A DNA stretch of 64,000 nucleotides from Lachnospiraceae bacterium (lineage in GTDB: Bacteria > Bacillota > Clostridia > Lachnospirales > Lachnospiraceae): NCBI GenBank assembly GCA_016280395.1, contig JAEEGQ010000022.1, positions 62,001 to 126,000 of the forward strand, written 5' to 3'. The translations under genes and the position numbers were made by a program. The notes beneath the pieces were generated by a model, which was not told the DNA's origin, searched no databases, and saw nothing but the letters and a program-made list of their open reading frames with translations. Positions 1 through 64,000 of this stretch are shown here, one piece after another (positions within the stretch are counted from its first letter, which is position 1; every line of letters begins with the position of its first letter).

Positions 1-1
1 A

Positions 2-1789
2 AAACCGCTGAAAAACATGTTAGGAAGGCTTCGGGAGAGGCTTTCCGCCGTGTATGATGCCGTACTTCCCGAAGAGGAGGCCGGCCTTGTGAAGGCACTT
101 GTGCTGGGGGACAAAAGTACACTGGATGATGACACAAGGGATCTTTACAGACGAAACGGGATAGCGCATATCCTTGCAATATCGGGACTGCATATTTCAC
201 TTGTGGCAGCGGGACTCTATGCGCTTTTGCGTGCGCTGAAAGTTCCGCTTAAACCTGCGGCAGCGGTAACATTCGGAATTGTGTTCTGCTACGGCATGCT
301 CACAGGCTTCTCGGTTTCAACGGTACGCGCTGTCTTTATGACGGGAGTCAGGATGCTTGCACAGATATTGGGACATTCCTACGACTCCGGTGAAGCCTGC
401 GCACTCTGCGGCCTGGGCCTGCTTTTTATACACCCATTGATGCTGTTCGGCGCTTCTTTTGTGCTTTCCTTTGCTGCGGCGATCGGGATCGGTTATTTTA
501 CAAGAGAGTTCGCAAAGTGGGAGAAAACTTCTGAGAAAACGCGTTCGGCGGCAGCTCTCGGAGCGGTGCTTTCAACACTTGCGCCGCAGCTTTCGACTGT
601 GCCTTTTATCTGGTATTTTTACTACGAAATCCCTGTCTACAGTATTCTTGCAAATATGATAATACTGCCCGGAATGTCACTGCTTGTGGCGCTTTCCTCG
701 ATTACCGGCGTGACGGGGCTCGTATTCCTTTCTGTTTCAAGGTTTTTTGCCGGCGGCGTGTTCTTCCTGCTTAAGGCGTATAAATTCGTATGCACGGTAA
801 TGCTGAAACTTCCGAACCCGATCCTTCTCTACGGGAAGCCGGAAAGGATCCGGATGGTTATCTGCTATGCGCTGATAATCCTGTTCTTTGCGGCAGCGGC
901 GCTTATCGGAAAGAAGTACGGAAACGGGGAAATAAGCGCAAAGAAACGGCCATATGCGGCATTGATATTGCTGTTGATACCTCTTGTTTTCATAAAGTTT
1001 CCGCAGAACGGCATAAAGATATCTTTTCTTTCGGTAGGACAAGGGGATTGCTGTGTGATAAAGGTTTCAAACAGGAGCGCGGTAATAGTCGACTGCGGGA
1101 GCAGTTCGGCGCAAAACATTGTACGTTACAGGCTTGAGCCTTTTCTGAAATACAGCGGGATCGATACGATAGAGACCGTGTTCCTGACACATCCCGACAA
1201 GGATCATTTTTCCGGGATCGAAGAACTTCTGCGGGAGATAACGAATGACAGAACATACAGGGGGACGGTGCGGGTAAAACGTTTTGCGGTGACGCCGAAT
1301 ACGCTGAAGAATGAAAAGATAGCAGGAATCCTTGATATTGCGGCAGAAAAAGGTGTTGATGTATTTACATTTCTTGCGGGAGACAAACTTAAGGCCGGGA
1401 ATTTGTCGCTGCTTTGCCTTTCGCCTGATGCATCAACGGATACCGCAGATAATGCGGGCTCGATAGTGCTCGCGGCCCGGTACGGGGAGTTTACGGCACT
1501 GCTTATGGGTGATTCGGGTGCGACCGCGGAACAGGCTGTTATAAACGCCTGCAAGTCAGGGCTTGTGAGCACGCCTGTAAACATCCTGAAGGTTGCTCAT
1601 CACGGGTCAAGGTACTCAACATCCGAGCACTTTTTGGAATCTCTGCAGCCGGTTGCGGCCGTAGTTTCTTTCGGCAAGGGAAATGTATACAACCATCCGC
1701 ACAAAGAACTCCTTCAACGCCTCGAGGCTGTTTCTGCTGTTATCTACAAGACAGGGGCCTCCGGAGCGGCAGTGTTCAGGGTCAGGTGA
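2..1789 (+). CDS. comEC: ComEC/Rec2-family DNA uptake protein, C-terminal part (5' truncated by window edge)
   Basis: Multi-TM competence region (NGIAHILAISGLHISLVAAGLYALLRAL) followed by a metallo-beta-lactamase-like domain (LSVGQGDCCVIK, FLTHPDKDHFSGIEELL, LKVAHHGSRYSTS). The frame is open upstream of the first ATG at 17. Confidence 0.92.
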   Translation, partial: KPLKNMLGRLRERLSAVYDAVLPEEEAGLVKALVLGDKSTLDDDTRDLYRRNGIAHILAISGLHISLVAAGLYALLRALKVPLKPAAAVTFGIVFCYGMLTGFSVSTVRAVFMTGVRMLAQILGHSYDSGEACALCGLGLLFIHPLMLFGASFVLSFAAAIGIGYFTREFAKWEKTSEKTRSAAALGAVLSTLAPQLSTVPFIWYFYYEIPVYSILANMIILPGMSLLVALSSITGVTGLVFLSVSRFFAGGVFFLLKAYKFVCTVMLKLPNPILLYGKPERIRMVICYALIILFFAAAALIGKKYGNGEISAKKRPYAALILLLIPLVFIKFPQNGIKISFLSVGQGDCCVIKVSNRSAVIVDCGSSSAQNIVRYRLEPFLKYSGIDTIETVFLTHPDKDHFSGIEELLREITNDRTYRGTVRVKRFAVTPNTLKNEKIAGILDIAAEKGVDVFTFLAGDKLKAGNLSLLCLSPDASTDTADNAGSIVLAARYGEFTALLMGDSGATAEQAVINACKSGLVSTPVNILKVAHHGSRYSTSEHFLESLQPVAAVVSFGKGNVYNHPHKELLQRLEAVSAVIYKTGASGAAVFRVR

Positions 1790-1815
1790 GCAGGTTTATC
1801 TTTTCGAAAAAAGTG

Positions 1816-1844
1816 TTTACATATAATTCGAATAATGCTAAAAT
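1816..1844 (+). promoter_or_regulatory. Putative sigma-A promoter TTTACA-N17-TAAAAT
   Basis: TTTACA 1816-1821, 17-nt spacer, TAAAAT 1839-1844, upstream of RBS AGGAGGG and the ATG at 1885. Confidence 0.6.
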
Positions 1845-1884
1845 CATGTCAGATTTAAAAATAAAACCTTAGGAGGGTATTATT

Positions 1885-2334
1885 ATGGCTTTTTGTCCTA
1901 AATGCGGCGCTCAGATACCTGACGGTGCAAATGTATGTCCGCAGTGCGGTGCTCAGCTTGGCATGGCTGCCGGAGTTGATCCCAATGCGCAGTTCGATCA
2001 TACTGCAGAGTTTTCTGCAAAGGATGTTTCTGACAACAAGTGCTATGCTGTGCTTCCTTACCTTCTTGGTATCATCGGTATCCTTGTTACCGCGCTTATA
2101 AGCAAGGAATCACCTTTTGTTCAGTTCCATCTTCGTCAGGCTATCAAGTTTACCGTTGTAAGCAGTCTTATTGGTATCTGCACGGTACTTCTTGTATGGA
2201 CTCTTATCGTTCCGCTTGCAGCAGCTATCTGCAGTATAATTATCCTGGTCCTCAAGATCATAGTTGTATTCCAGATTTTCCAGGGCAAGTCGATCGAGCC
2301 TGCTATCATAAGAAACCTTGGTTTCTTAAGGTAA
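1885..2334 (+). CDS. Zinc-ribbon membrane protein (DUF4870-like)
   Basis: N-terminal CPKCGAQIPDGANVCPQCG zinc ribbon, then hydrophobic helices; RBS upstream. Confidence 0.8.
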   Translation: MAFCPKCGAQIPDGANVCPQCGAQLGMAAGVDPNAQFDHTAEFSAKDVSDNKCYAVLPYLLGIIGILVTALISKESPFVQFHLRQAIKFTVVSSLIGICTVLLVWTLIVPLAAAICSIIILVLKIIVVFQIFQGKSIEPAIIRNLGFLR

Positions 2335-2347
2335 TTGTCAATCATTG

Positions 2348-2378
2348 CAAGGTGCCGGGCTCCCGGCACCTTGTTTTT
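2348..2378 (+). terminator. Rho-independent terminator
   Basis: CAAGGTGCCGGG/CCCGGCACCTTG stem followed by TTTTT. Confidence 0.85.
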
Positions 2379-2452
2379 CTTTGTGTACATGCAGCTTTTG
2401 AAATTCGGAACGGCATCTTACGGGTATACCGGAAAACAGGAAGGAAAAGAAT

Positions 2453-3181
2453 ATGTATTGTTCAAATTGCGGCACTCTGATGCCGTCGAATAGCGATATT
2501 TGCCCAAACTGCGGGGAAATGCGGATCAATCCGGAGAAATACCGGGTGCATAAGGGCTTTGCCATTGCGTGCCTTGCGTTCTCCCTGACAGCATTTTTCA
2601 TGGAAATCCTGTACTATTGTCTGGCCGGCAGGGTGATCATGGGGATGGGGTTCATCGATTTTTTGCGTTATTATTTCTCCGATCCGAAGTATTTATTGCT
2701 TTTGATCCTGGAATTTGCAGCTTTCGGCGCTGTTATTGCAGGAAGCGCGCTGCTTCGAAAGAAGCCTCTTGTAATGGCGTGCGCGGGAGCGCTTTTCAGT
2801 GTGATGACCCTGATCTCATGGGCGCGCACACATATAGAGGTATACAGGATTTACGGTAACAGGTATTGGACAGACAGAGCGGTGCTTATCAGCAATGCGT
2901 TGACATTGATCTTCCTGGTAGCTTTTGCAATGTTTTTCACAGCTGTTCTCTTAAAAGATGAAAAACGGCGTATATTTGCCGTGATATGCGCGGTATTGTT
3001 CGCTATCTGCATCGTAAAAGAAACGATGAGCATATTAAACGCAAATTTGATGAGCAGCACCATGGCTCAGATCAATGTTATCAAGAGCGTGGCATTGCTC
3101 CTGACAGAGAGCACGTTCATACTTGCGGCCATCGGGCTTGCGGTGATACCGGGAAAGCCCGACGCGTACGGAAAATACTGA
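2453..3181 (+). CDS. Zinc-ribbon multi-pass membrane protein
   Basis: MYCSNCGTLMPSNSDICPNCGEM zinc ribbon followed by several TM segments. Confidence 0.75.
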   Translation: MYCSNCGTLMPSNSDICPNCGEMRINPEKYRVHKGFAIACLAFSLTAFFMEILYYCLAGRVIMGMGFIDFLRYYFSDPKYLLLLILEFAAFGAVIAGSALLRKKPLVMACAGALFSVMTLISWARTHIEVYRIYGNRYWTDRAVLISNALTLIFLVAFAMFFTAVLLKDEKRRIFAVICAVLFAICIVKETMSILNANLMSSTMAQINVIKSVALLLTESTFILAAIGLAVIPGKPDAYGKY

Positions 3182-3288
3182 ATTACATGAGGAGGCTCCG
3201 GTGAAAACGGGCACTGCCGGATGACAGACAGGAGCGCGACGCCGATCTTTGAGGGGTGGCCGACGATGCATTTAAGAGGTTTTGACGT

Positions 3289-3651
3289 ATGGAAAAACGG
3301 ATAAAAGAATATCTTGCGAAGGTCGATGCCCTGCTAAATGACATGAAAAACGGCGGAGTGCCCGCAAACGATATCGACGACATTATCACGGAACACCTGA
3401 CACAAATAAACTTTTTCTCACACGAAAGGCTTATTCACCTGATCGTGACTGCACTTTTTGCGGTGTTAGAGGTTGTTGCGCTGTTTATGTCGCTTGTTAC
3501 CGGAAATATAGCGGCAACGGTGCTTACCGTGGCGGTCCTTGTGCTTCTCGTTCCCTATGTGAGACATTATTATATACTTGAAAACAGCGTCCAAAGGATG
3601 TATTCTCAATACGACGCGCTCTTACAATATAAGCGCAGCGGAAAACTATAA
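3289..3651 (+). CDS. Small membrane protein of unknown function
   Basis: 120-aa ORF with two hydrophobic segments, adjacent to the downstream CDS. Confidence 0.6.
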   Translation: MEKRIKEYLAKVDALLNDMKNGGVPANDIDDIITEHLTQINFFSHERLIHLIVTALFAVLEVVALFMSLVTGNIAATVLTVAVLVLLVPYVRHYYILENSVQRMYSQYDALLQYKRSGKL

Positions 3652-3666
3652 ATGACGGGGGTAACA

Positions 3667-5130
3667 ATGGGAAAACAGAACAGAAAATTTACGATCCTGC
3701 ACTCAAATGATCTTCACGGCGATTTCTTTCCAAAGGAGAAGGACGGGAAGGAGAGCGGCGGTCTAAGCCGTCTTGCGGGCTATGTCGAGAATACCCGTAA
3801 AGAAGAAGAAAATGTAATATACGCCATCGCGGGCGATATGTTCAGAGGCTCGGTCATAGACTCGGAATTCTGCGGTCTTTCGACCATCGACCTCATGAAC
3901 AACCTTCGCCCGGACGTAGTGACGGTCGGAAACCACGAGGTCGATTACGGCTTCGCGCACCTTCTTTTCCTTGAGAAATGCGCGAAATTTCCGATCGTTA
4001 ACGCGAACCTCTTCATTACAATAAACAATTCACGTGTGTTCATGCCGTATATCAATATCGATGTCGGAGGGATCCGCGTCATGTTCATCGGCATACTGAC
4101 GGAAGAAGTGCTTGCGTCAACCAAGTCGGAGCACATCATCGGAACCTTCATCGACCTTGAGGATGCGGCAAAGGAAGTAGGTATAATCTGCGATAACTAC
4201 AGAACCACCCGCACGGACTATACAGTGCTTCTTACGCATATAGGTTTTGAGAACGATATCAAACTCGCAGAGATGCTCAACCCCGACTGGGGCGTTGATA
4301 TCATAATCGGCGGTCATTCCCACACCTTCATGGAAAAGCCCGAATTTGTCAACGGTATCCCCATTGTTCAGGCAGGAACCGGCACGGGCGTTATCGGAAA
4401 GGCTGAGATAGAGCTTAAAGACGGGGGCGGCGTGGAAAGCTTCAAATGGACCTGCGTGCCGATAAATCCTGAAACGGCGCCTGAAGACAAGATAATGACG
4501 GGGCTTCTCGAAAGCTACAAAACACAGACTGATACAAAGTATAAGCGGGTCATCACGCGCTGGGCAAGGGCGCTTACGCATCCTTCACGCGAGCAGGAAA
4601 CCGAGATGGGCAATCTCTATGCGGATGCCCTTGCCGATGACGCAAGTTACGACGTTATGTTCATGGGCTCCGGCAGTATCCGGAAAAAAGAGGCCGGACC
4701 TGTTATTGAATATCAGGATCTTGTTGAAAATACGCCGTTTGACGGCCCCATCCATATGGTGGAGGTCACGGGAGCGCAGCTTCGCAGGATCATGCAGCAC
4801 CTCATGAGGGATGAAGCATGGGTTGGAGAGACGGAGTTTTACCAGATATCAAGCGCGCTCCGCATAACCTACAGAAAATCCACACACACCATTGAGAGCC
4901 TGACCTTCAGGGGCGAGCCCGTTACCGATGATATGAGGATAAAGCTTGGCCTTCAGGATTATCACTTCAAGAATTTTACTGCTTTCTTCGGAGTTCCGGT
5001 CGAGGAAGTGGCCGCCAACATGAAACCGAGAGTGGTCGCAACCTCCGAGCAGAACCTGATCATGGAATACTTTGCTACAAACAGCGGTCTTGACGCGCAC
5101 GTCGACGGCAGGATCACCGTGCTTGAATGA
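3667..5130 (+). CDS. 5'-nucleotidase/2',3'-cyclic phosphodiesterase-type metallophosphoesterase, no evident signal peptide
   Basis: Motifs ILHSNDLHGD, GNHEVDYG, IIIGGHSHT; C-terminal 5'-nucleotidase domain. Likely start is the ATG at 3667 behind GGGGG. Confidence 0.88.
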   Translation: MGKQNRKFTILHSNDLHGDFFPKEKDGKESGGLSRLAGYVENTRKEEENVIYAIAGDMFRGSVIDSEFCGLSTIDLMNNLRPDVVTVGNHEVDYGFAHLLFLEKCAKFPIVNANLFITINNSRVFMPYINIDVGGIRVMFIGILTEEVLASTKSEHIIGTFIDLEDAAKEVGIICDNYRTTRTDYTVLLTHIGFENDIKLAEMLNPDWGVDIIIGGHSHTFMEKPEFVNGIPIVQAGTGTGVIGKAEIELKDGGGVESFKWTCVPINPETAPEDKIMTGLLESYKTQTDTKYKRVITRWARALTHPSREQETEMGNLYADALADDASYDVMFMGSGSIRKKEAGPVIEYQDLVENTPFDGPIHMVEVTGAQLRRIMQHLMRDEAWVGETEFYQISSALRITYRKSTHTIESLTFRGEPVTDDMRIKLGLQDYHFKNFTAFFGVPVEEVAANMKPRVVATSEQNLIMEYFATNSGLDAHVDGRITVLE

Positions 5131-5185
5131 AAGGACCTAAAAACCGGACCGGCGACTGAAAGGCCGGGTACGGACCGGGGAATTT

Positions 5186-6325
5186 ATGAAAAAGATATTT
5201 GCATTTCTAAAAAAAGAACTGATGCTGACGCTGTCGCTTATCGCGGCAGCGTTGGCTCTTATTATCACGCCGCCCACAAAGGAGCTGCTTTCCGACATAG
5301 ACTGGAGGACACTTGGCACGCTTCTTATGATGCTCTGCGTGCTCGAAGGCTTTAAGCAGGAAAAGCTGCTTTCGCCGCTCGTGAGGCTGGCCGCGCGCTT
5401 TAAGGCTCCGGTAACGCTGTCGCTTTTTCTGGTGTTTGGCGTGTTCTTTTCGTCGATGTTCGTGACGAACGACGTTTCGCTTATTATCTTTGTCCCACTC
5501 ACTATCATGATATTTCGCGGAACAGGGCTTGAAAACTACATCCTTCCCATTATCACGATGCAGAATATCGCTGCTATCCGCGGCTCTCTGCTGATGCCCT
5601 TCGGAAGCCCGCAGAACCTGTTCCTGTACGGCAAATTCGGGGTGAGCATCTGGCATTTCATGCTCCACATGTCACCGCTTTGCGCAATGTCTGCGGTGCT
5701 CATAGTGATATTTATACTGTTTATCTACAGAAAGAGCACTGTCAGGACACTTTCGGTCGATGAAGAACTTGTAAAAAAGGACGGGAGCTTTACCGTCAAA
5801 AAAGGCGTTTATTATGCGCTGTTCCTGCTGGTGATAGCAGTTATCGTCACAAGGACGCAGTACTGGTACATTGCTATAGCGATAGTTGTCGGCGCGCTGC
5901 TCCTGTTTGACAGGGGGATATTCTTAAAGGTCGATTACGTGCTCTTGTTCACTTTCCTGTGCTTTTTCATCTTTTCGTCATCAATTGCCGCAAACGGGAA
6001 TATCGCAGGATTTCTGAAAACCGCGGTCGCAGGGAACGAATACTGGTGGAGCTTAGGGTTAAGCCAGATCATTTCCAATGTTCCTTCAACTATAGTCCTC
6101 TATCCGTTTGCCGAGAATTACGCAGGACTTATCTACGGAGCGGACACCGCGGGCCTTCTGTCGATAATCGGATCCCTTGCATCCGTTATCAACTACAGGA
6201 TCTATGTCCGCGAATATCCCGGGAACGGCGGGAAGTTCCTTAAGGTTTTCACGCTTATCAGCTGGGCGTTCTTCATTATTGTTGTTATACCCGGTCTTCT
6301 CCTTGCGAGATGGCGCTTTTTCTGA
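5186..6325 (+). CDS. Anion permease of the ArsB/CitMHS/SLC13-like type
   Basis: About 10 TM helices; FVTNDVSLIIFVPLTIMIF and the repeated SNVPSTIVLYPF-type motif typical of the ion-transporter superfamily. Confidence 0.75.
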   Translation: MKKIFAFLKKELMLTLSLIAAALALIITPPTKELLSDIDWRTLGTLLMMLCVLEGFKQEKLLSPLVRLAARFKAPVTLSLFLVFGVFFSSMFVTNDVSLIIFVPLTIMIFRGTGLENYILPIITMQNIAAIRGSLLMPFGSPQNLFLYGKFGVSIWHFMLHMSPLCAMSAVLIVIFILFIYRKSTVRTLSVDEELVKKDGSFTVKKGVYYALFLLVIAVIVTRTQYWYIAIAIVVGALLLFDRGIFLKVDYVLLFTFLCFFIFSSSIAANGNIAGFLKTAVAGNEYWWSLGLSQIISNVPSTIVLYPFAENYAGLIYGADTAGLLSIIGSLASVINYRIYVREYPGNGGKFLKVFTLISWAFFIIVVIPGLLLARWRFF

Positions 6326-6341
6326 TATCTGCGCATAACCG

Positions 6342-6455
6342 CGGCACCAAACGGCCTGCTGCTCAGGAAACGGCCTGGGGCTCAGGAAACAGCTTGCGGC
6401 TCAGTAAACAGACTGCGGCTCGGTATAAGGCGCGCTGCTTAGGACACCGCTTCCA
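6342..6455. repeat. Degenerate 19-bp tandem repeat, about six units
   Basis: Units at 6342, 6361, 6380, 6399, 6418 and 6437; consensus approximately GCTCAGGAAACRGCYTGCG. Period 19 is not a multiple of 3. Confidence 0.8.
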
Positions 6456-6484
6456 AAAAGTTTATGCAAAAAGCACAAAAACAG

Positions 6485-6513
6485 TTGTTTTTGGAGCGAA
6501 AAATTGGTAAAAT
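6485..6513 (+). promoter_or_regulatory. Putative promoter TTGTTT-N17-TAAAAT
   Basis: TTGTTT 6485-6490 and TAAAAT 6508-6513, upstream of the EF-G-like CDS. Confidence 0.55.
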
Positions 6514-6556
6514 ACATTTATGTGCAGCCGGCCATCCCGGCAGCACGATCATAAGT

Positions 6557-6570
6557 GTCACTTAAGTGAC
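6557..6570. promoter_or_regulatory. Perfect 14-bp palindrome in the leader of the EF-G-like gene
   Basis: GTCACTTAAGTGAC is its own reverse complement and lies between the promoter and the RBS. Confidence 0.5.
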
Positions 6571-6585
6571 GGGACGGAGGAATTT

Positions 6586-8679
6586 ATGGAGGTTTACAAG
6601 TACGAACAGATCCGTAATGTAGCTGTGTTGGGGCACGGCGGCTGTGGCAAGACAACGCTGGTCGAAGCCATGGCATATGTTACAGGAGCCATCAGCAGAC
6701 TGGGCAGGGTTGAAGACGGCTCTACTATCAGCGACTATGACAAAGAAGAGAACAAGCGCCTTTTCTCTATCGGAACATCAGTAGTTCCCGTTATCTGGGA
6801 TAATGTTAAGATCAATGTCCTTGATACTCCCGGTTATTTCGATTTTGCCGGCGAGGTTGAGGAAGCACTTGATGCAGCAGATGCTGCAGTTATCGTTGTT
6901 TCCGCCAAAGCAGGCATCGAAGTCGGCACCATGAAGGCATGGGATTCATGCGAGAAAAAGAATCTTCCGCGTATGTTCTTTGTAACCGACATGGATGATG
7001 ACAATGCAAGCTACCGTGAAGTCGTTGAAAAGCTCCAGGAGCTTTACGGCAAGAAGATCGCGCCTTTCCATTCACCTATCCGTGAAAACGAGAAGTTTGT
7101 CGGTTTTGTAAACGTTGTAAAGATGAAAGGCCGCAGATTTACAAAGCTTTCTGACTACGAAGAATGCGAGATTCCAGATTACACAAAGGAATACGTTGAA
7201 AAATACAGAGAATCACTGCTTGATTCCGTTGCGGAGACAAGCGAGGAACTTATGGAAAAATACTTTGAAGGTGAAGAGTTCACTCCCCAGGAGATCTCGA
7301 CAGCCCTTCGAAGCAGCGTAAGCGCATGTGATATCGTTCCCGTTCTTATGGGTTCGGGCCTTAACGCGCAGGGCGTAAAGATGCTCCTTCAGGAGATAGT
7401 TACATACTTCCCGTCGCCCAACAAGTGTGTCATCACAGGCGTTAATGCAACAACAGGCGCAAACTTCCACGCAGATTATGATGCAAACAAGCCTATGACC
7501 GCGAAAGTCTTCAAGACCATCGCAGATCCTTTCGTAGGTAAGTTCTCGCTCGTTAAAGTATGCTCGGGTATCCTTAATACCGACAATCCCGTTTATAACG
7601 CAGACAAGGATACAGAAGAGAAGATATCCAAGCTCTACGTGCTCCGCGGCAAGGACCAGATCGAAGTAAAAGAGCTTTATGCAGGCGATATCGGTGCCAT
7701 CGGCAAGCTTTCCGACACTAAGACCGGTGATACCCTTTCAACAAAGGCCAATCCCATCAACTTTGACCGTGCGGAGATGCCGGTTCCTTACACCTACCAG
7801 CGTTATGAAACAAAGAACAAGGGCGATGACGACAAGGTTTCACAGGCTCTTCAGAAGCTTATGGAAGAAGATCTCACCCTTAAAGTCGTTAACGATCCCG
7901 AGAACCGCCAGAGTCTTCTCTACGGTCTTGGCGACCAGCATCTTGATGTAACGGTGAGCAAGCTTCTTACACGTTACAAAGTTGATGTTGAGCTTTCGAA
8001 GCCCCGTGTTCCTTATCGTGAGACGATCCGCAAGAAAGCAGCCATGATCCAGGGACGTCACAAGAAGCAGTCAGGCGGCGCAGGCCAGTTCGGTGATGTT
8101 AAGATGGACTTCGAGCCTTCGGGTGATCTTGAGAAGCCTTACATCTTCGAAGAGAAGATATTCGGCGGGGCAGTTCCGAAGAACTTCTTCCCTGCTATCG
8201 AAAAAGGTATCGCCGAGTCAGTCCTTCGCGGACCGCTTGCGGGATATCCCGTTGTGGGCATCAAGGCTACGCTCGTTGATGGTTCCTACCACCCTGTCGA
8301 TTCAAACGAAATGGCATTCAAGATGGCTTCCATCAAGGCATTCAAGGCCGGCATCATGGAAGCAAGCCCCATCCTTCTTGAGCCTATCGCTTCCCTTAAG
8401 GTCGTTGTTCCGGATAAATTCACCGGTGATGTTATGGGCGATCTTTCAAAACGCCGCGGCCGCGTGCTCGGCATGAATCCGCTCCACAACGGCAAGCAGG
8501 AGATACTTGCGGATATTCCGCTTGCAGAGCTTTACGGCTACTGCACTGCACTCCGCTCCATGACCGGCGGTATCGGCGACTATTCATATGAGTTCAACCG
8601 CTATGAGCCCGCTCCCGCAGATGTTCAGGCAAAGGTCATCGAGGAAGCAGACAAGCCGGCAGATACAGACGAAGACTGA
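6586..8679 (+). CDS. EF-G-like translational GTPase (paralogue type, GHGGCGKTT P-loop)
   Basis: MEVYKYEQIRNVAVLGHGGCGKTTLVEAM, VLDTPGYFDFAGEVEEAL, full EF-G domain order; RBS GGAGG 5 nt before the ATG at 6586. Confidence 0.9.
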   Translation: MEVYKYEQIRNVAVLGHGGCGKTTLVEAMAYVTGAISRLGRVEDGSTISDYDKEENKRLFSIGTSVVPVIWDNVKINVLDTPGYFDFAGEVEEALDAADAAVIVVSAKAGIEVGTMKAWDSCEKKNLPRMFFVTDMDDDNASYREVVEKLQELYGKKIAPFHSPIRENEKFVGFVNVVKMKGRRFTKLSDYEECEIPDYTKEYVEKYRESLLDSVAETSEELMEKYFEGEEFTPQEISTALRSSVSACDIVPVLMGSGLNAQGVKMLLQEIVTYFPSPNKCVITGVNATTGANFHADYDANKPMTAKVFKTIADPFVGKFSLVKVCSGILNTDNPVYNADKDTEEKISKLYVLRGKDQIEVKELYAGDIGAIGKLSDTKTGDTLSTKANPINFDRAEMPVPYTYQRYETKNKGDDDKVSQALQKLMEEDLTLKVVNDPENRQSLLYGLGDQHLDVTVSKLLTRYKVDVELSKPRVPYRETIRKKAAMIQGRHKKQSGGAGQFGDVKMDFEPSGDLEKPYIFEEKIFGGAVPKNFFPAIEKGIAESVLRGPLAGYPVVGIKATLVDGSYHPVDSNEMAFKMASIKAFKAGIMEASPILLEPIASLKVVVPDKFTGDVMGDLSKRRGRVLGMNPLHNGKQEILADIPLAELYGYCTALRSMTGGIGDYSYEFNRYEPAPADVQAKVIEEADKPADTDED

Positions 8680-8692
8680 TAAAATGCATTAC

Positions 8693-8726
8693 CACGGAGA
8701 CTGTGAAAAGCAGTCTCCGTGTTTTT
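8693..8726 (+). terminator. Rho-independent terminator
   Basis: CACGGAGACTG/CAGTCTCCGTG stem, then TTTTT. Confidence 0.88.
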
Positions 8727-8738
8727 GTCCGGAGCCTG

Positions 8739-8758
8739 CAGGAGTCAGCCTGCTCGAT
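8739..8758. repeat. Dispersed intergenic element, copy 1
   Basis: CAGGAGTCAGCCTGCTCGAT; 19/20 identical to 58254-58273. Confidence 0.5.
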
Positions 8759-8785
8759 TGTGTAAGCGGTCTCCAAGTTTTACTC

Positions 8786-8814
8786 TTTACTTATAGTTGA
8801 AAAAATGGTACAAT
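8786..8814 (+). promoter_or_regulatory. Putative promoter TTTACT-N17-TACAAT
   Basis: TTTACT 8786-8791, TACAAT 8809-8814, upstream of the histidine kinase. Confidence 0.55.
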
Positions 8815-8846
8815 AAAGTGATTAAAAATGGGTTTCAGGAGTGAGT

Positions 8847-10706
8847 ATGAGCAAGATCAGCGAAGAGATCAGACAATATCTGACCGATTTTGGCGGGCTT
8901 GATGTTACTTTCAGGAAAAAATTCCGCGAAAAAGTAGATGAAGACCGGTGGCATAACGTTAACAGCGTTTCGATAGAAGTTATCATCATCGGCATCCTTG
9001 CGTGTATAATTCTGTTTACATATCATGGCGGCGATATAGGAACATCATCATATCTCAGGATAAGGCTGTGGTCGGTCATTGCGTTCATAGCCGTATCCGT
9101 GGCAGGCCTGTTCCTTTACAGGTATGTGAACAAAAGCAAACCCGGCAACAGAAAGCTGAAACGGGGCATAACTGATGCCATGTGGGTGTTCTGGTGCCTG
9201 TTGTCGCTTCTTTGCTGTTATTCTTTTGCTGCCGTAATGAAGGAAGACCAGCTGGAATACGCCATAACGATGTCGCTTTTTGTTACAACGCTGTGTTTCT
9301 ATTCGTTGATAAGGGCTTATGCGTTCCTTCCGATCCTGACCGTCTACTGCGGTGTTTTTGTTGTATTTGCCGCCATTTTCGATGCTCCGGCAACAATGTA
9401 TGTGTATATAATTGTCATGTACATACTCGGCATCCTGATCGGTGCAACGAGATACATCCCCATGCAGAATATCTTTGCCGAGAGCCAGCAGGTCGAGCGC
9501 ACCAACGAACGTCTGCAGGAGCTTGTCGAGGAAGCGGTCAAAAAGGCCAATGAAGCAAGTATGGCGAGAGGTGATTTCTTTGCCAGGGCCAGCCATGACA
9601 TGCGCACACCCATGAACGGTATTCTGGGGCTTATTCATCTTACGTTGCAGGAAAAGGGACTTACGCCGGTCGTTCGCGAGAACCTCGGTAAAATGGATAT
9701 CACCGGCCGCTATCTCTTAAATCTCATCAACGATCTTCTGGATCTGCAAAAGATCGAAGACGGCAATATCACATTCAAATACGAACCTACACGCTGGCTT
9801 GATTTCATCGAGAACATGCTTGTCGTATTTGAGCCTGCTGTTGAAGAGAAGAACATCTCATTCAAAGTCGAAAAGAAGAATCTCTCGGATTGCAGCGTGA
9901 ATATCGACACGCTGCGCATCCAGCAGATCTTTACGAATATCATATCCAATGCCTTCAAGTTTACCGAGCCCGGCGGCAGTGTGGTCTGCACCTTTGAAGA
10001 GGTTAAGGGACCGGAAGACAAGGTATGCGTAAGGTTTACGGTTGCGGATACCGGAATCGGAATGACAGAAGAGTTCCAGAAGCATATTTATGAGCCCTTC
10101 GCGCAGGAGGACAACGGTATATCGGCAGGCAACGGAACGGGCCTTGGAATGGCCATCGTCAAGAAAGTCACGGAGCTCCTTGGCGGAACGATAACCATAA
10201 ACAGCAAGAGAGGCCACGGCACTACGGTTACAGTTTATCTGGAACTCGAGCGCTTTGCCGGCGTGGTACCCAAAGCAGGTGTTGAGGAAACGGATATGAG
10301 CATCCTCAGGGGCCAGCACATTCTCGTATGCGAGGACAATCCTCTTAACCTCGAGATAGCGGTGAAGCTTCTTGAAGCGAAAGGGATCGTTGTCGACACT
10401 GCTGAGAACGGCAAGCTTGGAGTAGAGAAATTCGAGAAGTCAAAAGTCGGCTACTATGCTATGATCCTTATGGATATCAGAATGCCTGTCATGAACGGAT
10501 ACGACGCCACAAGGGCGATAAGGGCACTGAGAAGGTCGGATGCGGGAACGATACCGATCATTGCGATGTCGGCCAACGCTTTCAAGGAAGACATTGACGA
10601 ATCGTTAAGATCCGGCATGAATGAACATCTTATCAAGCCCATCGTGGTCAAGAACCTGTATTCCACCATAAGACGTTTTATCGATAAAAAAGGAAATAAG
10701 GCCTGA
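8847..10706 (+). CDS. Hybrid sensor histidine kinase/response regulator
   Basis: Six N-terminal TM segments, HisKA (ARASHDMRTPMNGILGLIHL), HATPase (VADTGIGMTEEF, GNGTGLGMAIVKK) and receiver domain (VCEDNPLNLEIA, MILMDIRMPVMNG, SANAF). Confidence 0.93.
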   Translation: MSKISEEIRQYLTDFGGLDVTFRKKFREKVDEDRWHNVNSVSIEVIIIGILACIILFTYHGGDIGTSSYLRIRLWSVIAFIAVSVAGLFLYRYVNKSKPGNRKLKRGITDAMWVFWCLLSLLCCYSFAAVMKEDQLEYAITMSLFVTTLCFYSLIRAYAFLPILTVYCGVFVVFAAIFDAPATMYVYIIVMYILGILIGATRYIPMQNIFAESQQVERTNERLQELVEEAVKKANEASMARGDFFARASHDMRTPMNGILGLIHLTLQEKGLTPVVRENLGKMDITGRYLLNLINDLLDLQKIEDGNITFKYEPTRWLDFIENMLVVFEPAVEEKNISFKVEKKNLSDCSVNIDTLRIQQIFTNIISNAFKFTEPGGSVVCTFEEVKGPEDKVCVRFTVADTGIGMTEEFQKHIYEPFAQEDNGISAGNGTGLGMAIVKKVTELLGGTITINSKRGHGTTVTVYLELERFAGVVPKAGVEETDMSILRGQHILVCEDNPLNLEIAVKLLEAKGIVVDTAENGKLGVEKFEKSKVGYYAMILMDIRMPVMNGYDATRAIRALRRSDAGTIPIIAMSANAFKEDIDESLRSGMNEHLIKPIVVKNLYSTIRRFIDKKGNKA

Positions 10707-10726
10707 AGGACCGGAAAACGGAGGTT

Positions 10727-12902
<2,176 letters not shown>

Positions 12903-12903
<1 letters not shown>

Positions 12904-14303
12904 TGAAACTTTATAACAGTCTGACGAGAAAAACCGAGGAATTTGTTCCAAACGTTCCCGGAAAGGTCGCAATGTATACTTGCGGACCGACAGTATATCA
13001 TTACGCGCATATCGGTAATATGCGCAGCTATATCTGCGAGGATGTGCTGGAAAAGACGCTTCGATACCTCGGGTTTGATGTCAAGCGTGTAATGAACATA
13101 ACGGACGTCGGGCATCTTTCCGATGACGGCGATAACGGCGAAGACAAGATGGTAAAAGGCGCCGAGCGTGAACACAAGACGGTCATGGAGATAGCAGAGT
13201 TCTATACAAAAGCTTTCTTTGACGACTGCGCGCTTGTAAACATCAAGAGACCCGATGTTGTGGAGCCGGCTACAAACTGCATCCCGGAGTTCCAGAACAT
13301 GATAAAGGTGCTCCTTGACAAGGGATATGCCTACAAAGCAGGCGAGAATGTTTATTTTGATACCTCGAAGCTTAAAGATTATTATGTTTTCGGCAATCAG
13401 AACGAGCAGGAGCTTCTGATAGGCGCCCGCGATGACGTTACCGAGGACACCAATAAACGCAACAAAAACGACTTTGTGCTCTGGTTCACAAAATCAAAAT
13501 TTGCGCAGCAGGCTCTTAAGTGGGACAGCCCCTGGGGCGTAGGATACCCGGGCTGGCACATAGAGTGCTCGTGCATCAGTATGAAGCATCTCGGCGAATA
13601 TATGGATATCCATTGCGGCGGCGTTGACAATATCTTCCCGCACCATACGAACGAGATCGCGCAGAGTGAGTCCTTTACCGGACATAAATGGTGCAATTAC
13701 TGGTTCCATGTGCAGCATCTGAACGACCGCGGCGGCAAGATGAGCAAGTCAAAAGGCGCGATCCTTACCGTATCCGTCCTTAAGGAAAAAGGCTACGATC
13801 CGCTTGTTTACCGCTTCTTCTGCCTGCAGTCGCATTACAGGAAGCCTCTCGAGTTCTCCTTCGAGATCCTTGACAATACCGTTGCGGCATACAACAAGCT
13901 TAAGAAAAGAGTGCTTGAACTGAAGGATGACGGAGCCGTTGATAAAGCGGTTTTCGACGAGTATAAGCAGCGTTTTTCCGATGCACTTTCGGACGATATC
14001 AATACATCCATGGCTCTCACGGTGCTCTATGATGTGCTCAAGGCACCGACAAATGATGCAACAAAGCTTGCGCTCATCAATGATTTTGACTATGTTCTCG
14101 GACTCGATCTTTCCGTAAGGAAGGAAGAAGAGGGCGAAGAGGACAGCGAGCTTGCAGCTTATGTTGAAGAGCAGATCGCTCTCAGGAAAGAAGCCAAAAA
14201 GGCAAAGGATTTTGCAAAGGCCGATGCGATACGGAACGAGCTCGCAGCCAGGGGTATCATCCTTGAGGATACAAGAGAGGGCGTTAAATGGAGGAAGGCT
14301 TAA
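12903..14303 (+). CDS. cysS: Cysteinyl-tRNA synthetase
   Basis: MYTCGPTVYHYAHIGNMRSY, GWHIECSCIS, HPHHTNE-type zinc site (IFPHHTNEIAQSE), KMSKSKG. Confidence 0.98.
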
Positions 14304-14764
14304 AAGCATTTCTGCCTGTTTCCGGTATTTGCGAAAGGTTCGGCTTAAAACCCGCATCACCGAAGGACTATTCGCCCCTTACGCTTGCGTTCATCGGTGA
14401 TGCGGTATATGACCTGATCGTTCGCACACTTGTTGTGGAGCACGGGAACACCCAGGTAAACAAGCTCCATAAAAAGAAGAGCGCGATCGTAAAAGCGGAA
14501 ACACAGAAAGAACTGTATTTTGTGATAAAGGACAGCCTCGACGAAGAAGAAGAGGCTGTCTTCAAACGCGGAAGGAACGCAAAATCCTATACTACGGCAA
14601 AGAACGCCTCTGTTTCGGATTACAGGATCGCAACGGGAGTCGAGACTCTTGTCGGATATCTCTATATGTCCGAAAGGTACGGAAGGATACTGGAACTGCT
14701 GAAAGCGGGCCTTGATTCCTTAGGACTCCTTGATCAGGAGGCAGCAGGTTCCGGCAACCGCTGA
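14288..14764 (+). CDS. mrnC: Mini-ribonuclease III
   Basis: PLTLAFIGDAVYDLIVRTLVVEHGN, KRGRNAK, and position between cysS and rlmB. Confidence 0.92.
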   Translation: MEEGLKAFLPVSGICERFGLKPASPKDYSPLTLAFIGDAVYDLIVRTLVVEHGNTQVNKLHKKKSAIVKAETQKELYFVIKDSLDEEEEAVFKRGRNAKSYTTAKNASVSDYRIATGVETLVGYLYMSERYGRILELLKAGLDSLGLLDQEAAGSGNR

Positions 14765-14806
14765 GAGCAATCCGGGCACCATAAAGGAAATGATACGGAA
14801 GACAGC

Positions 14807-15550
14807 ATGAGATACGAAGAATTTACAATAGAGGGCAGGAATGCCGTAATAGAGGCTTTTCGCTCGGGAAAGACCATAGACAAGGTGTTTGTGCTTGACG
14901 GCTGCAAGGACGGCCCGATACAGACAGTGCTCCGTGAGGCAAAAAAAACGGATGCCATAATACAGTACGTTACGGCGGAACGCCTGAACCAGCTTTCGGA
15001 GACCGGCAAGCACCAGGGAGTTATCGCTTACGCAGCCGCATACGAATACGCAGAGGTCGAAGATATCCTGAACAATGCAAAGGAAAAAGGCGAGCCGCCC
15101 TTCATTGTGATCCTGGACGGAATAGAAGACCCGCATAACCTGGGTGCGATCATAAGAACCGCGAACCAGGCCGGAGCCCACGGTGTCATCATCCCCAAGA
15201 GACGGGCGGTGGGCCTTACGGCAACTGTGGCCAAAACATCTGCCGGAGCCCTTAACTATACACCGGTAGCCAAGGTCACGAATATAACAAAGACCATAGA
15301 AGAACTGAAGGAGCAGGGGATATGGTTCGTCTGCGCCGATATGGACGGAGAGGTGATGTACAGCCAAAATCTTACCGGCCCTATCGGACTTGTTATAGGC
15401 AGCGAGGGCGAAGGCGTAAGCCGGCTCGTGAAAGAACACTGTGACTATGTGACAAGGATCCCGATGAAAGGGGACATAGATTCCCTCAATGCTTCTGTTG
15501 CCGCAGGAGTGCTGATGTTTGAGATAAGACGCCAGAGAGATTTCAAATAA
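14807..15550 (+). CDS. rlmB: 23S rRNA 2'-O-ribose methyltransferase RlmB (SpoU family)
   Basis: IEGRNAVIEAF, LDGIEDPHNLGAIIRTANQAGAHGVI, IGSEGEGVSRL, SLNASVAAGVL. Confidence 0.95.
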   Translation: MRYEEFTIEGRNAVIEAFRSGKTIDKVFVLDGCKDGPIQTVLREAKKTDAIIQYVTAERLNQLSETGKHQGVIAYAAAYEYAEVEDILNNAKEKGEPPFIVILDGIEDPHNLGAIIRTANQAGAHGVIIPKRRAVGLTATVAKTSAGALNYTPVAKVTNITKTIEELKEQGIWFVCADMDGEVMYSQNLTGPIGLVIGSEGEGVSRLVKEHCDYVTRIPMKGDIDSLNASVAAGVLMFEIRRQRDFK

Positions 15551-15555
15551 CGATC

Positions 15556-16134
15556 ATGAATGATTATAATGAATTAAAAGACAGTGAGCTTATAGAGAAA
15601 TTCCGGAGCGGAGATACAGCCGCTTGGGATTTTCTTTTTAAGCGCTATGAAAAACTTATCGAATCACAGCCTAACTTCTATTATGCAAGGGGGGCGGAAG
15701 CCGATGATATCGTCGTTGCAGGTATGGAAGGGTTTTACGAAGCTGTGCTCTTTTTTGATACAAACAAGGGAGCCTTTGCCTCTTTTGCAGGTCTTTGCAT
15801 AGGAAGAAAGATCCAGAAGTTTGTAGATAAAGCAAACAGCCGTTATAACAGCCTTCTAAATGATGCCGTACCCTTTCCGGAAGATGATGAAAAAGCCGGG
15901 GAGGAGTATCTTTTAGATAATGTAAAGACAAACCCCGAGGCCATTTACCTTGAAAAAGAGAGGAGCATGGAGCTCGAAAAGGAGCTGAAAAGGAATCTTT
16001 CCGAGACAGAGTATGCGGTACTGATCGACAGGATGGACGGATACAGCTACAAAGAGATCGCAAAGAGACTGGGCATTTCGGAAAAGGCTGTTGACAATGC
16101 CATCCAGAGGATAAGAAAGAGTCTGAGAAAATAA
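15556..16134 (+). CDS. sigH: Sigma-70 family factor, SigH/Spo0H-like
   Basis: Sigma region 2 and 4 patterns (EADDIVVAGMEGFYEAVLFFD, YSYKEIAKRLGISEKAVDNAIQRIRKSL); cysS-mrnC-rlmB-sigH context. Confidence 0.85.
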   Translation: MNDYNELKDSELIEKFRSGDTAAWDFLFKRYEKLIESQPNFYYARGAEADDIVVAGMEGFYEAVLFFDTNKGAFASFAGLCIGRKIQKFVDKANSRYNSLLNDAVPFPEDDEKAGEEYLLDNVKTNPEAIYLEKERSMELEKELKRNLSETEYAVLIDRMDGYSYKEIAKRLGISEKAVDNAIQRIRKSLRK

Positions 16135-16151
16135 CAGATCGGGTCAAAAAA

Positions 16152-16171
16152 GAAAATCTTTAAAGATTTTC
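16152..16171. promoter_or_regulatory. Perfect 20-bp palindrome downstream of sigH
   Basis: GAAAATCTTTAAAGATTTTC is self-complementary. Confidence 0.5.
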
Positions 16172-16181
16172 AATTTAGCAC

Positions 16182-16210
16182 TTGTTATTATTTTCGTTTT
16201 GTGCTATGTT
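16182..16210 (+). promoter_or_regulatory. Putative promoter TTGTTA-N17-TATGTT for the decarboxylase operon
   Basis: TTGTTA 16182-16187 and TATGTT 16205-16210. Confidence 0.45.
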
Positions 16211-16219
16211 TATGGAGAT

Positions 16220-16237
16220 TTGTGGCTTAATTAACAA
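16220..16237. promoter_or_regulatory. Rex-like operator candidate
   Basis: TTGTGGCTTAATTAACAA; right half TTAACAA and left TTGT fit the TTGTTAANNNNTTAACAA pattern. Confidence 0.35.
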
Positions 16238-16270
16238 AATACTTACACAACCCGGAAGGAGGAAGTACGT

Positions 16271-16597
16271 ATGACACTATACAAGGCATTTGCGCTTTTA
16301 AGCTCTACAGGTGAGCCCGATGTCGCAAACTGGTTTGTTGTATTGATGGGCATTGGTATCGTTTTCATCGGTCTTGTCTGCATCGTTGCTCTTTGCACTG
16401 CCATGAGCGCGATCATCAAGGCACTCGAAAAGAACAAGAAGCCCGCACCTGCTGTGGCTAAGCCTGCGCCTGCTGCGTCAAAGGCAGCACCTATAGCAAA
16501 CCGTCAGGAATTCATTGCAGCCATCTCTGTTGCGATTGCAGAAGAGCTTGGAACAGATGTTTCCGCGATCCGTATTTTATCCGTAAAGCCCCTTTAA
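16271..16597 (+). CDS. OadG-like small subunit of a Na+-translocating decarboxylase
   Basis: Single TM followed by an Ala/Pro-rich tail, upstream of the biotin carrier and beta subunit. Confidence 0.8.
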   Translation: MTLYKAFALLSSTGEPDVANWFVVLMGIGIVFIGLVCIVALCTAMSAIIKALEKNKKPAPAVAKPAPAASKAAPIANRQEFIAAISVAIAEELGTDVSAIRILSVKPL

Positions 16598-16643
16598 GGC
16601 CGGATTTCAAACGATTCATTTCATTTAAGAAAGGATTTTTATC

Positions 16644-16985
16644 ATGAACAGGTACAAAGTAAACGTAAACGGTACAGATTACGAAGTAGCAATCGAGCTT
16701 ATCGACGAAGCAACAGCAAAGGCAGCTGCTCCTGCAGCACCCAAGGCAGCTCCGGCCGCAGCACCCTCTGACGGACAGGCAGTTACCGCTCCCATGCCGG
16801 GCCCGATCCTTGACATCAAAGTAGCACAGGGCGCTTCTGTAAAGAAGGGTGATGTTCTCATGATCCTCGAGGCAATGAAGATGGAGAACGAGATCCTCGC
16901 TCCCTGCGACGGCACCGTTGTAAGTCTTAATGTTCAGAAGGGAAGCCAGGTTGACAGTGGTTCTGTTCTCTGCGTGATCAAATAA
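16644..16985 (+). CDS. Biotin/lipoyl carrier subunit
   Basis: VTAPMPGPILDIKVAQGASVKKGDVLMILEAMKMENEILAPCDG with the EAMKM biotinylation motif. Confidence 0.95.
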   Translation: MNRYKVNVNGTDYEVAIELIDEATAKAAAPAAPKAAPAAAPSDGQAVTAPMPGPILDIKVAQGASVKKGDVLMILEAMKMENEILAPCDGTVVSLNVQKGSQVDSGSVLCVIK

Positions 16986-17060
16986 GAAAAACACGCAGGT
17001 TCAAAGCAGGGGTAAACCCTGCGGGACACTTTCACACTGACTTATTCTTTGGAGGAAACA

Positions 17061-18332
17061 ATGGAAACTATTATTAATTTCTTACAGCAGACAGGTTTCT
17101 ATCAGCTCGGCTCCGACCCCAGGATGCTGATCATGATAGCTATCTCACTTGTTCTGATGGTACTTGCGATCGTTTTCAAGTTTGAACCCCTTCTTCTTGT
17201 TACGATAGCATTCGGTATGCTGCTCACCAACCTTCCGGGCGCAGAAGTATTCCATGAGATACTCTACGCAGGCGGACATGCCAACTGGTCGCTGTTCGGA
17301 GGCGGAGACATCGCTGCTTTCCTTGCGGAAGGCGAAGCTCACGGCCTTACACCCGAGCAGATCGCACATTTCACTTCCCTGTATGTTGACAACGGCATCA
17401 AGACCATCACACCCGGTCTTATCGACTATCTCTATCTTGGAGTTAAGCTCGGCATCTATCCCTGCCTCATCTTCGTAGGTGTAGGCGCAATGACAGACTT
17501 CGCACCCCTCATCGCGAATCCCAAGAGCCTTCTTCTCGGCGCAGCAGCCCAGATCGGTATCTTCCTTACATACGTAGGAACACAGCTCACAGGCCTTTAT
17601 TCGAAGGCTGAGTCAAGCTCCATCGGTATCATCGGCGGCGCTGACGGCCCTACGGCTATTTTCGTTACATCAAAGCTTGCTCCCCAGCTCCTCGGACCCA
17701 TCGCTGTGGCAGCTTATTCCTACATGGCTCTCGTTCCGGTAATCCAGCCTCCGATCATGAGACTCCTTACAACGGAAAAAGAGCGCAAGATCAAGATGGT
17801 AGCGCTCCGCAGCGTATCGAAGACAGAGAAGATCATCTTCCCCTTCGTTGTAACCATCTTCGTAGCACTTCTTGTTCCTTCGGCAACTCCTCTTGTAGGC
17901 TGCTTAATGCTTGGTAACCTCTTCAAAGAGTGCGGTGTTACCGAACGTCTCAACAAGACAGTACAGAACGAGCTTATGAACATCGTTACCATATTCCTCG
18001 GAATTTCCGTAGGCGCAACGGCAACGGCAAGCACCTTCCTTTCCATCAAGACCATCGTTATCATGCTCATGGGCGTTGTAGCTTTCGGCTGCGGCACTGC
18101 AGGCGGTGTGCTTCTTGCAAAGTTCATGAACCTCTTTACAAAGAACAAGATCAACCCTCTTATCGGTTCCGCAGGTGTTTCCGCGGTTCCCATGGCAGCA
18201 CGTGTTTCACAGGTTGAAGGCCAGAAGGCGGATCCTTCGAACTTCCTTCTTATGCACGCTATGGGTCCCAACGTTGCAGGCGTTATCGGTTCCGCCATCG
18301 CAGCAGGTACATTACTTGCTCTGTTCGGCTGA
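17061..18332 (+). CDS. oadB: Na+-translocating decarboxylase beta subunit
   Basis: GVGAMTDFAPLIANPKSLLLGAAAQIGIF, IGIIGGADGPTAIF, multi-TM; RBS GGAGG before the ATG at 17061. Confidence 0.94.
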   Translation: METIINFLQQTGFYQLGSDPRMLIMIAISLVLMVLAIVFKFEPLLLVTIAFGMLLTNLPGAEVFHEILYAGGHANWSLFGGGDIAAFLAEGEAHGLTPEQIAHFTSLYVDNGIKTITPGLIDYLYLGVKLGIYPCLIFVGVGAMTDFAPLIANPKSLLLGAAAQIGIFLTYVGTQLTGLYSKAESSSIGIIGGADGPTAIFVTSKLAPQLLGPIAVAAYSYMALVPVIQPPIMRLLTTEKERKIKMVALRSVSKTEKIIFPFVVTIFVALLVPSATPLVGCLMLGNLFKECGVTERLNKTVQNELMNIVTIFLGISVGATATASTFLSIKTIVIMLMGVVAFGCGTAGGVLLAKFMNLFTKNKINPLIGSAGVSAVPMAARVSQVEGQKADPSNFLLMHAMGPNVAGVIGSAIAAGTLLALFG

Positions 18333-18350
18333 TAGGTCAGGAGGTAAAAA

Positions 18351-19790
18351 ATGGCTAAAAAACCCTTATACATAACAGATACCATCCTTCGTGATGCACA
18401 CCAGTCACAGGCCGCAACCCGTATGAGGATAGAAGACATGCTTCCCGCATGCGAGCTCCTTGACAATATGGGATACTGGTCCTTAGAGTGCTGGGGCGGT
18501 GCCACATTCGACTCCTGCATGCGTTTCCTCAACGAGGATCCGTGGGAGAGACTCCGCACCTTAAGAAAGGCTATGCCCAAGACAAAGCTGCAGATGCTCC
18601 TTCGCGGACAGAACCTCTTAGGCTACAAGCACTATGCAGACGACGTTGTTGAATCCTTCGTTAAGAAGTCTCTTGAAAACGGTATCGATGTTATCCGTAT
18701 CTTCGACGCACTTAACGATCCGAGAAACATGGCAGCAGCCATGAAATTCACAAAAGAGTACGGCGGCACCGTTGAGGCTGCCATCAGCTACACATCAAGC
18801 CCCGTACACAACGAAGATTACTTTGTAAAGCTTGTTCTCGAGCTTGAGAAGATGGGCGCAGACGTTATCTGTATCAAGGATATGGCGAACCTTCTCCTTC
18901 CTTTCGACGCATATTCGCTCGTTAAGAGATTAAAGGAGAACACAGGCCTTCCCATCCATCTTCATACACACAACACAACAGGTACAGGCGACATGGTTTA
19001 CCTTATGGCCGCACAGGCAGGCGTTGATATCGTAGATACCGCGCTTTCACCTATGGCTAACGGTACATCGCAGCCTACCACAGAGTCCCTTGTTGCTACA
19101 TTAAAGGGCACTGAGCGCGATACAGGCCTTGACCTTAACAAACTCAGCGAAGCAGCAGCTCACTTCCGTAAAGTCGCACAGCGTCTTACAGATGAAGGCG
19201 TGCTCAACCCCAAGGTGCTCCACGTTGATACAAACACACTTCTTTACCAGGTACCCGGCGGCATGCTTTCAAACCTCTTAAAGCAGCTTAAGGATGCAAA
19301 GGCAGAAGATAAGTATTATCAGGTGCTCGAAGAGGTTCCGAGGGTCCGCAAAGACTTCGGATATCCGCCTCTTGTAACTCCTACCAGCCAGATCGTCGGT
19401 TCACAGGCAGTTATGAACGTTCTTTACGGCGAGCGCTACAAGGTATTCCCGAAGGAGTCCAAAGGTCTTCTCCGTGGTGAGTACGGTAAGCTTCCGGGCG
19501 AGGTTAACGAGGAAGTACGTAAGAAAGCTATCGGCGATGAAGAAGTCATCACCTGCCGTCCCGCAGACCTTATCGAGCCCGAAATGCCCAAGTACCGTGA
19601 AGAGACAAAGGCTATCGCCAAGTCCGAAGAGGATGTTCTCTGCGTGGCAATGTTCCCTCAGGTTGCACCCAAGTTCCTTGATATCCGCGACGGAAGGGTT
19701 AAGCCTGCAGAGGAAGCTAAGCCTGCAGCAAAGCCCGCAGTTTCAAAAGACGGAGTACGTACTCTTTACGTTCAGGACGTTTCGATCTGA
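18351..19790 (+). CDS. Oxaloacetate decarboxylase alpha/pyruvate carboxylase subunit B-type carboxyltransferase, no biotin domain
   Basis: ITDTILRDAHQSQAATRM, IRIFDALND, LHTHNTTGTGDM; ends without an AMKM module. Confidence 0.93.
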   Translation: MAKKPLYITDTILRDAHQSQAATRMRIEDMLPACELLDNMGYWSLECWGGATFDSCMRFLNEDPWERLRTLRKAMPKTKLQMLLRGQNLLGYKHYADDVVESFVKKSLENGIDVIRIFDALNDPRNMAAAMKFTKEYGGTVEAAISYTSSPVHNEDYFVKLVLELEKMGADVICIKDMANLLLPFDAYSLVKRLKENTGLPIHLHTHNTTGTGDMVYLMAAQAGVDIVDTALSPMANGTSQPTTESLVATLKGTERDTGLDLNKLSEAAAHFRKVAQRLTDEGVLNPKVLHVDTNTLLYQVPGGMLSNLLKQLKDAKAEDKYYQVLEEVPRVRKDFGYPPLVTPTSQIVGSQAVMNVLYGERYKVFPKESKGLLRGEYGKLPGEVNEEVRKKAIGDEEVITCRPADLIEPEMPKYREETKAIAKSEEDVLCVAMFPQVAPKFLDIRDGRVKPAEEAKPAAKPAVSKDGVRTLYVQDVSI

Positions 19791-19821
19791 TAAAGCGATA
19801 AAAACTTTAAGTAAAACACAG

Positions 19822-19859
19822 GGCATTTCCGGGCCATAAAAGGGCCCGGAATGCCGGTT
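19822..19859 (+). terminator. Rho-independent terminator
   Basis: GGCATTTCCGGGCC/GGGCCCGGAATGCC hairpin with one bulge, then GGTTTT. Confidence 0.8.
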
Positions 19860-19902
19860 TTGAGCATGCTCAAAGATTTTTCAAAATTCTTAAAAAAAAT
19901 AC

Positions 19903-19931
19903 TTGCCAAAACAGAATGCCTGTGGTATCAT
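19903..19931 (+). promoter_or_regulatory. Putative promoter TTGCCA-N17-TATCAT for the tRNAs
   Basis: TTGCCA 19903-19908, TATCAT 19926-19931, about 20 nt before the tRNA. Confidence 0.6.
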
Positions 19932-19952
19932 AACGATTGCGCTGAAAACTAT

Positions 19953-20025
<73 letters not shown>

Positions 20026-20062
20026 CTCGCAGACTTGCTACAAAGGTTTGCGCAATATGTTT

Positions 20063-20137
20063 CGGGGTGTGGCTCAGTTTGGCTAGAGCGCTTCCTTAGG
20101 GAGGAAGAGGCCGCAAGTTCAAATCTTGTCACTCCGA
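20063..20137 (+). tRNA. tRNA-Pro(AGG)
   Basis: Acceptor CGGGGTG/CACTCCG, anticodon stem CTTCC/GGAAG, loop TTAGGGA giving anticodon AGG, T arm GCAAG-TTCAAAT-CTTGT. Confidence 0.92.
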
Positions 20138-20140
20138 TAA

Positions 20141-20171
20141 AAACGGATCGCATTTTTGCGGTCCGTTTTTT
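20141..20171 (+). terminator. Rho-independent terminator after the tRNAs
   Basis: ACGGATCGCA-TTTT-TGCGGTCCGT followed by TTTTTT. Confidence 0.9.
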
Positions 20172-20232
20172 GTTTAAAATGTCCTATTGTTTTAATCATA
20201 CTGTTCGTGTATAATCGGATTTGTATTTGAAA

Positions 20233-20562
20233 ATGGGGGCAAAGTTGTTGAGTAAGCATAATAAATTCAAATTCCAGATGGGCAAGGAAAGGCCTAAGGG
20301 GCTGCTTGGATTTGTTATCGGCATACTTGTATCCGTGATCACCATCGCGCTGGTGATATTTGCGGTGAAGTTTGCGGGGCAGACAGGGCCTGCTCTGGCT
20401 GTGCTTGCGCTTGTTGTAAACCTTCTTGCGATAGCGGGACTTGTGATATCGCTGCGAAGGCTCTACAAAAGAGACGGATCGATGGCCCTTTTGATAACAG
20501 CGCTTGCCTTAAACGGACTTACCGTAATATTTTATCTTATCTTATATTTTTCGGGTTTCTGA
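20233..20562 (+). CDS. Small membrane protein of unknown function
   Basis: Three hydrophobic segments; ends just before purE. Start uncertain (20221, 20233 or 20248). Confidence 0.6.
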
Positions 20563-20602
20563 TGACCGCCATCTTATCATGATATATCAAAGGGGGAACA
20601 GT

Positions 20603-21103
20603 ATGAACAAAGTTGGTATCGTAATGGGCAGTGATTCCGATCTTCCCGTAATGAAAAAAGCAGCGGAAATGCTTGAACGCTTCGGCATCGAATACGAGAT
20701 CACGATAATCTCGGCACACCGTATGCCGGATGTGTTTGTCGACTACGCAAAGAATGCGCTGGACAAAGGCTTTAAGGTCATTATTGCCGGAGCAGGCGGA
20801 GCTGCGCATCTTCCGGGCATGACAGCCGCGATATTCCCTCTTCCCGTGATAGGCGTGCCGATAAAGACGGCAGCGCTTTCGGGAGTAGATTCCCTTTATT
20901 CGATCGTTCAGATGCCGTCCGGCATCCCGGTTGCAACGGTCGCGATAGATGCCGCCCAGAACGCAGGCATCCTTGCGGCACAGATACTTGCGACTTCCGA
21001 TCCTTCCCTTCTACAGAAAATAAAAGATTATAAAGAAGAGCTTAAAAACGGTGTCTTAAAGAAAAAAGAGCGCATCGAGACCACGGGCTACAAAGACTAT
21101 TGA
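20603..21103 (+). CDS. purE: 5-(carboxyamino)imidazole ribonucleotide mutase
   Basis: [39 protein letters not shown]. Confidence 0.97.
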
Positions 21104-21174
21104 TCCAGTCAGAACGCATTCCCGGGGGTTGAGCCGCCGGAGATGCTTTTGAATATTAATTTCGGAGGTGTTGT

Positions 21175-22200
21175 ATGGACTACAAGAAAGCCGGAGTTGA
21201 CATTGAAGCCGGTTACAAGGCCGTAGAGCTAATGAAGCAGCACATAAAAGGGACGCTGCGTCCCGAAGTGCTTGGCGGGATAGGCGGCTTTTCGGGAGCT
21301 TTCTCGATGAAAGGCTTCATGAACATGGAGGAACCGACACTCGTGTCCGGTACGGACGGCGTCGGTACGAAGCTGAAGATCGCATTTCTTCTTAACAAAC
21401 ACGACACGGTAGGCATAGACTGCGTTGCCATGTGTGTTAACGACATTGCTTGTGCGGGCGGAGAACCTTTGTTCTTCCTCGATTACATTGCATGCGGAAA
21501 GAATATACCGGAGAAGATAGCGACCATAGTTTCGGGAGTAGCGGAGGGCTGCAAGCAGTCAAATGCCGCACTCATCGGCGGTGAGACTGCCGAGATGCCC
21601 GGGTTTTATCCCGAGGATGAATACGATCTTGCGGGCTTTGCCGTAGGTATCGTGGACAGAAAGAACATTATCGACGGAAGTACGCTTACGCCGGGAGATG
21701 TCATCATCGGCATCGCTTCATCGGGCATCCACAGCAACGGATATTCCCTTGTGCGTAAGGTGTTTGTCATGAGTGAAGAGTCGCTTTCAAGATACTACGA
21801 AAGCCTCGGAAGCACTCTCGGTGATACGCTTATCACACCCACCAAGATCTATGTGAAAGCGCTCGACTCGGTAAAAAAGGGCGGGGTAAAGATAAAGGCC
21901 TGCAGCCATATAACAGGCGGCGGTTTCTACGAGAATATCCCGAGAATGCTCAAGGAAGGCACACATGCCGTGATAAAGAAGGACAGCTACCCGATCCCGC
22001 CTATTTTCGGCATGCTGAAAAAGGACGGCTCCATCGATGAGCATATGATGTACAACACATACAACTGCGGTATCGGAATGATGCTTGCCGTTGATGCGAA
22101 GGATGCGGACGAAACCGTAAGGCTTATCGAACAGGCCGGCGAGAGAGCCTATATCGTCGGTGAGATCAAGGCGGGCGAGAAAGGGATCACATTATGCTGA
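21175..22200 (+). CDS. purM: Phosphoribosylformylglycinamidine cyclo-ligase
   Basis: [52 protein letters not shown]. Confidence 0.98.
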
Positions 22201-22778
22201 ACGTGACTGTTATGGTCTCGGGAGGCGGAACGAACCTGCAGGCCATAATTGACAGGATAAAGGACGGGACAGTCCGTAACGCGCGCATCGTCGGTGTCAT
22301 CAGCAACAAGAAAGAGGCATATGCTCTTCAGAGGGCGATGGATAACGGCATTCCGGCCATCTGCATCTCACCTAAGGATTATGATGCGGAAGGTTTTGCG
22401 GATACACTGCTTTTGAAGCTTGAAGAGCTTAAAACGGACCTTGTGGTGCTTGCGGGATATCTTGTGATAGTTCCCGAAAAGGTTGTAAATGCCTACGAGG
22501 GCAGGATCATCAACATCCACCCTTCGCTTATCCCTGCTTTCTGCGGGGACGGGATGTACGGCCTCAAAGTGCACAGAGCCGTGCTTGAGCGCGGATGCAA
22601 GGTAAGCGGCGCGACGGTCCATTTTGTTGACGCGGGCACGGATACAGGCCCTATAATCTTCCAGAAGGCGGTAGAAGTAAAAGAAGGCGACACACCGGAA
22701 ACACTGCAGAAACGCATTATGGAAGAGGCTGAATGGGAGCTGCTCCCGAAAGCCATAGACAAGATAGCAAACGGGTAA
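22194..22778 (+). CDS. purN: Phosphoribosylglycinamide formyltransferase
   Basis: [51 protein letters not shown]. Confidence 0.97.
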
Positions 22779-22838
22779 ACACGAGAAACGGCCGTTTGCT
22801 GGTGTTTGCGGCCGGTTCGGGATTGGAGATAAGCATAA

Positions 22839-24122
22839 ATGAGCATTAACATACTTGTAGTCGGTGGCGGCGGACGCGAGCATGCCATCTGCACAAAGAT
22901 CGCGCAAAGCCCGAGGTGCAAAAAGCTTTACTGCGCTCCCGGAAACGCGGGGATCGCGGAAGTGGCTGAGTGCGTACCCTTTGCGGTAACCGATTTTGAA
23001 GGCATCGGGAACTTCGCAAAGGATCATGAGGTCGGGCTTGTGGTGATAGGACCTGACGATCCGCTTGCGCTTGGTATCGTGGACGCGCTTGAAGCGAAAG
23101 GCTTAAGAGTGTTCGGACCCCGCAAGAATGCAGCTATCCTTGAAGCTTCCAAGGCTTTTTCAAAGGATCTCATGAAGAAATACGGGATCCCGACAGCAGC
23201 CTATGAGGTATTCGATTCCTGCGAAAAAGCGGAAGAGTACCTGAAAACAGCGGATTATCCGATAGTGCTTAAAGCGGACGGACTTGCGCTCGGAAAGGGC
23301 GTTTTGATCTGCGAGACGCTGGAAGATGCCATAAGCGGCATACGTTCCATGATGCAGGACAAGAAGTTCGGAAACGCCGGGAACAGGGTGGTTATCGAGG
23401 AATTCCTTAAGGGACGCGAGATCTCGGTACTTTCCTTTGTGGACGGCGAAACCATAAAGATCATGTCTTCGGCTCAGGACCATAAACGCGCGAAAGACAA
23501 CGACGAAGGCTTGAATACAGGCGGAATGGGCAACTTCTCACCAAGCCCGTTCTATACAGCAGAGGTTGATGCCTTCTGTAAAAAGTACATTTTCCAGCCT
23601 ACCGTGGACGCAATGAAAGCGGAAGGCAGGCCGTTCAAGGGCGTTATATTCTTCGGACTTATCCTTACGGATAAAGGACCGAAAGTCCTTGAATACAATG
23701 CGAGGTTCGGAGACCCCGAGACACAGGTGGTGCTCCCCCGCATGAAAAACGATATAGTGGATGTGTTTGAGGCATGCATAGACGGAACACTTGCCGGCAT
23801 CAACCTTGAATTTGAGGACAATGCGGCAGTCTGCGTGGTGCTTGCGTCGGACGGATATCCCGAAAAGTATGAAAAGGGCTTTAAGATAACCGGACAGGAG
23901 AGGTTCATGGGAAAGAACGATTATTTCCTGTTCCATGCGGGGACGAAAAAGCTCGACGACGGAAGTGTCGTCACAAACGGAGGAAGGGTGCTTGGGGTTA
24001 CAGCTCTCGGGAAAGATATTCACGAGGCGCGCAAAAAGGCTTACGAAGCAACCGGATGGGTTGACTTCGCAAACAAGTACATGCGTACTGACATCGCCAG
24101 ATCGGCAGACAATGTAAACTAA
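22839..24122 (+). CDS. purD: Phosphoribosylamine-glycine ligase
   Basis: [70 protein letters not shown]. Confidence 0.98.
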
Positions 24123-24136
24123 GGAGGCACCGCAAC

Positions 24137-25381
24137 ATGTATTCATTCGATTCAGTTAAGAGAACAGATCCGGAACTCGCAGAGGCCATAAGCCTCGAGA
24201 TGCAGCGCCAGGAGAGCCATCTCGAGCTCATTGCTTCGGAAAATTTCGTCAGTGAAGCCGTTATGTCGGCTATGGGAAGCCCGCTTACCAACAAATATGC
24301 GGAAGGTTATCCCGGAAAGCGTTATTACGGAGGATGCGAATTCGTTGACATAGCAGAAAACCTTGCGATCGAGCGCGCAAAGAAGCTTTTTGGCTGCACC
24401 TACGCGAATGTACAGCCTCATTCCGGCGCACAGGCAAACATGGTGGTGTTTTTCGCACTCTGCAAGCCCGGTGACACCATCATGGGCATGAACCTTGCTC
24501 ATGGCGGCCACCTTTCGCACGGAAGTGCCGTTAATTTCTCCGGTTCCTACTTCAATATCGTACCTTACGGTGTTAACGACGAGGGCTTCATAGATTATGA
24601 TGAAGTTGAGCGTATCGCAAAAGAATGCAAGCCGAAGATGATCGTCTGCGGCGCAAGCGCATACGCGAGAAAGATAGATTTTAAGCGCTTCCGTGAGATA
24701 GCTGATTCCGTAGGCGCTTACCTTATGGCAGATATCGCACATATCGCGGGCCTTGTATGCACGGGGTATCATGAAAGCCCCATCCCTTACGCACATGTGA
24801 CAACCACAACCACCCACAAGACCTTAAGAGGACCGAGAGGCGGCCTTATCCTTTCCTCAGCTGAATTTGCGGAAGAGCACAAGCTGAACAAGGCGCTTTT
24901 CCCGGGGATCCAGGGCGGTCCGCTGATGCATGTCATCGCTGCAAAAGCTGTATGCTTTAAGGAGGCACTCGATCCTTCGTTTAAGGAATATGCCGGCAAT
25001 ATCGTCGCAAACGCGGCAGCCCTTGCGGACGGTCTTAAAGAGAGAGGCTTCAAGCTTGTTTCCGATGGCACTGACAACCACCTGATGCTGCTTGACCTTA
25101 GAAGCGTCGGCAGGACAGGTAAAGAACTCGAGCATGCGCTTGACGCGGTGAACATTACCTGCAACAAGAACGCTATCCCCAACGACCCCGAAAAGCCCGG
25201 GATCACAAGCGGAATAAGGCTCGGAACACCGGCTGTTACAACAAGAGGCTTAAAGGCATCGGATATGTCAATTATCGCTGAAGCGATCTCGCTTGTCGCA
25301 AAGGATCCGGAGGGCAACAAGGAGCAGGCTGCATCACTTGTGAAGGTGCTTACCGACTCATACCCGCTGTTTGCAAAATAA
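24137..25381 (+). CDS. glyA: Serine hydroxymethyltransferase
   Basis: [40 protein letters not shown]. Confidence 0.98.
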
Positions 25382-25404
25382 TAGATCCATAACGGATAAA
25401 TGAT

Positions 25405-25442
25405 AACCAGGCAGAAAGGAGTTGTCCTTCCTGCCTGGTTTT
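25405..25442 (+). terminator. Rho-independent terminator after glyA
   Basis: AACCAGGCAGAAAGGA-GTTG-TCCTTCCTGCCTGGTT then TT. Confidence 0.85.
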
Positions 25443-25534
25443 GTAATGGTCATATATCGGATCGAAGCAGATGCTGTGTTTTGAACCGGTGAAAGGTCTT
25501 TCGTGTCCGGCAGGCCGCAAGGACGGCTTCCGGA

Positions 25535-26566
25535 TCATGCTCCCGTACTTGAACGCCAGACGGGAGTGGTGGCAACCAGCGTCTTTGTAAAGGGCATTCC
25601 CGGATTTTTAATGCGGTTAAGCAGTATATCTGCAGCCAGACGCCCTATCTCGACTCCGGGTATCTTTACGGTCGTAAGGGGCGGGTCTGCAAGGGCAGAC
25701 TGGGTAATGCCGTCAAAACCTGCGACCATGATGTCTTTTGGTATCTTAAGGCCCTTCTGTTTAAGGGCATACATAAGATGGATCGCAAGATAATCGTTGG
25801 CACATACATAGGCATCGGGAAGGTGCTTGAGCTCATTCAGCCTGTCGTAGATCCAGTCAGTATCACCGTAGGGGAAGGAATCGGGCGCGAGGATGCTGTA
25901 GCCGGTCGGGTCGGGAAGAGCGTGGTCTTTCGCAGCAAGGCATAATCCGGCCCAACGGTCGCTGAAGCTGCCGCAGTGTTCCTTGTCGCCAAAGAAACCG
26001 ATGCTCCCGGCACCTTTTTGAACAAGGTGGTTAACAAGTTCGATCACACTCGAATAACTCTCCATGGAGATAAAATCACATTTCATCAGCCTCGCAGCGG
26101 AAGTTGTGGGGCTGTCTATCATTATCGTAGGGATCCCGAGGTTGCAGATGTGGTCAAGGTACTCGGGATCAAAAAGCTCGATCCCGACTATCCCCGCAGT
26201 CCGGTCCGGAAGGAAGTGGGGCGGGAGAGTCTTCTGTTCAAGCTCATCTTTAGAAATCTCAAACATTTTAAGGGTATATCCGGCACGGCATATCTGGTCC
26301 GTAAAGGTAGTAACAAAGAATGTACCAAAATGGTAATCCACGGGCATGTTCGCAGTCAGGAGCGCAATGGTCTTGCTGTCGTTTGCGGGATGCTTTTCAT
26401 CTGTCATCACCGGAAGCCGGTAACCGAGATCCTCCGCTTTCTTTAAGATCAGTTCCTTTGTTGAAGCGGGAACGGCGCCTCTTCCGTTAAAGACTTTAGA
26501 GACCGTATTCCTTGAAAGACCGCAGGCATCGGCTATATCCTGCATTGTCACTCGTTTGTTGTTCAT
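25535..26566 (-). CDS. LacI-family transcriptional regulator
   Basis: MQDIADACGLSRNTVSKVFNGRGAVPASTKELILKKAEDLGY HTH plus periplasmic-binding-like domain; divergent from the fructan operon. Confidence 0.93.
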   Translation of the reverse strand: MNNKRVTMQDIADACGLSRNTVSKVFNGRGAVPASTKELILKKAEDLGYRLPVMTDEKHPANDSKTIALLTANMPVDYHFGTFFVTTFTDQICRAGYTLKMFEISKDELEQKTLPPHFLPDRTAGIVGIELFDPEYLDHICNLGIPTIMIDSPTTSAARLMKCDFISMESYSSVIELVNHLVQKGAGSIGFFGDKEHCGSFSDRWAGLCLAAKDHALPDPTGYSILAPDSFPYGDTDWIYDRLNELKHLPDAYVCANDYLAIHLMYALKQKGLKIPKDIMVAGFDGITQSALADPPLTTVKIPGVEIGRLAADILLNRIKNPGMPFTKTLVATTPVWRSSTGA

Positions 26567-26595
26567 CGTTGTATTACCTTTCTTTTTGCTGATCC

Positions 26596-26641
26596 TATGA
26601 TATCATACACGTTTCTATAAAACAAGTTTACAAAATGTAAA
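26596..26641. promoter_or_regulatory. Palindromic operator candidates in the lacI/ABC divergent region
   Basis: TATGATATCATA (26596-26607, perfect palindrome) and TTTACA-AAA-TGTAAA (26627-26641). Confidence 0.45.
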
Positions 26642-26732
26642 ATTTCAGACAACATTTTTGTAAAATTTGCACAGGTATCAAATGTATATTTGTTAATTCT
26701 GAACAAAAATGGACTGCGATAAAGATAACATA

Positions 26733-26761
26733 TTGACATATTGAAGTGCAGGATGTAAAAT
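26733..26761 (+). promoter_or_regulatory. Putative promoter TTGACA-N17-TAAAAT for the fructan operon
   Basis: TTGACA 26733-26738 and TAAAAT 26756-26761. Confidence 0.7.
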
Positions 26762-26857
26762 CAGATCATGAAATGTAAACAATGTAAATCTGATGTAAAC
26801 ATACGAACGTTTCCGAATACGTCTTTACTGTAAGATTTCAAATTACTCCGGAGGTCA

Positions 26858-27820
26858 GTGATGAGTTTTGTAAAACGAAACCCGGCGAAAAGAAACGGAA
26901 AGATCCCGATGAAAAAAAGGATCCGCACCTTTATTGATAACAGTCCCTACCTTTGGATGCTGCTCCCGGCAGTGATAACGGTGTTTGTTTTCTGTTATCT
27001 TCCCATCTATGGCGTACTCATCGCCTTTCAGGATTTCATGCCGGGAGACAGGATCCTTGCCGACACTACTATATGGGTCGGCTTCAGGAATTTCACACGT
27101 TTCTTTTCCGATGTGCAGTTCCTTCCGCTTATGAAAAACACATTTCTTCTGTGTATCTACGGCTTTATTATCGGTTTCCCACTGCCTATAATCGTGGCAC
27201 TTTCACTTAATGCCGTCAGGAACAGACGCGCCGGGAAGGTGCTTCAGACGATCTACACAGCGCCTCATTTCATCTCGCTTGTGGTACTTGTAGGTATGCT
27301 CCGTCTGTTTTTCGGACGCTACGGCCTTGTGAACAACGCGGCAGCGGCCCTCGGTGCGGAAAGAATATCCTTTTTCCTTGAAAATCCCGCTTTCAGGCCA
27401 ATGTACATCCTGTCAAGCAACTGGCAGGATTTCGGCTGGAGCGCGGTCATATACATAGCTGCACTGTCAAATGTAGATCCGCAGCTTCACGAAGCGGCAA
27501 TGATCGACGGCGCAAGCCGCCTGCAGAGAGTCTTCCACGTGGATATACCTGCGATCATGCCCATGATAAGCGTTATGCTGATCATGTCGATAGGCGGGCT
27601 CATGGGTGTCGGATATGAAAAGGCCCTGCTCATGCAGACCGACGGTAATCTCGGAGTGAGCGAGCTTATCGCGACCTATGTGTACAAAAAAGGTCTGACG
27701 GGAGTGCCGGATCAGGCATACGCCACTGCGATCGGTCTGTTCAATTCGGTGATAAATGTTGTACTGCTGATCATAGCAAACACCACGTCAAAACGCTTTT
27801 CGGACAATTCGCTGTGGTAA
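26858..27820 (+). CDS. Sugar ABC transporter permease (LplB/UgpA-type)
   Basis: Six TM; EAA loop HEAAMIDGASRLQRVFHVDIPAIMPM. Confidence 0.93.
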   Translation: MMSFVKRNPAKRNGKIPMKKRIRTFIDNSPYLWMLLPAVITVFVFCYLPIYGVLIAFQDFMPGDRILADTTIWVGFRNFTRFFSDVQFLPLMKNTFLLCIYGFIIGFPLPIIVALSLNAVRNRRAGKVLQTIYTAPHFISLVVLVGMLRLFFGRYGLVNNAAAALGAERISFFLENPAFRPMYILSSNWQDFGWSAVIYIAALSNVDPQLHEAAMIDGASRLQRVFHVDIPAIMPMISVMLIMSIGGLMGVGYEKALLMQTDGNLGVSELIATYVYKKGLTGVPDQAYATAIGLFNSVINVVLLIIANTTSKRFSDNSLW

Positions 27821-27917
27821 GAGAAGCGGTGCTGCGCTGCGAAGGGATGTCTGCACGGAGCTTTCGCACACTGTCTCCTAAAACTGTTCGAAAATATCAG
27901 GCAACAGAGGTAATGGT

Positions 27918-28832
27918 ATGAAACAAGGAATAAACAAGATAAATCCCGGTGCGGTGACACGGATAAAAAGAGGAGATAAGGTGTTTTTCTTCGTAAACGC
28001 CGTGTTCCTGGGGCTGTTAGCCATCCTGATCCTGTATCCGCTCTACTTTATAGTTATCGCGGCCATATCCGATCCGGATGCCGTACTAGCCGGAAAAGTG
28101 GTGTTCTGTCCGGTGAATATAACCTGGGACGGTTTCAGGAAGGTATTTGAAAGAAAAGACATCTGGACCGGTTACAGGAATACGATAGTGTATACCGCCG
28201 AAACGGTCGTCCTTTCGCTTCTTGTCACGATCCCCGCAGGCTGGGCCTTAAGCCGGAAAAAGCTTCCCTTCAGGAAATTCCTGATCGTATTTTTCATAAT
28301 CCCGATGTTCTTTGGCGGCGGCCTGATCCCGTTCTATAACGTCATGAGCAGGCTTCATCTCATCAATACATCCGGTGCGATAGTGCTTCCCGCGATACTT
28401 TCGGTCTGGAACCTCTTCATGACAAAGACCTTCTTTGAATCATCCATACCGGAGGGACTGCTTGAAGCAGCAAGGATCGACGGCGCAGGGAAGATCAGGA
28501 CATTCCTGTTTATCGTAGTCCCTCTGTCGAAAGCGATAATGGCAGTAATGGCGCTTTACTACGCGGTTGGACAATGGAACAGCTATTTCAATGCCATGAT
28601 CTTTCTTCAGGATGAAAAGATGTATCCGCTGCAGCTTGTGTTAAAGGAGATACTTATCGCTTCGGAAAGCACTGTCGGCGGAAGCGGCGAGACGATACTG
28701 CAGCAATACAGGCTTGCTAACCAGCTGAAATACGTATCGGTCATCGTTTCGAGCATTCCGGTGCTCTGCCTTTACCCCTTCGTGCAGAAGTATTTCGCAC
28801 AGGGTGTGATGATTGGTTCGTTAAAGGATTGA
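27918..28832 (+). CDS. Sugar ABC transporter permease (YtcP/AraQ-type)
   Basis: Six TM; EAA loop LLEAARIDGAGKIRTFLFIVVPLSKAI. Confidence 0.93.
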   Translation: MKQGINKINPGAVTRIKRGDKVFFFVNAVFLGLLAILILYPLYFIVIAAISDPDAVLAGKVVFCPVNITWDGFRKVFERKDIWTGYRNTIVYTAETVVLSLLVTIPAGWALSRKKLPFRKFLIVFFIIPMFFGGGLIPFYNVMSRLHLINTSGAIVLPAILSVWNLFMTKTFFESSIPEGLLEAARIDGAGKIRTFLFIVVPLSKAIMAVMALYYAVGQWNSYFNAMIFLQDEKMYPLQLVLKEILIASESTVGGSGETILQQYRLANQLKYVSVIVSSIPVLCLYPFVQKYFAQGVMIGSLKD

Positions 28833-28880
28833 TACATACAGTTAAGTTAAATAACTGCAAAGATAACGAGGAGGAAAATT

Positions 28881-30581
28881 ATGAAAAAAGTAAGGAAAAA
28901 CGGAGCAAAGACGGTGGCGCTCCTTCTGGCGCTGATGATGCTCCTTACTGCCTGCGGCGGAAAAAACACCGGCAACAGGCAGACGGGGGATCTCGGAAAG
29001 CTGACATCGGAATACGGCTTCCAGTGGACAGACCCGGCGAAGCCCATTCTTAACGACACAGGGGCAAAAGAACTGTCCTTCAGGGTATATTCGTCAAAAA
29101 ACGCATCTGCCCTTGATTATAACGATATGCAGGTCATGGCGGACCTTTTTGAACAGACCAATGTTACGGTAAACTGGGAAAACGTTTCGGAATCCGTGTA
29201 TTCGCAGCAGAAGAACCTTATCTTCGGCAATGCCGACAACAGGCCCGATGCGATATATCATGCCGGGATGAGTGCCGGGGAGATAATCAAGTACGCGAAG
29301 CGCAAGGTGCTTGTGCCGATAAGCGATTACCTTGAATACATGCCGAATCTGAAGAAGATCCTCGAAGACAGGCCGGATATCGAAAAACAGCTTGTAAACA
29401 CCGAAGACGGCAAGATCTATTCACTCCCGAGGATAGAAGAGATGGGGCTTCTCCAGAATCCCAATCTTTTGTTCCTGAACAGGGAATGGACGCTGAAAGC
29501 CATCGAAGCGGGAGCAGTCAAAGGCCTTTCGAAAGACGCGGTAAAGGACGGACTGGCGCTTGACTGCGTACAGATGGAAGCACTGCTGACCTTCTTTAAG
29601 GACAATGACATGAACGGGAACGGAAGAACGGATGATGAACGGCCTCTGAGCTTTGTTTATAACAACTGGCAGGGAAATCAGTGCGATCTTTACGGGATGT
29701 TCGGATTAAACGACAATCTTGAGCACAGAGTCATCATAAACGGAAAGGTGACCTATACGGTTCTTGACGACAGGTTCAGGACAGCCACGAACTTTATCGC
29801 CGACTGGGTCACAAAAGGACTTATAGACAAGGTATCGTTTGAGCAGAGCCAGGACAATTTCCTCGCAAACGGTAAAGGACTTGAGACCTACGGTGCCTTC
29901 TACTGGTGGGAGAGCGAGACGGTAGTATCGGATCCGGAGCATTACATAGTATGCAATCCTCTTGCGGGACCAAACGGAGACCGCACGGTATGCGTTTCAA
30001 ACAACCCTGAGACAGGAACGGGCGAAGTAATAGTTTTCTCGAGCTGCGAGTATCCGGAGGTACTGCTTGCTTATTTTGACAGATATTACGACCCCGTGGT
30101 ATCGGCTCAGATCAATTACGGCCCGATAGGGATAGTGTATGAGGAAGAACGTGATGCGAAGGGGATGCTCGTTCAGAAGCCGCTTCCGGAGGGGATGACT
30201 GCGGACGAACTGCGTCTGCAGAACGCGCCGCTCGGGCTTATCTATCTTGGTGAATATGCATGGAACAACGTTGTGAATATGGAGCCGAGGGCGAAGCTGA
30301 GACTTGATCGTCTTAAGGCCAATGCGATCCCGTTCATCCCGGATGGCGTAAAACCGTGTCCGAACCTCCAGTTTTCACTTGAAGAGCTTAATACACTCGG
30401 CAGCTATGAGAGCAACCTTAACGACTATATAAGGACAAATATGATCGTATGGCTCATGAAGGGCGGAGTTACCGCCGAGGCATGGGAAGCCTTCAAAAAA
30501 GATCTTCACGACAAGGTTAAGATCGATGATATAGCAAAGGTATACCAGGATGCCTACAACAGATACCTGGAGGGAAAATAA
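28881..30581 (+). CDS. Extracellular solute-binding lipoprotein for an oligosaccharide
   Basis: Signal and lipobox LLTACGG; about 566 aa, LipO/YtcQ-like; follows two permeases. Confidence 0.9.
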   Translation: MKKVRKNGAKTVALLLALMMLLTACGGKNTGNRQTGDLGKLTSEYGFQWTDPAKPILNDTGAKELSFRVYSSKNASALDYNDMQVMADLFEQTNVTVNWENVSESVYSQQKNLIFGNADNRPDAIYHAGMSAGEIIKYAKRKVLVPISDYLEYMPNLKKILEDRPDIEKQLVNTEDGKIYSLPRIEEMGLLQNPNLLFLNREWTLKAIEAGAVKGLSKDAVKDGLALDCVQMEALLTFFKDNDMNGNGRTDDERPLSFVYNNWQGNQCDLYGMFGLNDNLEHRVIINGKVTYTVLDDRFRTATNFIADWVTKGLIDKVSFEQSQDNFLANGKGLETYGAFYWWESETVVSDPEHYIVCNPLAGPNGDRTVCVSNNPETGTGEVIVFSSCEYPEVLLAYFDRYYDPVVSAQINYGPIGIVYEEERDAKGMLVQKPLPEGMTADELRLQNAPLGLIYLGEYAWNNVVNMEPRAKLRLDRLKANAIPFIPDGVKPCPNLQFSLEELNTLGSYESNLNDYIRTNMIVWLMKGGVTAEAWEAFKKDLHDKVKIDDIAKVYQDAYNRYLEGK

Positions 30582-30608
30582 AGGTTTCACAAAAAAGGAG
30601 GAGAAAAG

Positions 30609-32459
30609 ATGAAAAAGAGAGCGATCGCCCTGCTGCTTGCCGTTTTTATGGTGCTTGGGCTTGCGGCATGCGGAAAGACCGATGCTGCGCCGACCGGCGG
30701 GCAGGAAAACACGGGTAAAAAACCTGCGATAACAGGCGTTGCGGACAAGGCGCTGCCTGCAGGCTCGGTGTTTGACGCACTTGAAGGTGTCACTGCTAAG
30801 GACGCCGACGGAAAGGATATCACCGGAAAGATAACCGTGGAATCCACCCCGAAGCTGTCTTTCCTCAACGGAAAGGCCACTGTTGAAGCTGCGGGCAATT
30901 ATGAGCTTGTCTACAGCGTAAAGGACGAGAAGGGCAACAGTGCCGAGGCTTATTCAACGCTTACCGTTACAAAGAAAACAGGGGAAGCCGAAGTTTACAG
31001 GGAATTTGACTTCTCTACGCGCGAGGTGACGGACAACAAAGGCTGGAACGCGAAGATCGGAGAGAGTGCCAAGGCTTCGGCCGAGCTTAAGGAAGGTGCT
31101 TATGTTATAAGCATCACAGATCCGGGTAACGGCGATGCGGATGTACAGCTTGCAAAAGCAGGCTTTGCTCTTGAGAATGCGGATTACAGGATCAGGGTGT
31201 TTGCAAAGTCTACAAAACCGACCTACGCGCATATCATAGCAAGAGATGAAAATGCCGAGGGCTGGAGCACTTTCGGGGGCGGCTTTAACCTTCCGATCAC
31301 CGAGAAGATGGCTCCTGTCGAGATAAGCTTTTCGGCAGCGGGCGGAAGTGCCGAACTGCTCATCAACCTCGGAAAGATCACCCCGAACCCCGATAATGCG
31401 GCAGATACGACTCCGAATGATTTTGTCGTAACCATTGACAAGATCGAGATCTACAAGATCGTTGGCGAAGAACACAAGGTTCCCGTATATACGGCAGAAC
31501 TGTCAAAAGATGATGCGATCGCTGTAAGCGCCGGAGACGGGGCTGAAGCTGCTCTTGCAAAGGAAGACGGCAAGGCTGTAATAAATATCGGCAAATATCC
31601 CACAGAGGGCGGAGTATGGAGCATTAAGGCCGATATCGCTCTTCCCGGGATCAGTATCGTAAAGGGTCAGAAATATTATTATTCGTTCAAGCTTAAAGCA
31701 GAAAAAGGCCAGAACGGCGAGGCACTTCTTGAGAGCGCGGCCCAGGGCTGGGAGTGCAGGGCGAATTTTAACGGGCTCGGTGCGGGCGCCGGCGAGGAAG
31801 TTACTGTCGAAGCCGTTTTCTCGGCCGAAGCGGATGTGAACGATCCCGTGATCAGGCTTCAGATCGGAAATGCACCTGAAGGCGCAAACGGCAATACCAT
31901 CACGATCAGCGATGTGGTCTTCGGAAAGCTTGAAGGCGATAAAGAGACAAGCAAGACGATCGAGGCATTTACCGCACTCGGGCGCATCAGCGGCAACGGT
32001 GAAAACAAGGATATCCCCTGGGAGACCTTTAACGGAACGGATGAGGATAACGAAAAGGGTGTAGGCACCATCTGGATGAAGGACGGCAGCCTTTTCTACC
32101 GCATAGACGAAGGCGGCATCGTTGACTGGCACAACAAGCTGATCTGCGGTTTTACCGGCAATCCCCTCACACTTGAGGCCGACAGCTATTACACAGTGGA
32201 GATAACGGCAAGAGCCGATAAGAACGTATCCTGCGGAGTATTCTTAAATCCCATGGGCGGCTGGGATCCCAGAGTTGCTGAAGGAATGGATATCACCACG
32301 GAATTCAAGACATTTACATTTTCCACCACGGAAACGCTCATAACCGATATGGCGTTCGAGCTCCTGTTCCAGTTCGGTTCCGAAGCTACGATGGCTCTCG
32401 GTGAGGTTACCGTTGAATTCAAGGATGTAAAGATATTACGTACCAAAGTACTTAACTGA
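30609..32459 (+). CDS. Multi-module carbohydrate-binding lipoprotein (Ig-like plus CBM4_9-like modules)
   Basis: Lipobox LGLAACGK; DUF5011/Ig-like segment (ITGVADKALPAGSVFDALEGVTAKDADGKDITGKI) then repeated beta-sandwich segments. Confidence 0.75.
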   Translation: MKKRAIALLLAVFMVLGLAACGKTDAAPTGGQENTGKKPAITGVADKALPAGSVFDALEGVTAKDADGKDITGKITVESTPKLSFLNGKATVEAAGNYELVYSVKDEKGNSAEAYSTLTVTKKTGEAEVYREFDFSTREVTDNKGWNAKIGESAKASAELKEGAYVISITDPGNGDADVQLAKAGFALENADYRIRVFAKSTKPTYAHIIARDENAEGWSTFGGGFNLPITEKMAPVEISFSAAGGSAELLINLGKITPNPDNAADTTPNDFVVTIDKIEIYKIVGEEHKVPVYTAELSKDDAIAVSAGDGAEAALAKEDGKAVINIGKYPTEGGVWSIKADIALPGISIVKGQKYYYSFKLKAEKGQNGEALLESAAQGWECRANFNGLGAGAGEEVTVEAVFSAEADVNDPVIRLQIGNAPEGANGNTITISDVVFGKLEGDKETSKTIEAFTALGRISGNGENKDIPWETFNGTDEDNEKGVGTIWMKDGSLFYRIDEGGIVDWHNKLICGFTGNPLTLEADSYYTVEITARADKNVSCGVFLNPMGGWDPRVAEGMDITTEFKTFTFSTTETLITDMAFELLFQFGSEATMALGEVTVEFKDVKILRTKVLN

Positions 32460-32470
32460 TGATTTTTTAT

Positions 32471-32495
32471 TGGGCGGCACTTAAGCTGCCGCCCA
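32471..32495 (+). other. Intercistronic hairpin without a T tract
   Basis: TGGGCGGCA-CTTAAGC-TGCCGCCCA between the binding lipoprotein and the GH32-like lipoprotein gene. Confidence 0.7.
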
Positions 32496-32511
32496 GGTCC
32501 CGGAGGATCCC

Positions 32512-34068
32512 ATGAGATACGATAAAAACAGCATTTATGCTCCTGTTTTGATGATATTCCTGCTCTTTGGAATACTGTTCCTTAGCGCCTGCGGAAAAAA
32601 AGAACCTGCGACATCAAAGTTTCTGCCGGAAGATAAGGATCTTTCTGCATTCAAGACTCCGGGAAGCATGGAAGCGGCATTTGAGTACAATGCCTTCTTC
32701 CTGCCAAAGGCAGGCCCCAAAGGACAGCCGTATGTCGGGGATCCTATGCCTTATTACGAGGACGGAAAGTATTATATCTATTATCTCAAGGACGGCGGAG
32801 ATTCCTACAATCATTCGGTCTTTCTTACGGTAACGGAAGATTTTACATCCTATACCGAATATCCGGAGCCTGTTCTTGAATCGGACCGGGGCGGCGGCCA
32901 GGATGCCTGGATAGGCACCGGTTCCGTGGTAAAGGTGAACGGGGAATACCTGTTCTTTTACACGGGACACGCCGCATCGGACCACTTTGAATACAAGGAA
33001 GTGATAATGCTCGCAAAGGGCAGTACACCTTATAAGTTTGAAAAAGTCGGGGGATATTCGATAACGCCACCCGCTTCGCTTGGCCAGAAGCGGGATTTCA
33101 GGGATCCTGAAGCGCATTATGATGAAGCAACGGGGAAGATAACGCTTACCGTAACTGCGGCCCAGGGCGGTATTGCAAGGATCCTTAAGTTCACAACGGA
33201 TGCGGACGGAGGGAACGCTGCATACGACGGCATTATATTCAGCGACCCTGAAAGATCCTTCTGGAACCTTGAATGCAGCGATACTTTCAGCATCAACGGA
33301 CGGTATTATCTTACTTATTCCGCACAGGACGACACGCTCTGGTATGCCGTGTCGGATGCTCCTTACGGACCTTTCTCGGACGCAAGGAGGCTTGATGCGA
33401 AGCTTTTCTATGCAGCAAAGCATACGGAAGGCCCTGAGGGGCATTTTATGACCGGATGGGCAAGAAGGAGCGGTTCACCGTCATCAACACAGGATGTGGC
33501 GGCATGGGCCGGAAATCTTGCGGTACAGAAGATTGAGGCGGGAGAAGACGGAAGCCTGTATCTTGCTCCTGTTGAGAGCGTAGTTGCGGAGTTTACAAAA
33601 GAACGGGTAACGGATGCAACGGATGGGACAGTTGTCGCAGAGGCAGGTTCCGCATTTTCGTATTTCGATTGTTTCACGGCTTATGAAAGCTTTATGCTTA
33701 AAGGTAATTTCACATTTACCGGCAGCGGTGACTTCGGACTTGCCTTTGATCACAACGGCCGCAGGGATAAGTATAAACTGATCGATCTGTGCCCGGATGA
33801 AGGCAGGATAAAGCTCCTGTTTAACGAGGGGATGACACCGATAACCGAAACCGGATGCACGCTTGTTCCGGGTGAGAAATATGCCTTTACGTATATACAG
33901 GAAGGGTCTGTCGGGATCTTTTACATAGACGGATCTGCAGCGCTTACCGTCCGCCTGTACGGTGTCGGCGGAAAGAGCATAAGGCTTTACGCAGCGAACA
34001 ATACGGTCACTTTCAGTGATCTTCATGAATATACAAGAGAAGCCGGCTCTAAGGCGGACAAAAATTGA
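32512..34068 (+). CDS. Extracellular GH32/clan-J-like lipoprotein (putative fructan hydrolase)
   Basis: Lipobox LFLSACGK; YVGDPMPYYEDGKYYIYYLKDGG, RDPEAHYDE, C-terminal beta-sandwich like GH32. Confidence 0.7.
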   Translation: MRYDKNSIYAPVLMIFLLFGILFLSACGKKEPATSKFLPEDKDLSAFKTPGSMEAAFEYNAFFLPKAGPKGQPYVGDPMPYYEDGKYYIYYLKDGGDSYNHSVFLTVTEDFTSYTEYPEPVLESDRGGGQDAWIGTGSVVKVNGEYLFFYTGHAASDHFEYKEVIMLAKGSTPYKFEKVGGYSITPPASLGQKRDFRDPEAHYDEATGKITLTVTAAQGGIARILKFTTDADGGNAAYDGIIFSDPERSFWNLECSDTFSINGRYYLTYSAQDDTLWYAVSDAPYGPFSDARRLDAKLFYAAKHTEGPEGHFMTGWARRSGSPSSTQDVAAWAGNLAVQKIEAGEDGSLYLAPVESVVAEFTKERVTDATDGTVVAEAGSAFSYFDCFTAYESFMLKGNFTFTGSGDFGLAFDHNGRRDKYKLIDLCPDEGRIKLLFNEGMTPITETGCTLVPGEKYAFTYIQEGSVGIFYIDGSAALTVRLYGVGGKSIRLYAANNTVTFSDLHEYTREAGSKADKN

Positions 34069-35576
34069 AAGGAAAAGTCGGAATGGTTGAACACAGTCTT
34101 TTGAGAGCGAGAAAGTATGAGGAAGAACAGGGGGAGAGGATACCCTGCAAAGACAGGCCGGCATTTCATTTTACTCCGCGCGTGGGGTGGACGAACGATC
34201 CCAACGGGTTTTCGTACTTTGGCGGCAGATATCATCTCTTTTATCAGTATAATCCCTATGATGTGGTGTGGGATTCCATGCACTGGGGACATGCCGTGAG
34301 CAGCGACCTTCTGACATGGGAGTACCTGCCTGCGGCACTTGCGCCTGACGAAAAGTACGATTCCTTCGGATGCTTCTCCGGAAGTGCAACAGAGCTTACC
34401 GGCGAAAAACAGCTCCTTATGTACACAGGCGTAAGGAAGGATGAAGAAGGCAGGGAATTCCAGGTACAGTGCATTGCGACCGGTGACGGAAGGGATTATG
34501 TGAAATTCGCAGGCAATCCGGTCATAGACAGCAATATGCTCCCGGAAGGTTTTGATGCTGCGAATTTCAGGGATCCGAAGATCTTTAAGACCGGAGACGG
34601 CGGTTATGCCTGTGTTGTCGCCGCAAAGGATGCGGACGGCCTCGGAGTGCTGCTCATGTTTCTGAGCAGAGACGGTCATGAATGGAAATACCGCGGGATA
34701 CTTGACAGGAACAGTGGCGAGTTCGGCAGGATGTGGGAATGTCCGGATTTCTTTTTTCTTGACGGCAAGGCAGTGATCCTTGTGAGCCCGCAGGAGATGG
34801 CAAAGCAAGAACCCCGGTTCCACGGAGGGAACGGTACCCTTGTAAGGATCGGTTCCTTTGATGAAAATGAATGCAGGTTTGTCCCGGAAACGGACAGCCT
34901 GATAGATCACGGTATCGATTTTTATGCGCCTCAGACGGTGCTTTCACTGGATGGCAGGCGGATCATGATCGCATGGATGCAGAACTGGGAGACCTGCAAT
35001 GATATGGATCACAGCGCACATAAGTGGTTTGGGCAGATGTGCATCCCGAGGGAACTTTCCGTGAAAGAGGGCAGACTGTACCAGCGCCCGGTAAAGGAAA
35101 CTGAAAGCCTGCGCAGGGAGAAAACGGTTTATACGAATGTACTTCTTGAAGGAAAAGGTACGGAAGAGCCTCTTGAACTTGACGGCATCAACGGCAGATG
35201 CGCCGATATGGAGATGGAACTCCGGCCTTTGGAAAATGGTGATGAATGCAGCGCTTTTGAACTCTTTTTTGCGGCCGACAAAGAGAACCGTACCGTATTG
35301 AGATTTATACCTTCGGAAAACACGGTGGAGATCGACCGTACGGATTCCGGAACATGCAAAGGTGCGCTGCAGAAGAGAAGCTGCAAGGTTACGGACAGAG
35401 GCGGACGGATAAGCCTTCGCGTTATACTTGACAGGTACAGCGCAGAGGTGTTTATAAATGATGGTGAAAAAGTCCTGACAACAGCGGTCTTTACGGATGC
35501 GGACGCGACAGCGGTCAGGTTCGCCGCAAAAGGCCGCATGATGATGGATATCGTGAAATACACACTTGCACACTGA
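34065..35576 (+). CDS. GH32 sucrose-6-phosphate hydrolase/beta-fructofuranosidase, cytoplasmic
   Basis: WTNDPNGFSYFGGRYHLFYQYNP, NFRDPKIF, WECPDFF; no signal peptide. Confidence 0.93.
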   Translation: MKGKVGMVEHSLLRARKYEEEQGERIPCKDRPAFHFTPRVGWTNDPNGFSYFGGRYHLFYQYNPYDVVWDSMHWGHAVSSDLLTWEYLPAALAPDEKYDSFGCFSGSATELTGEKQLLMYTGVRKDEEGREFQVQCIATGDGRDYVKFAGNPVIDSNMLPEGFDAANFRDPKIFKTGDGGYACVVAAKDADGLGVLLMFLSRDGHEWKYRGILDRNSGEFGRMWECPDFFFLDGKAVILVSPQEMAKQEPRFHGGNGTLVRIGSFDENECRFVPETDSLIDHGIDFYAPQTVLSLDGRRIMIAWMQNWETCNDMDHSAHKWFGQMCIPRELSVKEGRLYQRPVKETESLRREKTVYTNVLLEGKGTEEPLELDGINGRCADMEMELRPLENGDECSAFELFFAADKENRTVLRFIPSENTVEIDRTDSGTCKGALQKRSCKVTDRGGRISLRVILDRYSAEVFINDGEKVLTTAVFTDADATAVRFAAKGRMMMDIVKYTLAH

Positions 35577-35598
35577 AAAAGTTGACCGGAGGAACGAA

Positions 35599-36579
35599 GT
35601 GAAAACAACGGATGTTACAGCCCTTGGCGAGGTTCTCATAGATTTTACCGGAAACGGGGCGGATAAAGCCGGAAATCCCGTATTTACCGCAAATCCGGGC
35701 GGAGCGCCGGGAAATGTTCTTGCGATGCTTGCAAAGCTCGGGAGAAGATGCGAATTCATCGGGAAAGTCGGAGATGATGATTTCGGCGATCTCCTTGAAA
35801 AAACGCTTAAAGAAGCGGGGATCGGGACAAACGGTCTCATGCGCGACAAAAAGACAGGCACGACCCTTGCTTTTGTGCACACGCACGAGGGCGGGGAGAG
35901 AAGCTTTTCTTTCTACCGCGATCCGGGAGCCGACATGATGCTTACGGAAGACGAAGTGGATGAGGAAGTGATACGGAACAGCAGGATATTTCACTTCGGA
36001 TCGCTTTCCCTGTGCGACGGGCCGTGCAGGAAGGCAACACGGAAGGCTGTCGGGGCGGCAAGGAGCGCCGGTGTGCCGGTGTCTTTTGATCCTAACTTAA
36101 GGGAAAGCCTCTGGGACAGCGAAGAGGAAGCTCTCCGGCAGATCTGCTGGGGACTCGAGAACTGCGATATCCTAAAAATATCCGATAACGAGCTGAGATT
36201 CGTTACAAAAGAGGACGACCTTGAAAAGGGGGCAGCAATGCTCCTCAGAAGGTATCCCGGGATCGCGTTCATGACACTTACCGCAGGTGAAGACGGAAGT
36301 GCTGCGTATTACAAAGGCAGGCGGATCGCGGTACCCGCGGTGCATGTCGGAAATCCCGTGGAAAAGACGGGAGCGGGAGACACCTTCTGCGGATGTGTCC
36401 TTGACGGCCTGATAAGGCACGGCCTTGACGGTCTTTCGGATGAAAACATCCGGGAAACGCTTTCGTTCGCAAATGCCGCGGCAGCGCTTGTTATCTGCAG
36501 AAAAGGTGCCTTCAGGTCCATGCCGGAAAGGCGGGAGATCGAGTGTTCCGTGAGTGCCGGAGATAATATGAAAAAATAA
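35599..36579 (+). CDS. PfkB-family fructokinase
   Basis: ALGEVLIDF, NPGGAPGNVLAMLAKLG, KTGAGDTFCGCVL. GTG start at 35599 behind GGAGG. Confidence 0.9.
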   Translation: MKTTDVTALGEVLIDFTGNGADKAGNPVFTANPGGAPGNVLAMLAKLGRRCEFIGKVGDDDFGDLLEKTLKEAGIGTNGLMRDKKTGTTLAFVHTHEGGERSFSFYRDPGADMMLTEDEVDEEVIRNSRIFHFGSLSLCDGPCRKATRKAVGAARSAGVPVSFDPNLRESLWDSEEEALRQICWGLENCDILKISDNELRFVTKEDDLEKGAAMLLRRYPGIAFMTLTAGEDGSAAYYKGRRIAVPAVHVGNPVEKTGAGDTFCGCVLDGLIRHGLDGLSDENIRETLSFANAAAALVICRKGAFRSMPERREIECSVSAGDNMKK

Positions 36580-36599
36580 TGAAAAATGCGTGTAAAATG

Positions 36600-36629
36600 T
36601 TGCTTTTTTGTATAAAGAACGGGTATAAT
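36600..36629 (+). promoter_or_regulatory. Putative promoter TTGCTT-N18-TATAAT
   Basis: TTGCTT 36600-36605; TATAAT 36624-36629. Confidence 0.55.
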
Positions 36630-36634
36630 GTTAC

Positions 36635-36710
36635 CGATAAAACATATGGAGTAGTATTTAAAACAGCCATTTGGCTTGTTTTATCCGGCCTTGCTCCATG
36701 TGCTTTATCG
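36635..36710 (+). promoter_or_regulatory. Structured 5' leader (candidate cis-regulatory RNA)
   Basis: CGATAAAACATATGGAG (36635-36651) pairs with CTCCATGTGCTTTATCG (36694-36710) around an inner TAAAACAGCC-ATTT-GGCTTGTTTTA hairpin. Confidence 0.5.
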
Positions 36711-36726
36711 AGGGAGGAACATTTAA

Positions 36727-39700
36727 ATGTCCGTTGCCACAAAAAAGCGCAGAGCTGTTGCATTTCTGCTGACACTTTGCATGCTCTTGTCACTTTTTCA
36801 TATACAGGGTAATGTACTGGCGGCATCTTCGGGTGTTGTCAATGTCGATATCCTTAACGTCCGCACCGGTCCTTCGACTGCTTACGCGAGGGTCATGGTC
36901 AACGGTGTGGCCGCATATCTGACTAAAAATACAAAAGTTGAAATATTGGGCAAATCCGGTGATTGGTATCAGATCAAAGCTTCTTTTGAAGGCCAGTCGA
37001 TCAGCGGATTTGTTTTTGCGTCTTACGTTACGGTCACCGCGGTGACACAGACAGGCTCCTACAACGGCTATTGCAACAGGGACGGCGTAAACCTGCGATC
37101 CGGCCCTTCTTCCGCATATGACCGCGTCACGACCGCAACAGTCTCAAAAAACACCCCTCTCGAGATCATAAACACATCCGGCAGCTATACCTATGTCCGC
37201 GTGACCGTTAACGGCACCGAATACCGCGGATATATGTATTCGGATTATGTTACGAAGGGAAATCCCGTAACTGCCGCTCCCGCAACGCCAACGCCCACTC
37301 AGGGCACGGCTTCCGGCACATATAACGGCTATGTCAACGCCAACGGCGTGAATATCCGCACCGGCCCTTCAACCAATTACGCAAGGATAACCGTCAACGG
37401 TGTGCAGGCCTCCATGAACAAAAATGTTCAGGTGGAGATATTAAAGACTTCGGGTGAGTGGTATTATGTCCGGACGACCTTTAACGGCACCGAGATCTAC
37501 GGTTATATGTACGGCAGCTATATCACACGCAGCTCGAACAATACCGCGACACCGACGCCCACGCCTACAAAAGCAGCAAACCAGACGGGAACATGGAACG
37601 GCTATGTGAATGCCAACGGCGTAAACATCCGCTCGGGCCCGTCAACTAACTATGCCCGCATCACGGTAAAAGGCGAGCAGGCGTATCTCATGAAAAACGC
37701 GAAGGTCGAAGCCTTCAGCAAGAGCGGGAGCTGGTATTATGTCCGTACCACATTCAACGGTTCCGAGATAAAGGGTTACATGTATGCGGATTATATTACG
37801 CTTACTTCCGATCTGCATACCGAGACGCCGACACAGGCGCCGGTATCCGGTGTTTACAACGCCTATGTCAATATTACGTCCGTAAATGTTCGCCAGGGCC
37901 CTTCGTCAAGGCTCTACGACATGGTGAAGGTGAACGGTCAGTCCGCGTACGTTCCTTACAAGGGACAGGTTGAGATAATAAGCACAAACGGCGACTGGAG
38001 CTATGTCCGCACTACTTTCAACGGGCAGGAGATCCATGGATATATGTATTCGGCTTACCTCACAAGGGTGGCCGTTACACCGACCCCGACTCCGAAGCCT
38101 ACCGCAACGCCTACGCCGAAACCCACAAATACACCGACGCCTACTCAAAAACCAAAAGCAACAAATACGCCTACTCCCACTCCCACACCTGACGGCATCA
38201 ATGCCTATATCAGCGCAGGTGAGGTTTATGTGCGCACGGGCCCCGGTACGGAGTATGACCGCGTAAAGATAGGCGGAAAGGACTTCGCGCTCAAAGAAAA
38301 CGATCTTATCGAGATCATTAGTACAGTCAATGACTGGCATCAGATAAAAGGCACGGTGAACGGTAAGGAATACACGGGCTATGTTTATTCGCCTTTTGTT
38401 ATAAGGACCGTGGCTCCTACGCCAACGCCCACTCCGTATGTCCTTGAAAACGAAGTTTCTGCCAAGACAAACGCAGAAGTAAACGTTCGTCTGGGCCCCG
38501 GAACCTCTTTTGCCAAATACATGCTCGACGGTGCGGAGGTCGTTCTTAAGCAGGGCCAGGCACTTGTGATAACCGGCGTTTCCGGAGAATGGTATTCCGT
38601 CAGGGTGACATATAACGGGACGGAAGTGCAGGGGTACTGTATTTCAAAGTACATCACGCCGAAGACGCAGATAATCCTGCCGACGCCTACCCCTACCCCG
38701 ACTCCGACGCCTACGAACACGCCGACACCAAAGCCTACCTCGACACCAAAGCCTACTGCAACGCCGACGCCTACACAGCTGCCGGCAACACCGACACCCA
38801 CTCCTGACACAAGGCAGGTACCCGGCTCAAAATACGAGCATACTGCTTATGTTTCGTCAACAGTACTGAACTTAAGGAATAAGCCCGGTTCGACGGGAAC
38901 GACGATACTTGCGTCCCTTAAATACGGACAGAAGCTTATAGTTGTGGATGAGGACGATTCGCTTGGCGAGACCTGGTACAAGGTTGCGGTTGATGTGAAC
39001 GGAAAACAGGAGACCGGTTATGTTTACGGCCTGTATATCTACTTTGGCTTAAAACCTCCGGCAGAAGCAGTGATAAGTGCAAAGAAGAGTTCAATGCATG
39101 CCTCAAACAGCCTTGGCTCTGCGATAATGACGGATAAAGCAGGCAAAGCACTTACCTTCAGTTCGGGTACGTTCATTTACCTGATATCACAGCTTTCCTA
39201 CGATTCCTACTGGTTCAAGGCTGAATACAGCGATGGAAAGAACACTTATCAGGGCTTTATACTGTCGTCCGATGTTAATATCGTAACGCCGACGCCGACT
39301 CCGACACCGACGCCTACAAATACTCCGACACCGACCAATTCGCCTACGCCTACGGCATCGCCGTCGCCTACCAATACGCCGACGCCAACGGCAACGAATA
39401 CACCTACGCCTACTCCGACAAATACGCCTACGCCGTATATGTCGCCGACACCTATACCTACTGTAACGCCAAAGCCCACATCACAGGCGGAGGCTACGAG
39501 CACCCCGACACCGACTGCGACCAACACGCCGTCACCTACACCTACACCGTATCTTGGCGATGCAACGGCAGGCAGGATACCGAACGTGCTCTATGTGAAG
39601 ACGGCAGCGGGACCGGGCGGCCTTATCGTAAAGGATGCGGCCGGAAATGCCGTGCTCCTTTCAAACGATATGCCGATCGATATCATAAGCCGTGAGGAAG

Positions 39701-41103
39701 TGCTTGGGACCGAGTGGCTTGAGATCGCGTTCGAGTATGAGAATACCGGATATACCGGCTATATCGACGCAAGGTATGCGGAGACTCCCGAAACAGAGGT
39801 TGATTTCGAGACAAAGCTTGAACAGCAGGGCTTCCCCGAAAGCTACAGAGTGAAGCTTCGTGCGCTCCACGAGAAATATCCGAACTGGGAGTTCAAGGCA
39901 TATCACACGGGACTTAACTGGAACAACGTCATTAAGAACGAGAATGTTGTCGGGACAAACCTTATCCCGAACAGTAAATCCGTCGAATGGAAATCCCTTG
40001 CAAAGGGGGCTTACAACTGGAAGACGGACAGCTTTATCGTTTATGACGGTTCCTACTGGGTAACCGTTTCCGAGGAAGGCCTTAAGTACTTCATGGATCC
40101 GAGGAACTGGCTTGTCGAGAATTATGTGTTCATGTTCGAGGTCCTGACTTACCAGAGCGAGTACCAGACACTTGAAGGTGTTGAGAAGATACTGAAGAAC
40201 ACGCCGTTCTCGAACAAATCCTACAATTACGTTGACCTTAACGGAAATAATGCCACGATAACCTATGGACAGACCATAATAGAAGCAGCGGAATATTCGG
40301 GTGTAAGCCCGTATCATCTTGCGTCAAGGATCAAGCAGGAGGTTGTCGGGGGACCTACGACCTTAAGCGGCAGCGTTACGGGAACATTCCCGAATTACGA
40401 GGGCCTGTACAACTTCTTCAATATCGGTTCTTACAACAGTACAGCCGAGGGCGGTGCCATAGCAAACGGCCTTAAGTATGCAAAATACGGCAGCTCGAAC
40501 GCTTCGTACAATGCAAACGCCCTTATCCCGTGGAACAGTCCTTACCGTTCAATACTCGGCGGAGGCTATATACTCGGGTACAATTACATAGTGGGACGTG
40601 ACCAGAGCACTATCTACCTGCAGAAGTTCAACGTGACGCCGATCTCGACATATTACCACCAGTACATGGGCAATGTTGAGGCTCCGTGGGCCGAAGCAAC
40701 GAAGGTGCTTGCGGCATACGGCAGTGATGCTTATGAGCTTCCGATAGTGTTCTCCATACCTGTATATGAGAACATGCCTGAGCTGCCCTGCGCCGCACCG
40801 GCAAAGGCTTATAATCCAAACAACTGGCTTGCGAACATGAACGTTACCGATACCGCCGGAAACCATGTGACGATATCGCCTACCTTTGATGTGAGCGTTA
40901 ACCAGGAATATGCCGTTATCCTTGATCCTTCTTATGATGCGATAACGGTTGCCGGGACCACTGTAAGCCGCAAGGCAAAGATAGCGGGCGCGGGAACGTA
41001 TCCCCTTGAATACGGCCTGAACAGGATCGTGCTGTATGTAACAGCCGAAAACGGCGACGTAAGGGAATATATCATCAACGTTGTGCGTGAAAGTCCGGAA
41101 TGA
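36727..41103 (+). CDS. Secreted cell-wall hydrolase: 8 clear plus 2 divergent SH3b repeats with PTPTP linkers, C-terminal glucosaminidase and cadherin-like domain
   Basis: Signal peptide; repeated VNxRxGPSxxYxR...GYMYxxYIT modules; [26 protein letters not shown] and [19 protein letters not shown] glucosaminidase motifs; terminal [18 protein letters not shown]. Confidence 0.88.
39285..39555 (+). repeat. Low-complexity Pro-Thr ([11 protein letters not shown]) coding repeat; shorter tracts near 38080-38190 and 38680-38810
   Basis: Iterated ACGCCGACGCCGACT-type triplets. Confidence 0.9.
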
Positions 41104-41104
41104 T

Positions 41105-42358
41105 ATGAGAAACAAAGGTTTAAGAGCAATAATGATATTTGCGGTGATCTTAGCGGCGGCATTTATGATGCGGCCGCTGAAGGTCTTTGCCGCAAGCGGA
41201 AAAGTGTATTTCAAGACGGATAAGACAGAGGTTGACGTAAACGAGGTGTTTACCGTATATCTGTGCCTTGAATCCGACACCCAGATAGGAGAGTTCTCCT
41301 GCTATATCCTCTATGATGAGAACAGGCTGGGCTTTTACAAGGGCGATAACTCGGTACAGGGCGACGACGGCTCCTTAAAGGTTTCCGTCCACAGCACCGA
41401 GACCGCAGCGGATTCAAAGCAGATACTCATGAAATTTGTGGCCAAGGCTACGGGAAACATTATTTTTTCGGCAACCGACGCTAAGATGTTTGATGTTGCG
41501 GGAATGCCCATCTCCCTTTTGGGCGAAGACCTGACGATCCAGATAAAAGCCGCTGAGGACGCGAATTCCGATGCGACGTTAAAGAGCCTCAGGATAAGCC
41601 CCGGGACACTGACACCGGCTTTTTCACCCGATGTTTACGAATACAGGACCGAAGTTTCGGGCGCTACCGGAAGCATCTATGTAAGCGCGGTTGCAAACGA
41701 CGAAAAGGCAAAGGTTGGGATATACGGGCATACGGCCATCTTCCCCGGCGAAAATACGGTGAGGATAATAGTGACTGCCGAAAACGGTTCCATGCAGGAA
41801 TATTCGGTGGTCGTCGTAAGGGATAATCCCGATGCGACGCCGACACCCACCGAAACACCTACCGAAGCACCAACTCCGACTCCGGAGCCTACCCCGACTC
41901 AGAGTATTTACCGCTGGCGCATCGAGACTTATGATGAGGACGGAAGCTCCTTTATCGCAGGGACATTTAATTTTGAGATAATCGAGGACCCGAAGGGGTA
42001 TGAGATACCGGCGGGTTTCGAAAAAACAAAGCTCGTTATCGCGGGAAAGCAGGTTACGGTGTTTGCGCCGGATGCTTCCGCGGGAAGTGAGTTTGTGCTG
42101 CTCGTTTTAAGAAAAGACGGGCAGGATGCGGCCGTTTACCGTTATGACAGGTCCGACGGAACACTGCAGCGCTTTGTTAAAGAAGACATAACCATCAGAC
42201 GGACCGAGAATACGGTAAACGAAGAGGTTATAAAGCAGCTTAAAGAATATAAGGACGGGGTCACGGGACTCGGCCTTGCACTTGCACTTGTAGCCGGTCT
42301 GTGGCTTGTGACCGCTGTACTTCTCATCTTTTTTATCAGAAAATCCAAAGAGGTCTAG
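41105..42358 (+). CDS. Membrane-anchored surface protein with cohesin-like and cadherin-like domains
   Basis: Signal peptide; GKVYFKTDKTEVDVNEVFTVYLCLESDTQIGEFSCYILYDENRL cohesin-like fold pattern; LKSLRISPGTLTPAFSPDVYEYRTEV cadherin-like; C-terminal TM and RKSKEV. Confidence 0.78.
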   Translation: MRNKGLRAIMIFAVILAAAFMMRPLKVFAASGKVYFKTDKTEVDVNEVFTVYLCLESDTQIGEFSCYILYDENRLGFYKGDNSVQGDDGSLKVSVHSTETAADSKQILMKFVAKATGNIIFSATDAKMFDVAGMPISLLGEDLTIQIKAAEDANSDATLKSLRISPGTLTPAFSPDVYEYRTEVSGATGSIYVSAVANDEKAKVGIYGHTAIFPGENTVRIIVTAENGSMQEYSVVVVRDNPDATPTPTETPTEAPTPTPEPTPTQSIYRWRIETYDEDGSSFIAGTFNFEIIEDPKGYEIPAGFEKTKLVIAGKQVTVFAPDASAGSEFVLLVLRKDGQDAAVYRYDRSDGTLQRFVKEDITIRRTENTVNEEVIKQLKEYKDGVTGLGLALALVAGLWLVTAVLLIFFIRKSKEV

Positions 42359-42361
42359 AAC

Positions 42362-44824
42362 ATGAAACTTAAACTGACAAAACAGGCAAAGCAGGCGATA
42401 GGGTTTGCTGAGTCGCTTGCAAAGGAGATGCACCATACCTATGTCGGAACGGAGCATCTTCTCGGCGGGCTTGTGCTTGCGGAAGGCTTTGCGGGGAGAG
42501 TGCTCGAACAGAACGGTGTGGGGATCGAAAGGCTCAAGAGCATGATTGCCGAACTTATCTCCGAGGGTGTGAGCAAGGCTGCCGTTAAAGATGTTGAACA
42601 CACTCCGAGACTCGACAAGGTGATCGAGGGGAGCGAACGTGAGGCCGAACGCTTCGGAAATACAGGTATCGGGACAGAGCATCTGCTTCTTTCGATGTTC
42701 CATGAACCCGACTGTGTGGCGGTAAGGCTGCTCAACACAATGAATATCGCCATACCGAAGATATACACGGAAGTCCTTACTTCCATGGGCATAGATGCGG
42801 AGGATATCCGCGACGAGGTGGGAGCACTCCGCGGCGGGGCATCGCCCACACCCGCCCTTGACAAATATACAAAGGATCTTACCGGAATGGCCGAGGACGG
42901 GCTTCTGGACCCTGTCATCGGCAAGGAAGACAAGATAAAGCGCATGATGCAGGTGCTCTGCAGACGTACCAAGAACAACCCGTGCCTTGTGGGTGAACCG
43001 GGAGTCGGAAAGACCGCGATAGTTGAATCCTTAGCACAGCGCATAGTTCTCGGGGATGTACCGGAGATCCTTCTTGACAAGCGCATATTAAGCCTTGAAA
43101 TGTCCGGAATGGTTGCCGGGACAAAGTACCGCGGCGAATTCGAGGAGCGTATCAAGCAGCTTATCGAAGAGGCAGAGAACGACGGCAGCGTGATCCTTTT
43201 CATAGATGAGCTCCATACCATAATCGGAGCCGGAAACGCAGAGGGAGCCCTTGATGCGTCAAATATCATGAAACCGGCGCTCGCAAGGGGCAGTCTTCAG
43301 GTTATAGGTGCAACGACACTTGAAGAGTACAGGAAGCATATCGAAAAGGATCCTGCGTTAGAGCGCAGGTTCCAGCCGATAACGGTTGAAGAGCCCGATG
43401 AAGAACAGACTATAGAGATCCTTAAAGGTATCAGGGGTGTATATGAAAAGCACCACGGGATAACCATTACGGATAGCGCCATAGAGGCTGCGGCAAAGCT
43501 TTCGGGCAGATATATCAACGACAGGTTCCTGCCCGACAAGGCCATAGACCTGATAGACGAAGCATCGGCAGCGGTCAAGCTGAACAACTTCACCGTTCCG
43601 AAGGATATACGTGCGCTTGCCGACGAAGACCTGCTCCTTAACAGGGATATAGATGAGGCTCTTTCCGCCGGAGATATGGATAAGGCTTCAAAGCTGAGCA
43701 GGAAGCTGCGCAGAAACGAAAAGAAGCTCGAAGATTTAAAAGAAGCCCGTAAAAATGATGTGTCCGGGCAGAAGAGCAGCATAACCGACAGCGATATCGC
43801 CGATGTTGTGGCGAGGATCACCGGGGTGCCGGTAACAAAGCTTACAAGGACGGAAGCGGAAAAGCTCATGAACCTTGAAAGTGAGCTCCATAAGCGCGTT
43901 ATAGGGCAGGATGAGGCCGTGACCGCGGTATCAAAAGCCATAAGACGGGGCAGGGCGGGGTTAAAAGACCCTAAACGTCCTGTGGGCTCTTTCCTGTTCC
44001 TCGGACCTACGGGAGTAGGCAAGACCGAGCTTTCAAAGGCTCTTGCGGAGGCCCTGTTTGGCGACGAGAATTCCGTTATCCGCGTGGATATGTCGGAATA
44101 TATGGAAAAGCACAGCGTATCGAAGCTTATCGGTTCGCCGCCCGGATATGTTGGATATGACGAAGGCGGGCAGCTTTCCGAAAAGATCCGCAGGAAGCCT
44201 TACAGCGTACTGCTCTTTGATGAGGTGGAGAAGGCGCATCCGGATGTGTTCAACATCCTCCTGCAGGTGCTTGATGACGGACATATAACAGATGCCCAGG
44301 GACGCAAGGTAAGCTTCAAGAATTCCATCATCATAATGACGTCAAATGCCGGTGCCCAGTCCATAATCGAGCCCAAGAAGCTCGGCTTTGGCGCCGCAGA
44401 TGACGAAAAGGCCGATTACAAGCGCATGAAAGACGGCGTCATGGAAGAAGTAAGGCGTATATTCAAGCCCGAATTCATAAACAGGATCGACGAGATAATC
44501 GTATTCAGGCAGCTTTCAAAGGAGAACCTCTCGGATATCGTAAGGCTCCTTCTGAACGAATTAAAGAAGCGCTGCGCATCACAGATGCAGATAAAACTGA
44601 ATTATGACGACAAGGCGGTGGCGCTGCTCCTTGAGCAGGGTTCGGATGTAAAGTACGGCGCAAGACCCTTAAGACGAGCCATCCAGACAAAGGTAGAGGA
44701 CGAGATTGCGGAGAGGATCCTGAACGGCACCGCGCCTTCGGGCTGCACGATATCTCTTTCTGCTGCCGAAAAAGAGCTTGTTTTCAGGGTACGCAGGCCG
44801 TCTCAAAAAAAGATGGAAAAGTAG
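42362..44824 (+). CDS. clpC: ClpC-type AAA+ ATPase
   Basis: Two Clp-N repeats, Walker A GEPGVGKTAIVESLA and GPTGVGKTELSKALAEALFG, full-length 820 aa. Confidence 0.95.
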   Translation: MKLKLTKQAKQAIGFAESLAKEMHHTYVGTEHLLGGLVLAEGFAGRVLEQNGVGIERLKSMIAELISEGVSKAAVKDVEHTPRLDKVIEGSEREAERFGNTGIGTEHLLLSMFHEPDCVAVRLLNTMNIAIPKIYTEVLTSMGIDAEDIRDEVGALRGGASPTPALDKYTKDLTGMAEDGLLDPVIGKEDKIKRMMQVLCRRTKNNPCLVGEPGVGKTAIVESLAQRIVLGDVPEILLDKRILSLEMSGMVAGTKYRGEFEERIKQLIEEAENDGSVILFIDELHTIIGAGNAEGALDASNIMKPALARGSLQVIGATTLEEYRKHIEKDPALERRFQPITVEEPDEEQTIEILKGIRGVYEKHHGITITDSAIEAAAKLSGRYINDRFLPDKAIDLIDEASAAVKLNNFTVPKDIRALADEDLLLNRDIDEALSAGDMDKASKLSRKLRRNEKKLEDLKEARKNDVSGQKSSITDSDIADVVARITGVPVTKLTRTEAEKLMNLESELHKRVIGQDEAVTAVSKAIRRGRAGLKDPKRPVGSFLFLGPTGVGKTELSKALAEALFGDENSVIRVDMSEYMEKHSVSKLIGSPPGYVGYDEGGQLSEKIRRKPYSVLLFDEVEKAHPDVFNILLQVLDDGHITDAQGRKVSFKNSIIIMTSNAGAQSIIEPKKLGFGAADDEKADYKRMKDGVMEEVRRIFKPEFINRIDEIIVFRQLSKENLSDIVRLLLNELKKRCASQMQIKLNYDDKAVALLLEQGSDVKYGARPLRRAIQTKVEDEIAERILNGTAPSGCTISLSAAEKELVFRVRRPSQKKMEK

Positions 44825-44920
44825 AAGCTTTTATGGTACAATTCAATCGGAGGCGTATGTTCCGATACGCCCCGAACACAACTAACTGCCTCGCAGAGAA
44901 TGCCGGCTGAAAGGAATATC

Positions 44921-45328
44921 ATGGAAGACAACATTATTCGTGTTGATGAAGACGGAACGTTAAGCTTCGGCGATTATACACTTCCGGAGAAAAAGAAAGT
45001 TTCCGACTACGAAGTTGACGGCGACTATTACAAGATCAAGACATTCTATGAGATGACAAAGCTTGAAAAGAATGAGGGTTTTATTTATGAATCGGTGCCC
45101 GGCACCAATGTTTCGAAATTCAGTGCCGACATGAACGGAATGTCATTTACCGTATCGGGCACGGAAACGGCGCAGCTTACACTCGGTCTTACAGAGAACG
45201 AGGAATATGAAGTGCTTATAGATGATGTAAACGTCGGAAGGATGACGACAAATATCAGCGGAAAGCTCAGTGTCAGCGTTGAGCTTGAAAAGGACAGACC
45301 TGTGGAGGTTAAGATAATAAGACGCTGA
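44921..45328 (+). CDS. Conserved protein of unknown function
   Basis: ATG at 44921 behind AAGGA; open frame between clpC and radA. Confidence 0.65.
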   Translation: MEDNIIRVDEDGTLSFGDYTLPEKKKVSDYEVDGDYYKIKTFYEMTKLEKNEGFIYESVPGTNVSKFSADMNGMSFTVSGTETAQLTLGLTENEEYEVLIDDVNVGRMTTNISGKLSVSVELEKDRPVEVKIIRR

Positions 45329-45347
45329 TGGATCTTGGGGAGATTCA

Positions 45348-46703
45348 ATGAAGGGGAAGACAGTATTTTTCTGCACCGAGTGCGGTAATGAGACCGCCAA
45401 GTGGCAGGGCAGATGTCCTGCGTGCGGGGCATGGAATACTTTATCTGAGGAGCCGGCAGCGGGAAAGAGCACCGGTTCAAAGTCGAGTCACAATGTCACA
45501 CCTGTAGCTTTATCGCAGGTTTCCTTCACATCCGAAGAACGAATCTTAACGGGAATCCACGAATTTGACCGCGTCCTTGGCGGGGGAATAGTCGTGGGTT
45601 CTCTGGTTTTGGTCGGAGGAGATCCGGGAATAGGCAAATCGACGCTGCTCCTGCAGGTTTGCAGGGAGCTTTCGGATAAAAAGAGTATTCTTTATGTTTC
45701 CGGCGAGGAGTCCGCAAGACAGATAAAGATGCGGGCCGACAGGCTCGGGAATTTTTCCGACGGAGTAAAGCTCCTTTCGGAAACAAGCCTTGATGCGGTG
45801 GAAGATGCGCTAAGGCAGTTTACACCGGACATCATGATAATCGATTCCATACAGACCATGAGCAGGGACGACATCTCGTCCGCTCCGGGAAGCGTGAGCC
45901 AGGTCAGGGAAAGCACCAACACACTGCTCCATATTGCAAAAGACAGGAACATCACGGTGTTTATCGTGGGCCATGTCACTAAGGACGGACAGGTGGCGGG
46001 ACCGAGGATGCTCGAGCATATGGTCGATACGGTCCTTTATTTTGAGGGAGAACAATCCGCAAATTACAGGATCCTTCGTGCCGTCAAGAACAGGTTCGGC
46101 TCAACCGATGAGATCGGTGTGTTTGAGATGAAAACGGACGGGCTGAGGGAAGTTGCCAACCCGTCGGAATATATGCTGCAGGGAAGACCGCTCGGAGAGC
46201 CGGGGTCTGTTGTTGCGCCTGCGGTCGAGGGCAGCAGGGCGATCCTTGTGGAGATACAGGCGCTTGTCTGCAAGTCCAGCTTCCAGATACCGCGAAGGAC
46301 CGCTGCGGGAGCGGATTACAACAGGATGAACCTGCTTATGGCAGTGCTTGAAAAGAGGCTGGGAACGGAGCTTGCCTGGTGCGACGCCTATCTGAACGTG
46401 GCAGGCGGCATGAGGGTTACGGAGCCGGCGCTCGATCTTTGCATCGTCACGGCGATCCTCTCAAGCTTCAGGAACAAAGCATTGAACGAGAAGACGGTGT
46501 GCTTCGGCGAGGTGGGCCTTACAGGTGAGATAAGAGGCGTGAATTATGCCGCGCAGCGCATCCGCGAAGCGGAAAAGCTTGGGTTTGAAAGGTGTATAAT
46601 GCCTGCAGTCCAGGTAAAGGAGCTTGCAAAAGAGCATCCCAATATAGAGCTTATAGGAGTAAGCAGCGTTAAAGACCTTAACGCGATAATATCAAAGTCA
46701 TGA
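45348..46703 (+). CDS. radA: DNA repair protein RadA
   Basis: CTECGNETAKWQGRCPACGAWNTL zinc finger, GGDPGIGKSTLLLQ, KNRFGSTDEIGVFEM. Confidence 0.97.
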   Translation: MKGKTVFFCTECGNETAKWQGRCPACGAWNTLSEEPAAGKSTGSKSSHNVTPVALSQVSFTSEERILTGIHEFDRVLGGGIVVGSLVLVGGDPGIGKSTLLLQVCRELSDKKSILYVSGEESARQIKMRADRLGNFSDGVKLLSETSLDAVEDALRQFTPDIMIIDSIQTMSRDDISSAPGSVSQVRESTNTLLHIAKDRNITVFIVGHVTKDGQVAGPRMLEHMVDTVLYFEGEQSANYRILRAVKNRFGSTDEIGVFEMKTDGLREVANPSEYMLQGRPLGEPGSVVAPAVEGSRAILVEIQALVCKSSFQIPRRTAAGADYNRMNLLMAVLEKRLGTELAWCDAYLNVAGGMRVTEPALDLCIVTAILSSFRNKALNEKTVCFGEVGLTGEIRGVNYAAQRIREAEKLGFERCIMPAVQVKELAKEHPNIELIGVSSVKDLNAIISKS

Positions 46704-48472
46704 ATATAACCGAAGAACAGGAAATCAAAATAACCAGGATATTAAAGATCGCTTCAGTGGTGCTTGCCGCCGTGCTGGTACTGATCCTTTGCGGAACCTT
46801 TGTCCTGCTCGTAAAGGTAAAGGGTAATTTCAGCTATGTGTATAATTACATGGTAAAGACCGAGGGCGGGAAAAGTGTCGAAAAGAACCCGAACGGAGCG
46901 GCTTATGCCGATTCTCCGGCGCCTTTTTCGCTGCCGGGGACCGCACCGTTTGCGTTCCTAAAGAGGACAGAGATACTTGAAAACGGCGCAAAGACCGATG
47001 TTTTCAACAGGGCCGAAAGGATCGTCTTTACCGAGGATTATCTTAAGGATTTTACCGCTTTTAACGGGATCATAACCTTCAGGGGCAATTATTCAAGATC
47101 AAAGAGTTCCTACGGAACGGTCTCGCTTAAATCCAACACTATTTCAAAGGACTACTGGACTTATAAGACCGGAAAAGTGTTAAAGAGCGACGGTGTGAAC
47201 TTCTGGTCCGGCAACGGCTGGACGGGACAGCCCCTCGCAGTGCAGTGGGATCAGGGCACAAAGGCAGTCATGAACCTTTATCCCGAAGCTAAAGCAAAGA
47301 GCGGTCTTGTTGAAGTCATTTATCCCGGAATGGACGGAATGATCCATTTTCTTGATATGGAAACGGGAAAAGAGACAAGGGATGCAATAAATGTCGGAAT
47401 GACCTTTAAGGGAACATGCTCACTGCATCCGTATTATCCGCTGCTTGTGTGCGGTTCCGGAGATTCCGCACCCGGTCTTTTCGGTGAGCAGGTAAGCGCC
47501 AGGGTATTCATCTACAGTCTTCTCGACGGAAAGAAGCTGTACGAGTTCGGTGCAAATGACAACTTTGCGCCGCGCATATGGCATGCGTATGACAGTTCCG
47601 CCATTTTCTCGGCAGAGACCGATACCCTGATAGCACCGGGCGAGAACGGTGTCATTTACACGATAAAGCTCAATTCGGTCTATGACCCGGCAAACGGCAT
47701 CTTGAGCGTGGATCCGGAGCAGCCGGTTGAATATACCTACTATTCAGAGGCATCGGAAAAACGCATTTATCAGGGCGAAGGCGGGTACGGCTCTGAGGCG
47801 AGCGCCGTGGTATGGGAGAATTACCTGTTCCTTGGCGATAACGGCGGTATATTCTACTGTCTTGACCTTAACACACTCACGCCTGTCTGGGTGCAGGATC
47901 TGTATGAGGACATCAACTCAAGTCCTGTTTTTGAAGTTACGGAAACAGGCGAGAAGTACATATATGTCGGCACGACTCTCAAATACCACACAGACGGACA
48001 TCATCTCGGTGAGGCCTGCATCTACAAGATCAACGCCATGACGGGTGACATCGTCTGGAAGAAGCCTTACGAAGTGCATACCGTGCTCGGTCTTGCCGGG
48101 GGCATTCTTTCTACCGGCACGAGCGGCGAGGGTAAATATTCGGATTATATTTATTATGCGGTATCAAAGGTGCCTTCGGTGGATACGGCTTATATCGTTG
48201 CGATAAGCAAGAAGACCGGCGAGGAATACTGGCGTACGGAGCTCAAATGCGATGCATGGAGCTCGGGAGCGCTTCTGTATGATACGGACGGTTCGGCAAA
48301 GTACGTACAGTGCTGCGGCAACGGCGATATCCTGCTTATGGATGCGAAGACCGGAAAGATACTCGCGTCAAAGAATTTCGGGTCAAATATCGAAGCCACT
48401 CCGGTGGTCTTTGACAACCGTCTTGCGGTAGGACTACGAAGCGAATATATACTCGGTATCAAGTTTGAATGA
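46700..48472 (+). CDS. Membrane-anchored PQQ-like beta-propeller protein
   Basis: One N-terminal TM; blade motifs such as GDIVWKKPYEVHTVL, KTGEEYWRTELKCDAWSSG, DAKTGKILASKNFGSNIEATPVVFDNRL. Confidence 0.85.
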   Translation: MNITEEQEIKITRILKIASVVLAAVLVLILCGTFVLLVKVKGNFSYVYNYMVKTEGGKSVEKNPNGAAYADSPAPFSLPGTAPFAFLKRTEILENGAKTDVFNRAERIVFTEDYLKDFTAFNGIITFRGNYSRSKSSYGTVSLKSNTISKDYWTYKTGKVLKSDGVNFWSGNGWTGQPLAVQWDQGTKAVMNLYPEAKAKSGLVEVIYPGMDGMIHFLDMETGKETRDAINVGMTFKGTCSLHPYYPLLVCGSGDSAPGLFGEQVSARVFIYSLLDGKKLYEFGANDNFAPRIWHAYDSSAIFSAETDTLIAPGENGVIYTIKLNSVYDPANGILSVDPEQPVEYTYYSEASEKRIYQGEGGYGSEASAVVWENYLFLGDNGGIFYCLDLNTLTPVWVQDLYEDINSSPVFEVTETGEKYIYVGTTLKYHTDGHHLGEACIYKINAMTGDIVWKKPYEVHTVLGLAGGILSTGTSGEGKYSDYIYYAVSKVPSVDTAYIVAISKKTGEEYWRTELKCDAWSSGALLYDTDGSAKYVQCCGNGDILLMDAKTGKILASKNFGSNIEATPVVFDNRLAVGLRSEYILGIKFE

Positions 48473-48485
48473 GGCGTGAAAGATA

Positions 48486-49325
48486 ATGATAGATAACAGA
48501 CGAAAATGGATAACGATAGCCGTCTTTGCCGGGATACTATTGGTGTTGACAATGTTTGGCGCTTTTGCTGTGCCCAAACAGTCCGCCTTTGTGTATGAGC
48601 AGCCGGAACAGCTTGCAAAAGCCGGGATCGGCGGTGTAAAGACAAAGATGCCAAAGGCTTCGGCGCAGATATTCTTAAAGAGCTATTTTGGCGTAAACTT
48701 CACGAAATACACAGAATTCAAGGACTTCAGGACAGCGCTTGCAGCCCTGCGTAACCGCAGGGTATCCGCAATATGGGTTTCCGATGTTACGGCCGAGTAT
48801 CTTTGCAGGGAAGGCGGTTACAGGGCACTGTCTGCTCCGGAGACACCGGGAAAGGGCGAGAACAGGCTTGAGTTCGGGTTTGCCTTCAGGAGCTGTGATG
48901 TTGCCCTTAAGGACAAAACGAACGAGATGCTCGAAAAGTTCAGGAACAACGGCATAACCCAAAGACTTTACGAATATTTTGTCAACGGGGCAAAGAATGA
49001 CAGTCTGTGCGGGCTTTCCGGCAAGGGAAGGAAGCTCCGGTTCGGCATTACCGGAACCGTTGAACCTCTTGAAATTATCGATGAAAAGGGCAATTTCTCC
49101 GGAATGGCGGTAGAGCTTGCAAAGTATCTTGCAGCTTATGTCGACATGAAGGTGGAGTTTGTAAGGGTTGACAACGATACAGCCTTTTCAATGCTCATGG
49201 CCGGAAAGATCGATGTTCTGGCCTGCTACGGAACCAGCGAGAACCATTCGGCAGAGGTGCCGGAATACATTATGTCCGACGGTTACTGCGGAATGAAGGA
49301 ATACCGTCTTCTTGTAAATAAATAA
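48486..49325 (+). CDS. Solute-binding-protein-3-like protein with apparently permuted lobes
   Basis: Segment 1 resembles SBP lobe II plus C-terminus (FRTALAALRNRRVSAIWVSD...NEMLEKFRNNGITQRLYEYF); segment 2 resembles the SBP N-terminal lobe (KLRFGITGTVEPLEIIDEKGNFSGMAVELAKYLA). Confidence 0.7.
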   Translation: MIDNRRKWITIAVFAGILLVLTMFGAFAVPKQSAFVYEQPEQLAKAGIGGVKTKMPKASAQIFLKSYFGVNFTKYTEFKDFRTALAALRNRRVSAIWVSDVTAEYLCREGGYRALSAPETPGKGENRLEFGFAFRSCDVALKDKTNEMLEKFRNNGITQRLYEYFVNGAKNDSLCGLSGKGRKLRFGITGTVEPLEIIDEKGNFSGMAVELAKYLAAYVDMKVEFVRVDNDTAFSMLMAGKIDVLACYGTSENHSAEVPEYIMSDGYCGMKEYRLLVNK

Positions 49326-49359
49326 ATGCCGGCAGACAGCCGGGGGAATCAGGGTGATC

Positions 49360-50013
49360 ATGTCTAATCTGTTTAATGCGATCAAAAGCAATCTTATTGC
49401 CGGAGGGGCTTACAGCCTTATCATCAAGGCGATCATATCGACGCTTGTACTTACTGTCCTCGCACTTATCATAGCAGCCGCTGTAGGAGCTGTCTTAAGC
49501 TATTTTATGTGTTATGAGGTCAAATATGTTTCCGCTGTTGCGGTATCCTTAAGCTTCCTGTTCAGGAGCACACCGGTGCTGCTGCTTATGCTGTTCTTAA
49601 ATTTCGGACCTTTCGGTTCGACGCATATGCCGGCTCTTCTTACGGCGGCATTTGCCATAGGTCTTTATGGCGGCGGGCATATCTCCGAGGTAGTAATGAA
49701 GGCTGTCAGGGAACATGAGGATTTTGCGGACAAAGAGATCCGCAGACGCTTAAGGAAGGCATTTTTTACGGCTGCGTTCCCGGAGGGCTGCATCCGTTCA
49801 AAATTCCAGCTGAAAAGGCTTGTCATCCAGCTGTTCCAGTGGACGACCGTCGCAGGTTACATAGGTGTTAACGAGCTCACCCAGGTTATGCAGGACATCG
49901 GAAACCGCACCATGTATCCTTTCTTCTCGATAGGCTTCTCGATCCTGGTTTACCTTTGCATGACGGTTGTGCTCGAGATAGTTTATAATCTTGTGGAAAA
50001 GAAGATCAAATAA
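49360..50013 (+). CDS. Polar amino-acid-type ABC permease (HisM/GlnP family), no adjacent ATPase
   Basis: Five TM segments; [21 protein letters not shown]; degenerate EAA-loop region. Confidence 0.78.
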
Positions 50014-50071
50014 CATAAAAAATCAAGATGCCGGGACGGGAGAGGCGGACCGGCAGGAAAGGGTTTACGGT

Positions 50072-50842
50072 ATGGAGAGAAAAAATGTACAGTATCACAT
50101 CCAGTGCGCAGAGGGAGAGGTAGGAAAGTACGTCATCATCCCAGGTGATCCCGGCCGCTGTGAGAAGATCGCAAAGTATTTTGACAACCCTGTGCTTGTG
50201 GCACAGAACCGCGAATATACCACGTATACGGGCACACTTCTCGGGGAGAAGGTAAGCGTATGTTCTACCGGTATCGGCGGTCCTTCGGCTTCTATCGCCG
50301 TTGAGGAGCTTACGGCTCTCGGAGCGGACACCTTTGTGCGCGTCGGGACCTGCGGCGGTATAAACATGAAGGTGCTTGCGGACGACTGTGTTATCGCAAG
50401 CGGTGCGGTAAGAATGGAAGGAACAAGCCGCGAATATGCGCCGATAGAATTTCCTGCTGTTGCGGATTATGAGGTCCTGACAGCACTTGTTGAAGGCGCA
50501 AAGAGGCTTGGCTTAAGGTGGCACGCAGGTGTCGTACAGTGCAAGGATTCGTTCTACGGACAGCATTCGCCTTCACGCATGCCTGTTTCCTATGAGCTCC
50601 TTAACAAATGGGAAGCATGGAAGCGCCTCGGCGTGCTCGGCAGCGAGATGGAATCTGCAGCGGTATTTACCGTGGCTGCAGCTCTCGGAGTCCGCGCAGG
50701 TTCCGTATTCCATGTTGTATGGAACCAGGAGCGCAAGGCAGCGGGCTTCCATGAACCGGATGCATTTGATACCGAGAAGGCAATAAGGATCGGTATTGAA
50801 GCCGTAAAGATACTTATCGAAAGAGACAGGGTGGCTAAATAA
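50072..50842 (+). CDS. udp: Uridine phosphorylase-type nucleoside phosphorylase
   Basis: [57 protein letters not shown]. Confidence 0.92.
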
Positions 50843-50844
50843 GA

Positions 50845-50889
50845 TAATACATGACAGCGGGTGTTTCGTCCGTTGTCATATGTATTATA
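50845..50889. promoter_or_regulatory. Long imperfect hairpin upstream of the pullulanase gene
   Basis: ATAATACATGACAGCGG (50845-50861) pairs with CCGTTGTCATATGTATTAT (50871-50889) with a 2-nt bulge; no T tract. Confidence 0.6.
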
Positions 50890-50937
50890 GAGGAGAAACG
50901 CGGATGATCCGCAAACAATGAATAAAGAGGAGAAGAG

Positions 50938-53616
50938 ATGAAGAAAACAGTAAAAAATGTATTGGCTTTTCTGCTGGTGCTCGCAATGATCCTGCCGGGA
51001 TATTTCGGACCGGTCATGAAAGCGAAGGCAAGCGAGGGTGTCACCCTTAAGCTGCACTACCACAGGACAGACGGCAATTACGAAGGCTGGGACGTCTGGC
51101 TCTGGGAGGAAGGCAAGGACGGCGCAGGTTACGCATTTGCCGATGAAAACGGTGAAAAGGTCGCAACAAAAGTGATAACGAGCGGTGCTTCAAGCATCGG
51201 GTTTATTGTGAGAACCGCAAGCTGGGATAAGGATATCGCCAAGGACCAGTTCATCGACATCGCGGAAATGGCTTCCGGTACGGTACACATTTATGTCGAA
51301 TCTGGAGTTGAAGGCTACACAAAGACCTACGGAGATGATGCAGTGAGAGGCATAAAGATCAAAAGTGCAAAATATAACGGGAATGACGCTATAGACATCA
51401 TCATGACGGCGCCTATCGACGGCGATCACAATACGGTATTTTCCGTAAAAGGTCCCAAGGGCGAAGTATCGATCAAGTCTGTTAATGCCATGGGCGCAAA
51501 CTACAGGATCAATTTGGATGCGCCCCTTAAGGATACTTCAAAATACACGGTATATTATGACGGTTCGCCGTGCTCTGTAACGATGCCGAACATCTTCTCA
51601 ACAGAGAAGTTTGAGAATGAGTTTACATATACGGGCAGCGATCTCGGGGCTGTATGGACCGCAGACAAGACAACCTTCAGGGTATGGTCGCCTGTTGCGG
51701 AGACTCTTAAGGTAAATCTCTACAAGAGCGGGACCGAAGGCACAGCTGACCTTATCGAGTCGATCGATATGAAACAGGATGTGAACGGTACCTGGGTAGC
51801 CGAAAAGAACGGCAACCAGAACGGTGTTTATTACACCTACAGCGTTACTGTGGACGGCGTTACGAGCGAGACCATCGATCCTTACGCAAGGACTGCGGGC
51901 GTTAACGGCAAGCGAGGCATGATCATCGATCTTAAATCCACAGATCCCTCGGGCTGGGATGCCGACAAGAACCCGAACGCAGGGAAGAGCTATACCGATG
52001 CGATAATCTATGAGGCTCACATCCGCGATATTACGGTCGGAAAAGAAGCAAATATCTCAAAACCCGGTACTTTCCTCGGTGTTGCGGAGCTTGGAACAAA
52101 GACGAGCAGCGGCATCGCAACAGGGCTTGACCATATCAAAGAGCTTGGCATCACGCACCTGCACATCCTTCCGATGTACGATTTCGGCTCGGTTGACGAG
52201 TCAAAGGGCGGTTATAACTGGGGCTACGATCCCGTTAACTACAACATTCCGGAAGGCTCCTATTCGACGGATCCTTACAACGGGAACGTGCGTGTGAGCG
52301 AGCTCAAGCAGATGGTTAAAACACTGCACGAGAACGGGATAAGCGTTGTTATGGACGTTGTTTACAACCATGTTTACAGCGCTGCGGAATTCAGCGTTAA
52401 CAAGCTTGTTCCCGGCTATTTCTCAAGGATAATGGAGAACGGCGCGTATTCGAACGGTTCCGGCTGCGGCAACGATACGGCAACGGAACGCTCCATGGTA
52501 AGAAAATACGTTGTTGATTCGGTTAACTACTGGGCAGATGAGTATCATATCGACGGTTTCCGTTTTGACCTTGTGGGTCTTATGGATGTCGATACCATCA
52601 ATGAGATAGTGGAGACCGTACACAAGAAACACCCGGATGTCCTGTTCTACGGCGAAGGCTGGTCGCTTACAACCATGGTCACAAAGGATGATGTGAAGCT
52701 TGCAACACAGCCTAATTCCCAGTTGACTCCCGGTTTCGCATATTTTAACGACACCTTCAGGGATGCGGTAAAAGGCGGCGTGTTCAACGCTTCCGAAAAA
52801 GGCTTTGTATCGGGTGCGAGCGGTAAGGAATTCACGATCTTCAGAGGCTTTACGGGAAGATGTTCCTGGTGCAAAACACCTTTACAGAGCGTGAACTATG
52901 CATCATGTCACGATAACAATACTTTGTATGACAGGCTTGCTCTCTCTGCCGACAAGGGTTCAGACCTTGCCGCAATGAACAGGCTTGCCGCAGCAATAAC
53001 GCTTACTTCCGACGGTATCCCCTTCATGATGTCCGGAGAGGAAATGCTGCGTTCAAAGAAAAATGCCGACGGTACTTTCAACGAGAACAGCTATAATGCC
53101 GGCGATGCGGTAAATGCGCTTGATTATTCCAGCCTTTCAGACGATACCGTCAAGACCGTAAACGATTATTACAAGGGATTGATCGAGTTCAGAAAGGCAC
53201 ACCCCGCTTTCAGAGCGACGGATGTTGCAGTGATCGACAAGGCAGTCAAGAGGATCGAAGGCATCGGCAAGAATATTGTCGGTATAGCGATCGATGGAAC
53301 ACAGATCACAGGAGAGACCGCAAGTTCTATATTTGTTGTGTTCAATGCCGATACAGCAGATGCAAATGTTGAGCTCCCCGAAGGCAAATGGGGTATTTAC
53401 GTTAACGACACAAAAGCCGGAACAAAACGTCTTAAGACGGTTTCGGGAAAGGTGAACGTTAAAGGTATTTCGGCAATGGTCCTTGTAAAAGAAGGAGAGG
53501 GAAGCGTTGTCAATCCATGGCTCATAGCCGGGATCGCAGGAGCGGGTGTTGTGCTTGCCGCAGCGCTTTTTGTGATACTTTTCGGGAGAAAAAAGAATCC
53601 GAAGAAAGAGAAATAA
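50938..53616 (+). CDS. pulA: Type I pullulanase, cell-surface anchored, with N-terminal CBM41-like module
   Basis: Signal peptide; LKLHYHRTDGNYEGWDVWLWEEG; YNWGYDPVNYNIPEGSY; GFRFDLVGLMDVDT; C-terminal TM plus basic tail. Confidence 0.93.
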   Translation: MKKTVKNVLAFLLVLAMILPGYFGPVMKAKASEGVTLKLHYHRTDGNYEGWDVWLWEEGKDGAGYAFADENGEKVATKVITSGASSIGFIVRTASWDKDIAKDQFIDIAEMASGTVHIYVESGVEGYTKTYGDDAVRGIKIKSAKYNGNDAIDIIMTAPIDGDHNTVFSVKGPKGEVSIKSVNAMGANYRINLDAPLKDTSKYTVYYDGSPCSVTMPNIFSTEKFENEFTYTGSDLGAVWTADKTTFRVWSPVAETLKVNLYKSGTEGTADLIESIDMKQDVNGTWVAEKNGNQNGVYYTYSVTVDGVTSETIDPYARTAGVNGKRGMIIDLKSTDPSGWDADKNPNAGKSYTDAIIYEAHIRDITVGKEANISKPGTFLGVAELGTKTSSGIATGLDHIKELGITHLHILPMYDFGSVDESKGGYNWGYDPVNYNIPEGSYSTDPYNGNVRVSELKQMVKTLHENGISVVMDVVYNHVYSAAEFSVNKLVPGYFSRIMENGAYSNGSGCGNDTATERSMVRKYVVDSVNYWADEYHIDGFRFDLVGLMDVDTINEIVETVHKKHPDVLFYGEGWSLTTMVTKDDVKLATQPNSQLTPGFAYFNDTFRDAVKGGVFNASEKGFVSGASGKEFTIFRGFTGRCSWCKTPLQSVNYASCHDNNTLYDRLALSADKGSDLAAMNRLAAAITLTSDGIPFMMSGEEMLRSKKNADGTFNENSYNAGDAVNALDYSSLSDDTVKTVNDYYKGLIEFRKAHPAFRATDVAVIDKAVKRIEGIGKNIVGIAIDGTQITGETASSIFVVFNADTADANVELPEGKWGIYVNDTKAGTKRLKTVSGKVNVKGISAMVLVKEGEGSVVNPWLIAGIAGAGVVLAAALFVILFGRKKNPKKEK

Positions 53617-53630
53617 GCATAAATAAGCAT

Positions 53631-53664
53631 AAAAATCCCGCAGTTTGAAAGCTGCGGGATTTTT
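53631..53664 (+). terminator. Rho-independent terminator after pulA
   Basis: AAAAATCCCGCAG-TTTGAAAG-CTGCGGGATTTTT. Confidence 0.92.
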
Positions 53665-53680
53665 GTGTGATAAGCGAATA

Positions 53681-53712
53681 CCCTTGACGCAAGCTTGCTT
53701 GCATGTCAAGGG
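53681..53712. repeat. Intergenic hairpin between convergent terminators
   Basis: CCCTTGACGCAAGC and GCTTGCATGTCAAGGG form a 14-bp stem with a 2-nt bulge; no T tract. Confidence 0.6.
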
Positions 53713-53737
53713 CAGAGCGAACGGTCATCGGGCGGAC

Positions 53738-53774
53738 TAAAAAAAGTTCCGGGAAACGGAGGGTTTCCCGGAAC
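53738..53774 (-). terminator. Rho-independent terminator for the minus-strand gene
   Basis: On the - strand: AGTTCCGGGAAAC-CCTCC-GTTTCCCGGAACT followed by TTTTT. Confidence 0.85.
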
Positions 53775-53783
53775 TATTTATTT

Positions 53784-54347
53784 TCAGTCTTCTATCATCC
53801 TGTCTATAAGCGCGTCTTCGCCGGGAAGGAACAGCGCTGCGATAACTGCGCCCGTTGCCGGATAATTTACGGATGCGAACCTTGAACATACGGAAAGATA
53901 GGTTTCTTTTGAGTATTTAGCATTTAAGAGCTTTGCTACGGAATCAAAGTTGCGGGGAGTAACGGCGCGACCCCAGGATGAAGCATTCCCTGCCAGATAT
54001 CTGACTTTTGAAACACAATCGGGAGTTATCGCATATTCCATACCCGAGGGAACTTTGCAAACGATCTCGACAGTATCGTTTTCGGTTATGTTCATCAGCA
54101 ACCTGCTGCCTTCGGGATCGTTGACATTTTCATTGCCCGGAAGGATCAATACAGAGGAACCGGTGCCTTCGCTGGCTTCGTAGATCTCGTTGAAATTGAA
54201 GCCCTGAGATTCATCCGACTGAAGGAAAGAGATCAGTTTATCTATGCTGTCCTGATCCATTATGGAGCTGCTGACCTTTTTTTCCGTCAGGAAATTAAGG
54301 AGAGCATCGATTTCGGCCTGTGAAAGAAGAACTTTGCTTTTATCCAT
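53784..54347 (-). CDS. Protein of unknown function with N-terminal FliM-like CheY-binding motif
   Basis: MDKSKVLLSQAEIDALLNFL, then a second similar segment MDQDSIDKLISFL; own promoter and terminator. Confidence 0.75.
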   Translation of the reverse strand: MDKSKVLLSQAEIDALLNFLTEKKVSSSIMDQDSIDKLISFLQSDESQGFNFNEIYEASEGTGSSVLILPGNENVNDPEGSRLLMNITENDTVEIVCKVPSGMEYAITPDCVSKVRYLAGNASSWGRAVTPRNFDSVAKLLNAKYSKETYLSVCSRFASVNYPATGAVIAALFLPGEDALIDRMIED

Positions 54348-54404
54348 GAAAAACCTCCCGATGTTTTTTGGACCGCCTTACGCGAAGCAGATCCTTACCT
54401 TGAC

Positions 54405-54433
54405 ATCATAGCATAAATGCGGCAAACAGTCAA
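54405..54433 (-). promoter_or_regulatory. Putative minus-strand promoter TTGACT-N17-TATGAT
   Basis: + strand AGTCAA 54428-54433 and ATCATA 54405-54410, 17-nt spacer. Confidence 0.6.
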
Positions 54434-54436
54434 ACA

Positions 54437-54467
54437 AAAAAGGCTGTAAGATGAACTTACAGCCTTT
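54437..54467 (-). terminator. Rho-independent terminator of tRNA-Trp
   Basis: - strand AAAGGCTGTAAGT-TCA-TCTTACAGCCTTTTTT. Confidence 0.85.
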
Positions 54468-54468
54468 A

Positions 54469-54539
54469 CAGGGGATGAGAGAATCGAACTCCCGCTAAGA
54501 GTTTTGGAGACTCCTGTCATGCCATTTGACCAATCCCCT
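54469..54539 (-). tRNA. tRNA-Trp(CCA)
   Basis: - strand AGGGGAT/ATCCCCT acceptor, anticodon stem GGAGT/ACTCT, loop CTCCAAA (anticodon CCA), T arm GGGAG-TTCGATT-CTCTC. Confidence 0.95.
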
Positions 54540-54700
54540 AGACGGTAACAGAAGTTACCGTTGGAATGACTTCCGAAAAATGATATTACTATAAATGCGC
54601 ACACTTGTCAAGAAAAAAATGATTTGAAGAAATAAGCTTGAAGAAATAAGAAATAAGGCGCATTAACGGTTGCGGTAAATCCCCAAATTCTATTTTTTTG

Positions 54701-54729
54701 TTGCATTCCGTTCTCTTAGCGGTTATACT
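54701..54729 (+). promoter_or_regulatory. Putative promoter TTGCAT-N17-TATACT for tgt-yajC
   Basis: TTGCAT 54701-54706, TATACT 54724-54729. Confidence 0.6.
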
Positions 54730-54757
54730 TATTTTATTGACTTGAAAGGGAGCAGAT

Positions 54758-55897
54758 ATGGCGAAATACACCTTGCTTAAAACAGAGGGGCGCGCAAAAC
54801 GCGCACAGTTTGAAACTGTGCACGGAACTGTCCAGACACCGGTATTTATGAATGTCGGGACCTGCGCCGCGATCAAAGGCGCCGTATCAACGCTCGATCT
54901 TTCGGGGATAGGAACACAGATAGAGCTTTCAAACACATATCATCTGCATGTCAGACCGGGCGATGAGATCGTGAAGAAGATGGGCGGCATCCGGAAGTTC
55001 ATGAACTGGGATAAGCCCGTACTTACAGATTCCGGCGGTTTTCAGGTCTTTTCGCTTGCGGGGCTTCGCAAGATAAAAGAAGAGGGCGTGACCTTCCATT
55101 CACATGTGGACGGCCGTGTGATCTTCATGGGACCGGAAGAAAGCATGCGGATACAGTCAAATCTCGCATCGACCATAGCGATGGCCTTCGATGAATGTCC
55201 CCCGAGCCTTGCGGAACGCAGCTATATCGAGAACTCCGTGGCAAGGACGACAAGATGGCTTGAGAGATGCAAAAAAGAGATGGCGCGCCTGAATTCGCTT
55301 GAAGATACCATCAACCGGCAGCAGCTCCTGTTTGGTATCAACCAGGGCGGAACCCTTACCGACGTCCGTATCGAACATGCAAAGCGCATAACGGAAATGG
55401 AACTTGACGGGTATGCCGTCGGCGGGCTTGCAGTAGGCGAAACGCATGAGGAAATGTACCGCGTGCTCGACGAAGTTGTGCCGTATCTGCCCGCAGACAA
55501 GCCTGTTTATCTGATGGGAGTGGGGACTCCTGCCAATATCTTAGAGGCTGTTGAGCGCGGCGTGGATTTCTTTGACTGCGTGTATCCCACAAGGAACGGC
55601 AGACATGGGCATGCCTACACGAACCACGGCAAGATCAACCTTCTTAACGCAAAGTACGAGACAGATGACAGACCGATAGAAGAGGGCTGCGGATGTCCTG
55701 CCTGCAGGAATCACAGCAGGGCATACATACGGCATCTGCTGAAGGCCGGTGAAATGCTCGGGATGCGCCTTATGGTGCTTCATAATCTGTATTTCTATAA
55801 CACAATGATGACTGAAATACGCGATGCGATTGACAATGGGTGTTTCGCGTCATACAAAAAAACTAAATTAGAGGGCTTAGAAGCAAAGGAGAATTGA
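54758..55897 (+). CDS. tgt: tRNA-guanine transglycosylase
   Basis: TPVFMNVGTCAAIKG, LTDSGGFQVFSL, CPACRNHSRAYIRHLLKAGE zinc site. Confidence 0.98.
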   Translation: MAKYTLLKTEGRAKRAQFETVHGTVQTPVFMNVGTCAAIKGAVSTLDLSGIGTQIELSNTYHLHVRPGDEIVKKMGGIRKFMNWDKPVLTDSGGFQVFSLAGLRKIKEEGVTFHSHVDGRVIFMGPEESMRIQSNLASTIAMAFDECPPSLAERSYIENSVARTTRWLERCKKEMARLNSLEDTINRQQLLFGINQGGTLTDVRIEHAKRITEMELDGYAVGGLAVGETHEEMYRVLDEVVPYLPADKPVYLMGVGTPANILEAVERGVDFFDCVYPTRNGRHGHAYTNHGKINLLNAKYETDDRPIEEGCGCPACRNHSRAYIRHLLKAGEMLGMRLMVLHNLYFYNTMMTEIRDAIDNGCFASYKKTKLEGLEAKEN

Positions 55898-55898
55898 T

Positions 55899-56261
55899 AT
55901 GTTTAATGTGATTTTGGATGGTAACGCACAGGGACAGAACGCGGGACCGCAGTCGATCATCATGCTTGTTGTGTGGATCGTTGTACTTGTTGCAATGTTC
56001 TATTTCATGCTGATCCGTCCCCAGAGAAAGCAGCAGAAGCAGATGGATGCGCTTGTTTCTTCACTTGAGGTTGGCGACAGCGTGCTTACGACAAGCGGTT
56101 TCTACGGCATCATCATCGATGTCATGGAGGATGTTATAATCGTTGAATTCGGCAACAACAAGAACTGCCGTATCCCCATGAAAAAGACCGCGGTCGTTGA
56201 GGTTGAAAAGGCAAATGGCGGCGCCGCAAAGGACACAAAGGATTCTAAGGAGAGTAAATGA
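55899..56261 (+). CDS. yajC: Preprotein translocase subunit YajC
   Basis: Single TM then FYFMLIRPQRKQQKQMDALVSSLEVGDSVLTTSGFYG. Confidence 0.95.
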   Translation: MFNVILDGNAQGQNAGPQSIIMLVVWIVVLVAMFYFMLIRPQRKQQKQMDALVSSLEVGDSVLTTSGFYGIIIDVMEDVIIVEFGNNKNCRIPMKKTAVVEVEKANGGAAKDTKDSKESK

Positions 56262-56284
56262 TCTCTGCTTTTGAACATGAAACT

Positions 56285-56313
56285 GACGAGCAGGTTTTGC
56301 CTGCTCGTTTTTT
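56285..56313 (+). terminator. Rho-independent terminator
   Basis: ACGAGCAGG-TTTT-GCCTGCTCGT then TTTTT. Confidence 0.88.
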
Positions 56314-56366
56314 GAAAACACAGGCAGGAACATCGCTTTAGAAAACGCAGGCATGAGCCGCTTTAA
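56314..56366. repeat. Two-copy imperfect direct repeat of about 27 bp
   Basis: GAAAACACAGGCAGGAACATCGCTTTA and GAAAACGCAGGCATGAGCCGCTTTAA. Confidence 0.6.
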
Positions 56367-56398
56367 GACAAATGCCGGCAATACACGAAAGGAACGAT

Positions 56399-58237
56399 AT
56401 GGCTTTTCTTCCCGTTTCAATTGAAGATATGAAGGAGCGCGGCTGGGACAGGTGCGATTTCGTGTTTGTCATCGGAGACGCGTATGTTGACCATTCTTCC
56501 TATGGGCCGGCCATCATAAGCCGCGTGCTCGAATCAAGAGGGTACAGGGTCGGGATCATCGCACAGCCCGATTTTAAGACCGAAGAGTCGATAAAGATCC
56601 TTGGGGAACCAAGGCTCGGATTTCTTGTGTGCGCCGGGAATATGGACAGTATGGTAAACCATTATACCGTCGCAAAAAAGAAGCGGAACAGGGATTTTTA
56701 TTCGCCGGGCGGAAAGACAGGGCTTCGCCCCGACAGGGCAACCATCTGCTACGGGAACATGATACGGCGGGCCTTCCCAAAGATACCTGTCATAATAGGC
56801 GGGATAGAGGCGTCGCTTCGGCGCATGGGCCATTACGACTACTGGAGCGACAAGATACGTCGCTCGATCCTTATCGAATCCGCCGCGGATATCATCTCGT
56901 ACGGGATGGGGGAACGCTCGATAGCCGAGATAGCGGACGCGCTTGATTCGGGAATAGATGTGAAGGACATCACCTTTATCAGGGGGACGGTATATAAAAC
57001 GAAAAGCCCGGAAGGACTTGACAATCCTGTTTTCCTGCCGTCTTTCGAGGAGATACTCGGCGATAAGAGAAAGTATGCCGAAAGCTTCTATACGCAGTAT
57101 TGCAACACCGATCCGTTTACAGGCCGCGTGCTTGTGGAGAAATACGGAGCAAAGGAATATGTTGTCCAGAACCCGCCGCAGCCCCCGCTTTCCGTAAAGG
57201 AGATGGACGAGGTATACGCACTTCCGTATATGAGGGCCGCACACCCTATGTACGACAAAGACGGCGGCGTTCCCGGGTTTTATGAGATGAAGTTCAGCCT
57301 GACATCTAACCGCGGGTGTTTCGGAGGGTGCAATTTCTGCGCGCTTACCTTCCATCAGGGCAGGATAGTGCAGGTGAGGAGCCATGAGTCGCTGCTTGAG
57401 GAAGCGGCCGTTTTTACGAAGGATAAGGACTTTAAGGGATATATCAATGATGTCGGCGGTCCGACTGCGGATTTCCGCCACCCTTCCTGTGAAAAGCAGA
57501 TGACAAAAGGAACCTGTAAGAACAGACAGTGCCTGACGCCAAAGCCCTGTCCGAACCTTAAGGCGGACCATTCGGACTATATCGAGCTTCTGCGGAAGCT
57601 GCGCAGGGTTCCGGGGGTAAAGAAGGTGTTCATACGCTCCGGCATCCGCTTTGACTATGTGCTTGCGGATAAGGACAGTACGTTCCTTAACGAGCTTGTG
57701 AAGAACCATGTCAGCGGGCAGTTAAGGGTAGCGCCGGAGCATATCTGCAACAGCGTGCTCGAACTGATGGGAAAGCCCGAAAACGCGGTGTACGAGCGCT
57801 TTATAGCCAAATATGACGGCCTTAACAAAAAGCTTGGGTTAAAGCAGTTTGCGGTTCCGTATCTTATGTCTTCGCACCCGGGTTCGACAATGCAGGATGC
57901 GGTAAAGCTTGCAGAGTACCTGAACAAACATAAGCTTAGCCCCGAACAGGTACAGGATTTTTATCCGACGCCGTCGACAATGTCAACATGCATGTATTAT
58001 ACCGGAATAAACCCTGCAACAGGGAAAGAAGTGTTTGTAGAACGCGATCCGAAACGCAAGGAGATGCAGCGGGCCCTAATACAGTTCAGGGATCCGAAGA
58101 ACCGCGCGCTTGTCGAACAGGCCTTAAAGATCGCCGGCAGGGAAGACCTTATCGGATACGGACCAGAATGCCTTATCAGACCTGCCGGGAAGAGCGGGGA
58201 TGTGCAAAGACAACGAAATAAAAAGCATAAAAAGTAA
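56399..58237 (+). CDS. YgiQ-family (UPF0313) radical SAM protein
   Basis: FLPVSIEDMKERGWDRCDFVFVIGDAYVDHSSYGPAII; TSNRGCFGGCNFCALTFHQGR radical SAM CxxxCxxC. Confidence 0.95.
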   Translation: MAFLPVSIEDMKERGWDRCDFVFVIGDAYVDHSSYGPAIISRVLESRGYRVGIIAQPDFKTEESIKILGEPRLGFLVCAGNMDSMVNHYTVAKKKRNRDFYSPGGKTGLRPDRATICYGNMIRRAFPKIPVIIGGIEASLRRMGHYDYWSDKIRRSILIESAADIISYGMGERSIAEIADALDSGIDVKDITFIRGTVYKTKSPEGLDNPVFLPSFEEILGDKRKYAESFYTQYCNTDPFTGRVLVEKYGAKEYVVQNPPQPPLSVKEMDEVYALPYMRAAHPMYDKDGGVPGFYEMKFSLTSNRGCFGGCNFCALTFHQGRIVQVRSHESLLEEAAVFTKDKDFKGYINDVGGPTADFRHPSCEKQMTKGTCKNRQCLTPKPCPNLKADHSDYIELLRKLRRVPGVKKVFIRSGIRFDYVLADKDSTFLNELVKNHVSGQLRVAPEHICNSVLELMGKPENAVYERFIAKYDGLNKKLGLKQFAVPYLMSSHPGSTMQDAVKLAEYLNKHKLSPEQVQDFYPTPSTMSTCMYYTGINPATGKEVFVERDPKRKEMQRALIQFRDPKNRALVEQALKIAGREDLIGYGPECLIRPAGKSGDVQRQRNKKHKK

Positions 58238-58253
58238 GAGGTATGGGATCGAT

Positions 58254-58273
58254 CAGGAGTCAGCCTGTTCGAT
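58254..58273. repeat. Dispersed intergenic element, copy 2
   Basis: CAGGAGTCAGCCTGTTCGAT; one mismatch to 8739-8758. Confidence 0.5.
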
Positions 58274-58298
58274 AATTCCCGGAGCGGTTTTGTTTTTA

Positions 58299-58312
58299 TG
58301 AAAACGCTTACA
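58299..58312. promoter_or_regulatory. cre-like/LacI-family operator
   Basis: TGAAAACGCTTACA fits every fixed position of TGWAANCGNTNWCA. Confidence 0.7.
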
Positions 58313-58318
58313 TTTCAG

Positions 58319-58347
58319 TTGATATTTTTCCGGTTTCGTTGTATAGT
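58319..58347 (+). promoter_or_regulatory. Putative promoter TTGATA-N17-TATAGT
   Basis: TTGATA 58319-58324, TATAGT 58342-58347. Confidence 0.65.
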
Positions 58348-58398
58348 ATTAATTAAGCTGTTTCGCATTAAACATGCTCAAAATTGGAGGATAAGTTT

Positions 58399-59421
58399 AT
58401 GGCAAAAGTGGTAACTATGGGCGAGATCATGCTTCGCCTCTCAACTCCCGGAAACGAACGCTTTATCCAGGCTGATACATTTGATATCAATTACGGCGGC
58501 GGTGAAGCAAATGTGGCTGTTTCCCTTGCAAATTACGGACATAACGCAAGCTTTGTAACAAAGGTTCCGAATAACGAGATCGGGCAGGCTTGTGTAGCTT
58601 CACTTAAGAAGTACGGTGTTGATACATCGGACATCGTATACGGCGGCGAGCGTCTTGGCATCTATTACCTTGAGACAGGCGCATCCGTTCGTGCGTCAAA
58701 GGTTGTTTACGACCGCGCGCATTCGTCGATCTCCGAGGCTGAGATTTCGGATTTCGATTTTGACAAGATATTTGACGGAGCTGACTGGTTCCACTTTACG
58801 GGCATCACTCCCGCCATCAGCGACAAGGCTGCGGAGCTTACAAAGGCAGCCCTTATTGCAGCAAAGAAGAAGGGTATTACCGTTTCCTGCGACCTTAACT
58901 TCAGAAAGAAGCTCTGGAGCCAGGAAAAGGCCAAGAAGGTTATGACCGAGCTTATGCAGTATGTTGATGTCTGCATCGGCAACGAAGAGGACGCAGAGAA
59001 GGTTCTTGGCTTCAAGCCAGGAAAGACTGATGTTACAGGCGGTTCCCTTGAGCTTGCGGGCTATCAGGACATCTTTAAGCAGATGGTTGATACCTTCGGT
59101 TTCAAGTATGTTGTAAGCTCGCTCCGTGAGAGCTTTTCCGCATCGGATAACGGCTGGTCGGCTGCTATCTATGACGGCAAGGAGTTTTATCACTCGAAAT
59201 CCTACAAGCTTCATATCGTTGACCGTGTAGGCGGCGGAGATTCATTTGCGGGCGGCCTTATCTGCGGTCTCCTTGACGGCAAGGATATGAAAGCTGCGCT
59301 TGAGTTCGCGGTTGCCGCTTCGGCTCTGAAGCACACCATCCCCGGAGATTTCAACCTTGTTTCCAGAAGCGAAGTTGAAGCACTTGCAGGCGGCGACGGC
59401 TCAGGAAGAGTTCAGAGATAA
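58399..59421 (+). CDS. kdgK: PfkB-family sugar kinase, probable 2-keto-3-deoxygluconate kinase
   Basis: VVTMGEIMLRLSTPGNERFIQADTFDINYGGGEANVAVSLANYG, DRVGGGDSFAGGLICGLL; adjacent to kduI. Confidence 0.88.
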   Translation: MAKVVTMGEIMLRLSTPGNERFIQADTFDINYGGGEANVAVSLANYGHNASFVTKVPNNEIGQACVASLKKYGVDTSDIVYGGERLGIYYLETGASVRASKVVYDRAHSSISEAEISDFDFDKIFDGADWFHFTGITPAISDKAAELTKAALIAAKKKGITVSCDLNFRKKLWSQEKAKKVMTELMQYVDVCIGNEEDAEKVLGFKPGKTDVTGGSLELAGYQDIFKQMVDTFGFKYVVSSLRESFSASDNGWSAAIYDGKEFYHSKSYKLHIVDRVGGGDSFAGGLICGLLDGKDMKAALEFAVAASALKHTIPGDFNLVSRSEVEALAGGDGSGRVQR

Positions 59422-59449
59422 AATAATATACACAGGAAAGGTAAAGATC

Positions 59450-60313
59450 ATGGAACTTAGAACAGCTGCTTCACCCAAGGACGTGAAATACTACACAACC
59501 GAGCGTCTTCGCGAGGAATTCCTCATCGATGACCTCTTCAAAGCAGACGAGATCAAGCTCGTTTACAGCCACATCGACAGGATCATCACCGGATCCGCAG
59601 TTCCCGTTAAGGGCGCATTAAAGCTTACCGCCGGAGATGAGCTCCGTGCCGAATACTTCCTGCAGCGCAGGGAGATGGGTGTTATCAACATCGGCGGAAC
59701 AGGTTACATCACTATCGACGGCAAGAAGAACACAGTAGGTTACAAGGATGCGATGTACATCGGCATGGGCTCAAAGGATATCACCTTTGAGAGCGAAGAT
59801 GCAAGCAAGCCCGCAAAATTCTACATCAACAGCGCTCCCGCGCACAAGACATATCCTACAGTGCTCATCAAACTTAACGGCGAGCCCGAAGAAGGCGTTG
59901 TTATCGTTAAGGATTGCAATAAGGTAGAGCTTGGAACTCTTGAAGAGAGCAACCACAGAACGATCAACAAGTACATCCTTCCCGGTCAGGTAGAGAGCTG
60001 CCAGCTTGTAATGGGCATGACAAAGCTTGAACCCGGCAGTGTATGGAACACAATGCCGTGCCACACGCACGACAGACGCATGGAGGTTTATCTGTACTTT
60101 GATATGCCCGAGAACGCGCTTGTTTTCCACTACATGGGCGAGCCGAACGAGACACGCCACATCATCATGCGCAACGAGCAGGCTGTTATATCGCCCAGCT
60201 GGTCGATCCACGCCGGTTCGGGTACACAGGCTTATACGTTTATCTGGGGCATGGTTGGCGAGAATCAGGCGTTCGACGATATGGACGGCTGCGCTATGAA
60301 GGACCTGAAATAA
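59450..60313 (+). CDS. kduI: 5-dehydro-4-deoxy-D-glucuronate isomerase
   Basis: TTERLREEFLIDDLF, GSKDITFES, MPCHTHDRRMEVYLYFDMPE metal-binding motif. Confidence 0.97.
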   Translation: MELRTAASPKDVKYYTTERLREEFLIDDLFKADEIKLVYSHIDRIITGSAVPVKGALKLTAGDELRAEYFLQRREMGVINIGGTGYITIDGKKNTVGYKDAMYIGMGSKDITFESEDASKPAKFYINSAPAHKTYPTVLIKLNGEPEEGVVIVKDCNKVELGTLEESNHRTINKYILPGQVESCQLVMGMTKLEPGSVWNTMPCHTHDRRMEVYLYFDMPENALVFHYMGEPNETRHIIMRNEQAVISPSWSIHAGSGTQAYTFIWGMVGENQAFDDMDGCAMKDLK

Positions 60314-60362
60314 CTTTTAGGGATTGCGGATCGCATCCGGTGATCCGGAACTTATGCAATTT

Positions 60363-60394
60363 AAGAGGGGCTGTGCGTTACAGCCCCTTTTTAA
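60363..60394 (+). terminator. Rho-independent terminator between kduI and GH28
   Basis: GGGGCTGT-GCGTT-ACAGCCCC then TTTTT. Confidence 0.88.
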
Positions 60395-60469
60395 GACTTT
60401 AGGCGCTTTCCGGGCCTTATGCAAAGAACGGAATACGGGCTTTGGCAGCGGAAGGCAAAGGAGGATACG

Positions 60470-62398
60470 GTGGTTTACGAAGATCTTTTGTTTAATGACA
60501 GGGCAACATACGGAGAAGAACTGCGCGAGCTGCGCATGATCGATGCGGAGAACAAGCCCGTGGACGGGAAATATATCCTTTGGCTTGCAGAAAGGATAAA
60601 GGGCATGGATCCGATGCTTTACGAGCACTACAATGCCATGAGGCTGATCTTTAAGGGGGCGCTTTCGCGTTTTCTTGCCTCTTTTCCCGATCGTCCCGTA
60701 AAGGATGAAAATGTTGCCGGCGCCATTCGCATGATGGCGGGGCTTAAGCTCATTAATGCCGAAAAGTATCTGCCGCTGCTCCTTGAAAAACCTGCTGCGG
60801 AGCGCCTTGAGGCTGATCCGGCGGCAGGGGATATTGCAACAAAATATGCGATAAAGGTGATCCTTACGGATTCGAGAAATGCGACATTTGAGCTTCCAAA
60901 CGCAGGCCTTTATTATACGGAAAAACCGTATCAGATCTACTTGAACGGCGAATTTTACGCGGAATCAAACAAGGTTGTGGAGAGCCTCTACGGGCTTACT
61001 CCCGACACTTTTTACAAGATATACATCCTTACGGACGGCGTTTGCACAATGGCGGAATTCCGCACAAAAGAAGAGTTTGTGACGCTGAATGTCAGGGATT
61101 TTGGCGCTGCTGGCGACGGCGCGCATGATGATACGCTTGCGATCCAGGCGGCTATATCCTGCTGTCCCGCGGATTCGAGGATATTCATCCCTGAAGGGAA
61201 ATACAGGGTCACAAGCATCTTCTTAAAGAGCGATATTACAATAGAACTTGCAAAAGGAGCCACGCTTATCGGCTGTCCCGACAGGGAACGCCTTGCCATC
61301 CTTCCCGGAAGGACTGAGGCCTACGACGAAAAGGACGAATATCTGCTTGGAAGCTGGGAGGGTAACCCTCTTAACTGCTTTTCCGCAATGATCACCGGCG
61401 TAGGGGTGAAGAATGTCACCATTTGCGGCCGGGGCACGCTTGACGGCGGCGCAAACGCGGACAACTGGTGGAAAGACCCGAAGAAATATGACAGGGCATG
61501 GAGACCGAGGCTTCTCTTCCTGTGCCGCTGTAAGGATGTCACCCTGCAGGGCGTTACGATTCAGAACAGCCCTTCATGGAACCTGCATCCGATGTTCTCG
61601 GATAACCTTAAATTCATTGATCTTACGATCAAAAATCCCAAGGATTCCCCGAACACAGACGGCCTCGACCCCGAATCCTGCAGCAATGTCCAGATAGTTG
61701 GCGTATTCTTCTCCGTAGGAGACGACTGCATAGCAATTAAGTCAGGCAAGATATACATGGGTTCAACCTACAAGACCCCCTGCAGCAATATTGACATCAG
61801 GCACTGCTGCATGCGTGACGGGCACGGTTCTGTTACGCTCGGAAGCGAGATGGCCGGCGGCGTGACGAACCTTACCGTACACGACTGCGAGTTCATCCAC
61901 ACGGACAGGGGACTTCGCATAAAGACCAGGCGCGGACGCGGAAAAGATGCCGTAATTACCAACATCCTGTTTGACAACATCAGGATGGACAACGTGTCAA
62001 CGCCTATAGTCATCAACGAATTCTACTTCTGCGACCCGGACGGACACAGCGAATATGTGCAGTCAAGGGATTACCGCGAGCCCGACGACAGGCTGCCTTA
62101 TATCGGCAACCTCCGTTTCCAGAACTTAGACTGCGTGGATTGCCACGCTGCGGGCGTGTTTATGTACGGACTCCCCGAGAAGAAGATAGGCAACGTTTCA
62201 TTCGAGAATATCAATATTTCCTTCAGTGACAACCCGGTTCCCGGCCGTCCCGCAATGATGGACGGGGCTGTTGATGTGACAAAGCTGGGCTTCTTTGCGA
62301 AGAATGTAGCGGAGCTTACCCTTGAAAACATCAATATCACCGGATATGAAGGCGAAAAATTCAGGATATCCGACACCGATAAGGTAGTGATAAGATGA
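60470..62398 (+). CDS. GH28 polygalacturonase-like enzyme with N-terminal extension
   Basis: NPKDSPNTDGLDPESCSNVQI, GDDCIAIKSG, GSVTLGSEMAGGVTNL GH28 motifs. Likely GTG start 60470 after AAAGGAGG; upstream ATG at 60419 lacks an RBS. Confidence 0.88.
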   Translation: MVYEDLLFNDRATYGEELRELRMIDAENKPVDGKYILWLAERIKGMDPMLYEHYNAMRLIFKGALSRFLASFPDRPVKDENVAGAIRMMAGLKLINAEKYLPLLLEKPAAERLEADPAAGDIATKYAIKVILTDSRNATFELPNAGLYYTEKPYQIYLNGEFYAESNKVVESLYGLTPDTFYKIYILTDGVCTMAEFRTKEEFVTLNVRDFGAAGDGAHDDTLAIQAAISCCPADSRIFIPEGKYRVTSIFLKSDITIELAKGATLIGCPDRERLAILPGRTEAYDEKDEYLLGSWEGNPLNCFSAMITGVGVKNVTICGRGTLDGGANADNWWKDPKKYDRAWRPRLLFLCRCKDVTLQGVTIQNSPSWNLHPMFSDNLKFIDLTIKNPKDSPNTDGLDPESCSNVQIVGVFFSVGDDCIAIKSGKIYMGSTYKTPCSNIDIRHCCMRDGHGSVTLGSEMAGGVTNLTVHDCEFIHTDRGLRIKTRRGRGKDAVITNILFDNIRMDNVSTPIVINEFYFCDPDGHSEYVQSRDYREPDDRLPYIGNLRFQNLDCVDCHAAGVFMYGLPEKKIGNVSFENINISFSDNPVPGRPAMMDGAVDVTKLGFFAKNVAELTLENINITGYEGEKFRISDTDKVVIR

Positions 62399-63771
62399 AT
62401 GAGATAAAAGCAGTTATTTTTGATGTTGACGGGACTCTTACCGATACCGAAAAGTATTATTTTGAGGCATGGCCGAAGGCTCTCTTGCATTTCGGTTATA
62501 AGGCTTCAAGTGAGATCGTTTTGCAGATGCGCTCACTTGGCCGCCCGTTTGCAGTAGAGCGGTTCAAAGAGTGGTTCGGGCCGGATTTCGATTACTTCAA
62601 GGTCAGGGAATATCGCAGGGAGCTTGTGCAAAAGCTTGTTGAAGAACACGGGATCCCGCTTAAACCGGGTGTTCACGAGATCCTTGCATGGCTTAAGAAA
62701 CAGGGGATAGTTACTGCGATCGCTACCGCAAACGATCGCGGGAGGACAGCGGCATACCTGAAGAAGATAGGGCTTGACGGCTGTTTTGACATGGTCTTTT
62801 GTGCCGATATGGTGGAGTTTGGCAAGCCGGCGCCGGACATCTATGCCTATGCGTGCAGGGGGCTTTCCCTTGATCCTTCGCTATGCATGGCTGTGGAGGA
62901 TTCGCCAAACGGCGTGAAAAGCGCGTACGCTGCAGGCTGCAGGGTGGTAATGGTGCCGGACCTTACCGAACCGGACGAAGAGATAAAGCCAATGCTCTAC
63001 GCGTGCGTGGACGGGCTGGTGAAGATAAAGGAATTGATCGGAGAAAAAGAAATGTCAGAAACAATAAACAAAGACAACGAAAAACTTATCGAGTTCTGGA
63101 ACAAGAGACTCGAACTCTCGGACGAGGACAAAAAGGAGCTGGAGGGGCAGGCTGCAGAGAGCTTTGAAGAAGTGGCGTCCCTTGCTCCGAGTGAAAAGCT
63201 TGTTCTTGCAGCAAAGTCGCTCGGGGAATGCAAAAAGGTGCTCGATTACGGCTGCGGCACGGGCTGGGCAGGGATAATCGCTGCAAAGAGCGGCTGTGCG
63301 GATGTTACCGCAGTGGATGTCTGCGAGGGGCCAGCAGGCACGGCAAGGGTTTACGCGAAAGCATGCGGCGTGGATGCAAATATGCATATCAGCTGCGTTT
63401 CAACAGAATGGCTCGAAAGTGTTGAAACCGGGATGTATGATGGCTTTATCTGTTCAAATGTTCTTGACGTTATCCCGGATGAAACAGCAGACAGGATAAT
63501 AAAAGAGGCTGCAAGGGTTACAGGCCCCGGTGCAAAGGTGATCTTCAGCTTTAACTACTACATTTCGCCCCAAAAGGCAAAAGAGAGAGGCATAGAGCTT
63601 ACAGACGGGCGAAGACTTTATGAAGATGGCGTTCTGCGCCTCAATTCGTGGTCGGACAGGGAATGGGAAGAGAGGGTTGCTCCGTTCTTTGAAGTAGAAA
63701 AGCTCGAGTATTTCGCATGGCCAGGCGAACAAAAGGAGAGCAGAAGGCTGTTTTACCTGAAAAAACGATAA
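62395..63771 (+). CDS. Fusion of HAD-like (beta-phosphoglucomutase type) phosphatase and class I SAM methyltransferase
   Basis: AVIFDVDGTLTDTEKYYFEAWPKAL and AVEDSPNGVKSAYAAGC, then VLDYGCGTGWAGIIAAKSGC. Confidence 0.88.
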   Translation: MNEIKAVIFDVDGTLTDTEKYYFEAWPKALLHFGYKASSEIVLQMRSLGRPFAVERFKEWFGPDFDYFKVREYRRELVQKLVEEHGIPLKPGVHEILAWLKKQGIVTAIATANDRGRTAAYLKKIGLDGCFDMVFCADMVEFGKPAPDIYAYACRGLSLDPSLCMAVEDSPNGVKSAYAAGCRVVMVPDLTEPDEEIKPMLYACVDGLVKIKELIGEKEMSETINKDNEKLIEFWNKRLELSDEDKKELEGQAAESFEEVASLAPSEKLVLAAKSLGECKKVLDYGCGTGWAGIIAAKSGCADVTAVDVCEGPAGTARVYAKACGVDANMHISCVSTEWLESVETGMYDGFICSNVLDVIPDETADRIIKEAARVTGPGAKVIFSFNYYISPQKAKERGIELTDGRRLYEDGVLRLNSWSDREWEERVAPFFEVEKLEYFAWPGEQKESRRLFYLKKR

Positions 63772-63859
63772 AAAACAATAGCGGTTTTGTGAAAATAAGC
63801 CTTGACTTTTTGCGGCCATTGTTGCATAATACAAAGGCGGTTTTGAAAGAGACCGCATT

Positions 63860-63933
63860 CGAGGCGTGGCTCAGTTTGGTAGAGCGCTGCGTTCGGGACG
63901 CAGAGGTCGTGGGTTCGAATCCCGTCGCCTCGA
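63860..63933 (+). tRNA. tRNA-Pro(CGG)
   Basis: Acceptor CGAGGCG/CGCCTCG, anticodon stem CTGCG/CGCAG, loop TTCGGGA (anticodon CGG). Confidence 0.95.
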
Positions 63934-63968
63934 CTTGACCGGCGGTTTCGTACGGAATCTCCGGGAAT

Positions 63969-64000
63969 GCTGGAATAGCTCAGCCGGTAGAGCACTTCAC
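63969..64000 (+). tRNA. Partial tRNA cut by the window end, possibly tRNA-Thr
   Basis: GCTGGAA-TA-GCTCAGCCGGTAGAGC-A-CTTCA: acceptor 5' strand, D arm and start of the anticodon stem; anticodon not visible. Confidence 0.7.

Follow-up and report, generated by a model that had tools for sequence, protein, structure and literature searches.

The gene under study occupies positions 48486–49325 (plus strand) of the window, by which we mean the whole 64,000-nucleotide stretch of Lachnospiraceae DNA that was analysed, and it lies between two genes on the same strand. Upstream is a gene for a TM-anchored PQQ/BamB-like beta-propeller protein (46700–48472; Pfam Beta-prop_ACSF4/PQQ_2), and downstream one for a GlnP/ArtQ-type ABC permease (TMD) that lacks the coupling motif (49360–50013, or starting at 49354). 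The permease was assigned by TIGR01726, with 41.5 bits just below the cut-off of 42.2, and by an AF2 model (pLDDT 83) whose top Foldseek match was 4yms, a TMD from an ABC transporter for amino acids, over 215 columns. The propeller gene is preceded by radA (45348–46703, plus strand), with 4 nt (ATGA) shared between the radA stop and the start of the propeller gene, and the order clpC-o142-radA upstream of the cassette is found likewise in several homologous loci. Directly downstream of the permease is a nucleoside-phosphorylase-like gene (50072–50842), a neighbour of the cassette in this genus alone (L073–L075), and further on a gene for a pullulanase-like protein that is secreted and has its TM anchor at the C-terminus (50938–53616).

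The CDS starts with ATG and encodes 279 residues, which by profiles, rotation test and AF2 modelling constitute a membrane-anchored, circularly permuted family-3 solute-binding protein (SBP_bac_3, cluster F type). The single N-terminal TM segment noticed in the initial annotation was recovered by hydropathy and as an AF2 helix at residues 4–27 (48495–48566), and the reported lack of a lipobox holds for the subfamily to which the window protein belongs, whereas other permuted SBPs do carry one. With a TM anchor and no Cys the protein departs from the secreted lipoprotein or periplasmic form of family-3 SBPs. Residues 38–168 (48597–48989), the C-half, correspond to lobe 2 and the return into lobe 1, which in canonical SBPs come second, as located by NCBIfam ArtI, an HMM of the C-part and the rotation test. 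Residues 178–279 (49017–49322), the N-half, run from the start of lobe 1 to the first hinge crossing and end where S1 of the glutamate receptors ends, as judged from the Pfam match and from homologues compared with PF10613. The linker of residues 169–177 (48990–49016) bridges the former C- and N-termini, and is placed there by the rotation optimum and by a low pLDDT at residues 171–180. A degenerate ligand loop, YGTSENHS (49227–49250), stands in place of the canonical SxTxxR, and the Arg that contacts the alpha-carboxylate is lost according to residue counts in the alignment. All these features are on the plus strand.

The initial annotation read the first half of the protein as the second part of a family-3 SBP and the second half as the beginning of one, and both readings were confirmed by profile searches. 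Pfam SBP_bac_3 scored 58.5 bits against a cut-off of 26.4, with residues 184–247 as the best stretch aligned to profile positions 1–64, and TIGR01096/HisJ-type models placed residues 182–246 at their N-terminal end, while NCBIfam ArtI aligned residues 78–165 to positions 153–240 of 243, which is its C-terminal end. Across the profile libraries, residues 182–247 were the beginning of a family-3 SBP and residues 73–165 the end, and the PDB sequence AncQR matched both stretches in reversed order. In a rotation test the mature chain was scored at every fifth rotation with an HMM built from 56 canonical Clostridia SBPs. In native order the highest-scoring single domain reached 40.3 bits (HMM 7–74), rotation at residues 173–178 gave one domain of 74.1 bits (HMM 7–227) with the score dropping on either side, and the best of the composition shuffles (200 made, 129 scored) reached 1.8 bits, indicating that one complete domain has been exchanged and that the match is not due to chance. 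The canonical N-to-C order is thus absent although both halves of one domain are present, and after rotation they are contiguous and complete, without duplication. On sequence grounds the product is a genuine circular permutant of the solute-binding domain of family 3 (type II, cluster F), with a predicted fold that the model supports. The new termini map to a loop of lobe 2, flanked by the first hinge strand and the LKGKxxGV strand, and a short linker joins the old termini.

The AF2 model of the single SBP chain is one bilobed chain with pLDDT 85 and pTM 0.77, in which strands and helices follow each other in the rotated order expected for a permutant, and the weak inner blocks are the linker and the ligand loop. 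The model matched type II structures only, just as the profile matches were to family 3 only. Foldseek, which aligns sequentially only, gave full-length alignments to canonical SBPs with TM scores of 0.3–0.49, read here as pseudo-symmetry of the two lobes; because of this pseudo-symmetry the sequential alignments are uninformative on the order of the halves, and they were set aside both as proof and as disproof. No solved structure of a permuted family-3 SBP was found in the PDB; GlnPQ (6h30), the single chain with a colinear span among the PDB matches listed, owes this span to tandem canonical SBPs.

The suggested search for homologues with the same order gave colinear full-length proteins, three of them from the same genus with identities of 70, 38 and 36% and one of 31% identity from a different genus. 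When order was scored with a profile divided into a C-part and an N-part, the C-N order was seen in many more Clostridia proteins: as standalone ORFs of 262–313 aa, as SBP-permease fusions of 501–537 aa, as (CN)2-permease and (CN)3-permease chains, and as single SBP-permease-ATPase chains of 910–1151 aa. TIGR01096 aligned to permuted relatives with positions 118–250 first and then 21–117, without overlap or duplicate, whereas a canonical control was aligned over 7–250 in a single stretch. Tandem canonical SBPs that mimic a C-N order could be rejected, since proteins with the P1 cut have no N-half before the C-half and the ORF stops right after the N-half. The rotation test gave a clear gain for L041, L110, L109, L090 and L083 and only a small one for L101 and L104, and HMMER kept two domains for L028 and L074; for L028, L101 and L104 the order was therefore taken from the split profile, TIGR01096 and the ORF end, and for L074 from the locus survey. 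When 61 relatives, for the most part one from each genus, were surveyed with Pfam, at least 18 (counted by hand) carried a verified C-N protein, and these permuted Clostridia SBPs usually sit in complete importers with pocket and EAA motif intact. Among the relatives, L019 and L018 have three tandem permuted SBP units before one permease, with an adjacent ATPase gene, and L108 (2186–4042, minus strand) encodes a 619-aa protein in which an apparent type I (sugar-type) periplasmic binding protein is fused to a permuted family-3 SBP.

At least three different cut points occur in permuted family-3 SBPs. The main one is at the site at which glutamate receptors have their pore inserted. In the proteins with the P2 cut (L101–L105, L175, L181) the end of the C-half comes first, followed by the N-half and the start of the C-half; a lipobox is present where the N-terminus could be read and a permease lies downstream where the locus shows one. 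The P3 cut, found in L109 (1419–2294, minus strand), is inside lobe 2, after GKKIGVQNGTTGDIAITNYL; this protein also has a lipobox, with permease and ATPase genes downstream. In a tree of sequences turned to canonical order the permuted and canonical rows were interleaved, with at least seven label changes for standalone P1 proteins and three for P2, and with starred pairs, among them those joining canonical L124 to permuted L110/L169, canonical L177 to four permuted rows, and P2 L104 to canonical L126. The tree comes from a quick, short search without bootstraps, it does not distinguish gains from losses, some labels mix architecture and order, and one protein is represented twice (L109, also L057), so several origins are claimed but no number. 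Permutation of family-3 SBPs has thus apparently arisen several times in Clostridia. The sister group of the window subfamily was not taken from the tree, as its branch is long (1.35) and the placement is not interpretable.

When the upstream propeller was used for a scan, 28 loci were recovered. The order propeller, permuted SBP, permease was found in 21 of them, all from MAGs named Lachnospiraceae, Lachnoclostridium or Clostridia, and SBP and permease are fused in eight. Six loci have the propeller without the SBP, namely L081, L082 and the non-Lachnospiraceae L096–L099, while L084 stops at a contig edge; the propeller, which is kept in 21/21 cassette loci, predates the cassette or is more widespread. 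The six propellers without SBP are also without permease, and the neighbours in L081 are MoxR/DUF58/transglutaminase-like genes.

The permease of the window has a degenerate EAA coupling loop (approximately 49700–49794, plus strand, by comparison of the motif), and none of the 22 permeases of this subfamily retains the EAA motif, which is degenerate or deleted, whereas 37 of 38 permuted systems with ABC linkage and 5/5 canonical ones keep its E..G core. No ATPase gene adjoins the cassette, neither in the window nor in the 21 loci; the loci L076, L077 and L095 have weakly matching NBDs 2–3 kb upstream, separate from the cassette. The ligand-binding Arg is present in 51 of 57 canonical and 42 of 46 ABC-linked permuted SBPs but in 0/9 of the window subfamily, where the counts cover the 9 of 22 rows that were aligned, and in the same nine the aromatic clamp F/Y is replaced by V/L. 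Further members of the subfamily show YGTSxNxT-like loops. Outside the subfamily, a permuted SBP-permease fusion in L107 (747–3205, corresponding to the L040 region) has a degenerate EAA loop and an adjoining, weakly matching NBD gene, and may likewise be in the course of losing its ATP coupling.

The domain itself is that of HisJ, GlnH, ArtI and the SBD1/SBD2 domains of GlnP, to judge from the sequence, and the adjoining permease is of the GlnP/ArtQ type. Compared with canonical cluster F SBPs, however, the window protein has its halves swapped, its termini in lobe 2, a TM anchor and no lipobox, and compared with the canonical systems it lacks the ligand Arg and an ATPase gene; likewise, the permease has the HisM/GlnP-type TMD of a type I polar amino acid importer but neither the EAA motif nor an ATPase in the operon. 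Permuted SBP-permease-ATPase operons (L028, L041, L008, L015, L019) share the cut and the SBP/permease order with the window, but in Clostridia operons of the L028 type the ligand Arg, the EAA motif and the ATPase are kept, and these are orthodox importers, some with SBP-TMD-NBD fusions. A natural permuted SBP is known in TpMglB-2 (Tp0684), described as 'Type Ic / cluster Bc', membrane-tethered and reported in Gram-positives as well, with a type I/cluster B sugar-binding fold that binds glucose, probably as part of an ABC importer (PMC4990184). Its cut is different, as strands of its N lobe have been moved to the end (PMC4990184), and the window SBP does not have the type I (cluster B) fold, so the likeness consists of natural permutation and a membrane tether. 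As far as found, TpMglB-2 is the only natural precedent for a permuted SBP, and it belongs to another structural class; no report of permuted family-3 SBPs was found in the open-access literature.

In the same-cut relatives L028 and L041, matches to PF10613, the profile of the glutamate-receptor S1 segment, covering positions 41–112 and 66–114 of 115 reach the C-terminus of the protein, and since the N-half thus ends where S1 ends, the membrane attachment should be on lobe 2. In ionotropic glutamate receptors the membrane domain is attached to lobe 2 at the end of S1, and S1 precedes S2 with the pore inserted. The likeness to their ligand-binding domain lies in the attachment site; here S2 comes before S1, with an ABC TMD as membrane part.

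The initial annotation left the choice between a circular permutant and the centre of a tandem duplication that has eroded, and while the permutant is borne out by rotation test, homologues and AF2, erosion is not supported as the present state of the gene. An SBP1-SBP2 fusion of the form N-C-N-C would give C-N on losing its outer halves, and the (CN)2 and (CN)3 fusions exist, but order and length are kept in the 21 cassette loci and in dozens of ABC-linked ones, neither N nor C remnants of a second copy were seen in the flanks, the modelled protein folds as a single domain, and dN/dS is 0.05–0.19 for SBP and permease (several pairs being near saturation at silent sites), as expected under strong purifying selection. 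We therefore regard a decaying gene as extremely unlikely. The short linker between the old termini, together with the fact that the halves of two-lobed domains can always pair between chains, might also allow a domain-swapped dimer in which each domain combines a C-half and an N-half from different chains; structurally the protein would then be a swapped oligomer and not a permutant. The confident single-chain model, where the weak inner blocks are confined to linker and ligand loop, makes this very improbable.

The main rival to a decoupled system is that the permutant still works as a subunit of an ABC importer with the ATPase encoded elsewhere. ABC-linked permuted SBPs keep the pocket, the EAA motif and an adjoining ATPase, so permutation as such need not prevent import, and NBD sharing is known for type I importers (PMC7658222). 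The EAA loop, however, is degenerate or deleted throughout the subfamily, the ligand Arg and the clamp aromatic are gone, and the few NBDs in the vicinity are separate and weak, and we thus consider an ATPase in trans unlikely. Attachment through lobe 2 as in glutamate receptors led us to consider a gated, ATP-free role, by analogy, in which closure of the SBP would act via lobe 2 on a putative ligand-gated membrane element. The permutation cut equals the S1/TM1 junction of these receptors, PF10613 is matched to its end at permuted C-termini, the S1-like half is fused straight to the TMD in the eight fusion loci, and the EAA motif is lost. The TMD, on the other hand, is of the ABC type with its match to 4yms and not a pore-loop channel, and conduction is not known from ABC TMDs that lack an NBD, which makes such gating very unlikely. 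A wider proposal, to which we give a low probability, is that Clostridia repeatedly permute amino-acid-type SBPs, moving the tether from lobe 1 to lobe 2, and that one Lachnospiraceae lineage has made of this an ATP-free, ligand-gated SBP-permease receptor with a beta-propeller.

The reading that we favour, and consider fairly probable, is that of a permutant in a decoupled half of an ABC importer, kept as an extracellular sensor or scaffold together with the propeller. The permutant probably originated when the SBP domain was duplicated in tandem and the outer halves were then lost, a route made plausible by the (C-N)2- and (C-N)3-permease relatives. In the window subfamily the SBP is an extracellular domain, either TM-anchored or fused to the permease, and would act as one unit with the EAA-less permease and the TM-anchored extracellular propeller. 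Most likely ATP-driven import has been dropped, and the domain tethered through lobe 2 may sense or hold a ligand other than an amino acid, or the propeller, with the permease serving as a membrane platform or as a signal or gate element. The window SBP has probably been repurposed rather than broken, since it is accompanied by a permease without docking site for the ATP motor and by an extracellular propeller, the role of which is a guess from gene order.

A common amino-acid SBP family is thus permuted at no fewer than three sites in a sizeable fraction of the Clostridia of gut and rumen, and the proteins are easily filed as partial or ordinary because profile searches give two partial matches. 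They provide a natural test bed for the position of the tether on clamshell domains and for the design of biosensors, and the window subfamily offers an SBP-permease pair in which ATP coupling has been lost while selection is maintained, with a partner that can be tested.
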